A stretch of 64,000 nucleotides of DNA. Origin: Pseudoxanthomonas mexicana (GTDB lineage Bacteria > Pseudomonadota > Gammaproteobacteria > Xanthomonadales > Xanthomonadaceae). The notes beneath the pieces are model-generated. The model was not told the origin of the DNA. It was given only the letters and a program-made list of their open reading frames with translations, and ran no database searches. Location: the NCBI RefSeq assembly GCF_010093385.1, contig NZ_PDWV01000014.1, positions 1-64,000 on the forward strand, in the 5' to 3' direction. Positions 1 through 64,000 of this stretch are shown piece by piece; within the stretch, counting starts at the first letter, position 1; the number at the start of each line of letters is the position of its first letter. A program made the translations under genes and the position numbers.

Positions 1-64
1 GCTCGATCACCTGCTTCACCGCTTCGGCCCGGAACTCATCTGTGTACTGCTTGCTGTTGCCCAT
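1..64 (-). CDS. IS3-family transposase OrfA, N-terminal fragment at window edge
   Basis: The minus strand opens with ATG at 64 and runs off the window after 21 codons. The peptide begins MGNSKQYTDEFRAEAV, the usual start of the helix-turn-helix OrfA of IS3-family elements, which binds the element's ends and is fused to OrfB by programmed frameshifting. A GAGGTG ribosome site precedes the ATG. The end of the element must lie between about 65 and 92, because Rhs coding sequence starts there on the other strand. The exact terminal repeat and any target duplication cannot be fixed from one end. Family assignment is fairly sure; the individual IS is not identified. Confidence 0.75.
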   Translation of the reverse strand, partial: MGNSKQYTDEFRAEAVKQVIE

Positions 65-91
65 AAACACCTCGGTCATTGCCATCAATTA

Positions 92-3000
92 TGGCAACCG
101 GATGTCTACGAAAGGCTGGCCGGTCCATACATCGACTATCTCTACAACGAGAATCCGGCCGGGGCCGGCACCGGAGAGCACCATGTCCGAGAGATCCGCT
201 ACACCGGCAAGGTGGCGCTGGCTGGACAGTCATCCAGCAGTGCGCCCTATGCCAAGGTGCAGTTCAATTACACCACGCTGCCTGCCGAGCAATGGAGTCG
301 CGGGTATCTGGCCGGCGGCTTGGTCACCGCGACCCAGAGGCTGGACAGTATCACCAGCTGCGCCAGCGCCGGCGCCGGGTGCCCTGCGGACCAGCAGGCG
401 CGCCATGTCGTGCTCACCTATGCGCCGTCACCCTCCGGCAGCGGCCAGGACACGCTGATCGGCCTGCAGGAATGTCGGGACAGCACAGCGGCCGTCTGCT
501 CGGCGGCCACGATGTTCGGCTGGAGCACGGCCACCCATGCGTTCGCGACGTACGAGGCACCGCCCAACCTGACATTGGCCACCGATCACTTCAAGAACTT
601 CAAGCTGGGTGATATCAACGGGGATGGCCGCCAGGACCTAGCGGTGCTGTACCTGGCCGGTGCCGGCTGCTCCGGCGGCAGTTGGGTGATCTCGATGCTG
701 GGCAGCCTCAATGCCAGTGGGCAGCCGGCATACGCCAACACGACCTGGAACTGCGTGCCGGCCAACATCACCGACCGCGGCGACGGTGCCTGGCACCTAT
801 TCGACTACAACGGCGATGGGCAGGATGACTTGTTCGTCTCCAGTGCCTCGGGTCAAGGCTGGCGTGTGCACCCCTCCAATGGCGTGCACTTCGACATGGC
901 CACCAATCTGATCGCGAGCCTGTCCCCGATCGTGCCCTCGGCCACGGCCGAGTCCTCACAGGTCCATCTGGCCGATATCAACGGCGATGGCCTGACCGAC
1001 ATCGTATATCCCACCAGCGGCACCCTACGGGCGCGCATGATGGAGCGCCAGGCCGGCGGCTTTGCTTGGGGTGGCGAGCGGTCGGTGATCGTGGATGAGA
1101 GCACGCTGCCTGAGCCTGCCCTGGGTTGTGATGATCCTTTCAACAATCTGGTGCGCAACTGCGAGCGCACCATCTCCGGCACGCTGACCACCAAGACCGG
1201 CTTCATGCAGATGGTGGATTTCAATGGCGATGCGGCGTCAGACCTGCTGATTCGCATCACCACCCGTGCCGACGTGTTCACTGGCTTTCCTGGATGTGAG
1301 ATTGGACCACTGGAACGTCGTGTCAATGATGGCGGCACGCCCGGCTTCATTTCGCGCTTCCACAATGATGAAGAAGACGCAGGCACGGCCGTGGCCTTTT
1401 CTGTGCCGAATGATCCTTGCTGGGAACGCGTCACCTCCGACTCCCTCTACGCGCTGACCGTGCAGGCGCAAACCGCCAGCACCGTGTCACTGGCAGGCTT
1501 CGATGTCGTCTCTGTCGGAAATCCGCATGCGGTGGTGTTCGCGGATTTCAATGGCGATGGCCTGAGCGATCGCGCCGTGCGTAGCACGTCGAACTCGGAG
1601 TGGACCTACGCCCTGAACAATGGTCGGTACTTTGTCGGCGGCGGCGCACTGACGTTGACCGACTATCGCGATCAGGTCCGCTTTCTCGACGTCACGGGCG
1701 ATGGCCGTGCGGACATGCTGTATCTGATCAACTATGGCACCCACAAAGGCTACGCCGTGCGTCGGGCACTGCCCGAGGGCGGTTTCTCGACCGGCTCCAC
1801 GCTGCCTGGCGGCAACGCACGGCTGTGCCAAGGCAGCGGTTGCGATCAGAACAAGCACGTTCCGATCTTTGGGGACGTCGATGGCGACGGCAACATGGAT
1901 TTCCAGGCGCTGAGCTTTGCGGGCAGCACCGTCGGCACCGCCTTCTCGCGCAGCGCCCAGACTTTCCAGCCGCGCGATCTGATCACCAGCATCACCAACG
2001 GCCTGGGCGCCACAACCCAACTGCAGTACGTCCCGCTGACCAACACGGCGATCTATCGCCGCAGCACGGGCTCGCGCAATGGCCTGAACTGGGGTCGGGG
2101 CTCGCCTGTGGTCGATCTGCTTGCGCCCACGTATGTGGTGGCCAAGGCCAGCAGCAGCGCGCCGCGGGCGGGCAATCCCGCCGCCATGGCCAGCCTGTAC
2201 TACCGCTATGCCAACGCCAGGGTACAGGCCGGCGGTCGCGGCTTCCTGGGCTTTGGCCGCATCGAGACGATCGATCCCAACCAGACCGGCGGGTATGTGG
2301 TCACGGTGAGCACCTATGCCCAGAACTATCCCTTCACCGGTATGCCGGTGCAGACCATCAAGAAGGCCGTCAGCGGGGCGTATGTCGCCCCCACCTGCCT
2401 AAACGCGATTCCCGCAAACGCGTGCTTTAGCGGCCCGGGCGTGGCCCACCCCGACCTGGGTGGCCAGTGGTTCTCCAATAGCGTGCAGAGTTGGGAGATG
2501 GCGCCAACCTCGCTGGCGACGCAGGTGCCAATCCACGTGCGCACCCAGGGCAGCGAAGAGTCTTTGCGCGACCCGTTCACCGGCGAGGTCACAAGCAAGG
2601 TCGCCACCGCTTTCAGCTACGGCAGTCATGGCAACGTGACGCAAACGGTGGTGGATACCTATACAGGGGCGTCGAACCTGACCGCCACGCAAATCACCCA
2701 GAACACATACAGCGATGACGTTGGCGCCTGGCGGCTGGGACGCCTGACCGCGAGCACCATCACCCACCGCCGGCCGGGCTATCCAGATGTGGTGCGCACG
2801 GCCGGCTTCGGCTATGCGATGGGCGGGGCCAGGACCGGTCTGCTGACGTTGGAGCAGCCCCAGCCAAGCGCCGCCGCGAACCTGGCCTCGGCCAAGGCCT
2901 ATGCATTGGATGAGTTCGGCAATCGCCTGCAATCGGTGACTTGTGCAGCCCCCGCCGCAGGCTGCTCGCTATCAGGCTTCGTTTTCCAACCCTCAGGCAT

Positions 3001-6000
3001 CGATGCGATCCGCCGCTACTCGCGCGTGGAGTACGACACGCAGGGCCGCTTCCCGGTCGCCACCTACGAGCCGTTCTGGAACGGGTTCACTGGCGAGGAA
3101 CGTCGTACCACCTACGTGGTCTCCCGCAACATCTTCGGCGAAGCCACCGATGTGCTGGACGTCAACGGCGTGCGCTCGCTGGCCATCAAGGGCGCGCTGG
3201 GCCGTGACTACTTCACCTGGAGGCAGACCCTGCCCGGGGCGTCGCCTGGCAATGGCGGCATCATAGGCACTACCACGTACCGCTGGTGCAGTGGCACGGG
3301 CGCAGTGGCTTGTCCGGCCGGGGCGGTGTTCCGGCAGCAGGTTGCCGCCACCGCGGCCGCCCGCCAATGGACGTGGTTCGACGTGCTGGGCCGCCCGATC
3401 ATGAAGGCCAGCGAGACCTTCAACGTCGGCGTCATCGATCAGGACGTCTCGGCCACGTGCACCGAGTACGACGGCGCCGGACGCGTGGTGCGGACCTCCA
3501 CGCCATTCTTCCTGGCCGGAACCGCGGGCACGACCGGGCCGAGCGATGTCGGCAGCGTGTGCAGTGCGCCCTCGCGCGCGTGGGCCGCTACCACTTACGA
3601 CCTGCTGGGGCGGCCGACGCTGATCCAAGCGCCGGATGGATCGCAGCAGAGTACTCAGTACGCGGGACGGACCACCACGGCGTGGGATCAGCGCAGCAAC
3701 CCGACGGTGCAGGTGGTCAACGGCAAGGGCGAAGTGCTGGCCATGCAGGACGCCAGTGGTTTCACCACGCAGTTCACCTACCAGGCCGACGGCAACGTGG
3801 CCAGCGTCACCCGCAACGCAGGCGCGGGAGCAATCACCAACACCTTCAGTTATGACGTGCTAGGCCGCAAGATCCAGCAGGTTGACCCGGACACGGGCAC
3901 CTCGACGCTGGAGTACAACGCGCTGGGCGAAGTGATCGCCCAGGTCGACAATGGTGGCTATCGTACCGAGCGTGAGATTGACGCGCGCGGGCGGGCCTGG
4001 CGGATCACTGCGAAGCTGCCCGGCGGCGTTATCGAAAGCCAGACCACCACCGAGTACGACAGCTACATCGCCGCCAGCGGCCAACCGGTGATGGAGACCA
4101 CCACCGGGCAATACGAGGCTTGGGCGGGACAACCCGACAACGCGACCGATTACCTTCGGCAGTTTCTTTACGATGCGATGGGGCGCCCGGCGGGCATGGG
4201 CGTCATTGTCGAGGAGGGCATGTTCGGCACCGAGGTGCAGTACGACGTGTTGGGCCGACCGTGGAAGGCGCGTGATGCCAGCGGCGCCTGGAGCAAGACC
4301 GAGTTCGGGGCGCGCGGTGCGCGGGCCACCTGTGCCAGCGATGAGTTGGACAGTAATCCGATCTGTAGCAGCGCGATCGACACCTACAACCGCACGCTGG
4401 CCACCGATGCTTGGGGTAACGTCAGTCGGGAGATCCGCGCCGGCCAGTCCAGCATGGAAGTGCGCCGGCAGTACCACGCCCTTACCGGGCGCCTGACGGA
4501 GATCTGCGCAGGCAATACCAACTGCAACTTGGTGCAGGAAGGCTATGTGTGGGATGCCGCCGGCAATCTGGCCTCGCACCAGAAGGAAGGACGCTACCTG
4601 GAGCAGTTCACCTATGACAGCCTGAACCGGGTTATCGAGGGGCGGTTGACCATGGCTAATGGCGTCACCGTCAACCAGGTGCTGCTGGCCAATGCCTACG
4701 ACCAGCTCGGCAACATCTGTAGCAAGGACGGACTGGGATACGGCTATCCCGGCGCCGATGGCTGTGTGGGTGCGCTGCCGATGCCTCAAGCTGGGGCCAT
4801 CCCTTCGCTGGCCAGCCAAGCGCCGCAGACGCTCACTAGCCTCACCAGCGCCGCAGCACGACCCAGTTTTTCGGCGCTGAACCGCGGCCAGCTGTTTGCG
4901 CCCGAGTATCGCAACCGCCGCTACAGCGCAGGCGATGATCGTCCAAGTTGGGACGATGAAGCCGATGGCTGGTCGCTAGGCTTCGAGCAGCCGCAGGGCG
5001 GCGATTGGCAACGCAGGACCAAACCGGCGCGACCGGCTTCGCAGGAGATCGCGCTGCCCACCGCGGGCGCTCAGTTGGCGACGCTGACGCGCACAGCCAC
5101 GACCTCAGCTGCGGTCACGTCCGTGGCCAACAGCCCCCACGCAGTCAACAGGACCGGTGACGGCGCCGCCGCCACGTTCTACTACTACGACGATCGCGGC
5201 AACCAGACGCTGCGCGATGCACCCGGCAGTAGCAACGATCGCACCATCCGGTACACCGCCGATGGCAAGGCCCACGAGATCCAGATGGGCAACGGGCAGA
5301 CCACGCGGTTCTGGTACGGCCCGGATGGGCAGCGCTACAAGCGGCAGGACGGCGCCACCATCACCCTGTACATCGGCGGTGTCGAGCTCGTGATCCAGAA
5401 CGGCTTGCAGACCGCCCGCCGGTATGTGGCCGGGGTAGCCCTGCAGACGGTCGTCGATGGCGTGGTCCAGGCGACGAAGTTCCTGTTCCACGATCACCTG
5501 GGCAGCTTGATCCGCGTCGCCAACAGCGATGGCAGCGTGGCCGAAGCGCTGGACTACGCCACCTTCGGTGCGCGTCGCGCTTTCGGCAACCCGGCCGGAA
5601 GCGGTACCGCCTCGTCCAACACCCCGCGCGGCTTTACCGGGCACGAGTACGTGGACGGCACGGACGTCATCCACATGAATGGCCGCATCTACGACGCGAC
5701 GCTGGGGCGGTTCCTGCAGGCCGATCCGCTGATTCAGGCGCCGCCCAACGGCCAGAGCTGGAATGCCTACACCTACGTGTTCAATAACCCGCTGGTGTAC
5801 ACCGACCCGACGGGTAATTTCAGCCTGCGGCAGGCGCTGGGGCTGATCATCGCCATCGTAGGCACGATCTTCATGCCGTACCTGGCGCCGGTGTTCACCA
5901 AGCTGGGGGCAGCCATGCTGGTGGGCTTCGTCAGCGGCTATGTCAGCACGGGGACGCTACAGGGCGGTCTGTTCGGCGCGTTCTCGGCGGCGGTCTTCTA

Positions 6001-6886
6001 CGGGATAGGCACCAAGTTCCAGCAGCTACAGGCCGCCAACGGCGCGGAATTCAAGGGTGTGTTCGGCACTGGCCTGACCGGCGAGCAGTTCGCCAACAAG
6101 GTGCTCAGCCACGGTGTTGCCGGTGGTGTCATGTCGCGCCTGCAGGGTGGGAAGTTCGGGCATGGATTCCTGAGTGCGGGCGTGGCAGAGTTGAGCGCGC
6201 CGATGATTGCAGGCATCGGGAACGGTGCCCAAAGCGCCGCACCAGCTCGAGTCGCGGTGGCGGCGCTTGTTGGCGGCACCGTGTCGGAGGTGACGGGCGG
6301 AAAGTTCGGCAATGGCGCACTACAGGCGGCCTTCAGTGCAGCGTTCAATGATGCTTTGCATGGGTACACGGAGGACGCAGAGATTGGGAGATTGGTTCAC
6401 GACCGAATCTATGAGAACGAACTCGCGACCAATCCTTTACCTGTGACCAGAGGTAAAGTGGGGAACATGGGCTATCTTGATGGTTATACGGACCTAGCAA
6501 TTGATCAGTACATCATCGAGATCAAGCCAGAGAGCTACATGTTGAGCGGATACAAGTACGCAATGGCACTCGACCAGGTGCAGGGTTATGTTTCGGCTGC
6601 AGGCGCAAACAGATGGTTTAAGGGCGGCGAACACATCATGACTGGCGCAAGGTCGTTTGAAATTAGAACGAGTTCTTTGTTTATGAACAGAACCTACGAG
6701 ATCACCGTACTGGCCGATCCCCACAACTTGAACTCCGGCCTTGTCTTCTACTCGAAGCGACTCATCAGCCAAAGGGTAAGAAGCCTGTGGCGACTGCCAG
6801 CCAATTCTAACGAGATGGCTCCGGGCGTTCTTCCAGGGCAGCCGCAGCGGATCCCAGTTTGCGTGCGGCCGGGTTTCTGTCGATGA
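92..6886 (+). CDS. Rhs/YD-repeat polymorphic toxin, 5' end lost at an IS3 element
   Basis: This is a giant cell-surface or secreted toxin of the Rhs/SpvB-TcdB type. In-frame coding similarity starts about 92, directly beside the transposase end; GTG 212 is only the first available start, so the true N-terminus is missing. From the GTG the chain is 2,224 residues. In order it shows FG-GAP/VCBS calcium-type repeats (DINGDGRQDL, DYNGDGQDDL, DVDGDGNMDF; residues about 130-570), a TcdB-like middle region, many YD repeats, and the Rhs core motif GRFLQADPLIQ near residue 1830 ending at YTDPTG. The variable tip follows (about residue 1868 to the end). Its last part carries D-x(n)-EIK spacing typical of PD-(D/E)xK nucleases. 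Base composition becomes clearly richer in A+T after about 6,360. The stop overlaps the next gene by 4 nt, as expected for a toxin-immunity pair. Expression without its 5' end is doubtful. Confidence 0.85.
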   Translation, partial: WQPDVYERLAGPYIDYLYNENPAGAGTGEHHVREIRYTGKVALAGQSSSSAPYAKVQFNYTTLPAEQWSRGYLAGGLVTATQRLDSITSCASAGAGCPADQQARHVVLTYAPSPSGSGQDTLIGLQECRDSTAAVCSAATMFGWSTATHAFATYEAPPNLTLATDHFKNFKLGDINGDGRQDLAVLYLAGAGCSGGSWVISMLGSLNASGQPAYANTTWNCVPANITDRGDGAWHLFDYNGDGQDDLFVSSASGQGWRVHPSNGVHFDMATNLIASLSPIVPSATAESSQVHLADINGDGLTDIVYPTSGTLRARMMERQAGGFAWGGERSVIVDESTLPEPALGCDDPFNNLVRNCERTISGTLTTKTGFMQMVDFNGDAASDLLIRITTRADVFTGFPGCEIGPLERRVNDGGTPGFISRFHNDEEDAGTAVAFSVPNDPCWERVTSDSLYALTVQAQTASTVSLAGFDVVSVGNPHAVVFADFNGDGLSDRAVRSTSNSEWTYALNNGRYFVGGGALTLTDYRDQVRFLDVTGDGRADMLYLINYGTHKGYAVRRALPEGGFSTGSTLPGGNARLCQGSGCDQNKHVPIFGDVDGDGNMDFQALSFAGSTVGTAFSRSAQTFQPRDLITSITNGLGATTQLQYVPLTNTAIYRRSTGSRNGLNWGRGSPVVDLLAPTYVVAKASSSAPRAGNPAAMASLYYRYANARVQAGGRGFLGFGRIETIDPNQTGGYVVTVSTYAQNYPFTGMPVQTIKKAVSGAYVAPTCLNAIPANACFSGPGVAHPDLGGQWFSNSVQSWEMAPTSLATQVPIHVRTQGSEESLRDPFTGEVTSKVATAFSYGSHGNVTQTVVDTYTGASNLTATQITQNTYSDDVGAWRLGRLTASTITHRRPGYPDVVRTAGFGYAMGGARTGLLTLEQPQPSAAANLASAKAYALDEFGNRLQSVTCAAPAAGCSLSGFVFQPSGIDAIRRYSRVEYDTQGRFPVATYEPFWNGFTGEERRTTYVVSRNIFGEATDVLDVNGVRSLAIKGALGRDYFTWRQTLPGASPGNGGIIGTTTYRWCSGTGAVACPAGAVFRQQVAATAAARQWTWFDVLGRPIMKASETFNVGVIDQDVSATCTEYDGAGRVVRTSTPFFLAGTAGTTGPSDVGSVCSAPSRAWAATTYDLLGRPTLIQAPDGSQQSTQYAGRTTTAWDQRSNPTVQVVNGKGEVLAMQDASGFTTQFTYQADGNVASVTRNAGAGAITNTFSYDVLGRKIQQVDPDTGTSTLEYNALGEVIAQVDNGGYRTEREIDARGRAWRITAKLPGGVIESQTTTEYDSYIAASGQPVMETTTGQYEAWAGQPDNATDYLRQFLYDAMGRPAGMGVIVEEGMFGTEVQYDVLGRPWKARDASGAWSKTEFGARGARATCASDELDSNPICSSAIDTYNRTLATDAWGNVSREIRAGQSSMEVRRQYHALTGRLTEICAGNTNCNLVQEGYVWDAAGNLASHQKEGRYLEQFTYDSLNRVIEGRLTMANGVTVNQVLLANAYDQLGNICSKDGLGYGYPGADGCVGALPMPQAGAIPSLASQAPQTLTSLTSAAARPSFSALNRGQLFAPEYRNRRYSAGDDRPSWDDEADGWSLGFEQPQGGDWQRRTKPARPASQEIALPTAGAQLATLTRTATTSAAVTSVANSPHAVNRTGDGAAATFYYYDDRGNQTLRDAPGSSNDRTIRYTADGKAHEIQMGNGQTTRFWYGPDGQRYKRQDGATITLYIGGVELVIQNGLQTARRYVAGVALQTVVDGVVQATKFLFHDHLGSLIRVANSDGSVAEALDYATFGARRAFGNPAGSGTASSNTPRGFTGHEYVDGTDVIHMNGRIYDATLGRFLQADPLIQAPPNGQSWNAYTYVFNNPLVYTDPTGNFSLRQALGLIIAIVGTIFMPYLAPVFTKLGAAMLVGFVSGYVSTGTLQGGLFGAFSAAVFYGIGTKFQQLQAANGAEFKGVFGTGLTGEQFANKVLSHGVAGGVMSRLQGGKFGHGFLSAGVAELSAPMIAGIGNGAQSAAPARVAVAALVGGTVSEVTGGKFGNGALQAAFSAAFNDALHGYTEDAEIGRLVHDRIYENELATNPLPVTRGKVGNMGYLDGYTDLAIDQYIIEIKPESYMLSGYKYAMALDQVQGYVSAAGANRWFKGGEHIMTGARSFEIRTSSLFMNRTYEITVLADPHNLNSGLVFYSKRLISQRVRSLWRLPANSNEMAPGVLPGQPQRIPVCVRPGFCR

Positions 6887-7713
6887 ATGGTCCTGTGGCT
6901 TTTCAAAACCTTGACTTTGCACGCGCTGGCCTGCAGATAAAGGCCATTGAGGAAGAGCTTGTTGCGAAAGGATTTGGTGCTTTCAAAATTCTCCAGGAGC
7001 GGAGGCTTTTGTTTGCTACGCATGATGATGTCCAGCTGCTATCAAGGTATGACGAGGAGCGCGCTGCAGAGATACTGTCTGCAGTAAGAGACTCGGGAAG
7101 TTCGATGGGTGCCGGAGATGGTTATGCCTCTCCGTACTTGAATAGTTTGAGGGTCGCAGCATGTCAAGGAAAGGGCGTACTTCCTACGGAACGCCTCCTA
7201 CACGTGTTCAAAGCGAACGGAACTCTTGCACAAGAGCAAGCAGGCTTGATCGCTGAGCGTGCACGAGCAGCTTTCAAGTCTGAAGCTATTGGCCGATTTC
7301 CGAGCCACTTTTTCTCTAGCCAAGCTGACGTTGTGGAGTATTTGTCAGGCTACGTCGCAGCCAACACTGGAAGTTTCGTAAAGAGCAGGAAACTAGTCGA
7401 CGGAAAATTCATCGCTTCGTTCGCGCTTACTGAGTCAACCTGTATGGCTTTAGGGCTCAGCGCTAAGCCGTCTGTCCGAAATGGACATGCAATCTTGTTG
7501 TGGGTGCCCTGGGTGCTAGGACTTCCTTCAGCGAAGGTCCTTGGAAAGCGATTTCATGAGCTTCATTCGGTAGGGAAACCTGTCGACGTAAGATCCGCCA
7601 TTGATGGCCTCAGGATCTACGATGTGTCCGAATCTTCCGCTGAACTGACTCACGCCTTTAGCGCTTATGTGGCAGCCACCCGTCTCGTTATTGAGCACTC
7701 GACGGAGGGTTGA
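6883..7713 (+). CDS. Putative immunity protein for the Rhs tip
   Basis: The 276-residue protein resembles no family I can name. I chose ATG 6883 because it overlaps the Rhs stop as ATGA, which implies translational coupling; an in-frame TTG lies at 6859. It has no signal peptide and no obvious membrane helices, so it is probably cytoplasmic. The gene is distinctly A+T-richer than the core Rhs sequence and matches the composition of the toxin tip, consistent with the two arriving together. Its position directly after an Rhs C-terminal toxin is the main argument for an immunity role: cognate immunity genes occupy this slot. Function is inferred from context only. Confidence 0.6.
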   Translation: MNGPVAFQNLDFARAGLQIKAIEEELVAKGFGAFKILQERRLLFATHDDVQLLSRYDEERAAEILSAVRDSGSSMGAGDGYASPYLNSLRVAACQGKGVLPTERLLHVFKANGTLAQEQAGLIAERARAAFKSEAIGRFPSHFFSSQADVVEYLSGYVAANTGSFVKSRKLVDGKFIASFALTESTCMALGLSAKPSVRNGHAILLWVPWVLGLPSAKVLGKRFHELHSVGKPVDVRSAIDGLRIYDVSESSAELTHAFSAYVAATRLVIEHSTEG

Positions 7714-7800
7714 GTCGCTCGGAATTGCGAACTGGCTAGGATCAAGCAGTAGTGCAGGCGTGTAGGCCGACACTCCAAATGCCCAGATGCTTGGTGGGAC

Positions 7801-7860
7801 TGTCCAGTTTACTTGGCGACGGTGTCCAGTTCATTTGGCGGCAGTGTCCAGCTAGCTGGC
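7801..7860. repeat. Tandem 22-bp TGTCCAG repeats, IS21-like terminus relic
   Basis: Units begin TGTCCAG at 7801, 7823 and 7845 with an exact 22-bp period. The first two share TGTCCAGTT-A/C-ATTTGGCG-like sequence; the third diverges after TGTCCAG. Multiple spaced terminal repeats starting with TG are typical of IS21-family ends. No istA/istB gene is present, so this is a solo end or scar. It joins copB after only about 20 codons and so marks the breakpoint that destroyed this copper locus. Confidence 0.6.
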
Positions 7861-7914
7861 TGTATGTACCAAGGCCAGCAAGCCGTGGCGCATCGGCAGG
7901 TTCGTCGCGTTCAT
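7855..7914 (-). pseudogene. copB: copB 5' remnant, truncated by an IS21-like end
   Basis: ATG 7914 overlaps the copA stop as ATGA, exactly as in the intact copA-copB junction near 50,912. Only 19 codons remain before a stop created at the border of the TGTCCAG repeats. The peptide begins MNATNLPMRHGLLALVHTAS, resembling the start of a CopB signal peptide without its cleavage region. The outer-membrane copper-binding protein is therefore absent from this locus. Confidence 0.6.
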
Positions 7915-9753
7915 GCGCCGCCCTCCTGCACCTGCACGGCACGCATCATGCCGGCCTCCATGTGATACAGAAGGTGGCAGTGGTAGGCCCACATGCCCAG
8001 CGCATCGGCGCGCACGCGGTAACTGCGCTTGCTGCCCGGCGGCATGTCCACGGTGTGCTTGCGCACCATGAAATTGCCGTTGTCGTCTTCCACATCGCTC
8101 CACATGCCGTGCAGATGGATCGGGTGGGTCATCATCGGGTCGTTGACCAGCACGATGCGCAGGCGCTCGCCGTAATTCAGCCGCAGCGGCTCGGCGCCCG
8201 AGAACTTGATGCCGTTGAAGCCCCAGGCAAACTTCTCCATGTGCCCGGTCAGGTGTAATTCGATCTCGCGGCCCGGGTCGCGGCCGTCGGGATCCTCGAA
8301 CGCGCTCCTGAGCATCGCGTAGGTGAGCACCTTGCGCCCGTTGTCGCGCAGGCCGTTGCCCGGGTCGTCCAGCCGCGAAGTCGGTGTCATGGCCTGGTTG
8401 TCGACCAGCGGATTGCCGGTCTCGCTGGCCGGGTGCGTCTGCATGCCGCTTCCCATGTCCATGCCCTGCATGTTCATCCCGGACATGTCGTGGCCGGCGT
8501 GTTCATTGGCTGGCTGGCCGTGATCCATTCCCGCCATGCCTTGCATCGCACCCATGTCATGGCCGGAATGCTCGCCACCGGCCTGGCCGTGATCCATGCC
8601 CATGTCGGCCATCGTCAGGATCGGCCGTGGATCGACCGTTGGCACGGGTGCCCGCAGGCCTTCGCGCACAGCCAGGGTGCCGCTGACGTAGCCCGTGCGC
8701 CCGGAGTCCTGCGCGAAGATAGTGAAGGCGTCCTGGCCGGACGGCTCGACGATGACATCGAAGGTCTCGGCGACCGCGATGCGGAACTCGTCCACCGTCA
8801 CCGGATGCACGTACTGGCCGTCGGCGGCAACCACGGTCATCTTCAAGCCCGGGATGCGCACGTCGAAGTAGGTCATCGCCGAGCCGTTGATGAAGCGCAG
8901 GCGGATCTTCTCGCCGGAACGGAACAACCCGGTCCAGTTGCCGAGCGAAGTCGTGCCATTCATCAGGTAGGTGTACGTGTTCGCATTGACGTCCGACAGG
9001 TCGGTCGGCGACATGCGCATCTGGCCCCACATTCGGCGGTCGGCCAGCGTGGCTTTCAGGCTGTCCTCGCGCGCATCGCGGAAGAAGTCGCCGACCGTGC
9101 GCATGTAGTAGTTGTCGTACATCGACATCTTCTTCAGCCGCGAGAACAACGCGGCTGCATCCAGATCGGTCCAGTCGCTCAGCATCACCACGTAATCGCG
9201 GTCATAGGCGAAAGGTTCGGGCGCGATCGGGTCTATGACCAATGGCCCGTACAGGCCCGCTTGTTCCTGGAAGCCGGAATGGCTGTGGTACCAGTAGGTA
9301 CCGCCTTGCTGCACGGTGAAGCGGTAGTGATAGGTCTCGCCACGGCCGATGCCGTTGAAGCTCAGCCCGGGCACGCCATCCATAGTTGGCTGGCAGCAGG
9401 ATGCCGTGCCAGTGGATTGAGGTGTCGTGACCGTGGATCGAACCGGCGGGCAGCGCGTTGGAGACGCGCAAGTTGACCGTGGTGCCTTCACGCCAACGCA
9501 GTAGCGGCGCCGGGATCGAGCCATTGACAGCGATCGCTGGTCGCGTGCGCCCAGTGAAATTCATTGGCGTCTCGCCAATGACCAAGTCGAACTCGGTGCC
9601 TGACAGCACGTTGGGATTGCCAGGGCCCTTGATGGCCCAACTGCTCTTGGGCCACAGCCCCAGGCCGGCGATGGCACCACCAGCCGCCAGGCCCTGCACA
9701 AAGCGGCGTCGCGACGGCTTGTGCTGGCCGTCGGCGGGAAAGTCGGATGACAT
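7911..9753 (-). pseudogene. copA: copA multicopper oxidase, frameshifted copy
   Basis: This is a second copy of the periplasmic Cu(I)-oxidising multicopper oxidase CopA. The first segment starts at ATG 9753 with a Tat signal (SRRRFVQG) and reads to the conserved HWHG-ILLPAN region. An extra base at about 9384 (the + strand reads CATAGTT where the intact copy has CATGTT) then shifts the frame. The second segment continues to TGA 7911 with HSHSG, a Met/His-rich insert (MDHGQ, GHDM repeats), HPIHLHG and the C-terminal [13 protein letters not shown] copper ligands. Reassembled, it would be about 614 residues, like the intact copy at 50,912-52,780. With copB also missing, the locus looks decayed. 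A sequencing error at 9384 is the only alternative. Confidence 0.85.
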
Positions 9754-9855
9754 TGTGAACTCCGTGGGTAGCGTCGGGTCATGGCCAGCGGCGTGCGGGC
9801 CATGCGCCATGCGAAACCGTTGCAGCAAGGCTGCAGACGGAAACGGGCGATATGT

Positions 9856-9871
9856 GGCGCTATGCAGCGCC
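9856..9871 (-). promoter_or_regulatory. Stem-loop 9 nt after the copL stop
   Basis: A perfect 6-bp stem GGCGCT-ATGC-AGCGCC begins after 9 nt following the copL TAA and lies before copA. The same gap separates stop and hairpin at the two other CopL-like genes (52,868-52,884 and 37,857-37,875), although the stem sequences differ. There is no T-run, so it is not an ordinary terminator; a pausing or translation-control role is inferred. Confidence 0.55.
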
Positions 9872-9880
9872 GAGGGACGC

Positions 9881-10258
9881 TTAACCGATTGGAGGTCGGA
9901 TCAGGTGTGGCAGGGCGGGAGTCGCGTGCCCAAGCGACAGCGGACGCAAGCTCCTAGGGTGCTCGATCTGCACCGGAGCGAAGGTCGTCATCGACACGGC
10001 GACCGGGGACGAGTGCATGCAGACGGAACGGCAGGCACTGGAATCGGAACCACAGCAATCGGGCGCTGCAGAGTCGGCTGGGGCTGCCATGCCATCGGAT
10101 TTCACCGAGGCGGCATGGCGTTCATGGCATGGAGCTGAGGCAATCGTCTTCTGCGCCGGCGCAGCGACCGACGATGCAGCTCCATGTGCCATGTGCACGG
10201 ACGCCATCGCCGTCGTCGCCCCATTAAGAATCAAGGCAACGCTCAACAGCACCCGCAA
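9881..10258 (-). CDS. copL: CopL family metal-binding leader protein (copy 1)
   Basis: CopL is a short, exported, Cys/His-rich protein needed for copper-induced expression of copAB in Xanthomonas and Stenotrophomonas. Here a hydrophobic N-terminus is followed by Cys-rich motifs (DCCGSDSSACRSVCMHSS) and the family ending LPHLIRPPIG. The only workable start is TTG 10258. Similarity to CopL copy 2 continues upstream (residues SAWAI), but no ATG or GTG is available there, so the start may have decayed. It precedes the broken copA by 127 nt in the same order as the intact locus. It could still be translated but probably controls nothing useful here. Confidence 0.7.
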   Translation of the reverse strand: MRVLLSVALILNGATTAMASVHMAHGAASSVAAPAQKTIASAPCHERHAASVKSDGMAAPADSAAPDCCGSDSSACRSVCMHSSPVAVSMTTFAPVQIEHPRSLRPLSLGHATPALPHLIRPPIG

Positions 10259-10438
10259 CAGAATGGCCCAAGCTGACCTGCCGGCACTATACCTCCGAGT
10301 CGGAGCGCAAGGGTAGAGGAAGCATGGATCGGAATTGGCGGCCGCCCTCAGGTCGGCTGGCTACCCTCGGCGCAAGTCGCTCCGGAGAGCCCAAACGTAC
10401 TGCCGATGCGGCCGTAACCCCCGTCAGCCCGTCATCAC

Positions 10439-10463
10439 GCGGGATAAACCACTATTATCCCGC
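10439..10463. repeat. Inverted repeat GCGGGATAA upstream of the kfrA relic
   Basis: GCGGGATAA and TTATCCCGC flank a 7-nt spacer. A close counterpart (CGGGATAAT/ATTATCCCG, 5-nt spacer) lies upstream of the full kfrA at 55,890-55,912, on the equivalent side of the operator. Conservation at both copies suggests a binding site or an upstream terminator. Which of these it is cannot be told from the sequence. Confidence 0.45.
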
Positions 10464-10505
10464 TTCAAAATACGGTCAAATTATTGCCCGTTCCGTAACT
10501 TGATT

Positions 10506-10543
10506 GGTATGTAATTTCGTGGTATGTAATACATTACGAAATA
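10506..10543 (+). promoter_or_regulatory. KfrA-type operator/promoter, copy 1
   Basis: Two direct repeats GGTATGTAAT (10506 and 10521, 5 nt apart) run into ACATTACGAAATA, so the second repeat is part of the dyad GTAAT-AC-ATTAC. The layout is nearly identical to the region before the intact kfrA (55,810-55,847, opposite strand). A TTGATT and TATGTA pair 17 nt apart overlaps the repeats, fitting an autorepressed promoter. Confidence 0.6.
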
Positions 10544-10556
10544 GTCGGAGAGCGCG

Positions 10557-10622
10557 ATGGCACGCGGCGGCCTGTACAAGAGCGACATCCAGAAGGCCCG
10601 CGATACGAACCGGGCTCGGTAA
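10557..10622 (+). pseudogene. kfrA: kfrA 5' remnant
   Basis: ATG 10557 begins MARGGLYKSDIQKARD, matching the first 16 residues of the full KfrA at 55,792 (MARAGLYKGDVQKARD). After five unrelated codons it stops at TAA 10620, exactly where a 14-bp inverted repeat begins. The promoter and operator are intact, so a short peptide could still be made, but the DNA-binding domain and coiled coil are gone. This is a relic of a duplicated regulator cut by a rearrangement. Confidence 0.7.
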
Positions 10623-10694
10623 AGCTGTGACTTTTCGCCCCGCTCCCGGCCAAGTCACAGAATTAGCGTGTAGTTCGGGCAAGTCACAGCTTTA
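10620..10694. repeat. 14-bp inverted repeat element at the kfrA break
   Basis: TAAAGCTGTGACTT (10620-10633) is perfectly inverted at 10681-10694. An extra direct copy of the right arm, CAAGTCACAGAATTAG, sits at 10651-10666, so the right side has two arms about 29 bp apart. Multiple spaced end repeats like this resemble the terminus of an insertion sequence. It coincides with the kfrA truncation. No transposase is present. Confidence 0.5.
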
Positions 10695-10708
10695 GTGTGG
10701 CGATTCTT

Positions 10709-11467
10709 TCAACCTGAAGTTCGGTCGAAGATGGCGATAACGCCAGGCTGCGTTAGGTGCTCAGGGAGCGGCAAACTGCGGTCATGGATCATGATGTCGA
10801 TCATCGCGTCATGGTCCGAGCACATTGGCTGTACCGCCGCAGTTACCAAGCGAGCCGCACGTTCTGCCAGTGACGGATCGACCACGAGGTAGATCACCAG
10901 GCCCAGCGGCGCATCCAGGTTGTTGGCGTACCTTGATTCAACGATGAAAGCCGCCTCCACGTAGTCCGTGGCTTGCGCACTGTCGCGCACGGCAGCTACC
11001 AACCAAGCCGGGACGGTAGTGGCGGGCCGGATTTCCAACTGAGTATGTTCGATCTTCTCAATGCGGGCCATATAGCCAGTGTCTAGGAGACTGGCGATCT
11101 CCTCTGGATACAACACCGCACCGCCATCGTTGGGATTGAGCATCAACGTGGCACCGCGCGTCTGGCTCAGCAACTCACGTGCCTCAAGCTCAAGAATCCT
11201 GACGGCCCGCGAGCTGGCGAACTGCGCCTTCTGTAGGGAGGTGAAAAACGGAATGGCATCAAAACCGTCCGGATGGCGGAATTGCACAAGCCGTAGGTGC
11301 TTGCTGTCGTCCGACACCGGCGCATGGACATAGACGGTGGCCTCAAGCAGGCTCCGGAAGAACGCCGGCTCCTCGGTCGGGTCGAGCCTCGATCTCTCCA
11401 GTCGCGCTTCCAACTCGTGATGGGGTGGTCCCGGGTGGCCTGGCGGCATGCGTGGTCGAGGTGGCAT
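10709..11467 (-). CDS. SseB family protein (copy 1)
   Basis: The 252-residue protein has the SseB N-terminal domain (LVQFRHPDGFDAIPFFTSL near residue 60, then GATLMLNPNDGG and LYPEEIASLL) and a C-terminal SseB-like part. SseB-domain proteins occur widely on plasmids and integrative elements; the biochemical role is not established. There is no signal peptide. The start ATG 11467 lies 3 nt after the stop of the BPSL0761-type gene, so the two form one transcription unit. A paralogous pair sits at 13,066-14,102. The N-terminus is unusually rich in proline and arginine. Confidence 0.75.
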   Translation of the reverse strand: MPPRPRMPPGHPGPPHHELEARLERSRLDPTEEPAFFRSLLEATVYVHAPVSDDSKHLRLVQFRHPDGFDAIPFFTSLQKAQFASSRAVRILELEARELLSQTRGATLMLNPNDGGAVLYPEEIASLLDTGYMARIEKIEHTQLEIRPATTVPAWLVAAVRDSAQATDYVEAAFIVESRYANNLDAPLGLVIYLVVDPSLAERAARLVTAAVQPMCSDHDAMIDIMIHDRSLPLPEHLTQPGVIAIFDRTSG

Positions 11468-11470
11468 GCC

Positions 11471-11743
11471 CTACTCCCGATGCGGGCCGAGGGGGTAATT
11501 CCGCAACCAGTCCGCTTCGAAGCACGATGTTAGGTAGGGTCGTACGAAGAAGGATTGAGTCAGCTCGCGTAACCGTTCCTCGTGACCTGCTATGGCCTCG
11601 ACATCGCTGATGGTCGGGTAATGCCGCAGCAGCCGATAGGCTTCTTGGCGAACGGTCTTTGGCACGGCTTGGTTGGCGGCGAGTTCTTTCAGGAACGCGC
11701 CGGCCTGCAGCAGGTTTCGCGTGCGCTCGCTGGGCATGGTCAT
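11471..11743 (-). CDS. BPSL0761 family protein (copy 1)
   Basis: This small soluble protein of 90 residues has the pattern SERTRNLLQAGAFL, RQEAYRLLRHYPTISD, typical of the BPSL0761 family of unknown function. ATG 11743 is used; an in-frame ATG follows two codons later. It is the first gene of a two-gene unit with SseB. The palindrome CTAAGGAATTCTTAG lies 20 nt upstream, in a position to repress transcription. The paralog at 13,830-14,102 has the same arrangement. Confidence 0.75.
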   Translation of the reverse strand: MTMPSERTRNLLQAGAFLKELAANQAVPKTVRQEAYRLLRHYPTISDVEAIAGHEERLRELTQSFFVRPYLTSCFEADWLRNYPLGPHRE

Positions 11744-11762
11744 GCGGGCACTGAAGCTGAAA

Positions 11763-11777
11763 CTAAGGAATTCTTAG
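11763..11777. promoter_or_regulatory. CTAAG-N5-CTTAG operator, site A
   Basis: CTAAGGAATTCTTAG lies 20 nt before the BPSL0761 copy 1 start. Near-identical palindromes precede copy 2 (14,123) and the XRE regulator gene (53,871). The shared sequence and position mark a common operator, probably of that XRE protein. The factor is inferred. Confidence 0.65.
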
Positions 11778-11813
11778 CCTACGCCGAAAGCGCATGCCAG
11801 ACCAGCGCCCCCA

Positions 11814-12641
11814 CTACGTGGTCTTGGAAGCGGGTTTTCGCTGGCGCGGTGTGGCGGCCTTCTTTGCCGTGGTTCGGCGCGAGCCCGACGTAGCCAACAG
11901 GGCATCTAGGCGGGCACGGGCCGCGGCACTCTCGCGCTCTGCCGCATGTTGGGCATTCTCCGCCGTCCGCTGAGCCTGGCCGGCGGCTTGCAAGGCGCGG
12001 GTGTGCTCACGCGCCTGCGTGCTCAGTTGCGCCTTCGTCGCCTTCACCTCCTGGCGGAGCCGATCGATCTCGGCAAAGCCGCGGTCCTCGGCCTGGCGCA
12101 GATGGGCTTGCAGCGCCTCACGCTCGGCCGCTGCGGCGGTGCGCTCTTGCTCCACGCGGTCCAGCGCTGCCTGGAGCTGCGTTTCCTGGGCGCGATTGCG
12201 TTGCTGGAGCTCCTCGTTCTGGCGCTGCAGATGGCCGACTTGGCTGGCCAATTCGTCGGCGCGCTGCGTACTGATGGCCAAGGCCGCCTCGGCAGACTGG
12301 GTGGCGGCGGTGGCCTGCTGCGCCTGGGTCTGGGCCTGGCGGACCTGATCGCCGGCAGCGGCCAACTGCGCCGCTAGGGCGGCCGGGGTGTCGGTCAGCC
12401 GCTGGCGCTCGGGCACCAGCGTAGCCTCAGCCTGCTGGCGTCCGGCCGCCAGCGCCAGCCCCCAGATCTGGGCTAAGGCCGGGCCCACGGCCTCCGGCAC
12501 CGCCGGCATTTTCAGCCGGTGCTGCAGGCGTTCTGCCAGCTGCATCCACCACATATCCAGCAGCGGTCCGATCGTGTTCGGCGAGCCGCGTCCCAGGGCC
12601 TGCCGTACGCGTTCAACCGTAGGCCGCTCGCCGGCGCCCAA
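11814..12641 (-). CDS. KfrA-like DNA-binding coiled-coil protein, start unclear
   Basis: The N-terminal part (GERPTVERVRQALGRGSPNTIGPLLDMWW) is the plasmid replication-region DNA-binding domain of KfrA-type proteins. Residues about 70-250 form a long alanine/glutamine-rich coiled coil, and the tail is basic (RRTTAKKAATPRQRKPASKTT). Such proteins bind their own promoters and help plasmid or element maintenance. TTG 12641 is only the first possible start. Similarity extends about 14 codons upstream (VFAAADTL) with no ATG or GTG before an in-frame stop, so the 5' end seems rearranged. It is distinct from the kfrA at 54,740 in sequence and domain subtype. Confidence 0.7.
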   Translation of the reverse strand: MGAGERPTVERVRQALGRGSPNTIGPLLDMWWMQLAERLQHRLKMPAVPEAVGPALAQIWGLALAAGRQQAEATLVPERQRLTDTPAALAAQLAAAGDQVRQAQTQAQQATAATQSAEAALAISTQRADELASQVGHLQRQNEELQQRNRAQETQLQAALDRVEQERTAAAAEREALQAHLRQAEDRGFAEIDRLRQEVKATKAQLSTQAREHTRALQAAGQAQRTAENAQHAAERESAAARARLDALLATSGSRRTTAKKAATPRQRKPASKTT

Positions 12642-12689
12642 TAGCGTGTCAGCCGCGGCGAAGACGAACCCCGGCAGGGATTCGTGAGA

Positions 12690-12708
12690 AAAACAGCCGA
12701 ATCGGCTC
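12690..12708 (-). terminator. Probable rho-independent terminator
   Basis: On the minus strand AGCCGATTCGGCT forms a short GC stem, followed by GTTTTT. It lies between the antitoxin-like gene and the KfrA-like gene on the same strand, so it would end the BPSL0761-SseB-antitoxin transcript. The stem is only 5-6 bp, so strength is uncertain. Confidence 0.4.
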
Positions 12709-12889
12709 TAACACCATGATTCAACGAGGAAACACCCCTCGACGTCAGGCAGTGCGTGGATTACAGACTTAGGCTTGATCGAACCAGAAGCCGCGTGACC
12801 CAGGCATTTCTGAAGTGCTGCTTAGGCACGCGTGCCCTTCTTGAATATTGGATTCAAGAGTTTCCACGCTCCTGACCCAACGGAAACCC

Positions 12890-13048
12890 TCAAGAAGGCT
12901 CCGACCATCGCCTGATCCATTGCAGTAGTTCCTCGTGCGGGATCGTACGTCCAGCGTCGACGTCGGCGATACCTTCGCGGGTCCGCCGATCCTTCTCTTC
13001 CTCGGTCAATTCCGGAAGGAGTGCTAGCAGTTTGTCTTCAGGGCTCAT
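12890..13048 (-). CDS. Small antitoxin-like protein, no toxin partner
   Basis: ATG 13048 opens a 52-residue frame ending at TGA 12890. The sequence TEEEKDRRTREGIADVDAG followed by RTIPHEELLQWI is the pattern of short type II antitoxins or addiction-module proteins (RxGxADVxAGRxIPHEE). It starts 17 nt after the SseB copy 2 stop, so it is probably cotranscribed with that pair. No RelE/ParE-like frame follows downstream, where about 250 nt carry only a probable terminator. It may be an orphan antitoxin, or an accessory gene that only resembles one. Confidence 0.6.
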   Translation of the reverse strand: MSPEDKLLALLPELTEEEKDRRTREGIADVDAGRTIPHEELLQWIRRWSEPS

Positions 13049-13065
13049 AGGCCGATGAGCTGCGC

Positions 13066-13827
13066 TCAAGTTGGCTTGATTCTCGTGAACATGGGCACGA
13101 TCTGAGGATCATCCAGGCCCGCCGGCAAAGGCTGCGATACGTCGTGGACCGCCAAGTCGATGATGACGTCCAAATCTGAGCATAAGGGCTGTATGGCGGT
13201 GGTCACCAGACGAGCCGCCCGCTCGGCGAAAGCCAGGTCGACCACCAGCCAGATCAACAGACCGGGAGGCTGTTCGACGCCCCCCGACGAGTGAGTTTCC
13301 AGGAGATACGCCGACGAGACGAAGTCGGCGTGTTCAAGGCTGCCGCTGATGGCCGGAGCGAGCCAAGCCGGTGCGGCTTGGGCAGGTCTCACCGCGAACT
13401 CCGCCGGCTCCAGCCGTTCCACCCTGGCCAGAAAGCCCGTATCCAACAATGCCGCAACCTCTTCCGGGTAGAGGACAACGCCGTCGTCGTTGGGATTGAG
13501 CATCAACGTAGCGCCGCGAGTACCGGTTAGCAGCTCACGGCCTGGAACTCCCAGAATTCTGACAGCAGCCGAACTGGCCGCCTGCGCCTTGTCGAGCGAG
13601 GTAAAGAAGGGGATCGCATCGAAACCGTCAGGATGGCGGAACTGGACCAGCCGCAGTGTCCGCGCGTCATCCGAGACGGGCGCATGCACGTACACGATCG
13701 CATCCATCAGTCGCTTGAAGAATGCGCGTTCCTCGGCTGCGCTGTCGCGGGCCCGTTCAAAGGAAGCCTCCAGCGCTGCCTCTGCGGACGTAGTCCCTCT
13801 TGCACGCGGCCTGCTCGGTTGCTTCAT
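13066..13827 (-). CDS. SseB family protein (copy 2)
   Basis: A paralog of the protein at 10,709-11,467, with the same landmarks: RLVQFRHPDGFDAIPFFTSL, GATLMLNPNDDG, LYPEEVAALLDTGF. The length is 253 residues from ATG 13827. I chose that start because it follows the BPSL0761 stop by 2 nt; an in-frame upstream start would overlap that gene by 40 nt. The two copies differ throughout, so the duplication is old or the copies arrived separately. Cellular role unknown. Confidence 0.75.
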   Translation of the reverse strand: MKQPSRPRARGTTSAEAALEASFERARDSAAEERAFFKRLMDAIVYVHAPVSDDARTLRLVQFRHPDGFDAIPFFTSLDKAQAASSAAVRILGVPGRELLTGTRGATLMLNPNDDGVVLYPEEVAALLDTGFLARVERLEPAEFAVRPAQAAPAWLAPAISGSLEHADFVSSAYLLETHSSGGVEQPPGLLIWLVVDLAFAERAARLVTTAIQPLCSDLDVIIDLAVHDVSQPLPAGLDDPQIVPMFTRIKPT

Positions 13828-13829
13828 AG

Positions 13830-14102
13830 TCAGATGCGATGAGGGCCAAGCGGGTATCCGGAGAACCAATCCGCCTCGATCTCGCTGCTCAGGTAGGGTC
13901 GTACGAAGGCCGACTGGGTCAGCGCTCGCAGCCGCTCTTCGTGCTCAGCAATCGCCTCGATGTCGCTGACGGTTGGATAGTGCCGCAGCAGTCGATATGC
14001 CTCTTGCCGCACCTCTTTGGGCACGGCTTGGCTGGCCGCTAGCTGCCGGAGGAACGCGCCCGCCTGCAACACATTGCGGGTGCGCTCAGATGGCGTCGTC
14101 AT
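13830..14102 (-). CDS. BPSL0761 family protein (copy 2)
   Basis: The 90-residue paralog of 11,471-11,743 begins MTTPSERTRNVLQAGAFLRQ and contains RQEAYRLLRHYPTVSD. It leads the second BPSL0761-SseB unit, which here also contains the antitoxin-like gene. The palindrome CTAAGGAATGCTTAG sits 20 nt upstream of ATG 14102, in the same relation as in copy 1. Function is unknown. The protein has no membrane segment or metal motif. Confidence 0.75.
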   Translation of the reverse strand: MTTPSERTRNVLQAGAFLRQLAASQAVPKEVRQEAYRLLRHYPTVSDIEAIAEHEERLRALTQSAFVRPYLSSEIEADWFSGYPLGPHRI

Positions 14103-14122
14103 GACATCAAGAATGGCTGGAG

Positions 14123-14137
14123 CTAAGGAATGCTTAG
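14123..14137. promoter_or_regulatory. CTAAG-N5-CTTAG operator, site B
   Basis: CTAAGGAATGCTTAG, extended to GCTAAG...CTTAGC, lies 20 nt before BPSL0761 copy 2. It matches sites at 11,763 and 53,871. The 14,103-14,430 interval (328 nt) holds this operator, a promoter at 14,181 and a dif-like site at 14,221, and no gene that I can support. Confidence 0.65.
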
Positions 14138-14180
14138 CTTATCGCGTCTGTGGCCGGCTAGCGCACGGTGCAACTACAGA

Positions 14181-14209
14181 CCTTGCGATTTCCAAATTAA
14201 TCCGGTATA
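14181..14209 (+). promoter_or_regulatory. Sigma-70-like promoter
   Basis: TTGCGA (14181) and a perfect TATAAT (14204) are separated by 17 nt. It points toward the YkgJ gene about 220 nt downstream, with the dif-like site in the predicted leader. Confidence 0.5.
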
Positions 14210-14220
14210 ATCAATAACGT

Positions 14221-14248
14221 ACTTCGCATAACGTCGCTTATGTAAAAC
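14221..14248. other. dif-like XerC/XerD recombination site
   Basis: ACTTCGCATAA - CGTCGC - TTATGTAAAAC has the 11-6-11 layout of dif/pdif sites. The inner arms CGCATAA and TTATGT match the E. coli dif core arms, while the 6-nt centre differs. Such sites allow resolution of multimers or exchange of modules by the host XerCD proteins. It sits at the edge of the BPSL0761-SseB unit. A second site in the same element was not found. Confidence 0.5.
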
Positions 14249-14430
14249 CGCGGCGTGGCCGGTTTGGTGAGTCTGGTGTCTGAATGGCTCTGCCCTCGAT
14301 CGGTGTCCTGCTCACGTTGCGGCTAGCCCGCGCCGGACGCTCCAGCCCTGATAGCCCTCAGTTCCGCGAGCACGATGGGCGCAGGCTTGGTAGGTTTTGA
14401 GGATCAACCCGGCACGTTTGAGGAGCACCG

Positions 14431-15033
14431 ATGATGCAGCAAACGGTTGACTCAGAGCGCGATCCTGCTCAGGCCAAGAAGAATGCCCAGGCGAATTTCG
14501 ATCGAATGATTACTGGCATTCCGATGGAAATCCAAGACAGAGAAGCCAGCTTGGCCAGTCGGCTGGCCGCTTTGCCTGGAAGCCCGATAAAAAAGCTGCG
14601 CGCCTTGCACAAGGAAATGGAGATCCTGTCCGCGGCGATGGCTCCATATGTCGCATGCAGTGCGGGCTGCTCGGCATGTTGCCGCTACCCGGTGCACCTT
14701 TATCCCGTTGAGGCCGAGCTTATTGAGAAGCGCTCCTCGCATTCTCGATTGCCGAAGTCGCTTCCTAGCGCCGACTTCCATGGTTCGCCCTGCCCCTTTC
14801 TCATCCAGGAGCAATGTTCGATCTACGAGGACCGTCCAATGGTTTGCCGCCAGCATGTTGCGTTGACCAACACGGCTTACTGGTGCGATCCGGTCAGATC
14901 GGGCGAGATCACTTTGCCGATGGCCCAACTCTCCAAAGTTCAAGAAGCTTTTCATGAGCTCGTAGCAAAGGATGGCCGCACGACTCCCATGGACATCAGG
15001 CAGATCTTCGCAGTACCCGGCGAAAGCTCCTAG
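14431..15033 (+). CDS. YkgJ family cysteine cluster protein
   Basis: The 200-residue protein contains the CxxxCxxCC-type cluster CSAGCSACCRYPVHL (about residues 76-90), then CPFLIQEQCSIYEDRPMVCR and a further Cys in the C-terminal half. This matches the YkgJ/UPF0153 family, whose conserved cysteines bind zinc or iron-sulfur; the substrate is unknown. ATG 14431 is preceded by GAGGAG with 5-nt spacing; a second ATG follows directly. The gene stands alone between a dif-like site and oppositely oriented genes, and its base composition is less G+C-rich than the copper genes. Confidence 0.75.
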   Translation: MMQQTVDSERDPAQAKKNAQANFDRMITGIPMEIQDREASLASRLAALPGSPIKKLRALHKEMEILSAAMAPYVACSAGCSACCRYPVHLYPVEAELIEKRSSHSRLPKSLPSADFHGSPCPFLIQEQCSIYEDRPMVCRQHVALTNTAYWCDPVRSGEITLPMAQLSKVQEAFHELVAKDGRTTPMDIRQIFAVPGESS

Positions 15034-15100
15034 GCTGGGAGTGCCTGAAAACTTGACCCGACAGCGTCCTTTTGTGCGAGATATGCGCGCAACGGGAATG

Positions 15101-15493
15101 TCAGGACTGATGGAACCGCGCTTCTTGCGTACGCCCACCGTAGCCATACGCCGAGGCGCGCGCATCGTGGACATGTACATAGCTTGTCGGGTGCACGGGG
15201 CCTAACAGGCGCTCAAAGCAAGCGAACACCTCGGCAAGATACTCTGCCTTCTGCGCTTTGGTGTTGGTCTCATCCGTCACGATGATCTCCAGCGAGAAGC
15301 TTGAGACGCCAATCTCACTCAGCGTCTTTCCTCCGATCAGCCAATCTTCAGGCCGGACATACGTGATGATCGTCGCGATCAGGCCCGCCTTCTTTCCTAG
15401 AATCCGGCTGGTCATATCGCTCACCTGTGTAGATATCTTCGCGGTCAGCGCGGGAGACGAAGATGCAGAGACTTTGATGTTGATCAGAGGCAT
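15101..15493 (-). CDS. Tautomerase family protein
   Basis: The protein starts MPLINIKVS; Pro2 would be the catalytic base after removal of Met, as in 4-oxalocrotonate tautomerase and MIF-like enzymes. The chain is 130 residues, longer than the 60-75-residue 4-OT monomers, and ends YVHVHDARASAYGYGGRTQ, seen in the longer MIF-fold members. It probably isomerises keto-enol acids in the cytoplasm; the substrate is unknown. It lies 26 nt after the oxidoreductase gene on the same strand and may be cotranscribed with it. Confidence 0.7.
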   Translation of the reverse strand: MPLINIKVSASSSPALTAKISTQVSDMTSRILGKKAGLIATIITYVRPEDWLIGGKTLSEIGVSSFSLEIIVTDETNTKAQKAEYLAEVFACFERLLGPVHPTSYVHVHDARASAYGYGGRTQEARFHQS

Positions 15494-15519
15494 GAAGGAA
15501 CTCGTGTGAAGCCGAGAGG

Positions 15520-16530
15520 TTAGTTGATGGCGATGACCACTTTGCCGATGGGCCTTCCATGTTCCATGCGCGCAAACGCGGCAGCAGCTTCAGCAAAAGG
15601 AAAGATGATGTCGATAACGGGCACGATGGCGTGTTCGTCGATGAAGCGGATAAGGGCTTGGGTCATTTTCTTGGAACCCACTACCACTCCGGTGAGTGAC
15701 TTTCCGCCGATGAGTGAGAATGGATCGATGCTCAATGCAAATCCGCCAGCGACGCCACCGATGGTCACGACTTGGCCGCCGGGGCGCAGACTTCGCAGCG
15801 AGCGAGCAATCGTGTCAGCTCCACCGATGTCCATCACCAGATCTACGCCGCCGGTCGTGCGGAGCACCGTTTCACCCCAGTTGGGATCGGTGTTGTAGTT
15901 GATGGCAGCGTGTGCCCCCAATGCCACCATATGCTCGATGCCCTCTCCCCTCCCAGAGAGCACCGTGACGTGCAAGCCGGCTGCCAGCGCGAGCTGGACC
16001 GCCCATGTAGACACGCCGCCAGTACCCTGAATCAGCACATGAGCACCGTCGGGCAGCGCGCCCAACTCAAACAACGCGTGCCAGGCAGTGACCCCTGCGC
16101 AGGCGATCGTAGAAGCTTGCTCCCATGACAGAGTGCGTGGCGCGTGCACCAATGCACTTTGATCTACCATCAGATGTGTCGTCAGCACACCGTCGATGTT
16201 GCCACCCAGCGACAGGGACAGCGCTTGCTCGCTGGGAAATCCCTCAGTCCACCGCGGAAAGAAGATGGGGAGTACGGCATCACCGATGGAGAAGTCGGTG
16301 ATCGCCGAACCTACAGCTACTACTTGTCCGGCGGCGTCCGACAATGGGATGCGGGCTTCGCCGGCCCCCATCTGACCGTGAGCAACGAGTAAGTCACGGT
16401 AGTTGAGCGAGGCGGCCTTGACGGCCAGTAGCACCTGGTTCTCACCCAAGGACGATGGCGGAACCTCGATTCTGTGAAGGCTTTGTGGACCCTGTCCACG
16501 GATGACGCGGTAGGCGTGCATGAGGCTCAT
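15520..16530 (-). CDS. Medium-chain NAD(P)-dependent alcohol dehydrogenase/quinone reductase
   Basis: An MDR-superfamily oxidoreductase of about 336 residues from ATG 16530 (MSLMHAYRVIRG). It has the GroES-like N-terminus (SLNYRDLLVAHGQMG), the central TIACAGVTAWHALFELG helix, the nucleotide motif VLIQGTGGVSTWAVQLA and the end GRPIGKVVIAIN. The usual zinc ligands are not evident, so it fits the NADPH:quinone oxidoreductase branch. A longer frame from 16599 is possible but adds non-homologous residues. It follows the HMA gene on the same strand. A link to copper or oxidative stress is contextual only. Confidence 0.75.
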   Translation of the reverse strand: MSLMHAYRVIRGQGPQSLHRIEVPPSSLGENQVLLAVKAASLNYRDLLVAHGQMGAGEARIPLSDAAGQVVAVGSAITDFSIGDAVLPIFFPRWTEGFPSEQALSLSLGGNIDGVLTTHLMVDQSALVHAPRTLSWEQASTIACAGVTAWHALFELGALPDGAHVLIQGTGGVSTWAVQLALAAGLHVTVLSGRGEGIEHMVALGAHAAINYNTDPNWGETVLRTTGGVDLVMDIGGADTIARSLRSLRPGGQVVTIGGVAGGFALSIDPFSLIGGKSLTGVVVGSKKMTQALIRFIDEHAIVPVIDIIFPFAEAAAAFARMEHGRPIGKVVIAIN

Positions 16531-16598
16531 TGGGCGATTTGGGTGAGAGGTGGCGATCGAGATGGCGCAATGGCACAACGCATTCTTTAATGACGCCA

Positions 16599-16799
16599 TT
16601 AATGAACAATATGGGCCGGATAGCCGATCGAGCTGAGTGCTTGCGTTATCAGCTCAAGCGGACGGCGGGTTTCGAGACTGATGCGGCGTTGGTGCGGCAT
16701 GAACTGCGCCCGCATCGAGGGGTCTACGCTCATCAGCGCACGTCGAATGGGTGCCACACATGCGCTGCAAGCCATGGCCGGGATATGTAGTCGATGCAT
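16599..16799 (-). CDS. Short HMA-domain metal-binding protein
   Basis: Sixty-six residues beginning MHRLHIPAMACSACVAPIRR. The MxCxxC loop and overall beta-alpha-beta pattern match heavy-metal-associated (HMA) domains such as CopZ and MerP. There is no signal peptide, so it would act in the cytoplasm. The chain is divergent: the usual DVxxGxVxV strand is replaced by a sequence rich in Met, Arg and His. ATG 16799 has TTGGAG upstream; TTG 16814 is an alternative. It follows cueR by about 57 nt. Confidence 0.6.
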   Translation of the reverse strand: MHRLHIPAMACSACVAPIRRALMSVDPSMRAQFMPHQRRISLETRRPLELITQALSSIGYPAHIVH

Positions 16800-16856
16800 G
16801 CGTTGCTGCTCCAACCAGCAGGGATAGCCAGCGTCAGGCTTCCCACTGTGGCAACG

Positions 16857-17327
16857 TCAATGCCCGTTCGTCGGACTCGCCAAATCGTCCAAAATCGGGC
16901 ATTCCGGGCGGTTGTCGCCATGGCATCGACTTGCTAGGTCGCGCAGCGTTCGCTGCATGGCCTGCATCTCGGTAATCTTGATCTGCAGATCGTCGATGTG
17001 GCCCTGGGCCAGTTTCTTGACCTGGGCGCTGGCTCGCCGGTCATCGCTCCACAAGCCTAAGAGCGATTGGATTTGTTTGATGGAAAATCCCAGGTTGCGG
17101 GCACGACGAATGAATCGAAGCCTGTGCACATCGGCATCGGTGTAGAGGCGATAGCCAGCAAAGGTGCGACTAGCCGGAGGGATCAGATCGATCCCTTCAT
17201 AGTGGCGAATCATCTTGGCGCTGACCTCGCTGAGCGCGGCGGCCTCGCCAATGTTATGCAATCCGGCTTCGCGCGCGTCGGCCAGTTCGGGTCGCAGTGC
17301 CCTGGAGCTGCGTCTGGTTGCCATCAT
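16857..17327 (-). CDS. cueR: Cu(I)-responsive MerR-family regulator CueR
   Basis: A MerR-type activator: [23 protein letters not shown], then the dimerisation helix and the metal loop CHGDNRPEC, whose two cysteines are seven residues apart, as the Cu(I)/Ag(I)/Au(I) site of CueR requires. ATG 17327 overlaps the copper-ATPase stop as ATGA. This start leaves about 23 extra residues before the HTH; a TTG closer to the HTH is an alternative. It should bind the two CCTTCCC-N5-GGGAAGG boxes near 19,800 and control the ATPase-cueR operon and the divergent chaperone gene. Confidence 0.88.
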
Positions 17328-19756
17328 GCCTCTCCCACATCGATCTTGGTTGGCTGCCAACGGCGCAACAGCAGCGTGTTGGCAATCACGCTCACACTGG
17401 ACAAGGCCATCGCTGCGCCGGCGATGACCGGATCAAGCAAGCCCAGGGCCGCCAGAGGAATCCCGACCACGTTGTAACCGAAGGCCCAGAACAGGTTCTG
17501 ATGGATCTTGCGGGTCGTGCGGCGGGAAATGTCGATGGCATCGGCGATCAGACCCGGCTCAGCGCGCATTAGGGTAACCCCAGCGGCATGCATCGCCACA
17601 TCCGTACCGGTTCCCATGGCCACCCCCAGGTTGGCGGCAGCCAGCGCTGGCGCATCGTTGACACCGTCGCCGACCATGGCCACCGGTGCCGACTGAGCCA
17701 ATTCAGCGACCAACGCAGCTTTCTGCTCAGGCAATACATTGGCGCGCACCTCTTGGATGCCCAGCACCTTTGCCACCGAGGCGGCGGCGCCGGGGTTGTC
17801 GCCAGAAATCATGACGGTGCGCAAACCCAGCGTGTGCAGCCGTTGCACAGCCGCGGCTGCACCCAGACGCGGCGGATCCTCAAAGGCCAGTATGCCGAGC
17901 AACTGCGGATGATCGGTGCCCTGCTCTGCCAGCCAGGACACCGTGTGGCCGGTCTGGCTGAGTAGTTCGGCCCGGGTCTGCAATGCCGTGAGCGCCACGC
18001 CATGCTCAAGCATCATACGGGTACTGCCCAGCAACAGGTTCCTGCCATCCACCTTGCCGGTGATGCCGCGGCCAGGCACCGCCTGCACGTCGCGTGAGAG
18101 CGGAATGGCGCGCTGGCCCATTGCGCTCAGTACGGCCTTGGCCAAGGGATGCTCGCTGCCTTGCTGCAGGGCCGCCGCCAACGGCAACAGATCGGCCGCG
18201 TGGCCACGGGTGGCAGTTTCTTCGGTCAGTACCGGACGTCCTTGGGTCAACGTGCCTGTTTTGTCGAAGGCCACCACCTTTACGGTACGTGCCACTTCCA
18301 GCGCTTCGGCATCCTTGACCAGAATGCCCGCTCGGGCGGCCACGCCGGTGCCGGCCATGATCGCGGTCGGGGTCGCCAACCCCAGCGCGCACGGGCATGC
18401 GATGACCAGCACCGCTACCGCGCTCAGGATCGCCTGGTTCCAATCACCCGTTCCCAGACCCCAGCCGAGCAGCGTGAGCAAAGCCAGGCCGATCACTACC
18501 GGCACGAAGATCGCGCTCACCCGATCCACGGTTCGCTGAATAGGTGCCTTCTTGGCCTGTGCATCCTCCACAAGGCGAATGATCCGGGACAACGCGGTTT
18601 CGGCGCCGATGGCCAGTGTGCGTACCAGGATGCGGCCTTCGCCATTGATAGCCCCACCGGTGACGCGATCGCCCTCCCCGCGCGCCACGGGCATGGACTC
18701 CCCGGTGATCAGGGACTCATCGACGTGCGTGCGGCCCTCCGCGATCACGCCATCCACGGGGATGCGCTCGCCTGGCCGCACACTGACAATGTCCGAGACG
18801 GCAACCTCGTGAATGGCAACCTCGCGCTCTTGTCCGTCCTGATACACGCGTGCGGTGGCTGGCCGCAGTGCTTGCAAGGCCCGGATCGCTTGCGTGGTCT
18901 GTTGCTTGGCGCGGGCCTCTAACCACTTGCCCAGCAGGATCAAGGTAATGATGACCGCCGAGGTCTCGAAGTACAGCGCGGCATCGCCGTGGTGTCCGGC
19001 ATCATTGAACAAGTGATAGACACTCAAGCCATAACCGGCGCTGGTCCCCAAAGCGACCAGCAGATCCATGTTGCCGGTGCCGGCGCGCAGTGCATGCCAT
19101 CCGGCGCGATAAAAGCGCGCACCGATCCAGAACTGCACCGGCGTTGCGAGCAAGAACTGCATCCAGCCCGGCAGCATCCAGTGCTGACCTGCGACCCATC
19201 CCAGCATGGGGACGACCAACGGCAGGGACAGGGCCGCAGAGATCAGCAGTTTGAGGGTGTCACCACTGAGCGCCTGGCGTGCCGGCGCTGTATCGATCTT
19301 GTCTTCCAGTGTCTGCGGTTCGATCGCGCGATAACCCGCTGCGCTGACGGCGGCAACCAGGGATGTGACCTCCACCAGTGACGTGGCCCGTATGCGCGCA
19401 CGCTCGGTGGCCAGATTGACCGACACCTCCATCACGCCTGGCACAGCACGCAGCGCACGCTCTACCCGTGCCACACATGAAGCGCAGGTCATCCCTTCGA
19501 TGATCAGATCCCGCTCATGGCTGGCAACCTCATAACCGGCCTGCTTCACCGCCGCGATCAAGGCGGGCAACGCGGCCGCCGGCGCGGTTACCTTGGCCAC
19601 TTCTGTTGCCAGATTGATCGACGCATCGCTCACGCCGGCAACGGCCCGCAAGCTGCGCTCTACCCGGCCTACACATGAGGCGCATGTCATGCCGGCGACA
19701 CTGAAGCGATGGGGGGCCGCAGGCACTGGTTGCGGCGAGGTGAGCGTTATGTCCAT
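17324..19756 (-). CDS. copA: Cu(I)-exporting P1B-type ATPase CopA
   Basis: The ATPase pumps Cu(I)/Ag(I) from cytoplasm to periplasm. From ATG 19756 (810 residues) it has two HMA domains with GMTCASC loops (first Cys pair at residues 25/28, second about 94/97), then eight membrane helices, TGES phosphatase motif, CPC in the sixth helix, phosphorylation motif DKTGT, the SEHP loop and GDGVNDAPA. An upstream extension to 19837 would run through a CueR box, so the shorter start is right. Its stop overlaps cueR. It lies opposite copZ with both CueR boxes between them. This is an enzyme distinct from the multicopper oxidase also called CopA. Confidence 0.93.
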
Positions 19757-19793
19757 GGAGTAAGGACCAATAGGAACGAGCAGGTAGCCTGAG

Positions 19794-19812
19794 CCTTCCC
19801 ATGATGGGAAGG
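19794..19812 (-). promoter_or_regulatory. CueR box of the ATPase-cueR operon
   Basis: CCTTCCCATGATGGGAAGG is a 19-bp dyad of the CueR/MerR-family type. It lies 38 nt upstream of the ATPase ATG at 19756, where a long-spacer promoter would be activated by Cu-CueR. Confidence 0.8.
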
Positions 19813-19857
19813 TCAACAACACGGGACGGTTCTCCACTCAACTTGCCTGTCGCTTGA

Positions 19858-19876
19858 CCTTCCCACCGTGGGAAGG
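19858..19876 (+). promoter_or_regulatory. CueR box of copZ
   Basis: CCTTCCCACCGTGGGAAGG has the same arms as the box at 19,794 with a different centre. It lies 50 nt before the chaperone ATG, giving each divergent transcript its own box. Confidence 0.8.
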
Positions 19877-19925
19877 CTCATCGTGACAGCGTCGGCAAAC
19901 CGCCGATGCTTTTGGAGGGTTGTCC

Positions 19926-20189
19926 ATGAATCTCGTTGTTGAAGGTATGACCTGTGGTCACTGTGTCCGAACGGTGACCCAAGCCATTCAGGCCCTTGAC
20001 CCCCACGCCCAGGTGGACGTCGATCTGGGCAGTGGCGTGGTCAAGATCGAGGGCCTGCTTGCCGTAGAACAGGCGGTTGAGGCTATCCAGCGGCAAGGCT
20101 ATGTGATCGCTGCCGTGCTCCCTTCTGAGGCTGGTACGCCGGCCGCCCCGGCCGCCGCATCCTCCTGCTGCGGCGGATGCCACAGCTGA
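19926..20189 (+). CDS. copZ: Copper chaperone CopZ, with C-terminal CCGGC tail
   Basis: An 87-residue HMA-domain chaperone: MNLVVEGMTCGHCVRTVTQAI carries the Cu(I) loop at residues 8-13. It would deliver Cu(I) to the ATPase HMA domains. After the usual 65-residue domain there is an Ala/Pro linker and the tail SSCCGGCHS, which offers an additional thiolate/His site not found in standard CopZ. ATG 19926 is preceded by GGAGG at 7-nt spacing. It is controlled by its own CueR box and is divergent from the ATPase. Confidence 0.88.
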   Translation: MNLVVEGMTCGHCVRTVTQAIQALDPHAQVDVDLGSGVVKIEGLLAVEQAVEAIQRQGYVIAAVLPSEAGTPAAPAAASSCCGGCHS

Positions 20190-20204
20190 GTCCGCGCGAG
20201 GGCT

Positions 20205-20245
20205 TGATCCTGATCAATGCCACTCAGCCCCAAGAGGGCTAGACT
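20205..20245 (+). promoter_or_regulatory. FNR/ANR-type class II promoter for the cus operon
   Basis: TTGATCCTGATCAA (20205-20218) is a perfect TTGAT-N4-ATCAA box. A -10-like TAGACT lies at 20240-20245, putting the box centre about 41 nt before a start at about 20252, the class II geometry of FNR/ANR activators. It would couple pump expression to oxygen limitation. The regulator gene is not in the window. Confidence 0.6.
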
Positions 20246-20252
20246 GGCCATC

Positions 20253-20333
20253 ATGAGAGCTCGCACGGCCCCTGCCGTGATCTGCCCAGCGTCCGCAGGC
20301 GCTGCTTCGGGCGTGCGGGAGCTGTCATGGTGA
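20253..20333 (+). CDS. Possible 26-residue leader peptide
   Basis: ATG 20253 opens MRARTAPAVICPASAG and ends at TGA 20331-20333, overlapping the next ATG (20327) by 7 nt. The ATG falls within a nucleotide of the predicted transcript start, so translation would be leaderless. Coding status is unproven. The overlap would couple it to the downstream leader gene. Confidence 0.3.
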   Translation: MRARTAPAVICPASAGAASGVRELSW

Positions 20334-20722
20334 AGCTGCTGAGGCGATGGCGGCGACCCCGTTCTCGTGCCCGACTGGCATGGCTGGGGCTGTGGGCGCT
20401 GCTGCTGCAGCAACTGGCGCTGGTGGCTTACGCCTGTCCGCTGGAATCGGTGGAAGCTGGACAAGCGACCCTGATGGTCGGTTGCGAAGAGATGTCCGCG
20501 CCGGATCCCGATGCTCCGGCGTTGTGCGACCAGCATTGCCAGCGCGATCACATCGCCACGGCCGATGCGAAGGCCCCTCAAGTGCCTTACCAGCCCGCGC
20601 TGGCCGCCTTCGCGCTCGTGCAGGCTCTCTTGCCACCGGTACACGCGCAGTTCTATCGGGATGTTCCGGTGTGCGTGTCCGATCCGCCTCCCCTGCAGCG
20701 CTTCTGTAGCCTGCTGATTTAA
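20327..20722 (+). CDS. Cys-containing exported leader protein upstream of cusCBA
   Basis: A 131-residue protein with a basic start and hydrophobic signal (LAWLGLWALLLQQLALVAYA), then CPLE, VGCEEM, CDQHCQRDH and the ending DPPPLQRFCSLLI. It resembles the small Cys/His proteins found just before copper-pump genes (DUF2946/CopL-like in style), though I cannot place it in a named family. The triple proline 8-10 residues before the end is a typical ribosome-slowing sequence, so it might regulate cusC as an upstream ORF. It lies 74 nt before the cusC start. Confidence 0.55.
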   Translation: MVKLLRRWRRPRSRARLAWLGLWALLLQQLALVAYACPLESVEAGQATLMVGCEEMSAPDPDAPALCDQHCQRDHIATADAKAPQVPYQPALAAFALVQALLPPVHAQFYRDVPVCVSDPPPLQRFCSLLI

Positions 20723-20796
20723 GCCCCCTCCTGGATTGACCCGTGCTCGTGCTGCATGCGTTGCAGCGCGCTCGTTGTCGTTTGTCCGGAGGTCTT

Positions 20797-22101
20797 ATGG
20801 AGATGTCTTTCTTCTTGCGTGCAAGGCGCAGGATGGCGTGTGGGTTCGTGTTTGCCCTGGCGCTCAGTGGTCCTGTGGTGGCGGCATCGCCCGCTATCCC
20901 GATCAGCTACACAGAAGCCCTAAAACAGGCGCTTGCTAACGCCCCAACCCTGCAGGTGCGCCGATCCCAGATCGATGCCAGTACCGAAGAAGCCGCGCGT
21001 GCTGGCGCGCTGCCCGACCCACGCTTGATCGTGGGGCTGGCGAACTGGCCCGTCAGCGGACCCGATGCCTTCAGCTTGCGGGCCGATGAGATGACCACCC
21101 AGCAAGTCGGTTTGATGCAGGAGTTTCCTGCGCGTGCGAAACGACGTGCCGAGCACGCGCTGGCGCAAGCGACGCTGGCGCAAGCGCGCTCACTGTCGAT
21201 GGCCGAACAGCAGATGGTGGCCCAAGCGGCCGCGCTGGCCTGGATCGAGCTGTGGAGTACGCAGCAAGCCGTAGATGCGTTGGAAGGATTGCGCGAGCCG
21301 GCACGCATAGCCGAGCGTGCGGCGCGTGCTCGCTTGGCAGGTGGCACGGCCGGGGCCAGTGACGTGCTTGCCGCCCAGGCCGCCCTACTGCAGTTGGACA
21401 ATCGCCTGGAGCAGGTACATGCGGAGCACGCCGCCGCGCAGGCCGGCCTGGCGCGGTGGTTGGGTATTGCACCAGAGGCGATCTTGGCCAGTGGTGCGGC
21501 ACCGGATTTTTCGCAGTTGCCATTGGAGCCCACCCAACTGCTGGTCAAACTGGACCAGCACACGCCACTACTGGGCTGGGAGGCACGCCAGAGCTTAGCC
21601 CAGGCCCAGGTGGATGCGGCCGTGGCCGAAACCCGCCCGGATTGGAGTGTGGAGCTCACCTACGGACGTCGCGAGCGCGCACCCGACGGCATGGCGCGCA
21701 GCGACATGCTCATGGTGGAAGTGGGTGTGGGCCTGCCGCTGTTCCAGAAGAACCGCCAAGCACGAGGCATCGCGGCACGGCGGGCCGAGCTGGAGGCGGT
21801 GTCCGCAGAGCGCGATGAGGCCCGGCGCATCCAAGCCGAGTCGGTGCAACGCGCGATAGCGCGATGGCGCGGGTTAACCGGCCAGTTGGAGCGTCAGAAC
21901 ACGCAGAGCCTGCCTTTGGCGCGCGATCGCGCACGCACGGCGTTGGCCGCCTACGGCGCCGGTGCCGACCTGCAGCCGTGGCTGGAAGCGCGGCGCGATG
22001 AGATCGAATTGCAACTGGAGAACGCCCGTCTGCTGGGCGAACAGGGCCGTGCCTGGGCGGCACTGGCCTATCTGCTGCCCCATGAGGAGAACACGCCATG
22101 A
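20797..22101 (+). CDS. cusC: CusC-like outer-membrane efflux protein (TolC family)
   Basis: The outer-membrane channel of a tripartite metal pump. From ATG 20797 (GGAGG at 20789) the chain is 434 residues: signal peptide ending GPVVAAS, then two TolC repeats with long helices (ISYTEALKQALANAPTLQ; ARRAELEAVSAERDEARR). It lacks the lipobox found in E. coli CusC. The stop overlaps the cusB start by 4 nt. An earlier in-frame start at 20743 lacks a ribosome site. Substrate Cu/Ag is inferred from the adaptor and pump. Confidence 0.85.
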   Translation: MEMSFFLRARRRMACGFVFALALSGPVVAASPAIPISYTEALKQALANAPTLQVRRSQIDASTEEAARAGALPDPRLIVGLANWPVSGPDAFSLRADEMTTQQVGLMQEFPARAKRRAEHALAQATLAQARSLSMAEQQMVAQAAALAWIELWSTQQAVDALEGLREPARIAERAARARLAGGTAGASDVLAAQAALLQLDNRLEQVHAEHAAAQAGLARWLGIAPEAILASGAAPDFSQLPLEPTQLLVKLDQHTPLLGWEARQSLAQAQVDAAVAETRPDWSVELTYGRRERAPDGMARSDMLMVEVGVGLPLFQKNRQARGIAARRAELEAVSAERDEARRIQAESVQRAIARWRGLTGQLERQNTQSLPLARDRARTALAAYGAGADLQPWLEARRDEIELQLENARLLGEQGRAWAALAYLLPHEENTP

Positions 22102-23612
22102 GCCCGACCAAAACGCGTCTCACACAGCTCGCCGTGGCCCTCGGGTTGCTGGCGATCGGCTTTGCCGGCGGCTACGCCTGGATGACTCGAACCTCTGATA
22201 CCACCCCGCCCACCGGCACGAGCGGCGCAGATCAAGCACGCAAGGTGCTGTACTGGTACGACCCCATGGCGCCGGAGCAGCGATTCGACAAGCCGGGCAA
22301 ATCTCCGTTCATGGATATGGAGTTGCTGCCCAAATACGCAGATGAGGCCATGGGGGGCGGAACGCAGATCGATCCGCGCCTGCAGCAGAACGTGGGCATA
22401 CGCACTCAGGAAGTGACGGTAGAGTCACTAGGGACTGCCGTACGCGTGCCGGGCACACTGACGTGGGATCTGACCCAGGAAACCGTGGTCAGTGCGCGCA
22501 TGGAAGGCTTGATCACCCAGGTGCAGGTAAAGGCGCCGTTTACCGAGGTTCGTCGTGGTCAAGCGCTGGCCACCGTGCAGGCCCCGGCATGGAACGCTGC
22601 CATCGCCGAAGCACATGCCCTGAGCCAAGCTCAGTCCGCGGGCGCGCGTGAGCTACAGGGTGCGGCGCAACAACGGTTGCGTTCGTTGGGTGTTCCCTCT
22701 GGCGCCTCGGCCAGAAGTGGCGTCGTGCTTGGCGCAGACCACAGTGGTGTCGTGACCGAGATCCTGGCACGCGAAGGGCAGACGGTGATGCCCGGTACGC
22801 CACTGTTCAAGATCAATGGGCTGGACACGCTGTGGCTGGAGGCCTCGGTGCCCCAAGCAGCGCTGGGCACCTTGCGGCCAGGGACCTCAGTGCGGGCCAC
22901 GGTCAGTGCCTGGCCGGCAGAGCGCTTTGTCGGACAGATCCAGGCGTTGCTTCCCCAGGTCGACATGGCTAGTCGTACGCAGCGGGCGCGAATTGTGCTG
23001 CGCAACCCGCAGCGTCGGCTGGTGCCGGGCATGTTCGCCGAGGTTCTGGTGCAGCCCGATGCCGAGCAGGCCCTGCCAGTCGTTCCCACGGAGGCGCTGA
23101 TCGCCACCGGGCGGGACAGCCGGGTCATCGTGCAGGATCCGGACGGGAGCTTCCGGCCGGTGCGGGTGAGTGTCGGACGTAGCGTGCAAGGGCGCACGCA
23201 GATCGTGGCAGGCTTGGCCGGTGGTGAACGCGTGGTCGTCTCGGGTCAGTTCCTGCTCGACTCTGAAGCCAGTCTCTCCGGTGCGTTGGAGCGCCTGGGC
23301 GCTGCACAACCGACAAGCCCTGCCAGCGCATCAGGTGTGCACGAGCGCCATGACGCCGGGCACGACCCTCGCACTGTCGTGCCGTCACCGTCCAGACAGC
23401 CTGCGCCTGTCGCGCCAGGGACCTCCACCTCTACGCCGCCGCGCTGCCCGGTGCAGTACTGGTATGACCCGATGGTGCCGGAGAAGCATTTCGACAAGCC
23501 GGGCAAGTCACCGTTCATGGATATGCAGTTGGTACCCAAGTTCGGCCCCGCCGCAGCCGCTGATTGCCAGGCAAGCGACGTCATGTCCGAAGCGATGGAG
23601 AGCACACCATGA
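22098..23612 (+). CDS. cusB: CusB-like periplasmic adaptor with two heavy-metal-binding domains
   Basis: The membrane-fusion protein joins CusA to CusC. It starts with a membrane anchor (residues 12-28) and a heavy-metal-binding domain at about 50-82 (YWYDPMAPEQ, DKPGKSPFMDMELLPKY). Barrel-sandwich and beta-barrel regions follow to about residue 410. A His/Pro linker then leads to a second, very similar domain at about 450-485 (YWYDPMVPEKHFDKPGK, FMDMQLVPKFG). Standard CusB has only an N-terminal metal site, so a copy at each end is unusual. The Met residues of FMDM are likely Cu(I)/Ag(I) ligands. Coupled by 4-nt overlaps to both neighbours. Confidence 0.88.
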   Translation: MSPTKTRLTQLAVALGLLAIGFAGGYAWMTRTSDTTPPTGTSGADQARKVLYWYDPMAPEQRFDKPGKSPFMDMELLPKYADEAMGGGTQIDPRLQQNVGIRTQEVTVESLGTAVRVPGTLTWDLTQETVVSARMEGLITQVQVKAPFTEVRRGQALATVQAPAWNAAIAEAHALSQAQSAGARELQGAAQQRLRSLGVPSGASARSGVVLGADHSGVVTEILAREGQTVMPGTPLFKINGLDTLWLEASVPQAALGTLRPGTSVRATVSAWPAERFVGQIQALLPQVDMASRTQRARIVLRNPQRRLVPGMFAEVLVQPDAEQALPVVPTEALIATGRDSRVIVQDPDGSFRPVRVSVGRSVQGRTQIVAGLAGGERVVVSGQFLLDSEASLSGALERLGAAQPTSPASASGVHERHDAGHDPRTVVPSPSRQPAPVAPGTSTSTPPRCPVQYWYDPMVPEKHFDKPGKSPFMDMQLVPKFGPAAAADCQASDVMSEAMESTP

Positions 23613-26600
23613 TCGCGCGCCTGATCCATGCTTGCATCGCCAATCGCGTGCTGGTGCTGGTTGCCGCCGCGCTGCTGGCGGTGGTCGGTATCTGGTCGGT
23701 AAAGAACACGCCGCTGGATGCGCTGCCGGACCTGTCCGATACCCAGGTCATCATCCGCACGCAATGGGCGGGGCAAACCCCGCGCATCATCGAAGACCAA
23801 GTGACCTACCCGTTGGCCACCACGATGTTGTCCGTCCCGGGCGTGAAGGCGGTGCGCGGCTTCTCCTTCTTCGGTGATTCGTTCGTCTACATCCTGTTTG
23901 ACGATGCCACTGATCTTTACTGGGCGCGCTCTCGAGTGCTCGAGTACTTGAGTCAGGTACGCGATCGACTTCCGCCGAATGTGAATCCGGCGCTGGGTCC
24001 TGATGCGACAGGACTGGGCTGGATCTACCAGTACGCCTTGGTGGATCGGACCGGTCAACGTGATGTGGGGCAGCTGCGTGCGTTGCAGGACTGGTTTCTT
24101 CGTTATGAGCTAAAAACCGTGCCGGACGTGGCTGAAGTAGCCAGTGTGGGCGGTGCGGTGCGCGCTTGGCAGATCCAGCCCGATCCGCAGGCGTTGGCGG
24201 CCCGTGGACTGACGGTGGCCGAGCTCATCGAGGCGGTGGATGCGGCCAACGGCGCTACCGGGGGCTCGGTGATCGAACAAGGCGAAGCCGAACTGATGGT
24301 GCGTAGCGAAGGCTACCTGCGCACACAGGAGGCGTTCGAACAGGTGCCAGTAACCGGCAACGACGGTATCCCCGTCTTGCTCGGTGAGGTTGCCACGATT
24401 AGTCGGGGGCCGGTCTTCCGTCGTGGTATCGCAGAGTTGGATGGTCAAGGTGAGGTGGCCGGCGGCGTGATCGTCCTGCGGACCGGCAAGGATGCCTTGG
24501 GGGCCATTCGGAACGTCAAAGCGCGACTGCAGGCGTTGCAATCCAGCTTGCCCGAGGGCGTGGAAGTGGTGCCGGTGTACGACCGCTCCGAGCTGATCCA
24601 GGATGCGGTACGCAACCTCACCCACAAGCTTGGCGAAGAGTTCCTGGTCGTAGCGCTGGTATGCCTGCTGTTCCTGTGGCACCTACGCTCGGCGTTGGTG
24701 GCCGTCATCACCCTGCCCTTGGGTATCCTGGCGGCCTTCATCGTGATGCACGCCCAGGGGATCTCCGCCAACTTGCTGTCATTAGGCGGCATCGCCATCG
24801 CCATTGGTGCGATGGTCGATGCAGCGGTGGTGATGATCGAAAATGCACACAAGCATCTGGAGCACTGGCGGGAGGCGCACGGCCGGGAACCTCAGGGTGA
24901 GGAGCGCTGGCAGTTGATGGCCCGCTCGGCGGCCGAGGTCGGACCGGCCCTGTTCGCCAGCTTGCTGGTCATCACCCTGTCTTTCGTGCCGGTTTTTGCC
25001 CTGCAGGCGCAGGAAGGGCGATTGTTCTCGCCTCTGGCCTACACCAAGACCTACGCGATGGCCGCCGCAGCAGGGTTGTCGGTGACCTTGATCCCCGTCT
25101 TGATGGGCTACCTGATCCGCGGCCGCATCCGCCCGGAACAGCAGAACCCCATCAATCGCATCCTGATCGCTGGCTATCGGCCCATCCTGCTGTGGGTCCT
25201 CAAACATCCCGCTGTCACCTTGCTGCTCAGCGGCCTGCTGCTAGTGCTCACCTTGATCCCCTTTAGCCGGTTGGGCAGTGAGTTCATGCCGCCCTTGGAA
25301 GAAGGCAGCCTGTTGTACATGCCCACGGCCCTGCCCGGCCTGTCCGCCGACAAGGCCCGTCAGTTGCTCCAGCTCTCGGGCCGGATGATCAAGACCGTAC
25401 CGGAGGTTGAGCACGTGTTCGGCAAGGCGGGCCGTGCCGAAAGTGCGACCGATCCGGCCCCGATCGAAATGTTTGAGACCACCGTGACCTTCAAGCCGCG
25501 GGATCAATGGCGCCCGGGCATGACCCCTCAGAAGCTGCGCCAGGAGTTGGACGCAGCGGTCAAGATTCCCGGTCTGACCAACCTATGGGTCCCGCCCATT
25601 CGCAATCGCATCGATATGTTGGCCACCGGCATCAAGAGCCCGATTGGGATCAAGGTCTCCGGACCGGATGTGGAGCAGATCGAGCGCCTGAGCCAGCAGA
25701 TCGAGCAGGTGGCCAAGACCGTGCCCGGCGTGAGTTCGGCACTGGCCGAACGCGTCACGGGTGGGCGCTATGTCGATGTACAGGTGCGTCCGGAAATCGC
25801 TGCACGTTATGGATTCACTCAAGGCCAACTCCAGCAACTGATTGCCACGGTCGTTGGCGGCGATCCAATCGGGGAAACGATCGAGGGGCGCGAACGCTAT
25901 CCCATCGTCTTGCGCTACCCCCGTGACCAGCGTGACTCGTTGCAGGCCTTGCAGGATCTGCCGCTGATCGCGCCAGGCGGTGTGCAACTGACCTTGAGCC
26001 AGGTGGCGGAGCTGTCAATCAGCCCAGGCCCGCCGATGCTCAAGAGCGATAACGGCCGGTTGGTGGGCTACATCTACGTGGATGTGGCCGATCGCGACTT
26101 GGGATCGGTGGTCCAGGACCTGCAAGCCGCGGTACAGACCCAGGTGAGTTTGCCTGCCGGCTATGGTCTGGCGTGGTCGGGGCAGTACGAGTATCTGCAA
26201 CGGGCATTGGCACGCCTGCAATGGGTGGTGCCCGCGGCGTTGGCGATCATCTTCCTGGTCATCTGGATGGTGTTTCGCCGGCTTAGCGATGTATCCATCA
26301 TCCTGCTCAGCTTGCCCTTGGCGTTGGTGGGCGGTTTCTGGTTGATCTGGGGGCTGGGCCATGCGATTTCGGTGGCCAGCATGATCGGATTCATCGCCCT
26401 GGGCGGCGTTGCCGCTGAGTTCGGCGTCATCATGCTGCTGTACCTGCGCCATGCCTGGGAGCAGCGCTTGGCCAGCGGTGCGCCGGAAGATGTGTCGACT
26501 CTGCAAGAAGCTATCTACGAAGGTGCCGTGCAGCGCGTACGCCCCAAGGCGATGACGGTGGCCGTCATCCTGGCCGGCTTGTTTCCGCTGTTCATCGGTG

Positions 26601-26749
26601 CCGGTGCCGGTTCGGAGGTCATGCAACGTATCGCCGCGCCGATGCTGGGTGGCATGCTCACCGCACCGGTGCTCTCCATGGTGGTGATTCCCGCAGCGTT
26701 CTATCTGGTGCGGCGACGTGGACTGCGCGCGGCGCGGGGCGACCAATGA
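23609..26749 (+). CDS. cusA: CusA-like RND heavy-metal efflux pump
   Basis: A 1,046-residue inner-membrane proton antiporter of the HME-RND group. The start MIARLIHACIANRVLVLVAAALL at ATG 23609 overlaps the cusB stop. Twelve membrane helices flank two large periplasmic loops. The fourth helix carries the proton-relay acids (GAMVDAAVVMIENAHK). Motifs such as PLDALPDLSDTQVIIRTQW and GSEFMPPLEEGSLLYMPTALPG are those of CusA/SilA rather than CzcA, supporting Cu(I)/Ag(I). It completes the cusCBA operon started at the FNR-type promoter. Confidence 0.92.
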   Translation: MIARLIHACIANRVLVLVAAALLAVVGIWSVKNTPLDALPDLSDTQVIIRTQWAGQTPRIIEDQVTYPLATTMLSVPGVKAVRGFSFFGDSFVYILFDDATDLYWARSRVLEYLSQVRDRLPPNVNPALGPDATGLGWIYQYALVDRTGQRDVGQLRALQDWFLRYELKTVPDVAEVASVGGAVRAWQIQPDPQALAARGLTVAELIEAVDAANGATGGSVIEQGEAELMVRSEGYLRTQEAFEQVPVTGNDGIPVLLGEVATISRGPVFRRGIAELDGQGEVAGGVIVLRTGKDALGAIRNVKARLQALQSSLPEGVEVVPVYDRSELIQDAVRNLTHKLGEEFLVVALVCLLFLWHLRSALVAVITLPLGILAAFIVMHAQGISANLLSLGGIAIAIGAMVDAAVVMIENAHKHLEHWREAHGREPQGEERWQLMARSAAEVGPALFASLLVITLSFVPVFALQAQEGRLFSPLAYTKTYAMAAAAGLSVTLIPVLMGYLIRGRIRPEQQNPINRILIAGYRPILLWVLKHPAVTLLLSGLLLVLTLIPFSRLGSEFMPPLEEGSLLYMPTALPGLSADKARQLLQLSGRMIKTVPEVEHVFGKAGRAESATDPAPIEMFETTVTFKPRDQWRPGMTPQKLRQELDAAVKIPGLTNLWVPPIRNRIDMLATGIKSPIGIKVSGPDVEQIERLSQQIEQVAKTVPGVSSALAERVTGGRYVDVQVRPEIAARYGFTQGQLQQLIATVVGGDPIGETIEGRERYPIVLRYPRDQRDSLQALQDLPLIAPGGVQLTLSQVAELSISPGPPMLKSDNGRLVGYIYVDVADRDLGSVVQDLQAAVQTQVSLPAGYGLAWSGQYEYLQRALARLQWVVPAALAIIFLVIWMVFRRLSDVSIILLSLPLALVGGFWLIWGLGHAISVASMIGFIALGGVAAEFGVIMLLYLRHAWEQRLASGAPEDVSTLQEAIYEGAVQRVRPKAMTVAVILAGLFPLFIGAGAGSEVMQRIAAPMLGGMLTAPVLSMVVIPAAFYLVRRRGLRAARGDQ

Positions 26750-26787
26750 GAGACAGACTGAGCACTTGAGGTGCGTCCCCACAAAAA

Positions 26788-26821
26788 GACGCCAGTCATG
26801 GAAGAAGTCATGACTGGCGTC
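26788..26821. terminator. Rho-independent terminator between convergent units
   Basis: A perfect 13-bp stem GACGCCAGTCATG/CATGACTGGCGTC with an 8-nt loop. On the minus strand it is followed by TTTTTG, so it ends the DUF4198/TonB receptor transcript. On the plus strand it lacks a T-run but may also stop cusCBA. Confidence 0.8.
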
Positions 26822-26853
26822 AAAGGGGAGAGTACCGCCTACGTGCTTACTTA

Positions 26854-27684
26854 TCAGTGCCCGGCGTGCGGGGAAATATCAAAGCTCAGCGACGCCCGAT
26901 CCGACACAAAATCCAAGCTCTTTTGTGTAGAGGGCACCATGTGATTGGTGTGGATGTACCAGGTCTTGGCGGAGGTCACCTTGAAACTGGCTTGGCCTTG
27001 GGCATCGGTACGCAGCAGCGTGGCGCTACCGTGCCCGCCCTTGACCGGTGCGTCAGCGCGATGGCCGACGTACACGCGCAGGTTGGGCACTGGCGTGCCC
27101 TGCTGCAGTACCTGGAACGACAGCTGTTCGCCGACCTTCACGCTTCCAGGATTGCGGGCCAGGCGGATCTCCAACGGATAGCCCAGCGAGGCGGCGAAGT
27201 CGTCAGTCAGTTTCGTGCCTACTTGTCCAATGGCGCGGGCATGCTTGGTATAGCTGTAGGTGACCCCGTTGGGGAACTTGCTCGCATCATAGGTGGCCAA
27301 GGTATCGGGCAAGTCTTCCAACTCCAGGTACTTGCCGAACTCGCTGGCCGTACGGGTGCTGGTGGAAGCCATCGTCGAGACCCCTAGCAGATAGGTGCCC
27401 TCGCCCGCCGGATGCACGGTGAGCTGGCTTTGCTTGCCGACCTCTTTCCAACTGGCCAAGTCCGGGGCCGCCTTGGCGCCACCCTGGCTCAGCGAAACGT
27501 TCTGTAGACGCGCCCGGGTGACTGCGCCAGCACTTTCATCGAAGGTGCCGTTGTTGACCAGGGCGGTGTTCGCCTCGCCCGCTGCGGTGCCGGGCTTGGA
27601 GAAAGCGACAAACAGGTCGTGCGCGCCGGCGCTACCGGCCACCGCGAATAGCAGTAGTGCGGCAGATAGTTGCGTGTTTCTCAT
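26854..27684 (-). CDS. DUF4198 domain-containing periplasmic protein
   Basis: The 276-residue protein has a signal peptide (LLLFAVAGSAGA) directly followed by HDLFVAFSKPG, the usual start of mature DUF4198 proteins, whose N-terminal His is a likely metal ligand. Later segments GEQLSFQVLQQGTPVPNLRVYVGH and WYIHTNHMVPS fit the immunoglobulin-like fold of this family. Family members sit beside TonB receptors for nickel, cobalt, zinc or copper uptake. It lies 26 nt after the first TonB receptor gene and ends with a His-rich tail (SPHAGH). The metal is not evident from sequence. Confidence 0.75.
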   Translation of the reverse strand: MRNTQLSAALLLFAVAGSAGAHDLFVAFSKPGTAAGEANTALVNNGTFDESAGAVTRARLQNVSLSQGGAKAAPDLASWKEVGKQSQLTVHPAGEGTYLLGVSTMASTSTRTASEFGKYLELEDLPDTLATYDASKFPNGVTYSYTKHARAIGQVGTKLTDDFAASLGYPLEIRLARNPGSVKVGEQLSFQVLQQGTPVPNLRVYVGHRADAPVKGGHGSATLLRTDAQGQASFKVTSAKTWYIHTNHMVPSTQKSLDFVSDRASLSFDISPHAGH

Positions 27685-27710
27685 GATGTGTAGCTCCTTG
27701 GGATCGTGAC

Positions 27711-30700
27711 TTACCAGTGGTAACCAAAGCGGACATTCCAGCGACGACCCAGCAAGTCGTACGTCATGGTGTCGGTGTTGGCGTTGGGGTTGTTCTGCAC
27801 GAACGGCGCCTTTTTATCGAACACGTTCTCAACGCCGGCCGAGATGTCCCATTTCTTCTTGATGCCGTAGCTCAGTTGCAGGTTGTGGTACACCACGCTG
27901 GACACATGCGAGCCGATCGTGCCGGGCACGGCGATGATGTCGTCCGCACTGCCGATGTACTGCGCCGAATAGACGCCAGTCCAACGGTTCTTGCCCATGC
28001 GCAGTGAGCCCAAGCCACGCCACTGGGTGTAGCTACCCAAGCCGCTGGTGATCTTGCCGGCGTACTCAATGGTGGTGGCACCGGCGAAGGGAGTGACGTC
28101 GTAGCGCTCAAGATACGAGGCATCCAGACTCGCGCTTGCCTGCCAGCCGGCCACATCGAATTGATACAGCACACCGATATCCACGCCTTCGGATTCCTCG
28201 CTGGCCGCATTGACCTGCTGGGACGAGAGGTAGTTGACCTCACCGGTGACCGGATCACGAGTGAAGTTGGCCGGTGAGCAGAACGGATGGGCCAAGTTCG
28301 GCGTGGTGTAGCACGCACGCAGCTTGACCGAGCCTTCAATGCTACGGATCGCATTCTCGATGCGGATACGGTAGTAATCGGCCGTGAGCGTCAGCCCCGG
28401 CGCAAAGCCTGGGGTCCACACAAAGCCTGCCGTGAAGGTCCGCGCATCTTCAGGCTTGAGGTCGGGATTGCCGCCGGTCGTGGTGAGGATGGTGTTGCCC
28501 AACTGACGAAAGTTGGTGGGCACCCCGGCGGCCTGGCAGTTGGCCCGAATCACCGAGTCCGCGGGCAAGGTGCTCCAGTTGCTGCACGGATCCAGGGTGG
28601 TCAGGCTGCCTTGGCCGATGCCGCCAAACAACTCCGGGATGCTGGGGATACGAAAAGCCGTCGCGTAGTTGAGACGAATCTTCAGCGGTTCGGCCACCTG
28701 CCAATCCAGCCCCACCTTGTAGTTGGTGTCGCTGCCGAACAGGTCGTAGTCGGAATAGCGGCCGGCCAGGTTCAGGGTCGCGTAGTCCACCAACGGGACG
28801 TCCTGCAGCAGCGGGACGGCAAACTCGACAAAGGCTTCCTTGGCCGAGTACTCACCTTCGATCGGATCCTGACGCACGATGTTGGCGCTGCCGTTGACTA
28901 CCAGCGGATCTGGGTACAGCCATCCCCGTTCCTTGCGAAACTCAACGCCCGAAGCGAAGGCGACGCTACCGGCGGGCAAATCGAACAGGGCGCCGGAAAT
29001 GGTGCCGCTAAAGCCCTGCTGGCTGTTGCCACCGGAGCCGCGCTGGGTAAACAGGATGTAATCCAGCACTTCGGGCGTCAGGTTGCCGTAGCCCAAGTAG
29101 TTGCCGCACGGAATAGCCGCCCCTGGTGTGTTGCTGCACAGGCTGGTGTTGAGAGTGTTCTCTACCCGATCCAGGTTGGCGATATTGGTCGAGCTGTCCG
29201 TAGCAGAGTTGCGGCCCCAGTTCATCGCGACATTCCACGCCCAGTTATCGCCCCACTGCCCCTCCAAACCAAGCACGGTGCGAAACGTATCGACCTCCTG
29301 CTCGGTGATGCGCGCCCCGGCTTCTTCCAGACGCCGACGTTCCAGGGTCAGGTTCTGGCCGGTGGGATTGGTGGGATTAGTGGCGGCGATCCGGATGGTG
29401 CGATACACCCCCAGGGTATTGGGTGAGGCACGCTGATTGGACTGGCGATTGGTCGCCATCAGTTCCGTGAACAGACGGGTGTTCTCGGTCAGGTCGAACT
29501 GACCAAAGCCACTCAAGCCCACTCGCTTGATCGGGCTGACCGCATTGAGCAACAAGTTGTAGTTGTAATTGTGCTTGGCCGGATCATAGAGCTCGTAGGA
29601 GCGTGGATCCCCGTTGGGGTCCTGGTTGAAGTTGACCACGCGACCATCGGCCAGTCGGGCTCGCCCACCGATGGTGGACGAGTTGCCCACGCACTGCAGG
29701 GTGCCGGCCACCACACCCAACGGACACGGTGCCCGCGACGCCATGGTGATCGTGCCGCTTTCGGCATAGGTCAGGGCGCCAGACATTGAGCTGCGCTCGC
29801 CGGTGGTACCGAAGGCCAGGTTGAAGGAGCCGATCTCGCCATCGCCCTGGAAAGTCTGACCATAGCGGGTGGATAGCTCCACGCCATCCATTTCCTTGCG
29901 CGTGATGATGTTCACCACGCCGGCCACGGCATCGGCGCCGTAGATCGCCGATGCGCCGTCCTTCAGGATCTCGATGCGATCAACCAGGGCCAAGGGCACC
30001 ACGTTCAGATCCACCGAATTGTTGGCGCCGGTACCACCGTTGACCACGCGTCGGCCGTTGAGCAGTACCAAGGTGCGGTTGACGCCCAAGCCACGCAGGT
30101 TGATCTGGGTGGTGCCGTTACCGTTACCCGTCCAGAAGTTGTTGGATTGCGAGCCGGCTGCACCGGCCGATGCAGGCAAGCGCTGCAGCAGCGTCTCGAC
30201 CGAGACGGCACCGGAGCTTTGGATGGTCTCGGCATCAATGACCGTGGTGGGGCCCACACCGGACATCTGGGCGCGTTTGATGTGACTGCCGGTCACCTGG
30301 ACCGCATCAAAGGTGGTGGGTGAAGCGGCCGACGGCGTTGAGGCGTCGGCGCCGCCGGAGAGGGAGGCGCTGTAGGCATCGGGACCGGCTTGCCCTACAC
30401 CGGAGGTCGGTGCGTTGCGCGTAGGCGTCGGCGTGTTGGCACCTTCTCGCACGATCGCCAGCGCGCCGCTTTGATCGCGCTTGACCGTCAGTCCGGTTCC
30501 GGCGAGCAGGCGGTTCAGCGCTGCATCTTGGGACATGTCCCCACGCGCGCCTGCGGTGCGTCGATCACGAACGTCTTCGCTCAAGTAGACCAGGCGAACG
30601 CCCGATTGCCGGGCATAGGCTTCCAGCGCGACTTTCAGATCCCCTTCGGGAATATCAAAACTGCTCGTTTGTGCAGCGGCGGAGGCCGCGATGACCAGAC

Positions 30701-30746
30701 CACACATGACAGCCAACGCTGTCCTCGCCACTTTCGTACGTGCCAT
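27711..30746 (-). CDS. FecA-like TonB-dependent receptor with STN signalling domain
   Basis: An outer-membrane receptor of 1,011 residues. The signal peptide ends ASAAAQ. Residues about 28-100 form an STN domain (SFDIPEGDLKVALEAYARQSG), which talks to FecR. A linker, then the plug (VTGSHIKRAQMSGVGPTTVIDAETIQ) and a 22-strand barrel ending RFGYHW follow. The STN domain and the upstream FecR-sigma pair indicate transcriptional signalling on substrate binding. It is closely similar to the receptor at 35,047, which lacks STN. The plug and barrel give no substrate; the surrounding genes suggest a metal chelate. Confidence 0.88.
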   Translation of the reverse strand: MARTKVARTALAVMCGLVIAASAAAQTSSFDIPEGDLKVALEAYARQSGVRLVYLSEDVRDRRTAGARGDMSQDAALNRLLAGTGLTVKRDQSGALAIVREGANTPTPTRNAPTSGVGQAGPDAYSASLSGGADASTPSAASPTTFDAVQVTGSHIKRAQMSGVGPTTVIDAETIQSSGAVSVETLLQRLPASAGAAGSQSNNFWTGNGNGTTQINLRGLGVNRTLVLLNGRRVVNGGTGANNSVDLNVVPLALVDRIEILKDGASAIYGADAVAGVVNIITRKEMDGVELSTRYGQTFQGDGEIGSFNLAFGTTGERSSMSGALTYAESGTITMASRAPCPLGVVAGTLQCVGNSSTIGGRARLADGRVVNFNQDPNGDPRSYELYDPAKHNYNYNLLLNAVSPIKRVGLSGFGQFDLTENTRLFTELMATNRQSNQRASPNTLGVYRTIRIAATNPTNPTGQNLTLERRRLEEAGARITEQEVDTFRTVLGLEGQWGDNWAWNVAMNWGRNSATDSSTNIANLDRVENTLNTSLCSNTPGAAIPCGNYLGYGNLTPEVLDYILFTQRGSGGNSQQGFSGTISGALFDLPAGSVAFASGVEFRKERGWLYPDPLVVNGSANIVRQDPIEGEYSAKEAFVEFAVPLLQDVPLVDYATLNLAGRYSDYDLFGSDTNYKVGLDWQVAEPLKIRLNYATAFRIPSIPELFGGIGQGSLTTLDPCSNWSTLPADSVIRANCQAAGVPTNFRQLGNTILTTTGGNPDLKPEDARTFTAGFVWTPGFAPGLTLTADYYRIRIENAIRSIEGSVKLRACYTTPNLAHPFCSPANFTRDPVTGEVNYLSSQQVNAASEESEGVDIGVLYQFDVAGWQASASLDASYLERYDVTPFAGATTIEYAGKITSGLGSYTQWRGLGSLRMGKNRWTGVYSAQYIGSADDIIAVPGTIGSHVSSVVYHNLQLSYGIKKKWDISAGVENVFDKKAPFVQNNPNANTDTMTYDLLGRRWNVRFGYHW

Positions 30747-30844
30747 GCATTTTCCCCAGGTCGGCGCGAATCGGCCTGATATCTGTGACGAGAGGACGGC
30801 ACGCTTCCGGTATGAAATATTTCAGATTGATGTCTGCTGGCGTC

Positions 30845-31786
30845 TCAGTGCGGTTGGGACACGCGAATCTGATCACCCTGCGTCTCCACGCGCAGGTTGA
30901 AGCCGGTGGCCAACAGACGTGCGAAGGCATCCACACCTGTGGCATCGAAACTGCCGCCCACACGCATGTGGGCCGTTTCCGGATCCATCAGTACCAACTG
31001 CTTATCGTTGTAGCGATTGAACTGGGCCGCCACATCCGCCAACGTGGTTTGATCGAACTCCAGGGTGCCATGGCGCCAGCTCAAGGACCGGCGCACCTTG
31101 TCCTGAGCGTTGACTGCCACCAGCGTGCCCGCCGGCTTGCTATACAGCAGCCCCCCGCCCTGCACGATCACCGGCGGCCGTCCCGGTTTGGCCACCAGCG
31201 GCTCAACGCGCACCTTGCCTTCCAGCACGGCCACTTCCAGGCGTTCGCGTTCCTGCCTGACCGAGAACTTTGTTCCCAGTACCACGACACGATGCTCGCC
31301 GGCGTGGATGACGAACGGGTGCGCCGGATCGGGCTTCACATCAAAAAATGCCTCGCCCTTGTCCAGCCACACGTGGCGCAGCGAGGGGTCCACCTGCGCC
31401 CGCAGCTGCGTGTGCGTGTTGAGCTCCAGGCGGGAACCGTCCGACAGGGCGATCACCTCCCGGCCGCCAACCTCGGTGCTGTAGCGCGTGCCAGGGCCCC
31501 ACCCCGTGAGGGTGAACAGCACCGCCAGCATGGCAACGCTCGCGGCAATGGCCCAGCGCATCGGCGCTCGCCAACGGTGTATGCGTGGCGGCTGCACGGC
31601 GCGTACCGCCGCCAACCGGTCTGCGCGCGTCCACACCGACTTCAAACGAAGCCAGGCCACACGATGGGCGGTGTCCTGTTCCAGCCAGGCTTGCAGCTGG
31701 ATCTGGTCCTGTGCAGTCCATTGTGGGGACTCGGCACGGTTGATCCATTGCGCCGCGACCTGTTCGATGTCCTTGTGTGGGCTCAT
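30845..31786 (-). CDS. fecR: FecR-family anti-sigma regulator
   Basis: The start ATG 31786 (MSPHKDIEQVAAQWINRAES) overlaps the sigma gene stop as ATGA. The N-terminal domain (LQAWLEQDTAHRVAWLRL) holds the sigma factor, one membrane helix lies about residues 85-105, and the periplasmic FecR domain (GGREVIALSDGSRLELNTHT, VWLDKGEAFFDVKPD) senses the STN domain of the receptor. A C-terminal STN-like stretch (VAAQFNRYNDKQLVLMD) completes it. At 313 residues it has the normal family length. It precedes the FecA-like receptor gene by about 100 nt. Confidence 0.88.
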   Translation of the reverse strand: MSPHKDIEQVAAQWINRAESPQWTAQDQIQLQAWLEQDTAHRVAWLRLKSVWTRADRLAAVRAVQPPRIHRWRAPMRWAIAASVAMLAVLFTLTGWGPGTRYSTEVGGREVIALSDGSRLELNTHTQLRAQVDPSLRHVWLDKGEAFFDVKPDPAHPFVIHAGEHRVVVLGTKFSVRQERERLEVAVLEGKVRVEPLVAKPGRPPVIVQGGGLLYSKPAGTLVAVNAQDKVRRSLSWRHGTLEFDQTTLADVAAQFNRYNDKQLVLMDPETAHMRVGGSFDATGVDAFARLLATGFNLRVETQGDQIRVSQPH

Positions 31787-32430
31787 GGCTGCGAACGTTC
31801 CTTGTTGAAGCGCCGTGACGGACGCTGGATCTTGCCGGTACCGCCGAGCATGAAGTCGGCCAAGGCCCGCATACCCAACAGGGTCTGACGCTCCACCGTA
31901 TCTTCGGCGATCCCCAATCGTCCAGCCACTTCGCGCTGGGATAGACCGTAGATCTTGCGAAGCTCCACGATCTGTCGACATTTGTGGGGCAGTTTCTGCA
32001 AGCCTTGCTGCAAGCGGCGCAGTTCATCACGGGCGCCTAAGTGTCGCTCCGGCGTGACCTCATCGCTTTGCATGACCGCCTGCTCCACATCGGCCATCGC
32101 TTCGATGGAGACAATACGAGAGCGGCGAATGCGATCGATGAGCAAGTTGCGTACGGTGGTCATGACAAAGGGCTTGGTCTGCGCGGGCAAGCCCCGTCGC
32201 GCGGCTTCGTAGATGCGTGCGTAAGCCTCCTGCCGAAGATCAGGAATCTCGCTGTCCTCATGTCCATGCCGGCGCAGGAAGGCATGTATCAAGCCTTCCA
32301 GGGGCAGGACATGGGATATGAACCACTCATCCAGCGCCGTGGTCACCGGGGTACTCGCTGATTCATCAGGCAGGCTCAAGCACGTCCATTCACTGGGACG
32401 AGCGCGGTCAGGAAATCCGGTACGCCGCAA
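31783..32430 (-). CDS. fecI: ECF RNA polymerase sigma factor (FecI-like)
   Basis: Region 2 is DLRQEAYARIYEAARRG...VMTTVRNLLIDRIRRSRIV and region 4 is LPHKCRQIVELRKIYGLSQREVAGRLGIAEDTVERQ, with the -35-binding helix at the end. Together with FecR and the STN receptor it forms a cell-surface signalling system that would induce the receptor operon. TTG 32430 is the first start; a GTG 28 codons later is possible, and neither has a strong ribosome site. It lies about 35 nt after the reductase gene, so both may share a transcript. Confidence 0.82.
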   Translation of the reverse strand: MRRTGFPDRARPSEWTCLSLPDESASTPVTTALDEWFISHVLPLEGLIHAFLRRHGHEDSEIPDLRQEAYARIYEAARRGLPAQTKPFVMTTVRNLLIDRIRRSRIVSIEAMADVEQAVMQSDEVTPERHLGARDELRRLQQGLQKLPHKCRQIVELRKIYGLSQREVAGRLGIAEDTVERQTLLGMRALADFMLGGTGKIQRPSRRFNKERSQP

Positions 32431-32465
32431 GACCCGCCGGCCTGCTCGGCCGGCGGGCGTTGGGA

Positions 32466-34292
32466 TCAGATCTTGAAATCGTCGTACGCCACCTGGCTGT
32501 CGGGTACACCCAGCCGGGTCAGCAGCTCGCGTGTGGCCTTAAGCATGGCCGGCGGTCCGCACAGGTAGAACTCGCAATCGGCCAAGGCCTGGTGGGCCTT
32601 GAGCAGGCGGTCATGCGCTACCTCATGCACCAGGCCCCGCAATAGCGCGTCGTCGTTCTGCGCTTCATCCGACAGCACCAAGTGCCAGCTGAAGTTCTCG
32701 TGCTGCTGGGCCAGGCGCTCCATCTCCTCGATGTAGGGCGCTTCCTTGAGACTGCGCGCGCCATACCAGAAGTGGATCCGCTCACCGCCCTGCCCCGCCA
32801 ACAGCGTCCGAATCATCGCGCGCAGCGGGGCCATGCCAGCGCCGCCGCCGATGAACACTTTCTCCCGTCCGTGAGGCTTGAGCGCAAAGTCGCCGAAGGG
32901 GCCGCTGAAGCAGACCCGATCCCCGGGCGAGAGCGTGTACAGGTAGGTTGAGCCCCTGCCAGGAGGATGGCGTTTCTTGTCCGATCGTCCAGGACTGAAG
33001 CGGGCCAGCAAGGTCAGTCGCCCCTGTGCCTGATCGACAGGCAAGGCGAGCGAATACGCCCGACGGACCGGTTCGCGGTTGACCAACTTCTCGGGCAGGT
33101 CCACGCCCGCCCACTCCTGATGGTGGTGCTCGGGCCGCACGAGCTTGTTCACCGGTACCTCGTAGTTGGGCACATGCACCTGCAAGTAAGCGCCAGGTTG
33201 ATATTCCGGACCGGGGGCCTCGTCGGGCTTGAGCACGATCTCGCGCAGGAACGGCGTCACTGCCGTGACCTGCTCCACGGTGGCGCCATACTCGGTCCAC
33301 AGGCTGGCCCCGCCAGCCACCTCGACATCGGTGTCTTCCGTCACGGCCAGATTGCAGGCCAGGCGATAGCCCATCTTGACCTTGCTGGCGCCCAGGTGGG
33401 CGCGATCGGCCGCGGTGGCTTTGGGTGCCGCGCCGCGGAAGCGCACCTCGCACAGGCCACAGCTCTGCCCTCCTCCGCAGTTGGACGGCAGTTGCACGCC
33501 TTCGCGCGCCAGCGAGACGTAGACGTTGTCGCCTGCCGACGCCCGGACGGTACGCAGCCGTGTCCCATCCGGACCGAATACCGACAACTCGCGGGCCGGA
33601 CGCCAGCGGCGCGGCACGAACTCGCTCCAATGGAAGCTGGCAAACAGCAGCCAGATACCGGTCAGGGCCAACCACAGACCGCCGATCGCGGCGGTGACCA
33701 CCAACGGGTTGTTGAAGTTCTTGCGCCCGGTGTAGTCCATGATGTGCAACATCCAGAACACATCGAACAGGCGCCAGGTCTTGTTGCGGTGGTAAAGCAC
33801 CTCGCCCGTCTGGGCAGACAGGTACACCGTGGTGTCCTGGCCATCGTCGGTATCCACGCGCCACAGTCGGCCTTCGTGATCGCGTACCTCACCACTCCAC
33901 TCCAACAGGCGCGGTGCTTTCAACGTGCCAGGGCCGGTATAGGAGGCTTGCGCCAGGCGTGTGGCCCAGGCCGCGTCCAAGGCAATGGGTTGGCCGGACA
34001 CGGCGTTGGCCAAGGTAATGCCCTGGGCATCGGCCAACTGATAGACCGGGGTATCCAGCAACCAGCCCGAACTGACGCGACTGATCTTCTTGTTTCCACC
34101 CAGGAAACTGGCCGGCGAGCGGGCATTGGCAGGCCACTCATGGGCCGCATGCTCGTGAGCCTGGAACTCATGGCCCTGCACCTGGTCATGGTCCAGCCAG
34201 CTCATCATCACGCCACTGGCCATCCAAAGCAGCAACTGCAGGCCGATGATCAAGCCGACCCATTTGTGCAGCGTTCTCATCCAGGGCGTCAT
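32466..34292 (-). CDS. PepSY membrane domain fused to an NqrF-like 2Fe-2S/FAD reductase
   Basis: A 608-residue fusion. The N-terminal third is a PepSY_TM unit (helices near residues 10-30 and 190-215). A plant-type ferredoxin domain follows with CGGGQSCGLCEV and a distal Cys (YRLACNLAV), then FAD-binding RRAYSLAL and NAD-binding FIGGGAGMAPLRAMI and CEFYLCGPPAML, ending in YDDFKI as NqrF does. Electrons from NAD(P)H could be passed across the inner membrane to a metal chelate, comparable in principle to PepSY ferri-siderophore reductases. Start ATG 34292 overlaps the stop of the preceding PepSY gene. Role inferred from domains and neighbours. Confidence 0.8.
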   Translation of the reverse strand: MTPWMRTLHKWVGLIIGLQLLLWMASGVMMSWLDHDQVQGHEFQAHEHAAHEWPANARSPASFLGGNKKISRVSSGWLLDTPVYQLADAQGITLANAVSGQPIALDAAWATRLAQASYTGPGTLKAPRLLEWSGEVRDHEGRLWRVDTDDGQDTTVYLSAQTGEVLYHRNKTWRLFDVFWMLHIMDYTGRKNFNNPLVVTAAIGGLWLALTGIWLLFASFHWSEFVPRRWRPARELSVFGPDGTRLRTVRASAGDNVYVSLAREGVQLPSNCGGGQSCGLCEVRFRGAAPKATAADRAHLGASKVKMGYRLACNLAVTEDTDVEVAGGASLWTEYGATVEQVTAVTPFLREIVLKPDEAPGPEYQPGAYLQVHVPNYEVPVNKLVRPEHHHQEWAGVDLPEKLVNREPVRRAYSLALPVDQAQGRLTLLARFSPGRSDKKRHPPGRGSTYLYTLSPGDRVCFSGPFGDFALKPHGREKVFIGGGAGMAPLRAMIRTLLAGQGGERIHFWYGARSLKEAPYIEEMERLAQQHENFSWHLVLSDEAQNDDALLRGLVHEVAHDRLLKAHQALADCEFYLCGPPAMLKATRELLTRLGVPDSQVAYDDFKI

Positions 34293-34978
34293 GCTGCGGC
34301 CCTCCTGCGAAAGCTGTAGAACAGCAACCAGGCACCGCTGAGCACGAACACCAAGCCAACCGCCGAGGCCACGCGCAACAAGGTGTTGTTGACGTCCGAA
34401 CGGGCCTCGTAGTCCATGATGTGGAACATCCACAGGAAATCAAACCAGCGCCACAGGCTGTGCCGCCGCGCCAGTAACTCGCCGCTGTAGGGCGAGAAAT
34501 ACAGGGTAGTTTCACCGGCATCGGCGTAGTGCACCGCCCACATGGGAACCGGGCGGGTGGCCACTTCTTGCGGCGCCTGGGTAACCCACTCGACCCGAGC
34601 TACGGGTGCCTGGCCCTGATAGACGTCTTTTGCCAAGGCGATCGCCATCTGCTGATCACCTGGGGAGAGCACCTCCCCCGTCGTAGCGTCCAGCAGGTAC
34701 ACCAGATCGCGGGCGTGAATCTCGTAGACATCCCGCTCAAGCAGTCGCTTGAGCTTGACCTGCGTCATGCCCGGATAGCGCCGCTGCAGTTCCTCACCGG
34801 ACAAGTGAGTGGGTGCCACCAGCGGCTGCTGATGGGCATGGGCCAAGTGATCGCCATGGATGATGTCCAGGGAGATGACCGTCATGTACACGCCACTGAT
34901 CATCCACAGCAGCGCTTGCACGCCAATGATCAGGCCAATCCATTTGTGGGCCTTGCGTGCCCAGAAAGCCGATTTCAT
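34289..34978 (-). CDS. PepSY domain-containing membrane protein
   Basis: The 229-residue protein starts MKSAFWARKAHKWIGLIIGVQ at ATG 34978. It has one membrane helix near the start, a periplasmic PepSY stretch (QLKRLLERDVYEI-like, LDATTGEVLSP) and two helices at the end (HIMDYEARSDVNN and VGLVFVLSGAWLLFYSF). It is closely similar to the first third of the next gene, with which it overlaps by 4 nt, so the pair probably forms one reductase complex. It follows the second TonB receptor by about 68 nt. No cofactor motif is visible beyond possible heme-ligating His residues. Confidence 0.78.
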   Translation of the reverse strand: MKSAFWARKAHKWIGLIIGVQALLWMISGVYMTVISLDIIHGDHLAHAHQQPLVAPTHLSGEELQRRYPGMTQVKLKRLLERDVYEIHARDLVYLLDATTGEVLSPGDQQMAIALAKDVYQGQAPVARVEWVTQAPQEVATRPVPMWAVHYADAGETTLYFSPYSGELLARRHSLWRWFDFLWMFHIMDYEARSDVNNTLLRVASAVGLVFVLSGAWLLFYSFRRRAAA

Positions 34979-35046
34979 AGTGATCTCGTTCGACAAGAGG
35001 ACAACGCCTGCTCCCGTCACCAGGACGGGAGCAGGCCAAGCAGGTC

Positions 35047-37767
35047 TTACCAGTGGTATCCCACGCGGGCATACCAACGACGACCCAGCAGGTCATACGT
35101 CATCGTGTCGGTATTGGCGTCGGTGTAGCTCTGGATAAGCGGGGCTTTCTTGTCGTACAGGTTGTCGATGCCGAAGGACACATCGAAGGTCTTGTTCGGT
35201 GCGTACTTGAGCTGGACATTGTGGTAGGTCACGCTGGGTGCGTGATCGCCAATGTCGCCGGGGCTGGCATTGATGTCATCGGCCTTGCCGATGTACTGCA
35301 AGCTGTAAGAACCGGACCAGGCTTCGCGTTCCATCGTCAGCGAGGTCAAGGCGCGCCAGTGAGTAAAGCTGCCACGGCCACCGGTGATCTTGCCGGCGTA
35401 CTCGATCACATCCGCGCCCGGGAACGGCCGCACGTCGTACTGGTCCAGATAGGACACATCCACGCTCAAGGTCGAATCGAACCCAGCAACCGCGAACTCG
35501 TACAGACCACCCAGGTCGATGCCCCGTACCCGTTCGTTGGCCGCATTGACCGGCTGGGACGACAGGAAGTCCACTTCACCGGTGATCGGATTGCGGGTGA
35601 AGTTGTCATTGCCGCAGAACGGATGCGCCAAGCCCGGGGTGTTGTAGCAGATCGACAGCTTGGTTGAGCCATCGATACGCTGGATCGCGTTGTCGATCTT
35701 GATGTTGAAGTAGTCCACCGTCAGCGTCAGTCCCGGCAAGAAGCTCGGCGTCCAGACCGCACCCACGGTCAGGGACTTGGCATCTTCCGGCTCCAGGTCA
35801 GGATTGCCGCCGGAGGTGGTCAGGATCGTGTTGCCCGGCTGTACGTAACCTGCCGGCACGCCGTACGCCTGACAGTTCTGACGCACTACCGAATCAGCCG
35901 GCAAGCTGCTCCAGCCGCTACAGGGATCGGTCGTGGTCAGGTTGCCCTCGGCTACGCCACCAAACAATTCGGGGATGTTGGGGATACGGAAAGCCGTGGC
36001 GTAGTTGGCGCGCACCTTCAAGGACGGCACGATCTGCCAATCCAGGCCCACCTTGTAATTCACGTCTTCGCCGAACAGGTCATAGTCGGAATAGCGCACG
36101 GCGGCATTGAGCGTCAGGCTCTCGGCGATCACGCTGTCCTGAAGCAGCGGCACGGCAAACTCGGCGAAGGCTTCCTTGGCCGTGTACTCACCGGCGATCG
36201 GATCCTGTTGGTTCGTGTTGGCAATGCCCAGTACCGTCAGCGGATCGGGATCGCGCCAACCACGCTCCTTGCGAACCTCGATGCCAGAGGCAAAGCCCAC
36301 CCAACCGGCCGGCATCTCGAATAGCTGGCCGCTGATGTTGGCGGTGAAGCTCTTCTGGTCGTTGCCGCCGTTGTCGCGCGTCCTGAACAGGATGTAGTTG
36401 AGCACCTCGGGGGTCAGGTCGCCGTAGCCGAGATAGTCACCGCAGGGGATCGCCGCGCCGGGCGTGTTGCTGCACAGCGCGGTGTTGAGCGTGTCATCCA
36501 CCCGGTCCAGGTTCGCCACATTGGTCGAGCCATCCACACCAGTGTTGCGGCCCCAATTCAGCGCGGCCGACCAGTCCCAGTTCATGCCCAACTGGCCTTC
36601 AATGCCCGCGACCACGCGGAAGGTATTGGTTTCCTGGAAGAACTCGCGTGGGCCGGCCTCTTCCAGACGGCGGCGCTGCAGCAGCAGGTCTTGGCCGGTC
36701 GGGTTGGTCGGGTGGCCGGCCGCAATATTGATCGGTCGATAGACACCCAGGCTGCCGGGCGTGGCCAACTGGTCGGACTGGCGGTTGGTGAACATCAACT
36801 CGGTGAACACGCGCGTGGTTTCATTCACAGTGCTGTCGCCGAACAGGCTGAAGCTCAAACGCTTGATCGGATTGACGGCATTGAGATAGGGATTGCCGTT
36901 GTAGTTATGCTTGGCCGCCGAATACGGTTCATAGAAGTCCCCGTCACCATTGGGATCCTGGTTGAAGTTCACGCGCGAGCCGTCGGCTAGCAATGCGCGC
37001 CCACCGATGGTGGCCGAGCTGCCCACACATTCGAGTTGCCCGTCGACCTCACCCAAGCCGCACGGTGCGCGTGAGGCCATGTTGACCGCGCCGGTCTCCG
37101 AGTAGTTGATGCCGGCCATCAACGAACCGCGGTCTGACGTAATACCCCAGGCGAAATCGAACGACTTTTCTTCGCCATCACTTTCGAAGGTCTGTCCGTA
37201 CCGCACCGCCGCCTCGGCACCGTCGTAGTTCTTCTTGGTGATGATGTTCACCACACCCGCCACGGCATCGGCACCGTAGATGGCTGAGGCACCGTCCTTG
37301 AGGACCTCGATCCGCTCGATCAGCGCTACGGGGATGATGTTCAGGTCCACCGAGCTGTTGGCACCGGTGCCGCCATTGACCACACGACGACCATTGAGCA
37401 GAACCAGCGTGCGGTTAATGCCCAAGCCGCGCAGATTGACCTGGGTAGTGCCGTAGCCGTTCTCGGCCCAGTAGGCATTGGACTGGCTGCCGGCAAAACC
37501 GGCCGAGGCCGGCAGGCGCTGCAGCAGCGTCTCCACTGAAGTGGCGCCGGAGCGCTCGATGGCTTCGGCATCCACGACGCTGACCGGGCCGACGCCGGAA
37601 ATCTGGAGCCGCTTGATGTGACTGCCGGTGACCTGGACGGTGTCCAGCGTCTTGGCCGACTCGCTCGTGGCGCCCTGTTCAGCCTGCTGAGCCAGAGCCA
37701 CCGTGGAAAAACCGGCGCACAGAAGGGCACCGACGGATACCGCCAAAGGATTGCGCTTGAAGTACAT
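35047..37767 (-). CDS. TonB-dependent receptor without STN domain
   Basis: A 906-residue outer-membrane receptor. ATG 37767 begins a signal peptide (AVSVGALLCAGFSTVALA). A TonB-box region (TLDTVQVTGSHIKR), plug and barrel ending RVGYHW follow. It is a clear paralog of the receptor at 27,711 with long identical stretches, but lacks the N-terminal signalling domain. Its mRNA begins with the CopL-like gene 117 nt upstream, with a stem-loop in between, and that gene starts beside a HutC operator. The probable ligand is a metal complex, possibly with histidine; this is inferred from neighbours. Confidence 0.88.
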   Translation of the reverse strand: MYFKRNPLAVSVGALLCAGFSTVALAQQAEQGATSESAKTLDTVQVTGSHIKRLQISGVGPVSVVDAEAIERSGATSVETLLQRLPASAGFAGSQSNAYWAENGYGTTQVNLRGLGINRTLVLLNGRRVVNGGTGANSSVDLNIIPVALIERIEVLKDGASAIYGADAVAGVVNIITKKNYDGAEAAVRYGQTFESDGEEKSFDFAWGITSDRGSLMAGINYSETGAVNMASRAPCGLGEVDGQLECVGSSATIGGRALLADGSRVNFNQDPNGDGDFYEPYSAAKHNYNGNPYLNAVNPIKRLSFSLFGDSTVNETTRVFTELMFTNRQSDQLATPGSLGVYRPINIAAGHPTNPTGQDLLLQRRRLEEAGPREFFQETNTFRVVAGIEGQLGMNWDWSAALNWGRNTGVDGSTNVANLDRVDDTLNTALCSNTPGAAIPCGDYLGYGDLTPEVLNYILFRTRDNGGNDQKSFTANISGQLFEMPAGWVGFASGIEVRKERGWRDPDPLTVLGIANTNQQDPIAGEYTAKEAFAEFAVPLLQDSVIAESLTLNAAVRYSDYDLFGEDVNYKVGLDWQIVPSLKVRANYATAFRIPNIPELFGGVAEGNLTTTDPCSGWSSLPADSVVRQNCQAYGVPAGYVQPGNTILTTSGGNPDLEPEDAKSLTVGAVWTPSFLPGLTLTVDYFNIKIDNAIQRIDGSTKLSICYNTPGLAHPFCGNDNFTRNPITGEVDFLSSQPVNAANERVRGIDLGGLYEFAVAGFDSTLSVDVSYLDQYDVRPFPGADVIEYAGKITGGRGSFTHWRALTSLTMEREAWSGSYSLQYIGKADDINASPGDIGDHAPSVTYHNVQLKYAPNKTFDVSFGIDNLYDKKAPLIQSYTDANTDTMTYDLLGRRWYARVGYHW

Positions 37768-37856
37768 GGGTTCTCTCTCCCCCGAAGGGCAATGCATGCG
37801 TATGACCCTGGTGCCCCAGACGTGGGGGCCTATGCGACATCAGGGCGTGCGTAGAC

Positions 37857-37875
37857 GTCGCCAATCAATGGCGAC
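37857..37875 (-). promoter_or_regulatory. Stem-loop between the CopL-like gene and the TonB receptor
   Basis: A perfect 7-bp stem GTCGCCA-TTGAT-TGGCGAC begins after 9 nt following the CopL-like stop codon. The same 9-nt gap occurs at both other copL genes with different stem sequences. No T-run follows, so a regulatory stem is more likely than a terminator. Confidence 0.55.
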
Positions 37876-37884
37876 CAAGCAGCA

Positions 37885-38304
37885 TTAGCCGATGGGAGGT
37901 CGGAACAGCCGGGATACCTGTCGTCGCAGCGGCGGCAACTCAGGCGTAGGTAGGTAGGTGCTCGTCAGGGCGTGCTGGGCGGCAAAGATGACCGGCACAC
38001 GCCCGGCGAAGAAGGTGAGCACACAGCTGCAGTCGCAGGAGGTGGTGCTGCAGTCGCACTGATGATCGTTCTGATCACCCTGCCCGGCTCGCTTGCCACC
38101 GGGAAGAATTTTGTTGCAATCGTTACTAATCTTGGCGCGTTCATTGACACGCGCGCCGCCATGCACCGAGTGGGTGCCATTCACCGCACCTGGGGGAGGA
38201 ATATGCCGCACGGCCATCCGCGTGGTGGCCTGCGCGCTCAGGATCCCATCCGCGCAGAGCACGAGGATCAGGAACATACGCAGTAGCACGCGAAGCGAAG
38301 GCAT
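37885..38304 (-). CDS. CopL-like Cys-rich leader protein upstream of a TonB receptor
   Basis: From ATG 38304 the 139-residue protein has a signal peptide (FLILVLCADGILSAQA), a His/Arg-rich middle, the cluster QCDCSTTSCDCSC (about residues 90-102) and the CopL ending RLFRPPIG. The last codons match those of the two copper copL genes. Here it precedes a TonB receptor instead of copA. Metal binding by the nascent Cys cluster while the ribosome passes the RPPIG end would resemble the copper-responsive upstream ORF CruR described for a Bordetella TonB receptor. That parallel is inference. A HutC operator lies 24 nt upstream of its start. Confidence 0.7.
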   Translation of the reverse strand: MPSLRVLLRMFLILVLCADGILSAQATTRMAVRHIPPPGAVNGTHSVHGGARVNERAKISNDCNKILPGGKRAGQGDQNDHQCDCSTTSCDCSCVLTFFAGRVPVIFAAQHALTSTYLPTPELPPLRRQVSRLFRPPIG

Positions 38305-38328
38305 GAGCGTGTGGCGAACCCGCAGGTT

Positions 38329-38336
38329 GTCTATAC
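38329..38336. promoter_or_regulatory. HutC operator 1
   Basis: GTCTATAC (within TTGTCTATACC) matches the HutC/GntR consensus GT-N-TA-N-AC. It lies 24 nt upstream of the CopL-like gene, fitting control of the leader-receptor transcript. Confidence 0.55.
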
Positions 38337-38410
38337 CACAGCAATAGCACGAGGAAATTCTTAGTGTCAACTGCTTGTGCAGTACAGCATCGAAAGTGGT
38401 TGGACTGGTT

Positions 38411-38418
38411 GTATAGAC
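38411..38418. promoter_or_regulatory. HutC operator 2
   Basis: GTATAGAC (within TTGTATAGACATG) matches the same GntR/HutC pattern in the other orientation. It lies 16 nt before the hutC ATG, as expected for autorepression relieved by urocanate. Confidence 0.65.
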
Positions 38419-38434
38419 ATGTAATGCTTGGGCC

Positions 38435-39160
38435 ATGGACGAACCCAAGCCGCACTACCAGAAGCTCAAGCACTTCATCCTGCGTCACATCACCAACGGC
38501 GACTGGCCCGCGCGCAGTCGCGTCCCCAGCGAGAACGAACTGACGGCCAAGTTCGGCTTGTCTCGCATGACAGTGAATCGAGCGCTGCGCGAGTTGACCG
38601 ATGCCGGCGTACTAACCCGGGTGCAAGGTGTCGGCACGTTCGTCGCCGGCCCCAAGGCCGAATCGGCGATGTTCGAGGTGCGCAATATTCGCGACGAGAT
38701 TCAGTCACGCGGCCAGACACACTCGGTCCAAGTGCTGATCTGCGAGACGGTCGAGGCGCGCTCCAGTGTGACGACCAACTTCGGCCTGACGCCGGGCACG
38801 GAGCTGTTCCACAGTCGCCTGCTCCACCACAGCGATGACAAGCCGGTGCAGTTGGAGGATCGCTTTGTGCAACCCAGCGTGGCGCCGGATTACCTGGACA
38901 TCGATTTCCACACCGAGATTCCGCATCAGTACTTGATGCGCGTTGCGCCGCTGGAGCGCGCCGAACATGTGATTGAAGCCGAGACGGCCAGCAAGCGTCT
39001 GGCTGCGCAACTGAAGATCAACGAAGGCGATCCGTTGCTGGTGCTGACCCGACGTACGTGGTCGCGCGGACAGGTGGCCAGCTTTGTGCGGTTGATTCAC
39101 CCGGCATCTCGTTACCGCTTTGTGGGCACCTTCCAGGTTGGCGCCCCCCTGACCCCTTGA
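38435..39160 (+). CDS. hutC: Histidine utilization repressor HutC
   Basis: A 241-residue GntR/HutC-type repressor. The winged HTH is [58 protein letters not shown]; the UTRA effector domain follows from about residue 90 ([23 protein letters not shown]) and ends [11 protein letters not shown]. Urocanate is the usual inducer. Two GT-N-TA-N-AC operators lie just upstream. It starts the hutCUHG operon with 7 nt to hutU. Confidence 0.93.
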
Positions 39161-39167
39161 GGATTTG

Positions 39168-40859
39168 ATGGATACCTTGGAACGCTCCGCTTCCCCTGCG
39201 CGCACCGTTCGCGCTCCGATCGGCACCCAGCTGCACTGCAAGAGCTGGCTGACTGAAGCGGCCTACCGCATGATCCAGAACAATCTGGACCCCGATGTTG
39301 CCGAGCGCCCGGAAGACCTGGTGGTCTACGGCGGCATCGGTCGTGCTGCGCGCGACTGGAGAAGCTTTGACCGTATCTTGGAAACGTTGCGATCGCTTGA
39401 GGATGATGAATCCTTGTTGGTGCAATCGGGAAAACCGGTAGGCGTGTTCCGCACGCATAAGGATGCACCGCGCGTACTGATCGCCAACTCCAACCTGGTG
39501 CCCCACTGGGCGACTTGGGAGCATTTCAACGAGCTCGATAAGAAGGGCTTGATGATGTACGGGCAGATGACCGCCGGCAGCTGGATCTACATCGGTAGCC
39601 AGGGCATCGTGCAGGGAACCTACGAGACGTTCGTTGAGCTGGGTCGCCAGCACTACGGTGGCAACTGGCAGAACAAGTGGATCCTCACCGCAGGCTTGGG
39701 CGGTATGGGCGGCGCGCAAGCATTGGCCGCAACGCTAGCCGGCGCCAGCAGCATCGTGATCGAGTGTCAGGAGTCGCGAATCGATTTTCGCATTCGCACA
39801 CGCTATGTCGATCACAAGGCCACCTCCATCGAGCAGGCCCTGCAGATCATTGAAAGCAGTCCAGTCCCCGTGTCGGTGGGATTGCTGGGCAATGCGGCCG
39901 AATTACTCCCGCAGTTCGTCGCTCTTGCACGCAATGGCGGCGCCCGCCCCCATGCGGTGACCGATCAGACCTCGGCGCATGACCTGATCAACGGGTATCT
40001 GCCGTCGGGATGGACGGTGTCGCAGTGGGAGCAGGCCCGGGCGGGCAGCGACGGCCAACGCCGTGAATTGGCGCAGGCCGCGGCCGCCTCGTGCGCCACG
40101 CACGTACGCGCCATGCTTGATTTCCACGCGCTGGGCGTGCCGACGATCGACTACGGCAACAACATCCGGCAAGTGGCCCTGGATCAAGGCGTGGACAAGG
40201 CCTTCGCCTTCCCTGGCTTCGTGCCCGCCTGTATCCGTCCGCTCTTCTGCCGGGGCATGGGGCCTTTCCGATGGGTGGCCCTCAGCGGCGACCCGGAAGA
40301 TATCTACAAGACCGATGCCAAGGTCAAAGAGCTGTTTCCGGATAACACGCATCTTCACCAGTGGCTGGATCAGGCGCGGGAGCGCATCGCGTTCCAAGGC
40401 CTGCCTGCCCGCATTTGCTGGCTGGGTCTGGGCGAGCGACACAAAGCGGCTTTGGCATTCAATGAAATGGTGCGTAACGGCGAATTGAAGGCGCCCATCG
40501 TGATTGGGCGTGATCATCTGGATTGTGGCTCGGTCGCCAGCCCCAACCGCGAAACCGAAGGCATGCGTGATGGTTCCGATGCGGTATCGGATTGGCCGCT
40601 GCTCAATGCCCTGCTGGCCACCAGTGGCGGCGCCACGTGGGTAAGCCTGCATCACGGAGGCGGCGTGGGCATGGGGTTTTCGCAGCATTCGGGTGTAGTC
40701 ATCGTCTGCGATGGCACTGAACAAGCCGACCGGCGGCTAGCGCGCGTGCTATGGAACGATCCGGCCACCGGGGTCATGCGCCATGCTGATGCCGGCTACG
40801 AGCAAGCATTGGCGTGCGCGCGTGAGCATGAGTTGATCTTGCCGGCCATCCTGGAGTGA
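39168..40859 (+). CDS. hutU: Urocanate hydratase
   Basis: EC 4.2.1.49: converts urocanate to imidazolonepropionate with tightly bound NAD+ acting as an electrophile. The 563-residue length is normal. Recognisable parts are [28 protein letters not shown], the NAD-binding [18 protein letters not shown] and the conserved [17 protein letters not shown] near residue 360, whose Cys is part of the active site. ATG 39168 is used rather than the overlapping TTG. The product is the HutI substrate, but no hutI gene follows in this operon. Confidence 0.95.
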
Positions 40860-40864
40860 GCATC

Positions 40865-42394
40865 ATGCTGAACTTGACGCCTGGCCAAGTGACCTTGGCG
40901 CAGCTGCGGCAGATCGCCGAAGGTGCCGCCCCCATCGCACTGGACCCCGCCTGTTGGGATCAGGTGCGCGCCTCTTCCCAAGCCGTCCAGGCCATCGTGG
41001 TGGCCGGTGAGCCTGCCTATGGCATCAACACCGGCTTTGGCAAGCTGGCCAAGGTCCACATAGCGCGCGAGCAATTGGAGCAACTGCAGACCAACCTGGT
41101 GCGCTCCCATGCCGTTGGCATGGGCCCGCTGCTCGATGACGCCTGCGTACGACTGATCTTCGCCACCAAGATCGCGTCTCTGGCCCGAGGCTACTCGGGC
41201 GTACGCGAGCAGACGCTGGCTACGCTAGTGGCGATCTACAACGCACAGATCTGGCCCTGCATTCCTGCCCAAGGCTCAGTAGGCGCCTCCGGCGATCTGG
41301 CACCGTTGGCGCACCTGACGTTGGCAGCCATGGGCGAAGGCCACGTGCGGGTTGACGGACAGGTGCTGCCCGCCAGCCAGGCGCTGGAACACGCGGGCAT
41401 CACCCCGATCCGGCTGGCGGCCAAGGAGGGGCTGGCCCTGCTCAACGGCACGCAGGTATCCACCGGCATTGCATTGATGGCGCTGTTCGCGGCAGAGCAG
41501 ATCTACTCAGCTGCCGTGTTGAGCGGCGCGATGAGCGTCGATGCCGCCTGCGGCTCTGACTCGCCCTTCGATCCGCGCATCCATGCCGTGCGTGGCCAGC
41601 CGGGCCAGATTGTCGTGGCGAAGCACTCCCTTCGCCTGCTGGCCGGTAGCGCGATCCGTGAGTCGCATCGTCAGAACGACACGCGTGTGCAGGATCCTTA
41701 CAGTCTCAGGTGCCAGCCTCAGGTGATGGGGGCCATACGCGACGTGATGCAACATGTGGCACAAGTGTTGTGGACAGAGGCCAACGCGGTCTCTGATAAC
41801 CCACTGGTCTTCACCGATACCAGCGAAGTGATCTCGGGTGGCAACTTCCACGCCGAGCCCGTGGCCTTTGCTGCGGATCAACTGACCATGGCAGTGTCGG
41901 AGATCGGTGCCTTAGCCGAGCGCCGGATTGCCTTGTTGATCGATTCGACTTTGTCAGGTCTGCCCGCATTCCTGGTGGCCAACCCGGGCGTCAATTCAGG
42001 TTTCATGATCGCCCACGTGACCGCCGCTGCACTGGCCAGCGAAAACAAAACCCTCTCCCATCCCGCCAGCGTGGATTCTTTGCCGACCTCGGCCAACCAG
42101 GAGGACCATGTCAGCATGGCGACCTTCGCCGCGCGCAAGTCTCGCGAGGTGGCCGATAACGTGCGTCGCATCGTGGCCATCGAAATGCTTGCCGCCTGCC
42201 AAGGCATCGAGTTCCGACGGCCGCTGCAGTCTTCGCAGGCTTTGGAAGCGGTGCACGCGCAGGTACGCGCCCTGGTACCCCGCTACGACGAGGACCGCTA
42301 TCTGGCCCCCGAGATGCAGGCCATCGAGGCCTTCATCCAACGAGGGGGGCTGCAACCGTTCCTGGAGTGGCCATTGCAGGAGACGGGCAGGTGA
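40865..42394 (+). CDS. hutH: Histidine ammonia-lyase
   Basis: EC 4.3.1.3: removes ammonia from L-histidine to give urocanate. The triad for the MIO cofactor is present in GSVGASGDLAPLAH (about residue 140). The family motifs YGINTGFGKLA, AREGLALLNGTQ-like KEGLALLNGTQVSTG and QEDHVSMATFAARK are intact. I prefer ATG 40865; GTG 40856 overlaps the hutU stop. At 509 residues it is complete. Stop overlaps the hutG start by 4 nt. It makes the urocanate that induces HutC. Confidence 0.95.
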   Translation: MLNLTPGQVTLAQLRQIAEGAAPIALDPACWDQVRASSQAVQAIVVAGEPAYGINTGFGKLAKVHIAREQLEQLQTNLVRSHAVGMGPLLDDACVRLIFATKIASLARGYSGVREQTLATLVAIYNAQIWPCIPAQGSVGASGDLAPLAHLTLAAMGEGHVRVDGQVLPASQALEHAGITPIRLAAKEGLALLNGTQVSTGIALMALFAAEQIYSAAVLSGAMSVDAACGSDSPFDPRIHAVRGQPGQIVVAKHSLRLLAGSAIRESHRQNDTRVQDPYSLRCQPQVMGAIRDVMQHVAQVLWTEANAVSDNPLVFTDTSEVISGGNFHAEPVAFAADQLTMAVSEIGALAERRIALLIDSTLSGLPAFLVANPGVNSGFMIAHVTAAALASENKTLSHPASVDSLPTSANQEDHVSMATFAARKSREVADNVRRIVAIEMLAACQGIEFRRPLQSSQALEAVHAQVRALVPRYDEDRYLAPEMQAIEAFIQRGGLQPFLEWPLQETGR

Positions 42395-43356
42395 ATCCTG
42401 CATGGGCGGGGCGCGTGGATCTGCCGTTGTCGGCCGATACCCAGCGCTGGCATCAGGTGGTGGCGTCGGACCCGGATCTTGGCGCTCCTGGCATTGCCCT
42501 GCTGGGCTTTGCCAGCGATGAAGGCATTCGTCGCAATGCCGGACGGCCAGGTGCTGCACAAGGGCCCGATGCACTTCGCAGGACGTTGGCCAACCTGCCC
42601 GTGCTACAACCCTGCCCTCTTTACGACGCAGGCAATATCGTCTGCGAGGATCGTGCCCTGGAGCTGGCACAGGCCCACTACTCCCAGCGCGCCCAACAAC
42701 TCTTGGATAGCGGGCATTGGGTCGTCGGCTTAGGCGGAGGTCACGAAATTGGCTATGCCAGCTATGCGGCCCTGTGCGGCCACCTCGGACCATCACCATC
42801 GCGAATCGGCATTTTCAACTTCGATGCTCATTTCGATTTACGCGAGCAGGGGTGTGCGAGTTCCGGCACGCCCTTCCTTCAAGCATTGGAGCACGCCCAC
42901 AGGAGTGCCACGCCGCTCCAGTACCACTGCATTGGCGTCAGTCGCTCCAGCAATACACCGCGCTTGTTCGCTACGGCCGAACGTGAGGGCGCCCACTACA
43001 TCACCGATGACGCCCTAAACGCGTGGAATTGGCACGCACAAGCGGAAGTGGTGAATCGCTGGTGTGATGCGGTGGACGTAATCTACCTGACCCTGTGCCT
43101 GGATGTATTGCCGCAAGCCACTGCTCCGGGTGTGAGCGCGCCTAATCCAAGAGGCGTGAGCCTAGAGGTCGTGGAAGCATTGATGGACTTGATCCTGGCT
43201 TCAGGAAAGGTGCGGTTGATGGATGTGGCTGAGCTGTGTCCGCCCTTGGACTTAGATCAAGCTACTGCGCGCATAGCCGCTCGCCTAATCCACCGCGCCT
43301 GTAGCGCGGTACGACCGGCGCTCAACAGGAGCGGGCAGCTGAACTCTATGGCTTGA
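42391..43356 (+). CDS. hutG: Formimidoylglutamase (arginase family)
   Basis: EC 3.5.3.8: hydrolyses formimidoylglutamate to glutamate and formamide. Mn-binding arginase motifs are GLGGGHEIGYA (His), FNFDAHFDLR (DxHxD) and LTLCLDVLP (Asp). Start GTG 42391 overlaps the hutH TGA as GTGA; an in-frame ATG at 42367 lies inside hutH. Length 321 residues is normal. It is the last gene of this operon, leaving the HutI step to be supplied from elsewhere in the genome. Confidence 0.9.
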   Translation: MNPAWAGRVDLPLSADTQRWHQVVASDPDLGAPGIALLGFASDEGIRRNAGRPGAAQGPDALRRTLANLPVLQPCPLYDAGNIVCEDRALELAQAHYSQRAQQLLDSGHWVVGLGGGHEIGYASYAALCGHLGPSPSRIGIFNFDAHFDLREQGCASSGTPFLQALEHAHRSATPLQYHCIGVSRSSNTPRLFATAEREGAHYITDDALNAWNWHAQAEVVNRWCDAVDVIYLTLCLDVLPQATAPGVSAPNPRGVSLEVVEALMDLILASGKVRLMDVAELCPPLDLDQATARIAARLIHRACSAVRPALNRSGQLNSMA

Positions 43357-43358
43357 GG

Positions 43359-43757
43359 CTACCGACTTGTCCTTGCCAACCGATCTAGCGCGGGGCAAGC
43401 ATCACCCGCGGAGGCTTGGCATTCGTCTACCAATTGTTTCAGCCCGGTCTCCAACAAACGCAAATCTTCAATGCGCTGGCGGACTTCGCTCAACTTCTGT
43501 TCCGTCAGCAATCGGGTTTGCTCACACGCGCCCCTGCCCTCGATCTGCAACAAACTAGCTATCTCATCAAGACGGAACCCGGCCGCCTGAGCTCGTCGGA
43601 TAAATCTAAGCCGGCTAACATCAGCCTCGCCATAGCGCCGTCCACCGCGTTGTGGACGTTCGGGCTCAGGAAGCAAGCCCCGCCGCTGGTAATAGCGAAT
43701 CGTCTCGATATGTACATCCGCGGCCTTTGCCAGCCGACCGATGGTCATGGCACTCAT
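43359..43757 (-). CDS. merR: Mercury-responsive regulator MerR
   Basis: The HTH is MTIGRLAKAADVHIETIRYYQRRGLL with [27 protein letters not shown] after it. Hg(II) ligands are the three cysteines in GRGACEQ, VDECQAS and GDACPAL; the last two are eight residues apart, close to MerR spacing. ATG 43757 (MSAMTIG) or 43748 may be used. It is transcribed divergently from merTP across the operator at 43,771-43,790, where apo-MerR represses and Hg-MerR activates. It converges tail to tail with hutG, with 2 nt between the two stop codons. Confidence 0.9.
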   Translation of the reverse strand: MSAMTIGRLAKAADVHIETIRYYQRRGLLPEPERPQRGGRRYGEADVSRLRFIRRAQAAGFRLDEIASLLQIEGRGACEQTRLLTEQKLSEVRQRIEDLRLLETGLKQLVDECQASAGDACPALDRLARTSR

Positions 43758-43766
43758 GATCACTGC

Positions 43767-43798
43767 TTGACTCCGTACCATGGTACGGAGAATAACAT
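43767..43798 (+). promoter_or_regulatory. mer operator-promoter
   Basis: TTGACT (43767) and TAACAT (43793) are 20 nt apart, the overlong spacer MerR needs to untwist. Between them lies the perfect 20-bp palindrome CTCCGTACCATGGTACGGAG (43771-43790). The expected transcript start coincides with the merT ATG. Confidence 0.85.
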
Positions 43799-43804
43799 AC
43801 TGCC

Positions 43805-44167
43805 ATGAGTCAGCATCGTCCTCCCAAGTCCTTTTTGCCACCTCTTTGGGGCGCGGCGGTTGCCGCTGTTGGCGCGTCAATATGCTGCGTGGTGCCGCTG
43901 GTGCTGGTCTTAATGGGAATCAGCGGAGCATGGATCGCTAACCTCACGGCCTTTGACGTCTGGCGCCCTTGGTTGAGCGCGCTCACCATACTTTGCTTGG
44001 CTTGGGCGTTTTGGACCCAGTATCGCTCAGGCGCGCAGCGGTGCAGCAATGACGGTGGCTGCACGGATACCCCATCACTAAGGCGCCGCCGTCGTTGGCT
44101 CTGGATGGCCGCCAGCGGGATCGTGCTGTTGCTACTCTTTCCCTATTACATTAGCTGGTTCTTGTAA
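43805..44167 (+). CDS. merT: Mercuric transport protein MerT
   Basis: A 120-residue inner-membrane protein that takes Hg(II) from MerP into the cytoplasm. Three membrane helices are visible. The first contains GASICCVVPLVLVLMG with the vicinal cysteine pair, and the second loop has SGAQRCSNDGGC with two further cysteines. The conserved segment GISGAWIANLTAFDVWRPW is diagnostic. There is no ribosome site, and the predicted transcript starts at or next to ATG 43805, so translation may be leaderless. No merA reductase is present in the window. Confidence 0.9.
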   Translation: MSQHRPPKSFLPPLWGAAVAAVGASICCVVPLVLVLMGISGAWIANLTAFDVWRPWLSALTILCLAWAFWTQYRSGAQRCSNDGGCTDTPSLRRRRRWLWMAASGIVLLLLFPYYISWFL

Positions 44168-44177
44168 GGAGCACTTT

Positions 44178-44471
44178 ATGCGCGCAATGCTTCTTGGTCT
44201 GATCATGACGATCTGGATGTCGGCGGCTTGGGCCATCACACCTCAACGGGTCATGTTGCATGTGGAGAACATGACGTGTCCGGCATGCAGCATTACCATC
44301 GAGAAGGCCTTGGACAAGGTGCCTGGGGTAACGTCCACTCAGGTAGACACACGGGCTGGAACAGTGACCGTTATTTTTGATGCGAAAATCGTGGATTCAG
44401 CGAGAATAGCAAAGGCGATCACTGACGCCGGTTTTCCAGCGACCATCAAGACAGGATCGGAAAGTGGCTGA
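44178..44471 (+). CDS. merP: Periplasmic mercury-binding protein MerP
   Basis: A 97-residue protein with signal peptide (MLLGLIMTIWMSAAWA) and one HMA domain carrying MTCPACSITIEKALDKVPGV, whose two cysteines bind Hg(II) for delivery to MerT. It begins 10 nt after merT. Its stop is overlapped by a possible GTG start of the next gene, indicating a merT-merP-GDCCVxC operon. Confidence 0.9.
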   Translation: MRAMLLGLIMTIWMSAAWAITPQRVMLHVENMTCPACSITIEKALDKVPGVTSTQVDTRAGTVTVIFDAKIVDSARIAKAITDAGFPATIKTGSESG

Positions 44472-44472
44472 C

Positions 44473-44685
44473 ATGCAACTGGCCAGCACCTTGACTTGCC
44501 CTGTATGCGGTCATCGGGCAACAGAGACCATGTCCATAGACTCATGTCAGTTCTTCTATGAATGCGTGAACTGCAATAAGTTGATTCAGCCCAAAACAGG
44601 CGATTGCTGCGTTTTCTGTTCTTCCGGCCCGGTGCCGTGCCCGCCTATTCAACGGCACAGCTCCTGCTGTTCTGGCGCAGCCTAG
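44473..44685 (+). CDS. GDCCVxC domain-containing protein
   Basis: A 70-residue cytoplasmic protein rich in cysteine: LTCPVCGHRATETM, ECVNCNKLIQPKTGDCCVFCSSG, then CPPIQ and a terminal CC. The GDCCVxC signature defines a small family often found beside mercury genes, some members of which carry selenocysteine; here all positions are Cys. It may bind mercury or another thiophilic metal. Start is ATG 44473, or GTG 44464 overlapping the merP stop. Function is not established. Confidence 0.75.
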   Translation: MQLASTLTCPVCGHRATETMSIDSCQFFYECVNCNKLIQPKTGDCCVFCSSGPVPCPPIQRHSSCCSGAA

Positions 44686-44760
44686 CTAACCCCTCCTGGG
44701 CGGGGACACCGTTTTACCTAGTCTTTGAGCGGCGCAAGTAGACAGCAGACGTCACCGCGA

Positions 44761-45285
44761 TCAATTGGCGAGAAGTTGCTTCATCTGGGCGATCTCTTGC
44801 TTCTGCGAGGTGATGATGTCCAGGCAGAGTCTGGTCAGCTCGGGATCCTTCAGGCGGTTTTCTTCGCACATCAGGATGGCGCCGGCATGATGGGGAATCA
44901 TAGAGCGGATGAACTGCCGATCAGTCACCGCGGCCTGCGTACGGATTCCCCACCAACAGAACAGCATGAACGCCACGGTCACGCTGGCCAGGATCAGGTT
45001 ACGCCGACGATCGGGGTACATGCTGGACATGAGCCAAAGCTCGATCAACAGCATCGGCGCAGCCATTAGCCCTGCCATGTAGAGCTGGTTGACGTTGTGA
45101 TAGACGTTGGCCCACTGATCGACCATGGCATACATCAGGGCGTACATAGCCAGGAACGACAGGGCCATCATCAGCAGCAGGCGACCGTAGTGCCCCTGAT
45201 GCGTCTGACCGGGACTTCCTTGCGAGGCGTGTTGCCCTAGATGCTGCGTGTGCGTGCTTTCGTGCTTACCGTGCGAAGAAGACAT
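44761..45285 (-). CDS. DUF305 domain-containing membrane protein
   Basis: A 174-residue protein from ATG 45285: His-rich start (SSSHGKHESTHTQHLGQH), membrane helices about residues 38-60, 66-88 and 98-118, then the DUF305 motif DRQFIRSMIPHHAGAILMCEEN and a C-terminal helix. DUF305 proteins are frequent in copper and silver islands and carry conserved His/Met residues likely to bind metal in the periplasm. It is the last gene of the minus-strand copper cluster, 75 nt after the EF-hand gene. Confidence 0.75.
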   Translation of the reverse strand: MSSSHGKHESTHTQHLGQHASQGSPGQTHQGHYGRLLLMMALSFLAMYALMYAMVDQWANVYHNVNQLYMAGLMAAPMLLIELWLMSSMYPDRRRNLILASVTVAFMLFCWWGIRTQAAVTDRQFIRSMIPHHAGAILMCEENRLKDPELTRLCLDIITSQKQEIAQMKQLLAN

Positions 45286-45359
45286 GTCGATCTCCGTGGG
45301 AATAGCAGAACATCGCCGAATCCCGGGGGCCAAGGACCCAGCCCCCGGGGAGATAGCAG

Positions 45360-45674
45360 TTACATACCCTTGCCGGCAGCGAATTCCTGCGGGCTCAGCT
45401 TGCCGTCCTTGTTGCTATCGAGCATGCCAAAGTGGGGTGCCAGCTTGTGCTTGGCCAGCTCTTCCTTGGACAACGAGCCGTCCTTGTTGGCATCGAGCTT
45501 AGTGAAGTCGGCATCGGCCGCGGCCGGCTTGTGCTGACCATGCTCCTGCTTCTTATGATCCATCGGCTTGTGCTGGCCGTGGTCGGTGGTGGGCGTGGTG
45601 GTCTGGCCACCGGCGAAGGCCGCGCCGGCCATCAGGAACAGGGCCATCATCGAGAGGGAGGCATAACGCTTCAT
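45360..45674 (-). CDS. Secreted EF-hand protein in the copper operon
   Basis: A 104-residue protein with signal peptide (LSMMALFLMAGAAFA), a His/Lys-rich stretch (DHGQHKPMDHKKQEHGQHK) and two EF-hand loops: DANKDGSLSKEEL and DSNKDGKLSPQEF. It is periplasmic, and binding of calcium through the loops and metal through the His stretch is likely. It lies 28 nt after copF. EF-hand proteins occur in several cop clusters, but their role is not defined. Start ATG 45674 is chosen for the signal peptide. Confidence 0.78.
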   Translation of the reverse strand: MKRYASLSMMALFLMAGAAFAGGQTTTPTTDHGQHKPMDHKKQEHGQHKPAAADADFTKLDANKDGSLSKEELAKHKLAPHFGMLDSNKDGKLSPQEFAAGKGM

Positions 45675-45702
45675 TGCAGTACTCCTTGTGGGATATGAGC
45701 CA

Positions 45703-48129
45703 TCAGTGACAGGAATGGCCGCGCGCAGGCTCATCGGCGCGGTCAGGGTGAGAGGTGGCAACAACGGTGGAGCCGGACAAACGCAAGGCATTGGTGACCA
45801 CCGAAACCGAGCTCAGGCTCATGGCCAGGGCCGCCATCATCGGACTGAGCAAAAGGCCGAAGCTGGGGTACAGCAGGCCGGCGGCGATGGGCACGCCGAT
45901 GGCGTTGTAGACGAAGGCGAAGCCCAGGTTCTGCTTCATGTTGGCCACTGTCGAAGACGAGATGGCACGGGCTTGCACGATGCGCCTCAAATCACCCTTG
46001 ACCAGGGTGAGCTGGGCGCTGGACATGGCCACATCCGTGCCCGTCCCCATCGCGATGCCCACATCGGCTGCCGCCAGGGCCGGCGCATCGTTGATGCCAT
46101 CGCCGGCCATGGCCACACGACGCCCTTGGGCTTTGAGTTGCTGGACCAGTTCGGCCTTGTCCTGAGGTTTGACGCCGCCACGCACATCGTCGATGCCCAG
46201 CGTGCGCCCCACGGCCTCGGCCGTGGCCTGTGCGTCACCGGAGGCCATCACCACGTGCAGGCCATCGGCACGTAGCAGGTTCAAGGCAGGCAAGGTCGTG
46301 GCTTTGATGGGATCAGCCACCGCAATGGCGCCGGCCAACCGCCCATTGACCGCCAGGAACATCACGCTGGCGCCTTCTTTGCGAAGACGCTCGGCGCTGC
46401 TCTGCAAGGGGGCTACATCGGCGCCAACCGATGCCATCAGGCTTTGGTTGCCGAGCACGACATCCTGATCGGCCACGCGCCCGCGAACGCCTTGGCCGGT
46501 GAGCGAATCAAAATCCTGGGCGGCCACCAGGTTCAAGCCACGTCGTTGGGCTTCAGCCACGATGGCCTCGGCCAGGGGGTGCTCACTGCCCTGCTCCAGG
46601 CTGCCGGCCAAACGAAGGATCTGATCGGCGTCGAAACCGGCGTAGGAGAGCGTGTCGCGAAAGGCTGGACGTCCCTCGGTCAACGTACCGGTCTTGTCCA
46701 CGATCAAGGTGTCGATCAGACGTAGCTGTTCGATCGCCTGAGCGTCGCGGAACAGAACTCCGACCTGCGCAGCGCGGCCGGTGGCGACCATGATCGACAT
46801 GGGGGTAGCCAAACCCAGGGCACACGGGCACGCAATGATCAGAACCGATACGGCATTGAGGACGGCAAAGGTCCATGACGGTTCGGGTCCAAACAGGCCC
46901 CATCCGAAGAAGGTAAGCACCGCCGTGGCCAGCACGGCCAGAACGAACCAGTACGCCACCTTGTCCGCCATACGCTGCATCGGCGCGCGAGAGCGCTGGG
47001 CCTGGGCCACCAACTGCACAATCTGCGACAGTACCGTCCCGGATCCGACTTTGTCCGCCCGGATGACCAGGGCGCCCGTCCCGTTGAGCGTGGCGCCTAT
47101 GACGTGGTCACCGACAGTCTTCTCCACCGGAATGGGTTCACCGGTCAGCATCGACTCATCGACACTGGTGCGACCTTCGATGACTTCCCCATCGACCGGC
47201 ACCTTCTCGCCCGGTCGTACGCGAAGCAGATCACCCACATGCACGTGATCCAGCGCAACGTCCTCTTCGCCCCCATCGGGCTTGACGCGGCGTGCCGTCT
47301 TGGGCGCCAACCCCAGCAGCGACTTGATGGCTGCCGAGGTTTTGGAGCGCGCCCGCAGTTCCAGCAGCTGGCCGAGCAGCGTGAGCGAGACGATGACCGC
47401 CGCTGCTTCGAAGTAGACCCCCACCCGTCCATGCTCGCGGAAAGAGTCCGGAAACAGGCCCGGCGTCACGGTGGCCACCACGCTGTAGCCAAACGCGGCG
47501 GCCACGCCGATGCCGATCAGCGTCCACATGTTGGGGCTGCGATTGCCGATGGACTGTAGGCAGCGCACAAAGAAAGGCCACCCCGCCCAGAGCACCACCG
47601 GGGCGCTCAGCACGAGCTCAATCCAGGTGCGCGCCTGCGTGGACAAGCCGGGCAGACGATGTCCCAGCATGGCCAAGACCAGGACGATCAACGTCAAAGG
47701 CAACGTCCACCAGAAGCGTCGGGTGAAATCGCGTAACTCCGGATTGTCGTCCTCCTCCAGCGACGGCATCTCCGGCTCCAGTGCCATGCCGCAGATCGGA
47801 CAGGTGCCGGGACCTGGCTGACGAATCTGCGGATGCATCGGACAGGTATAGACCGTGGCATGGGTATCGCGGGGGGGAGCCACCGCTGCTGGGGCGGTCA
47901 TTTCAACTTGCTGGGCAGCACCGTCCGTATAACGGTCGGGATTAGTGATGAACCGCTCTCGGCATCTGGCTGAGCAGAAGTGATACTTCGTTCCGCCATG
48001 CAGAGCGTGGTACGGCGTTCTAGCCGCGGAGACCTGCATACCGCATACCGGATCACGCACCGAGTCTGGACCATCGCTGGCACCCTGCGGCATCGCCTTG
48101 CCGGCTTCATCGTGGGAATGAGGGGACAT
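45703..48129 (-). CDS. copF: Copper P-type ATPase CopF with YHS and metal-binding domains
   Basis: An 808-residue P1B ATPase. In place of HMA domains it has a YHS domain ([33 protein letters not shown], residues about 25-60) and a heavy-metal-binding domain ([24 protein letters not shown], about 92-116). The membrane part carries CPC, then [13 protein letters not shown] and GDGINDAPA. It corresponds to CopF of the xanthomonad copLABMGCDF cluster and to PcoF/SilP-type pumps. It would export Cu(I)/Ag(I) to the periplasm, where CopA and CopB act. Forty nt separate it from copG. Confidence 0.88.
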
Positions 48130-48169
48130 GGATCACTCTGGGCTGGAAGAAGGGATCGCGAGCAAACTG

Positions 48170-48715
48170 TCAGCTGCGTTGACCGTGCAGGACGTAAGGC
48201 TGCGTGGTGCCATCGGGCAGTACAAATTCCACCGTATAGGGTTGAACACGTCCGTCGGGCATCTCCATGCCAGGAGAACCGGCAGGCATCCCCGGTAGCA
48301 CTAATCCACGGCCTACCGGGCGCTCACGCAACAGGCGCAGGATGTCTTGCACCGGCACATGACCTTCGACGATGTAGCCATCGATCTCGGCGGTATGGCA
48401 CGAGCCGCGTCCATAAGGAACGCCCAAGCGCGCCTTGATCGGGTTCAGGTCTTCGCTGTTGTGCACCTCAACCGTAAAACCTGCTTTCTCCAGATGCTCC
48501 ACCCACAGTTGGCAGCAACCGCAGGTCGCACTCTTATGTACTTTGACCAACGGCAACGGACGCTGCGGTTGAGTGACCTGCTGCGCAGCCGCCGATGTCG
48601 GAGATTGGGCGTCCGATGCCGCCTCTGAATTGACAGCCGATTCGGGGCGCGCGCATGCGGTCAGCGACAAGGCCGTGGCCAGCAGAAAGAGACAGCTGCG
48701 TGAAGTGTTCATCAT
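48170..48715 (-). CDS. copG: DUF411 copper-binding protein CopG
   Basis: About 181 residues with a lipoprotein-like signal (LLATALSLTACARPE). The DUF411 domain carries ATCGCCQLWVEHLEKAGF and GRGSCHTAEIDGYIVEGHVP; the conserved Cys and His residues bind copper in characterised relatives. It sits between copM and copF, the position of copG in Xanthomonas and Stenotrophomonas clusters. It is periplasmic, probably with a redox role on Cu(I)/Cu(II). Two successive ATGs (48715, 48712) are possible; the ribosome site AAGGA fits the second better. Confidence 0.82.
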   Translation of the reverse strand: MMNTSRSCLFLLATALSLTACARPESAVNSEAASDAQSPTSAAAQQVTQPQRPLPLVKVHKSATCGCCQLWVEHLEKAGFTVEVHNSEDLNPIKARLGVPYGRGSCHTAEIDGYIVEGHVPVQDILRLLRERPVGRGLVLPGMPAGSPGMEMPDGRVQPYTVEFVLPDGTTQPYVLHGQRS

Positions 48716-48782
48716 GCTTCCTTAAGAGATGCCCGAGCGCCGAGGCGCTCGGGCGTGGAGCCGGGGCAGCTCCATGAAGGGA

Positions 48783-49631
48783 TCAATGCTGGTGATCGTG
48801 GCCGTCATCGGCCTTGGGAGCTGGCTCGGCTGGTTTGGCTGGCATGGAACCGTGCTGATCGTGCTCGCCCTCGGACTTGGCCTGCGCAGGTTGCTTTGCC
48901 GGCTCGGCCGCATGCACGTGCGTCTTGCCGTCGGCATGCACATGCGTGGTGCCTTCCTTAGGCTTGCTCATGTCCATGCCCATGCCACCTGCTTCATGCC
49001 CCTGGCCATGGCCATGGCCATCACCCATCTCTTCGCTATCACCGCCGCCATGGTGATCTGCACCCGCTTCCTCGCCATGCGAGTGCCCGCCGGTCTCACC
49101 GCCACCGTGTGAATGGCCATCACTGCTGGCTACCAACGCCTGGTAGCCGGCCTTGTCCAGCTTGGGCAGCTTCTGCAGGAAGGCCGACATGTTCCAGATG
49201 AACTCATCGTCCATGCTGCCGCCCCACGCAGGCATGCCGCTGGCCTTGATGCCGTGCTTGATCACCCAGAACGCCTCAGCTGGACCCACCGGGTGCTTGC
49301 TTAGGTTTGGTGGCGCGGGGTACAGACCCTTGCTCATCTCGGTGGCCGCCGCATCTGGCGAAAGATGACAGGTCACACACATAGCGTTGTAGTTGCCCGC
49401 ACCCTGGCGGATACGCTCAGGATCATCCAGGTTCGTGGGTACCTGAAGCTTGGCGGCGCGCACCTCAATGGAACGCTCACGCGCCGTTTCAAGTAGCGCA
49501 TACACCGGGCGACTATGCGGATCATCAGCGGCCACGTTGTACACGCCCAGAGAGACCGCGGCGGTTGCGACCACCGCAACCAATGCCACGCCGGCGCCGA
49601 GCCATACCCACATCTTCTTGTTGGATTTCAT
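48783..49631 (-). CDS. copM: Cytochrome c with His/Met-rich tail, CopM
   Basis: A 282-residue protein with an N-terminal anchor or signal (VWLGAGVALVAVVATAAVSLG). The cytochrome c domain has CVTCH for heme attachment (about residue 85) and axial Met in GIKASGMPAWGG. From residue about 170 the tail is a metal-binding sequence (GHSHGGGE, HGHGQGHE, HVHADGKTHVH) ending HDHQH. It matches the cytochrome-bearing CopM of xanthomonad cop clusters and may move electrons during periplasmic Cu oxidation. It lies 12 nt after copB. Confidence 0.82.
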   Translation of the reverse strand: MKSNKKMWVWLGAGVALVAVVATAAVSLGVYNVAADDPHSRPVYALLETARERSIEVRAAKLQVPTNLDDPERIRQGAGNYNAMCVTCHLSPDAAATEMSKGLYPAPPNLSKHPVGPAEAFWVIKHGIKASGMPAWGGSMDDEFIWNMSAFLQKLPKLDKAGYQALVASSDGHSHGGGETGGHSHGEEAGADHHGGGDSEEMGDGHGHGQGHEAGGMGMDMSKPKEGTTHVHADGKTHVHAAEPAKQPAQAKSEGEHDQHGSMPAKPAEPAPKADDGHDHQH

Positions 49632-49643
49632 TGTCAGTTCCCC

Positions 49644-50915
49644 TTAGAACCAGGTACGAAGGCCGATGACCAAGCGCGTGTCTTCAAAAGACTCGCCATG
49701 ATCGCGTCGCATGTCTGCGGTATTGCCAAACGCACGCTCGTACACCACGCCGATGTAGGGAGCGAACTTTCGGGTGAACTCATAACGAAGTCGCAGGCCC
49801 GCCTCAGCGGTACTCAGACCCGAACCTATTCCGCGCAATGGATCGTTCTTGCCATACGCCGTGACCTCCACCAGCGGCTGCAGGATCAGCCGATTGGTCA
49901 GCAGCAGTTCGTACTCGGCCTCGACATTGGCAGCAGTCTGGCCGCCTTCGCCGAGATAGGCTGTGGCGGATACTTCGAACTTCATCGGTGCCAAGCCCTG
50001 TACGCCGATAGCGGCGAAGTTCTGCGAAGCCCCCGGCTTGAAGTCATGGCGCACACCGGCTACCACATCCCACCACGTGGAGATACTGCGGCCGTAGAGC
50101 ACTTCCAGATCAGCCGACTCGGTCTGACCATCTGTGCGTTCGCCTTCACTGCGGAACCAGACGCGATTGAGGTCCGTACCGATCCAACCCTGACCCTCCC
50201 AACCCAGCCCGGTGCCCGGATCGGCATCCCAGGCTTCCAGGCGATTGAGCAGTACGTAGCTCTTGATCGAATTGTCATGCACCGGATGCGCGTGTGCGGG
50301 CGCGATGGCCGCCTGACGATCAGCCTCGGTCACCGCAGGAATCGGGGTGCGCGGCTGCGTTGGTGCGACAGGCCCATGTCCCATCTGACTGTGGTCCATG
50401 CCCTCCATCGATTGCATGCCAGCTTCTGGCGTAGCGGATGCGGGCGAACCGTGGCCCATCTGCGAATGGTCCATCCCCTGCATCGCAGGCGTGGACGTGC
50501 TGGAGGCGTCGGACGCAGCGGGCTGTGCCATCTGACTGTGATCCATGCCCTGCATCGGCTGCGTCTGCGCTTTGGGCGCTGCAGGTGTACTCGCGGGCGA
50601 GCTGTGCCCCATCTGCGAGTGGTCCATGCCCTGCATGGCAGGCTCGGCTGCTTGAGCCGGCGGCGCGGCATGGCCCATCGCCGCATGATCGATAGTCGCT
50701 TCGCTGGTCTTGGCCGGTGTTGTAGGTTTGGGGGCTGGCGCAGGCTTTGATGTCGGCGCCTGATGTGCAGAGTGATCCTGAGCCTGGGTCTGCGCGCCCT
50801 GCTCCATCGGCATGGAGCCGTGCTGCATGGATTGGGCGCTGGCCGCATTGGCCAGGGCCAGCGAGATAGCCAGGGTCAGCGCAGTCAGGGTGGTATTGCG
50901 TCTATTGATGTTCAT
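49644..50915 (-). CDS. copB: Outer-membrane copper resistance protein CopB
   Basis: A 423-residue protein from ATG 50915, which overlaps the copA stop as ATGA. A signal peptide ends ANAASAQ. Residues about 25-195 are Met/His-rich with repeated MDHSQMGH-type units that bind copper. The C-terminal half is the beta-barrel CopB domain ([30 protein letters not shown] end). It sequesters or exports periplasmic copper at the outer membrane. The intact gene contrasts with the 19-codon stub at 7,855. Confidence 0.92.
50383..50640 (-). repeat. Four coding repeats [11 protein letters not shown] in copB
   Basis: Four near-identical units (starts about 50,383, 50,456, 50,527 and 50,609) encode MDHSQM motifs separated by Ala/Ser/Pro linkers. 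They are metal-binding modules and a source of copy-number variation by slippage. Confidence 0.75.
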
Positions 50916-52780
50916 TCGTCGACCCTCACCGTGCGCATCATTCCGGCTTCCATGTGATAGAGCAGGTGGCAATGGAACGCCCAGCTGCCCAACGCATCGG
51001 CACGCACGCGATACGTACGTCGGCTGCCTGGCGGCATGTCCACCGTGTGCTTGCGCACCATGAAGTTGCCGCTATCGTCTTCCACATCGCTCCACATGCC
51101 GTGCAAATGGATCGGGTGGGTCATCATCGTGTCGTTGACCAATACGATGCGCATGCGCTCGCCGTAGTTCAGCCGTAGCGGCTCGACATCGGAAAACTTC
51201 TGACCATTGAAACCCCAGGAGAATTTCTCCATGTGTCCGGTCAGATGCAGCTCGATCTCGCGACCGGGGTCGCGTCCGTCAGGGTCTTCAAAGGTGCTCT
51301 TGAGCATGGAATACGTCAGTACATGACGGCCGTTATCGCGCAGGCCATTGCCCGGATCGTCCAAGCGCGAAGTCACGCTCATGGCTTGGTTGTCCAACAG
51401 GGGATTGTTGGTCTCGCTGGCAGGGTGTGATTGCATGCCCCCATGCTGCATGCCGGCCATGGCACCATCGCCGGCGGCGGGCATCGCGTGACCCGCATGG
51501 GCCGAGGCCTCATTGCCGCTGGCAGGTGGGGTCATGCCGGGCATGCCCATGGCTGCACCACAGCCGCCTTCCATGCCCTTGCTGCCGCCAGACATATCCA
51601 TCGATCCATGATCCATGCCCATGTCTGCCATCGTCAGCAGCGGCCGGGGATCCACAGACGGAAGAGGCGCGCGTAGTCCTTCGCGCACGGCGAGCGTGCC
51701 GCTGACGTAGCCGGTGCGACCGGAGTCCTGGGCAAAGATGGTGAATGCGTCCTGCCCGGAGGGCTCCACGATCACATCGAAGGTTTCTGCTACTGCAATG
51801 CGGAACTCGTCGACCGAAACCGGATGGACGTACAAGCCATCCGCCGCGACCACGGTCATCTTCAACCCCGGAATACGCACATCGAAGTACGTCATGGCAG
51901 AGCCATTGATGAAACGCAGACGCACCTTCTCGCCACTGCGGAACAACCCGGTCCAGTTGCCCAGAGAGGTCGTGCCGTTCATCAGGTAGGTGTAGGTGTT
52001 GGCGTTGACGTCGGACAGATCCGTGGGCGTCATTCGCATCACGCCCCACATCTTGCGATCTTCCAACGTGGCCGACAGACCATTGCGCTTCACATCGCGC
52101 GCGAAATCGCCGACCGTGCGCTTGTAGTAGTTGTCATGGCCCGGCATCTTCTTCAAACGATCGAACAGGGCCGTCGGGTCCAGGTCTGTCCAATCGCTCA
52201 GCATCACGACGTAGTCGCGATCGAAGCTGAAAGGCTCTGGCTCCAGTGGATCGATCACGATCGGTCCATAAAGCCCAGCTTGTTCCTGGAAACCTGAGTG
52301 GCTGTGGTACCAGTAGGTTCCGCCCTGATGCAGGGTGAACCTATAGTGGTAGGTCTCACCACGTCCGATGCCGTCAAAGCTCAGGCCCGGCACGCCGTCC
52401 ATGTTGGCCGGCAGAATGATGCCGTGCCAATGGATGGAAGTATCCGTGCCATGGAGGGAGTTGGCCGGCAATGCATTGGAGACACGCAGGTTGACCGTGG
52501 TGCCTTCCCGCCACCGCAGCAACGGCGCCGGAACGGACCCGTTGACCGTGATCGCGGTGCGGGTCTTGCCGGTGAAGTTCATCGGCGTCTCGCCGATGGT
52601 CAGGTCAAACTCGGTGCCCGACAATACGTTGGCTTGTCCGGGGCCCTTGAGCGCCCAACTGGCTTTGGGCCAGAACCCCAATCCTGCGACTGCGCCTCCC
52701 AAGGCCAAGCCTTGGACAAATCGCCGCCGCGAAGGCAGCAGCGGTCCACCATGTGGACCACGAAAATCATCATGCGACAT
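50912..52780 (-). CDS. copA: Multicopper oxidase CopA, intact copy
   Basis: A 622-residue periplasmic multicopper oxidase exported by Tat (SRRRFVQG, then [14 protein letters not shown]). Copper ligands are in HWHG, HSHSG, HPIHLHG and the C-terminal [13 protein letters not shown]. Between the domains is a Met-rich insert ([21 protein letters not shown]) that can take up several extra Cu ions. It oxidises Cu(I) and stores copper. It is 113 nt downstream of copL with a stem-loop between, and its stop overlaps copB. Close paralog of the frameshifted copy at 7,911. Confidence 0.93.
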
Positions 52781-52867
52781 GTAAATGCTCCAAGCGTCGT
52801 GTTGCCACCGGCAGGCGGTGGTACAGAGCGGGTGGCTGGCCTATACAGGCATGCAAGCCACACCAAC

Positions 52868-52884
52868 GGCGCCATTGCGGCGCC
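52868..52884 (-). promoter_or_regulatory. Stem-loop 9 nt after the copL stop (intact locus)
   Basis: A perfect 6-bp stem GGCGCC-ATTGC-GGCGCC between copL and copA. It begins after the same 9-nt gap as at the other two CopL-like genes. No T-run follows on the minus strand. Confidence 0.55.
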
Positions 52885-52893
52885 TAGGGACGC

Positions 52894-53313
52894 TTAGCCG
52901 ATCGGTGGTCGGATCAGATGAGGCAAGGCAGGCGCCGGATGCCCCAAGGGCAGCGGCATGACATCCAGGCCCAAGGCCAGTTGTACCGAAACATGCAGGC
53001 GCGCAGGCAATGCGCTCGCGCACGCGTGCACGCAGGCGCACCGGCACGCAGACGACTTGCAACAGTCGGGGCCGGCATGATCGCCGTGCCCAGTGCCAGC
53101 CTTTTCAATCGATGTGGCATCGGGATGATGCTCAGCACTGTGATGGGCGACGCAGTCTTCGTCGACTTGCACCGCGGCAGCGACTTCGCTGGCCTGCTCT
53201 TCCATCACCGGATTCATACTGACCGACGCAAACGCCGACCACGCCCCGTTAAGCACGAGCATGGCGATCAGGATCAGTCGCAGTAGAAGTGAGGAGGCTG
53301 ACACGGGCGACAT
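52894..53313 (-). CDS. copL: CopL family metal-binding leader protein (intact locus)
   Basis: A 139-residue protein with a hydrophobic signal (LLLRLILIAMLVLNGAWSAFA), His-rich middle (CVAHHSAEHHPDA), the cluster DCCKSSACRCACVHACAS and the family ending LPHLIRPPIG. copL is required for copper-induced transcription or translation of copAB in Xanthomonas. The last codons form the palindromic CCGACCACCGATCGG and are followed by TAA and, after 9 nt, a stem-loop. It heads copL-copA-copB-copM-copG-copF. The very short upstream region (TTGTCT and TAAAGT just before ATG) suggests a short or absent leader. Confidence 0.88.
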   Translation of the reverse strand: MSPVSASSLLLRLILIAMLVLNGAWSAFASVSMNPVMEEQASEVAAAVQVDEDCVAHHSAEHHPDATSIEKAGTGHGDHAGPDCCKSSACRCACVHACASALPARLHVSVQLALGLDVMPLPLGHPAPALPHLIRPPIG

Positions 53314-53359
53314 GGTAAATCACTTTAGACAAGGCGCGCGTGTATCGGTCGTGAACAAA

Positions 53360-53379
53360 ATCTCAGGCAGGCCTGAGAT
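53360..53379 (-). terminator. Terminator of the XRE regulator gene
   Basis: ATCTCAGG-CAGG-CCTGAGAT is a perfect 8-bp stem. On the minus strand it is followed by TTTTG. It lies 110 nt after the XRE stop and isolates that gene from copL. Confidence 0.65.
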
Positions 53380-53489
53380 GCCGCGCCCCGTTAGTCGCGC
53401 TAGCCGCGCCCACTGGTGTTCCATCCGGGGGCGCTCCAAAGGGCCGGGTTGAAGCGAAGTGCTGCCCATAAAGCGAGCGACCGTACGGC

Positions 53490-53840
53490 CTACTTCTCGG
53501 ATGTGCTCTCGATCAGCTTCACCAGCTCGCGCTTCTGCTGCTTGCTGAGCGAGCCCCAGCGTAGGAGCAACTTGGCCAGCAGATCATCATCGGTGTACAG
53601 CAACGCGGCGGGGATCCCCAACGCTTGAGCCAACCGCTCAGCGGTCTCCAGCTTCGGCTCGTGCTTGCCACGCTCGTACTGGTTGATTCGGGGGCTGGCC
53701 ACGTGAGGATCCAGACCGGCCCGGATGCCCAACTCCTTCTGCGACAAGCCCGTGTGCAGGCGGGCTTGTTTGAGGCGTCGAGCGAAGGTCGGTGTTGAGT
53801 CGACTGACAAAGTCACGCGCGCACCCCATGGAGACCCCAT
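53490..53840 (-). CDS. XRE-family helix-turn-helix regulator
   Basis: A 116-residue protein: ARRLKQARLHTGLSQKELGIRAGLDPHVASPRINQYERGKHEPKLETAERLAQALGIP is a complete Cro/CI-type HTH, and a short helical tail (LLRWGSLSKQQKRELVKLIEST) follows. It has no effector domain. ATG 53840 is used; GTG 9 codons later is possible. The palindrome CTAAGATATTCTTAG lies 30 nt upstream and probably serves autoregulation; the same palindrome marks both BPSL0761-SseB units 40 kb away. It is likely the local regulator of the mobile element's accessory genes. Confidence 0.8.
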   Translation of the reverse strand: MGSPWGARVTLSVDSTPTFARRLKQARLHTGLSQKELGIRAGLDPHVASPRINQYERGKHEPKLETAERLAQALGIPAALLYTDDDLLAKLLLRWGSLSKQQKRELVKLIESTSEK

Positions 53841-53870
53841 AAGGATGGCGGATGTACCCTGCCTTGCATA

Positions 53871-53885
53871 CTAAGATATTCTTAG
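53871..53885. promoter_or_regulatory. CTAAG-N5-CTTAG operator, site C
   Basis: CTAAGATATTCTTAG lies between the XRE gene and the divergent unknown gene at 53,961. It matches sites A and B. It is positioned to control both directions. Confidence 0.65.
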
Positions 53886-53960
53886 CTTTGAGGCAACCGG
53901 CGACCCCGGTAGCGCTGCCATCGCCAGGAGCCACGCCGCTCCCTCACCCCCGGAACCCGC

Positions 53961-54719
53961 ATGCCCGGAACCTCGTCAATGACGCCATCTGGGGTCGCCA
54001 GCATCGAGGCGTTGGGGCTTCGTGGCACCCTTTTCCTTGCCGCGCTGCTGGCCGCGCAGCTACGACGCATACCGGTGGCGCCCACACGCCGCTCCACCTT
54101 GCTGGTGCTGGACGCCTTGCGAGACTTGGCCCTGATCCAAGTTCCCTGGCCAGCGGATCGATGGCAGATCCGACCCGATGCCGAGGTCACGCCCATCGAA
54201 GATCTGCAATGGGCTTTCGCCTGGTCTACCCACGAGCGCAGGCACCTGCTCCCGGTGCTGGAAGACCAACTCGGTGATATGGCACACGATGTAGAACTGG
54301 CGGACGCAAAACTAGAGCTGTGGGATGAACTTGCACTCTGGGAGACCGAGCAGTTTCTAGAGCAGCAATTGCTCAAACATCACTTCGACCCAGGCTGGGC
54401 ACGTGATGTGGGGTTCGTGTTTCAATCCGGACCGCGGGGTCTGCCGATCGCGCAGTGGCGCTATTGTTGCTGGGCGGCGGTACGCCAAGGCGCGTCGGTG
54501 GCAATGCGTCTTGGCGTGCACGACAGCGCCCATGTGCGCGAGGCCATCTTTCAAGAGGTCAAGAAGCGCTTGCGCTACCTGATGACCAGTTCGCCCCAGC
54601 AAGGCATGTTCAAGCCCTACCATCTGGCACCGGAGTCCTCAGTAGCCAAGCTGTTCGTAGACTGGGTCGTACCTATGGAATGGGCGTACTGGACTGGGGA
54701 GCGCTATCCCGGCCGCTAG
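53961..54719 (+). CDS. Unknown protein of mobile-element type
   Basis: I do not recognise this 252-residue protein. It has no signal peptide; one mildly hydrophobic stretch (RGTLFLAALLAAQL) lies near residue 22. The middle is acidic with many Leu/Glu (VELADAKLELWDELALWETEQFLEQQLL), and the rest is rich in Trp, Tyr and His. It is divergent from the XRE gene with operator site C between them, and convergent with kfrA. That location suggests an element-maintenance or regulatory role. A later ATG at 53979 is possible. Confidence 0.55.
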   Translation: MPGTSSMTPSGVASIEALGLRGTLFLAALLAAQLRRIPVAPTRRSTLLVLDALRDLALIQVPWPADRWQIRPDAEVTPIEDLQWAFAWSTHERRHLLPVLEDQLGDMAHDVELADAKLELWDELALWETEQFLEQQLLKHHFDPGWARDVGFVFQSGPRGLPIAQWRYCCWAAVRQGASVAMRLGVHDSAHVREAIFQEVKKRLRYLMTSSPQQGMFKPYHLAPESSVAKLFVDWVVPMEWAYWTGERYPGR

Positions 54720-54739
54720 CAGGCAAACGAGTAGCCTCG

Positions 54740-55792
54740 TTAGTCCGCTCCCCCACCCTGCGTACTGCTGCGCCGGGTTCTCTTCACCGTATTTTGTGCC
54801 GGCGTCAGTTGATTCAGCAGGGGCTCCAGCGCTTCAAGACGCGCGTTGGCACGCAACGCATCGGCTTCAGCGCTCTGGCGGCGCTCACGCTCCTGCGCAA
54901 GGGTGTCTTGGACTTGAGCTAGCTCGCTGCGCAGGGCATCCAAGGCCTTGACGTCAGTCTTCCAGCGCTCCTGCAGTGCCATGTGGTCCGTTGCGGTCTG
55001 GCGCAACGCCACGATCTCGCTGTGTTGGCCTTCGTGGACCTGCCTCAACTGGACAAGCTCACGCTCAATCCGCCCATGGCGCTCCAGCCATTGGCCATTG
55101 TCGCGGTTAAGCACCAACAGCTCCTGATTCTTCGCGCCCAAGGCTTCATTGGCCTGACGTAAGGCTACTTGCAGCTCTTGGATCTGATGCTCGTGACGGC
55201 GAAGCTCTTGCTCGCGCTGCTCTTTGGTTGAAGCGCGGTAGTGCTCGAGCGCTTCCCGGGCGTGGGCATGCTTGTCCTCCAGAGAACGCGTATGCGCCTC
55301 GTAATCAGCCAGCCGCACCGTCATGCCGGCGATGCGCTCATTCAACTGGGCGATTTCCGCGACCTTGTCGCGCAGATTCTGCTGAAGTAGGGCGTGAGCG
55401 GCTTGCTCTTGCGTCAAGCTGGTCTCAGTGCGCTGCAGCTGACTGCCCAGGGCAGCGGCTTCCTGTTGGGCGGTGGAAAGCGCTTGTTGCTGACGCTGGA
55501 GTTCGGCCCCATGGCGTTCTCGCTCCCTGGTGAGGATCGCTTCTGCCTCCTCTTGAAGTCGCGCAGCCAGGCGCGCGACCAAGTCTTGCAAGGCCTCACT
55601 CACGGCCACCGCACGTGACGGACCGCCGCCCTCCTCCTCTTCCAGTTCACGCAAGTAGCGATGGATCGTGGTCTTGGAGCCCGTGTTGCCCAGAGCCACC
55701 CGAACCGCGTCCACGGAAGGCTTCTTGCCTTGGGCCAGCAGCGCGTCACGCGCTTTCTGGACATCCCCTTTGTAGAGTCCTGCGCGCGCCAT
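54740..55792 (-). CDS. kfrA: KfrA-type DNA-binding coiled-coil protein
   Basis: A 350-residue protein from ATG 55792 (MARAGLYKGDVQKARDALLAQGKKPSVDAVRVALGNTGSKTTIHRYLREL): the plasmid replication-region DNA-binding domain. Almost all the rest (residues 80-330) is a continuous coiled coil rich in Gln, Glu, Ala and Leu; the tail is basic. KfrA of IncP plasmids represses its own promoter and supports stable inheritance. The direct-repeat operator lies 17 nt upstream. A broken copy with the same promoter exists at 10,557. An in-frame start 5 codons earlier is possible. Confidence 0.82.
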   Translation of the reverse strand: MARAGLYKGDVQKARDALLAQGKKPSVDAVRVALGNTGSKTTIHRYLRELEEEEGGGPSRAVAVSEALQDLVARLAARLQEEAEAILTRERERHGAELQRQQQALSTAQQEAAALGSQLQRTETSLTQEQAAHALLQQNLRDKVAEIAQLNERIAGMTVRLADYEAHTRSLEDKHAHAREALEHYRASTKEQREQELRRHEHQIQELQVALRQANEALGAKNQELLVLNRDNGQWLERHGRIERELVQLRQVHEGQHSEIVALRQTATDHMALQERWKTDVKALDALRSELAQVQDTLAQERERRQSAEADALRANARLEALEPLLNQLTPAQNTVKRTRRSSTQGGGAD

Positions 55793-55809
55793 GATGCTGT
55801 TCTCCAATT

Positions 55810-55847
55810 ATTTCGTAATGTATTACATACCATGTAATTACATACTA
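55810..55847 (-). promoter_or_regulatory. KfrA operator/promoter, copy 2
   Basis: On the minus strand AGTATGTAAT and GGTATGTAAT repeat 5 nt apart and run into ACATTACGAAATA. The arrangement equals that at 10,506-10,543. It overlaps a weak -35/-10 pair, as expected for autorepression by KfrA. Confidence 0.65.
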
Positions 55848-55889
55848 ATAAAGAGTGCAGGCGGCCGTTCGGCGGCGGCTTTGCTCAGG

Positions 55890-55912
55890 CGGGATAATGT
55901 TGAATTATCCCG
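55890..55912. repeat. Inverted repeat CGGGATAAT upstream of kfrA
   Basis: CGGGATAAT-GTTGA-ATTATCCCG, counterpart of 10,439-10,463. Retention at both kfrA promoters implies a function. The 55,793-56,067 gap also holds the two promoters. Confidence 0.45.
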
Positions 55913-56019
55913 TGTGAAGGCTCTTGGACTCCCAAGATGGCGATTTGACGGTACGAAACCCGGCGAAACTCGCCCACTTGCACAAACATACTCACGCTTG
56001 AAAGCAAGATATGACCCTA

Positions 56020-56034
56020 TTACACTAAGTGTAA
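56020..56034 (+). promoter_or_regulatory. Palindromic operator of the higBA module
   Basis: TTACACTAAGTGTAA is a 7-1-7 palindrome 33 nt before the higB ATG. HigA-type antitoxins bind such sites for autoregulation. Confidence 0.65.
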
Positions 56035-56067
56035 AAGAGGCATACAGCAGGCTGGGCGTCCGCAGAC

Positions 56068-56364
56068 ATGGAAGTCAGGTTCGAGAACGAAACCCTCAAG
56101 CGACTGGAATCGGATGCCACGTTTACGGCAGGCCTGGATGGCGCTCTGGTCAAAGCCTTCCGCAAACGCATGCAACTGATCCGTGCTGCACCAGATGAAC
56201 GCGTTTTCTACGCCATGAAATCCCTGCACTACGAAAAGCTTAAAGGAGATCGTGCGCATCAACGCTCGATGCGCTTGAACGACCAATGGCGACTGATCCT
56301 CCGCCTGGAAGAGGACGAGACCGGCAAGCTGGTCGTGATTGTTTCAATTGCCGATTACCACTGA
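56068..56364 (+). CDS. higB: HigB-like RelE-superfamily toxin
   Basis: A 98-residue protein: LVKAFRKRMQLIRAAPDERVFYAMKSLHYEKLKGDRAHQRSMRLNDQWRLILRLEE is the HigB/plasmid-killer pattern of ribosome-dependent mRNA interferases, with the basic KLKGDR...RSMRLNDQWRL core. It is encoded before its antitoxin, the HigBA order, with 17 nt between. The palindrome upstream is the likely HigA operator. It should help retain the mobile element. Confidence 0.85.
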   Translation: MEVRFENETLKRLESDATFTAGLDGALVKAFRKRMQLIRAAPDERVFYAMKSLHYEKLKGDRAHQRSMRLNDQWRLILRLEEDETGKLVVIVSIADYH

Positions 56365-56381
56365 TCCCCAAGGACACGCCT

Positions 56382-57497
56382 ATGAACACGTTCGCCGAAG
56401 TCTTTCCGCCGGGCGAATTCCTCCGAGAGGAACTGGAGGCACGGGGATGGACGCAGACCGAGTTGGCCGAGATCATCGGTCGCCCCGTGCGGCTGATCAA
56501 CGAGATCATCGCCGGAAAAAAAGGCATTACCCCCGAGACCGCTATCCAGCTGGGCGACTCGCTGGGTACCGGTGCCGAGCTTTGGATGAACTTGGAGAGC
56601 CAATATCAGCTTTCCAAGGTTCGCACGGCCGATGACCTGATCAGCCGGCGGGCGCATCTGTATGAGCGCTTCCCCGTACGCGAGATGGTCAAGCGGGGCT
56701 GGATCACCGCAAGCAAGAACATCGATGTGCTGGAACAACAGTTCCTGCAGTTCTTCGGCCTCGGGCAGTTGGATGAGCCGGTTTTCTTTTCGCATGCGGC
56801 CAAGAAGAGCGACGCCGAGGCGCCACCGATGATCCTGCAACTGGCTTGGTTGCGCCGGGCCTGCCAAGTGGCTGGACAGATCGTGAGCGCGCCCTACGAC
56901 GAGGCCGCATTGCGGAAGGCCCTGCCAAGCCTTGCGGCGATGCGTAGCGCGCCTGAGGAAACGCGCCACGTGGCGCGCCTGCTGGCCGAGTGCGGGGTCC
57001 GCTTTGTGGTCGTGGAACCGATCGCAGGTACCAAGATCGATGGTGCCTGCTTCTGGCTGGCCGACGACCAACCGGTGGTGGCCTTGTCGCTGCGCTTGGA
57101 TCGGATCGACAACTTCTGGTTCGTATTGCGCCACGAGCTGGAGCACGTGTTGCATCGGCATGGGCGTGAGCGGGGTTACATCCTGGATCAGGAAATTGAG
57201 GCCACCGCCTCCGAACAGATCAATGAGGAAGAAGTGGTAGCCAACACCGCCGCTGGCGCCTTTTGCGTGGACCCGGCTGAAATGAGCGGCTTCATTGCTC
57301 GGGTCAACCCGTTCTTCAAGGAAGAGCGTGTGGTGCTGTTTGCGCAGCGCTTGAACGTTCACCCCGGCCTGGTCGTAGGCCAATTGCAGCGTCGCCTGGG
57401 TCGCTGGGATCTGTTTCGCAAGCACCAGGTCAAGGTTCGCTCGTTTGTCACCGGCTCAGCCCATACCGATGGCTGGGGCGTTGTCCACACCGATTGA
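56382..57497 (+). CDS. higA: HigA antitoxin fused to an ImmA/IrrE metallopeptidase domain
   Basis: A 371-residue protein from ATG 56382. Residues 1-85 are a HigA HTH (PPGEFLREELEARGWTQTELAEIIGRPVRLINEIIAGKKGITPETAIQLGDSLGTGAELWMNLE). The C-terminal half carries the ImmA/IrrE-type zinc motif RHELEHVLHRHG (HExxH), followed by a helical region. Ordinary HigA has about 100 residues, so the protease domain may let the antitoxin destroy itself or another regulator on a signal. The frame can be extended to 56286 but that overlaps higB. Confidence 0.82.
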   Translation: MNTFAEVFPPGEFLREELEARGWTQTELAEIIGRPVRLINEIIAGKKGITPETAIQLGDSLGTGAELWMNLESQYQLSKVRTADDLISRRAHLYERFPVREMVKRGWITASKNIDVLEQQFLQFFGLGQLDEPVFFSHAAKKSDAEAPPMILQLAWLRRACQVAGQIVSAPYDEAALRKALPSLAAMRSAPEETRHVARLLAECGVRFVVVEPIAGTKIDGACFWLADDQPVVALSLRLDRIDNFWFVLRHELEHVLHRHGRERGYILDQEIEATASEQINEEEVVANTAAGAFCVDPAEMSGFIARVNPFFKEERVVLFAQRLNVHPGLVVGQLQRRLGRWDLFRKHQVKVRSFVTGSAHTDGWGVVHTD

Positions 57498-57509
57498 TGG
57501 AGGCTCCCC

Positions 57510-57986
57510 ATGTCCTACACCACCGCTGTCAAAGAATACGTCGAGCGCTACAAAGCCGAAACCGGCATCGAGGGCCCGCTGGACACCCACGCCGTGGCCG
57601 AATGGGCCTGGCGCAATGGTCTGCACACGCCCAATGCCCGGACGGTGATCGACGCCATCGCCGCTGACATTGCCCAGGTGTTCCGTGAGGAGTATCGCGT
57701 GGACCGCCACGGTCGTCGGTACCGAGCCAAGCATGCGGCGACCTATAAGCAAGGCAACAAGACCCTCTCGCTGTGGGCAGATCTGGACGATCCGCAGGCC
57801 CCGCACAATCACTTTGTAAGGTCCTTCGCCCAGCGCCGCCAGCAGATCGTGGGTGACTGCCTTCAGCTCAAGACTGATGTCGATGTGTACAACGACAAGC
57901 GAGAACCAACCGAGCCGATCCAGATCCCACTTGATTTCACTCTGGACGTAATGGAGCTGCAGCAGCCCTATCGCAAAGCAGCCTGA
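57510..57986 (+). CDS. Unknown protein following higBA
   Basis: A 158-residue, hydrophilic protein that I cannot assign. It starts MSYTTAVKEYVERYKAETG 12 nt after higA, so it is in the same transcript. It looks globular: a helical N-half (DTHAVAEWAWRNGLHTPNARTVIDAIAADIAQVFREEY), basic YRVDRHGRRYRAKHAATYKQG and acidic LWADLDDPQAP. It has no metal or membrane motif. Its constant pairing with higA-ImmA would suggest an accessory of that module. Confidence 0.6.
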   Translation: MSYTTAVKEYVERYKAETGIEGPLDTHAVAEWAWRNGLHTPNARTVIDAIAADIAQVFREEYRVDRHGRRYRAKHAATYKQGNKTLSLWADLDDPQAPHNHFVRSFAQRRQQIVGDCLQLKTDVDVYNDKREPTEPIQIPLDFTLDVMELQQPYRKAA

Positions 57987-58058
57987 TTCCTTCAATGCGC
58001 CCCCTCCGTGGCAGGACGCATTGGATCTTTCCTACGCCACGAATACAGGAGATATCCG

Positions 58059-58301
58059 ATGTCCAAGCGTGAGCAGTCTGGCCCGAAGGTCACCCGCACC
58101 GCCTCCTCGGTGTTGCGCGATCCCGGTGCCAGCAAGACGGCCAAGTCCCTGGCAGGTAGTGCGCTGGCCCAGGCCGGTACGTCCAAGCAGTCCTCTGGGT
58201 CCACGGCCAGCACCGCTGCCAAGGCCCTCAACGATGGCCGCACCAGTGCCTCTACGCGCACTCTGGCCGGCAGTGTGTTGACCCAGAAGTCCAAGAAGTG
58301 A
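58059..58301 (+). CDS. Small Ser/Thr/Ala-rich protein of unknown function
   Basis: An 80-residue, strongly basic low-complexity protein: MSKREQSGPKVTRTASSVL, then three imperfect repeats around SLAGSALAQ, TAAKALNDG and TLAGSVLTQ, ending QKSKK. Similar small proteins are common on plasmids and integrative elements next to toxin-antitoxin genes. I know of no assigned function. It begins 72 nt after the preceding gene and is followed by a strong hairpin. In-frame 58008 is an earlier but less likely start. Confidence 0.55.
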   Translation: MSKREQSGPKVTRTASSVLRDPGASKTAKSLAGSALAQAGTSKQSSGSTASTAAKALNDGRTSASTRTLAGSVLTQKSKK

Positions 58302-58310
58302 CCGCAACAC

Positions 58311-58343
58311 AAGGGTGCCGGCCGTAACCCGGCTGGCACCCTT
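58311..58343 (+). terminator. Hairpin terminator after the hig operon
   Basis: AAGGGTGCCGGCC pairs with GGCTGGCACCCTT (one G-U pair) around a 7-nt loop, 9 nt after the stop. Only TT follows, so it is a strong hairpin with a weak U-tract; it may act on both strands. Confidence 0.55.
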
Positions 58344-58388
58344 GGACGTGACGTTTCATTGCAGGTAACAGAGCGCCGAATTAGTCCG

Positions 58389-59105
58389 CTAACGCTTGGG
58401 TGATAGCTGAGCGAGCGAACTGCTTTCGTCCTGTTTGGGACGATCTTGTGTTGGCGCTGCGCCACTCACCAGATACACCACGTTTTCCGCGATGTTGGTG
58501 GCGTGATCGCCGATACGCTCGATGTTCTTGATGACGAACAATAGGTGGGCCAGGTCCAATGCAGGCACCTGATCGTCGGTCATTGCCTCGACGATGTCTT
58601 GGAACAATAGTGTGTGCAATGCATCGATCGTGGCATCATGTTCCCAGACACCTTGAGCCTGTTGGGCATCTCGCTTTGCAAAGGATTCTCCTGCGTCATG
58701 AAGCTGTAGCAGGGCCAAGTCGACCATGCGCTGGAGAGGCTCAGCAAATGCATCTGGCAGCTTATGAGGCGCCATGGCGATGACGCGCTTAGCAATGTTG
58801 CTGGCCAGATCGCCTGCACGTTCCAGGTTGGCGGCGATACGTATAGCGGCCATTACGTGGCGTAGATCCACCGCAAGCGGTTGTCGACGCGCTATCAGGC
58901 TGATGGCCTCCTCTTCAATCCGGGCCGCCAGTCGGTCCATCTGAGTGTCTTGCGCTTTCACGCTCTCTGCAAGTTCCTTGCTGGCATGGCGCAGCGCCCA
59001 CACCGCATCGGTGAGCTGCCGCTCGGCCAGTTGGCCTAGCTCGCTGATCTGCTGAGTGATCGCCTCAAGCTCGGTGTCGAATGCCTGCACGATGTGATCG
59101 GTCAT
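58389..59105 (-). CDS. phoU: Phosphate transport regulator PhoU
   Basis: A 238-residue all-helical protein from ATG 59105 with the two PhoU repeats: AARIEEEAISLIARRQPLAVDLRHVMAAIRIAANLERAGDLASNIAKR and LFVIKNIERIGDHATNIAENVVYL. The E/D-rich motifs bind metal and contact PstB and the PhoR kinase. It modulates the Pst transporter and phosphate signalling. It is the last gene of pstSCAB-phoU, 11 nt after pstB. Confidence 0.93.
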   Translation of the reverse strand: MTDHIVQAFDTELEAITQQISELGQLAERQLTDAVWALRHASKELAESVKAQDTQMDRLAARIEEEAISLIARRQPLAVDLRHVMAAIRIAANLERAGDLASNIAKRVIAMAPHKLPDAFAEPLQRMVDLALLQLHDAGESFAKRDAQQAQGVWEHDATIDALHTLLFQDIVEAMTDDQVPALDLAHLLFVIKNIERIGDHATNIAENVVYLVSGAAPTQDRPKQDESSSLAQLSPKR

Positions 59106-59116
59106 GTCAGCTCTCC

Positions 59117-59944
59117 TCAACCGAAGCGGCCAGTGATGTACTCGTGAGTCTTCTCGTGCTGGGGATTGGTGAAGAACTCCGAGGTCTCCCCGTACTCAAT
59201 CATGTTCCCCATATGCATGAAAGCCGTGTAGTTGGAGATGCGCGCGGCCTGCTGCATATTGTGGGTAACGATCACGATGGTGTATTCGCTTCGCAACTCA
59301 TCGATCAGCTCCTCGATGCGCGCGGTCGCAATGGGATCCAGCGCCGAGGTGGGTTCATCGAACAGGATCATCTCTGGATTGGGTGCCAGCGCCCGGGCGA
59401 TGCACAGCCGTTGCTGCTGCCCCCCCGAAAGGCCGTATGCCGATTGCGCAAGACGGTCCTTAACCTCCTCCCAGAGCGCGGCCTGCCGCAGGGCAAGCTC
59501 TACCCGCTCGGCTATGATTCCCCTGTCACGCACACCCCGGATCAGTAGCCCGGAGGCAACGTTGTCAAAGATCGATTTGGGGAACGGATTGGGCTTCTGA
59601 AAGACCATGCCGATCCTCAGCCGCACTTGCATCGGATCGACGCTACTGCTGACGATGTTCATGTCTTCCGGGAAGAGCTGGATCTTCCCTTCATAGCGAT
59701 TGCCGGGATACAGGTCGTGCATGCGGTTAAAGCAACGCAGCAAGGTGCTCTTGCCACAACCTGAGGGGCCGATCAGCGCTGTCACTTGGCGGTCGGCAAT
59801 CGCGAGGTTCACGCTCTTGAGCGCTTGGAATGAGCCGTAGTAGAAGTTCAGATTCTCCACCTGCGCGCGGTAGGCAATCTCGCCAGACGCGATCGCATGG
59901 GCGGATGTGACGCTGGGCGGCGGCGGTGCTACGGCGCGATTCAT
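59117..59944 (-). CDS. pstB: Phosphate ABC transporter ATP-binding protein PstB
   Basis: The ATPase of the Pst transporter (275 residues from ATG 59944, preceded by GGAG). Motifs: Walker [13 protein letters not shown]-loop, signature [15 protein letters not shown], Walker [14 protein letters not shown] and the switch His in [12 protein letters not shown]. The segment RVEGKIQLF-like [15 protein letters not shown] and ending YITGRFG are PstB hallmarks. An in-frame ATG at 59959 adds five residues. Confidence 0.95.
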
Positions 59945-59964
59945 GTGATCTCCAGACATAGGTG

Positions 59965-60906
59965 TCAACGCAGGTTGCGTCGTAGGCGGTAACGCAGCCA
60001 AATGGCGAAACCGTTCATCAGCAGCGTCATCGCCAGCAGGATGAGACCGGTCGCGGCCGCGTTGGTATGAAATCCAGCTTGTGGCCGCGAGACCCAGTTG
60101 AACATTTGGATCGGCATCACGGTGAAGGGCGAGTTGAGCCAGTCGAAGTTGACGAACGGAAACGAATCCTGGAGCGGCGATGGCGGCAAGAAGGCGATGA
60201 ACGTTAGCGCGCCGATTGTGATGATCGGTGCGGTCTCACCGATAGCACGCGACATGCCCACGATGGCTCCCGTCAGAATTCCTGGGCGTGCAGCAGGCAG
60301 CAAGTAGCCACTGACTGTCTGCCATTGATCTGCACCCAGGCCGAATGAGGCTTCGCGGATGTCCTGGGGAATCGCACGCAGCGACTCACGGGTAGCGACG
60401 ATCAAGATAGGAAGGATAAGAAGGGCCAGCGTGATGCCGGCGACCAAGATGGTTTGCCCCATGGCCAAGGTCTGCACGAACAAGCCCAGCGCCAGCAGAC
60501 CGTAGATGATAGAGGGGACACCCGCCAGGTTGGTGACGTTGATCTCGATGAAGTCAGTCACCCAGTTCTTTGGGGCGTACTCTTCCAGGTACACACCGGC
60601 GGCAACGCCGAGCGGCACGGCCAGTGCCGCAGTAACGATCATCACCAGAGTCGTGCCAACCCAAGCTGACAAAATGCCGGCACTGCCCGGGCGTCGGGAG
60701 GGATAGCTGGTCAGGAAGTCACCATCGATACGGCCTGCGCCATCGGAAATGAAGTCGGCGATCAAGGCTCCCAGGACAACCAGGGTAGCAACCAACACAA
60801 GGACGCCCAGCACGGCGAATAGCCCATCGGACCATTTAGCCCGTTTCAGCAAGTGCGCTTCGCTGTATCCATCGAAACGGTTGGACGATAGTCCTGGCTT
60901 GTTCAT
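59965..60906 (-). CDS. pstA: Phosphate ABC transporter permease PstA
   Basis: A 313-residue inner-membrane permease with six helices. The cytoplasmic ABC-contact loop is [25 protein letters not shown] followed by [25 protein letters not shown]. It pairs with PstC to form the phosphate channel. Its ATG overlaps the pstC TAA by one base (TAATG), implying coupled translation. Normal family length. Confidence 0.93.
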
Positions 60907-61856
60907 TAGTACGCCTCCCGATAACGACGGCGTAGCCAGAACGCCAGCAAGTTGAAGATAAAGGTCAGCAGGAAAAGGGTCAGGCCGGCCGCGAAGATCG
61001 TCAGGTAGGCAATCGAATCATGGGGAAGGTCGCCCATGCTCAGCTGGACGATGTAGGAGGTGATGGTAGCGGCGCCCTCCAGCGGATTGCTTGCAATCTT
61101 GGCTTGTTGTCCCGCTGCCACAGCAACCACCATCGTCTCGCCGACCGCACGAGACATGCCAAGCAGGAAGGCCGCGGTAATGCCGGAGAACGCGCCTGGC
61201 ACCACCACTCTTAGACCCGTCTGCAGGCGGGTAAAGCCCAGTGCAAATGCGCCCTCGCGCAGGCTGTCGGGCACTGCGCGCATGGCGTCTTCACTGACCG
61301 ACACGATGTACGGCAGGATCATGATGCCAATGACGATGCCGGGCACGAGCAGATTGAACGTAGCCAGGCCGGGAATGATTTGCTGAAAGATTGGGGTCAG
61401 AAACAACAGGGCGAAATAGCCAAACGCCACGGTTGGGACGCCCGCGATCAGCTCCAGAAAAGGCTTGATGACCTCGCGAACGCGGGGCCGAGCGAACTCA
61501 CTGAGATAAACCGCCAGGATCGTACCTGCGGGCGCCGCGATGAGCAGCGCTATCAGCGTGCTCATCAGCGTACCCGAGAGCAGCGTAATGATGCCAAAGT
61601 GCTTGTCCTCAAACACCGGCGTCCACTGCGTGTCCGTGAGGAAATCCCAGATCGATACCTGGGCAAAGAACTGGATGCTCTCACTGAGAAGCACATAGAT
61701 GATGCCAGCCGTTACCAGCACCGACACCGTAGCGGCCAGAAACAGTATCACCCGCATGGAGCGATCCATCGCGCGGCGCCGACGCAGGAATGCGGGTGTC
61801 GGCACCAGCCGTTCGATCGTCTTGGTGGGACTCATCAGCGTGGAATCAATGGCCAT
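60906..61856 (-). CDS. pstC: Phosphate ABC transporter permease PstC
   Basis: A 316-residue permease from ATG 61856. Helices begin at VILFLAATVSVLVTAGIIYVLL; the coupling loop is SEDAMRAVPDSLREGAFALGFTRLQTG and the family signature AFLLGMSRAVGETMVV follows. It forms the membrane pore with PstA. It is 52 nt downstream of pstS. An earlier ATG at 61895 is possible but adds residues atypical of the family. Confidence 0.92.
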   Translation of the reverse strand: MAIDSTLMSPTKTIERLVPTPAFLRRRRAMDRSMRVILFLAATVSVLVTAGIIYVLLSESIQFFAQVSIWDFLTDTQWTPVFEDKHFGIITLLSGTLMSTLIALLIAAPAGTILAVYLSEFARPRVREVIKPFLELIAGVPTVAFGYFALLFLTPIFQQIIPGLATFNLLVPGIVIGIMILPYIVSVSEDAMRAVPDSLREGAFALGFTRLQTGLRVVVPGAFSGITAAFLLGMSRAVGETMVVAVAAGQQAKIASNPLEGAATITSYIVQLSMGDLPHDSIAYLTIFAAGLTLFLLTFIFNLLAFWLRRRYREAY

Positions 61857-61908
61857 GGCGAGCTCGGAAGGACACGGCGGCGACAGCGCCGCCACCGCGT
61901 CGTGAGGG

Positions 61909-62973
61909 TCAATAGACCAGTTTCTCTTTCAGCAGATCATCGATCGACACGCCGATCTTGGACCCGGTGAAGCCGGTACCAATCTCGCGCTTGGCAAAGC
62001 GCTCCCGGAAGGCAGCCTGCGCGTTGTCAGGCAGCGGCACATAGCCCACTTCTTTCACCAACTCGGTCGCATTCTGCGAGTTGAGATAGAACTCGACGAA
62101 CTTGGCGACTTCCGGCTTGGTTTCAGCAGCCTTCTTGTTGACATAGATGAAGATCGGACGCGACAGTGGCTGATAAGTGCCTGCACGTGCGTTCTCCACG
62201 CTCGGCTCAACGGCCGGCGCATCCGCCGTAGCCTTGATCTTCACCGCCTTCAGCTTGCCGGGGTTTTCTTCGTAGTATGCCAAGCCGAAGAAGCCCAGCG
62301 CATTGACATCGCCCGACACGCCCTGCACCAGCACGTTGTCGTCTTCCGAGGCGGTAAAGTCGCCGCGGCTGGAGTGTTCCTTTCCGACGATCGCGGCGGT
62401 GAAGTAGTCGTAGGTGCCCGAATCCACACCCGCGCCGTACAGCACCAGCGGCTTGTTCGGGAAGCTACTGCGCACCTGGTTCCAGTTGCTGATCTTGCCT
62501 TGGGCTTCCGGCTCCCACATCTTCTTGAGCTCATCCACCGTCAGTTCGGCGGCCCACGTGTTCTGCGGATGGACGACTACGGTCAGGGCATCCAGGGCAA
62601 CCGGCAGCTCGATGTACTCAACGCCAGCGGCCTTGCAGGCCTCCTTCTCCTCGCCCTTGATCGGACGCGAGGCATTCGAGATGTCGGTCTCGCCGCGGCA
62701 GAACTTCTTGACCCCGCCGCCGGTGCCCGACATGCCCACGGTCACCTTGATGCCGGGGTTCGCCTTCTGAAACTCTTCGGCCATGGCCTCGGTAACCGGG
62801 AACACGGTGGAGGAGCCATCGGCCGTGACCAGTCCCTGGGCAGCAGGAGCTGCTTCGGATGTCGCTGCCGGCGCTTGGGAGGCGGCGCCATCGGGCGCGG
62901 GGGTGGCGTTCTTGTTGCAACCGGTGATGGTCAGGATCGCCACTGCCAACAGGCTGTAGGTTGTCAGTTTCAT
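61909..62973 (-). CDS. pstS: Phosphate-binding lipoprotein PstS
   Basis: A 354-residue periplasmic binding protein. The signal ends in a lipobox (LTITGC, Cys19), so it is probably anchored to a membrane. Phosphate contacts are in [18 protein letters not shown] and [26 protein letters not shown], and [16 protein letters not shown]. It feeds PstCAB. An Ala-rich linker follows the lipid anchor. It heads the operon; the ArsR gene lies 80 nt upstream on the same strand, so readthrough is possible. PstS-type proteins can also be tuned to discriminate arsenate, which cannot be judged here. Confidence 0.92.
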
Positions 62974-63053
62974 TGCAGTCTCCGAGAAGGTTGGATGGGG
63001 TTATCAGCAGCAACGCTGCCGGACCCGGCGTCCCCAAGCCGAGCCGGCTAAAC

Positions 63054-63533
63054 TCAGTTGGATCGCTTGCGCGGTGAAGCGGGCACCTCGGCGGTGCAGT
63101 CACACATCGCTTGGCTGTCCTCAGCCGTCCGGAGTTGGACACACTCTTCCGGGTGGCCTTGGCAGCAATCCTTCAACAAGAATCCGAGCAGGGCCTGCAT
63201 GCCTTCCAGGCAGGCGCGATAGCGGATGAAGCGTCCCTCTCGCGTGCCGCAAATTAAGCCCGCGCGGCTAAGGACGGTGAGATGGTTGGATAGGGTCGTA
63301 TGGCGCATGGCCATCTGCTCGCCCAGGTCACCTGCCACCAGACCCGTCGGCTCGTAACGCATCAGAGTGCGAAAGATGCGCAAGCGTGAACCGTTCGCCA
63401 GCGCCTGCAGCGCATCAAGCGCCCAATCGGTCGACATCGACGTCTGCAGAGTGCGCTTTTCCAGGTATTCGAAGATTTCTTCAGCGGTCGGGGCGTTGTT
63501 GCTCACAGGCGATCTCACTGGGTCAATGGACAT
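63054..63533 (-). CDS. ArsR-family metalloregulator upstream of pst
   Basis: A winged-helix repressor: LDALQALANGSRLRIFRTLMRYEPTGLVAGDLGEQMAMRHTTLSNHLTVLSRAGLICGTREGRFIRYRA. The C-terminal part carries LKDCCQGHPEECVQL and later CDC, the thiolate set of arsenic-type ArsR proteins. ATG 63533 gives 159 residues with about 33 before the HTH; a second ATG at 63437 would give the more usual length. The 34-bp palindrome at 63,529-63,562 overlaps the first start. It likely controls itself and perhaps the pst genes, tying phosphate uptake to arsenic. Confidence 0.82.
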   Translation of the reverse strand: MSIDPVRSPVSNNAPTAEEIFEYLEKRTLQTSMSTDWALDALQALANGSRLRIFRTLMRYEPTGLVAGDLGEQMAMRHTTLSNHLTVLSRAGLICGTREGRFIRYRACLEGMQALLGFLLKDCCQGHPEECVQLRTAEDSQAMCDCTAEVPASPRKRSN

Positions 63534-63562
63534 GTCGAAATGTCATGACATTTCGACATGTC
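63529..63562. promoter_or_regulatory. 34-bp perfect palindrome at the arsR start
   Basis: Seventeen bases on each side of the centre (63545/63546) are perfectly complementary; the core is TGTCGAAATGTCATGACATT. It covers the ATG at 63533. This is the probable operator of the ArsR protein and lies in the divergent arsR/marR region. Confidence 0.75.
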
Positions 63563-63691
63563 GGCACTGTGCGCCCGGTCTATGACAGGAAGATGACCAA
63601 CCATCTGCCCTGGAGCCGGCATCTGGCGTCCGTTCGCCGCCTCGTTTGGTGTATGCCCTCCAAGGCTTGACGGCCCCTCTGGCAAGGCATA

Positions 63692-63710
63692 TGGTTGCAT
63701 CTACCAACCA
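63692..63710. promoter_or_regulatory. MarR-type inverted repeat
   Basis: TGGTTG-CATCTAC-CAACCA is an inverted repeat 11 nt before the marR ATG, suited to autorepression. MarR operators commonly have this size. Confidence 0.5.
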
Positions 63711-63721
63711 ATTGACCGCTT

Positions 63722-64000
63722 ATGTCTGTCCAAGCGCCCATTTCAGCCTTTGATGCGCTTTTGCTCAGTGATGCAGAAGCGCTCAACGCGGCTGTTTCGC
63801 ACTTGGTGCGGATCTACCAATTTCGGGACCGCGATCGCATCTGCTGTTATGACATCTCGGTAACCCAGTGCTATGCACTGGAGGCTTTGGTCGAACGAGG
63901 CCCTAGCAGAAGCCAAACCTTGGCCAATGCCCTCATGCTCGACAAGAGCACAACCACACGGGTCGTCGATGCTCTGGTGAAGAAGGGTTATGTGGTTCGC
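63722..64000 (+). CDS. MarR-family regulator, N-terminal part at window edge
   Basis: The first 93 residues are present; the gene runs off the window. SVTQCYALEALVERGPSRSQTLANALMLDKSTTTRVVDALVKKGYVVR is the MarR winged HTH. CCYD (residues about 41-44) precedes it, offering thiols for sensing. It is divergent from arsR and shares its promoter region. The ligand and targets are unknown. Confidence 0.82.
   Translation, partial: MSVQAPISAFDALLLSDAEALNAAVSHLVRIYQFRDRDRICCYDISVTQCYALEALVERGPSRSQTLANALMLDKSTTTRVVDALVKKGYVVR

Follow-up and report, generated by a model that had tools for sequence, protein, structure and literature searches.

In Xanthomonas, copper-regulated expression of copA was reported to need copL, which did not act in trans (Voloudakis 2005, as quoted in PMC9973294), and in the literature that we covered no worked-out mechanism for this requirement was found. 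How such a gene could switch the operon behind it is the question raised by the window, the whole stretch of 64,000 nucleotides of Pseudoxanthomonas mexicana analysed here, which carries three copL genes. Our results suggest that CopL is probably a nascent-chain arrest leader, and more specifically an upstream ORF that acts on the ribosome, in which an arrest set by metal at a C-terminal RPPI motif would control transcription of the operon, with a hairpin located between ribosome and polymerase. Arrest, metal dependence, attenuation and what the hairpin does are all parts that we infer from sequence patterns, and we put the probability of this reading at about 0.55.

The three genes are Cys-rich leader ORFs on the minus strand, and in a profile search all of them exceeded the 40-bit cut-off of the NCBIfam family CopL_fam (NF033807); Pfam gave no match up to E 10 for any of the three. 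The first, copL1 (9881..10258, 100.2 bits), encodes 125 residues from a TTG start as listed and ends LIRPPIG-TAA, its RPPIG codons being CGA CCT CCA ATC GGT (9884..9898). The second, copL2 (37885..38304, 88.3 bits), is listed from a TTG at 38448, and the ATG at 38304 yields a CopL-sized product of 139 residues that ends LFRPPIG-TAA (CGA CCT CCC ATC GGC, 37888..37902). The third, copL3 (52894..53313, 108.4 bits), also has 139 residues and ends LIRPPIG-TAA (CGA CCA CCG ATC GGC, 52897..52911). By eye, the N-termini of all three proteins appear hydrophobic. What follows them differs: copL3 precedes an intact copA, a multicopper oxidase gene (TIGR01480; 50912..52780, minus strand) that starts 113 nt past the copL3 stop, and copB (49644..50972, minus strand, by family match to PF05275); copL2 precedes a gene for a TonB-dependent receptor (35047..37797, minus strand) that starts 87 nt past the copL2 stop; and copL1 precedes a copA copy that is apparently broken. 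This copy (7911-9828, minus strand) seems to be split over two frames, as ORFs 9202-9828 and 7911-9524, and the leader and hairpin of copL1 are intact. Two further observations concern copL3. Directly upstream of its start lies a perfect palindrome, ATCTCAGGC-AG-GCCTGAGAT (53360-53379), a possible candidate operator judging from its symmetry. Its protein is also 94-100% identical in 21 records (L329-L349), including ones named Stenotrophomonas, Pseudoxanthomonas, Lysobacter and Xanthomonas, and such near-identity across genera suggests a mobile copLAB block.

It had been noted that each of the three ORFs ends in RPPIG codons within a CCGA...TCGG dyad (CCGA-N7-TCGG), followed by TAA, and that a perfect stem-loop lies exactly 9 nt past the TAA, and both statements hold for all three genes. 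The hairpins are GGCGCT-GCAT-AGCGCC behind copL1 (9856..9871, minus strand; 6 bp, 4-nt loop), GTCGCCA-TTGAT-TGGCGAC behind copL2 (37857..37875, minus strand; 7 bp, 5-nt loop) and GGCGCC-GCAAT-GGCGCC behind copL3 (52868..52884, minus strand; 6 bp, 5-nt loop), the last of which begins 18 nt past the Pro-Pro codons. When folded alone as 41-nt segments, those of copL1 (z -2.46) and copL2 (z -2.58) were better than shuffles and that of copL3 (z -0.56) was not. Because none of the three is accompanied by a U-tract, they are not intrinsic terminators, and Rfam returned no match over the gathering score in the window and 10 loci. The copL3 hairpin region (52848-52914) scored 56.3 bits with our covariance model R2, in whose training set the copL3 sequence is included. 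Elsewhere in the window, at 12350-12401 on the minus strand, the RNA model matches weakly and in part, with 21 bits and an E of 7e-4 when only the window is searched and of 0.046 for the genome.

A search of the family gave a CopL match in 315 of 395 genomes, with at least 150 places among the matches listed. From it, from a search with copL2 as query (25 loci) and from a further 5 loci we assembled 140 CopL loci, the remainder being 30 from the family search and 80 that were picked there by hand for genus spread, before their 3' ends were inspected. These reduce to 126 distinct loci and to 89 representatives with less than 85% identity over the 78 nt around the stop, in which the next gene is copA (70), a TonB receptor gene (14) or unassigned (5). 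With hairpin calls restricted to perfect Watson-Crick stems, 53 of the 89 non-redundant loci have a hairpin of at least 5 bp starting 8-11 nt past the stop, compared to chance rates of 5% in dinucleotide shuffles and 18% when the halves are exchanged between loci, a cross-locus control that is our chief argument for covariation. By position, 5-bp hairpins that begin +9, +10 or +11 past the stop occur in 25, 33 and 20 of the 89, respectively, where shuffles would give approximately 1.5-1.7 each. Control ORF ends carry such a hairpin in 1 of 44 cases in the window (2 of 45 if copL2 is counted) and in 2 of the 126 other long distinct frames of the loci. The hairpin behind CopL genes is thus more than chance.

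Covariation was also assessed on a MAFFT alignment (A1) of 74 of the 89 representatives, from which the rows of genus group g17 and loci L005, L057 and L114 were excluded. The named 6-bp stem shows double changes in all six pairs, a count also reached by 23 of 500 shuffles, and its covariation score was reached by none of the 500. Paired cells amount to 73% in the named stem vs 32-54% in versions slid along the alignment; the version slid by +1 has 30 double-change cells vs 27 for the named stem. RNAalifold found no consensus structure on A1, an alignment made on sequence only and not structure-aware. By this score and by the cross-locus control, the stem covaries.

Not every locus conforms. 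No hairpin of at least 5 bp starts within 20 nt in 16 of 88 CopL representatives, and in g17, which we take to be Xanthomonas, the hairpin often lies 13-14 nt from Pro-Pro or is absent, a departure from the 18-19 nt spacing described below. The CopL of Xanthomonas copLAB belongs to the same family. Among 27 loci of more distant CopL-like ORFs collected across the class, 4 are unreadable as leaders, 18 have an RPPI or RPPR tail and 6 have a hairpin starting 8-13 nt past the stop, one of these six coming from the same family. Individual loci also stand out. L005 (G000:C81:2581-2907) is a Cys-rich CopL-like leader that scores 32 bits, below the cut-off, ends FRPPII, lacks a 5-bp hairpin and has a 217-residue ORF behind it; in L114, the usual stop position reads CAA, and the frame continues as RPPIGQVS until the next stop. 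In L079, L085, L101 and L102, of the RPPIxAA/RPPIPAV group, segments of the type CCGC(A)-(T)GCGG-CCGC(A) are seen by eye directly past the stop, and from their sequence they could fold into either of two hairpins that exclude each other, where other loci have a single one.

When a covariance model built from CopL loci was run on the genome of the window, it brought up a further pair of small ORFs (E 4e-4 and 0.04). Located at G000:C82:51760-52140 and G000:C82:81401-81781 (L191), both end RPPIA, are followed by a hairpin past the stop and are rich in His instead of Cys; a pattern search for RPPI followed by a stop recovered both as well. A genome match of model R2 that ranked above the second of these (contig C42, E 0.02) was discarded, since it is no leader and falls within a long reading frame. 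Behind one of the two His-rich leaders lies a gene for an outer-membrane efflux protein (PF02321), which by eye is CzcC-like, and behind the other a gene for a P-type ATPase (E1-E2) that is rich in His; these are the only two loci of the His set whose downstream genes were assigned by family search. Two more His-type leaders of this genome, on C88 (L308) and C81 (L309), have no 5-bp hairpin; overall, the hairpin is present in 5 of the 9 RPP leaders found here. Relatives of the two leaders occur in 95 and 60 of 247 family genomes. The resulting His set comprises 119 loci, 106 of them distinct, and 87 representatives, of which 3 were dropped because their last 9 residues contain no Pro-Pro (in L246, if not in the others, owing to a misread frame); 6 of the 84 remaining end KPPI rather than RPPI, and the hairpin counts refer to the 83 whose tails are two or three residues long. 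In 62 of these 83, a 5-bp hairpin starts 17-20 nt past Pro-Pro, vs 26% across loci, and 12 have no hairpin of at least 5 bp starting within 20 nt.

The arms of these hairpins are diverse, with 41 sequences in 64 CopL hairpins and 28 in 58 hairpins of the His set. The claim that the stems are unrelated in sequence stands to that extent, and has to be softened for the many CopL arms that contain a common GCGCC or CGCC core. Such diversity at one position argues for selection on position and pairing. It also bears on the possibility that CopL is an ordinary secreted metal-binding regulator working as a finished protein, with the palindromes being DNA operators or products of chance. The NCBIfam name of the family, metal-binding regulatory protein, would fit such a role, and the G-U content of the stems (26 G-U vs 22 A-C mismatches, for an expected ratio of 1.39) cannot separate an RNA hairpin from a DNA palindrome. 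The 41 and 28 arm sequences at one position, however, leave no operator consensus; the codon pattern of the leader end, CGACCWCCNATCGSC, has only two exact copies in the genome, both at CopL ends; and the reported lack of action in trans also counts against it. We therefore regard this possibility as very improbable. With up to one mismatch allowed, CGACCWCCNATCGSC has 12 matches in the genome vs 15 for a reversed control pattern.

The end of the leader peptide is conserved in residues and in codons. Ile follows Pro-Pro in all 167 RPP tails of the CopL and His sets. For the first Pro, these tails use CCT 121 times and CCA 18 times, compared to 12 and 19 times, respectively, in a background of 158 Pro-Pro pairs taken from the CopL loci, 113 of which begin with CCG. 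In CopL, the first Pro is encoded by CCT in 74 and by CCA in 9 of the 89 representatives (83 together), with ordinary codons for the second Pro and the Ile. Arg is encoded by CGA in 80 of 89, compared to a CGA share among Arg codons of 3% in the genes downstream and of 13% in the body of CopL. Across the His set, CCT encodes the first Pro in 47 and CCA in 9 of 78, and the Arg codon is free. The CCGA-N7-TCGG dyad, present in all three CopL genes of the window, is complete in only 31 of the 89 representatives, and the 9 variants without CGA keep 0-3 of its 4 pairs, on which grounds the dyad was rejected as an operator or hairpin; the conserved unit is the pair of synonymous choices, CGA and CCT/CCA, and not the full dyad. 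A role of ACCTCC as an anti-Shine-Dalgarno element was rejected as well, with the RPP region pairing with the downstream 140 nt at 5.22 vs 5.07 across loci, and CGA being kept in 8 of the 9 CCA loci. As CGA and CCT/CCA vary separately and no pairing partner was found for them, an effect on decoding is likelier than one on RNA structure. In E. coli, CCU followed by C is reported to be prone to frameshifting and selected against, CCA to be slow, and RPPP to be a strong pauser on which codons have a small effect (PMC8129111); this last point counts against the codons simply strengthening the arrest.

As for the hairpin, the landmark from which its distance is constant is the Pro-Pro codons and not the stop codon. 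In the His set, the median hairpin start past the stop is 10 nt for RPPIx tails (n=19) and 7 nt for RPPIxx tails (n=52; p 2e-7), and the distance to Pro-Pro does not differ between the two (p 0.66), p values that, like all counts here, come from representatives that are related to each other and hence not independent. By the best-hairpin call, the distance from Pro-Pro to the hairpin is 18-19 nt in 46 of 83 His and 32 of 88 CopL representatives, and within 17-20 nt in 58 and 46, respectively; for CopL, the median is 18 nt with RPPIx tails and 17 nt with RPPIxxx tails (5 of 6 of which have a hairpin). The claim that position and structure are kept is thus upheld in the 53 of 89 loci with a hairpin at 8-11 nt, and amended as to the landmark, which is Pro-Pro instead of the stop. 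As a stop can shift by point mutation with the DNA length unchanged, this constancy identifies the landmark and is not by itself a sign of selection, and part of it could be inertia. The same spacing is what speaks against the hairpin being a plain 3' end or exonuclease block, back to which Rho-terminated or processed leader transcripts would be trimmed and which has no relation to arrest, although the leader could still arrest. Conservation of structure free of sequence behind a short ORF would generally suit a nuclease barrier, as would the missing U-tracts in the window, but a nuclease block needs no tie to Pro-Pro, and in both leader sets the spacing is tied to it across tail lengths, mostly within 1-2 nt. 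We consider such a block unlikely.

A second fixed distance lies on the amino-terminal side of the arrest motif. In copL3, the Cys cluster (53020..53064, minus strand) has Cys at -51, -50, -45, -43, -41 and -37 from the Arg of RPP, whose codon is at 52909-52911. The last Cys of the cluster sits 41 residues before Arg in all 14 TonB-linked and in 40 of 70 copA-linked CopLs, and as a Cys is found at 40-43 in the remaining 30, too, all 70 of 70 have one in that range; His-type leaders have their last Cys at 40-41 in 50 of 78 and no Cys whatever in 9 of 78. A residue approximately 41 positions upstream is just outside the exit tunnel of the ribosome, which would place the metal site just beyond the tunnel at the time when Pro-Pro is joined. 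The RPPI end, the codon bias, the sensor spacing, and the hairpin with its spacing are common to copA-linked CopLs, TonB-linked CopLs and His-rich leaders. In the two-ruler reading given below, the head of the module would be exchangeable, with Cys for copper and His for what are presumably operons of zinc, cadmium or cobalt efflux.

Position also helps to decide what the hairpin could do. The front edge of a stalled ribosome is located around +16 from the first base of the P site. If the first Pro is placed in the P site and the second in the A site, with the CruR toeprint as a guide, the stem begins around +25, approximately 8-9 nt ahead of the ribosome front, and a stalled ribosome would not melt it. 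This is at odds with the switch of the original prediction, in which ribosome passage over the RPPIG codons alters the folding of the stem-loop, and with the related mode of CutF and SecM, in which a ribosome stalled at RPP would melt the stem-loop and expose the next Shine-Dalgarno site. Such a mode has precedent, given that the CutF and SecM stem-loops cover the downstream Shine-Dalgarno site (PMC9973294, PMC10987492) and that CopL belongs to the CutF-like network (PMC9973294). In CopL, however, the stem ends approximately 55-90 nt upstream of the copA Shine-Dalgarno site, whose unpaired probability is 0.43 vs 0.40 with shuffled upstream sequence (less open than shuffles in 12 of 30), and no third strand competes for the hairpin arms, real and cross-locus complementarity being about equal in four coding and intergenic regions of 64 loci. 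The same search revealed no second RNA segment of the kind needed for a trp-type alternative-hairpin attenuator. We accordingly find melting of the stem-loop distinctly unlikely, and the predicted change in folding found no support. With the copA Shine-Dalgarno site unmasked and no rival partner for the stem, the step under control is more likely to be transcription, or the stability of the mRNA, than access to the next start site. As for the broader proposal that CopL acts during its own translation, it is favored, on sequence grounds, by the fixed sensor spacing, the constant RPPI, the unusual Pro and Arg codons and the hairpin placed by Pro-Pro, and it survives here without the folding switch.

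According to the arrest reading, to which we return, the Cys cluster would be located just outside the exit tunnel when Pro-Pro occupies the P and A sites, and binding of metal to the emerged cluster would set how long the ribosome is arrested at R-P-P-I, a strong pause that is perhaps tuned by the CGA-CCU codons. An arrested ribosome would shield the leader mRNA at its C-rich end, so that RNA polymerase would continue; a ribosome that terminates would expose this end and allow termination, most likely Rho-dependent, in the intergenic region of approximately 85-130 nt. The hairpin, 18-19 nt past Pro-Pro, would form ahead of the arrested ribosome without being melted and without masking the next Shine-Dalgarno site, and its likely role, on the mRNA between ribosome and polymerase, would be that of a barrier to Rho or nucleases, or of a polymerase pause. 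For copA-linked CopLs metal should prolong the arrest; where a TonB receptor gene follows, its effect may be the reverse, as it is in CruR. Base composition was examined with regard to these steps: copA-linked CopLs have more C than G over the last 40 nt to Pro-Pro (C/G 1.75-4.15 per 10 nt), as does the His set, and TonB-linked CopLs only over the Pro-Pro codons themselves; behind the hairpin, a modest C-rich stretch is seen in the His set only. No general polymerase-pause consensus was found behind the hairpin in the copA-linked or other sets, and a weak excess of TGYG 10-13 nt behind it (11 occurrences in 38 copA-linked loci) was not seen in the other sets. Put as a module with two rulers, in which a swappable Cys/His head stands approximately 41 residues before a codon-constrained RPPI arrest, and a hairpin free in sequence stands 18-19 nt past Pro-Pro and works at the front of the arrested ribosome, neither by Shine-Dalgarno unmasking nor by alternative-hairpin attenuation, the proposal is tentative, and we would give it somewhat less than even odds.

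One of the closest parallels is CruR of Bordetella, a DUF2946 upstream ORF before a TonB receptor gene. Like CopL, it has a C-terminal Pro-Pro motif that follows a Cys sensor at constant spacing, and it occupies a leader position with an intergenic region of approximately 100 nt or more; a TonB receptor gene is likewise found behind one group of CopLs. In CruR, the spacing from CXXC to RAPP is fixed at 45 residues, and a rut site within the leader is covered by the ribosome during arrest, its release letting Rho act (PMC9426467); toeprinting of this arrest located Pro-Pro in the P and A sites (PMC12992588). The resemblance noted originally is thus one of logic and not of motif: CruR ends RAPP, CopL and the His-type leaders end RPPI, and DUF2946 (PF11162) does not match the CopLs of the window, the His-type leader L191 reaching 13.1 bits for a cut-off of 23.7. 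In addition, the CruR codons are reported to be frequent, in contrast to the rare CGA-CCU of CopL, and no placed hairpin such as that of CopL is known to us for CruR. CutF, of the Rhodobacter cutFOG operon, shares with CopL a Cys-rich leader, C-terminal prolines, a multicopper oxidase gene behind and an intergenic stem-loop; it ends GPPPRL and its stem-loop masks the Shine-Dalgarno site, whereas the CopL hairpin lies directly behind the leader and masks nothing that we could find. The 2023 CutF paper counts CopL as CutF-like (cluster 29) and possibly isofunctional with CutF, raises the idea of an arrest leader for CopL, and describes His-only clusters in CutF-like proteins before HupE/UreJ genes (PMC9973294). 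It also reports that the C-terminus of CutF alone did not stall a reporter (PMC9973294), which weighs against arrest in CopL, as does the difference between RPPI and RAPP. SecM and the RAPP arrest peptides have in common with CopL a C-terminal Arg/Pro arrest that governs the next gene, but the SecM stem-loop covers the Shine-Dalgarno site (PMC10987492) and its input is protein export and not metal. TnaC, whose input is a small molecule, has to our knowledge neither a Pro-Pro arrest nor a placed hairpin. Its stalled ribosome blocks Rho (summarised in PMC9973294), a logic like the one proposed for CopL.

Neither the RPPI rule nor the codon bias nor the spacing of the hairpin was found described in the open-licence literature that we covered. 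While the idea of CopL as an arrest leader is already in print, the two rulers, the rule for codons and the use of one module for different metals appear to be new. The fixed distance from the arrest codons to the hairpin is a numeric rule that can be tested directly, and, if the proposal is true, the bias for CCU-C, which E. coli is reported to select against (PMC8129111), would mean that the choice among synonymous codons is linked to regulation. Copper bactericides are reported to be widely used against plant-pathogenic Xanthomonas, and the switching of these operons is therefore also of practical interest. If our reading is correct, the leader itself would be the sensor, and one module would serve several metals in one bacterial family.
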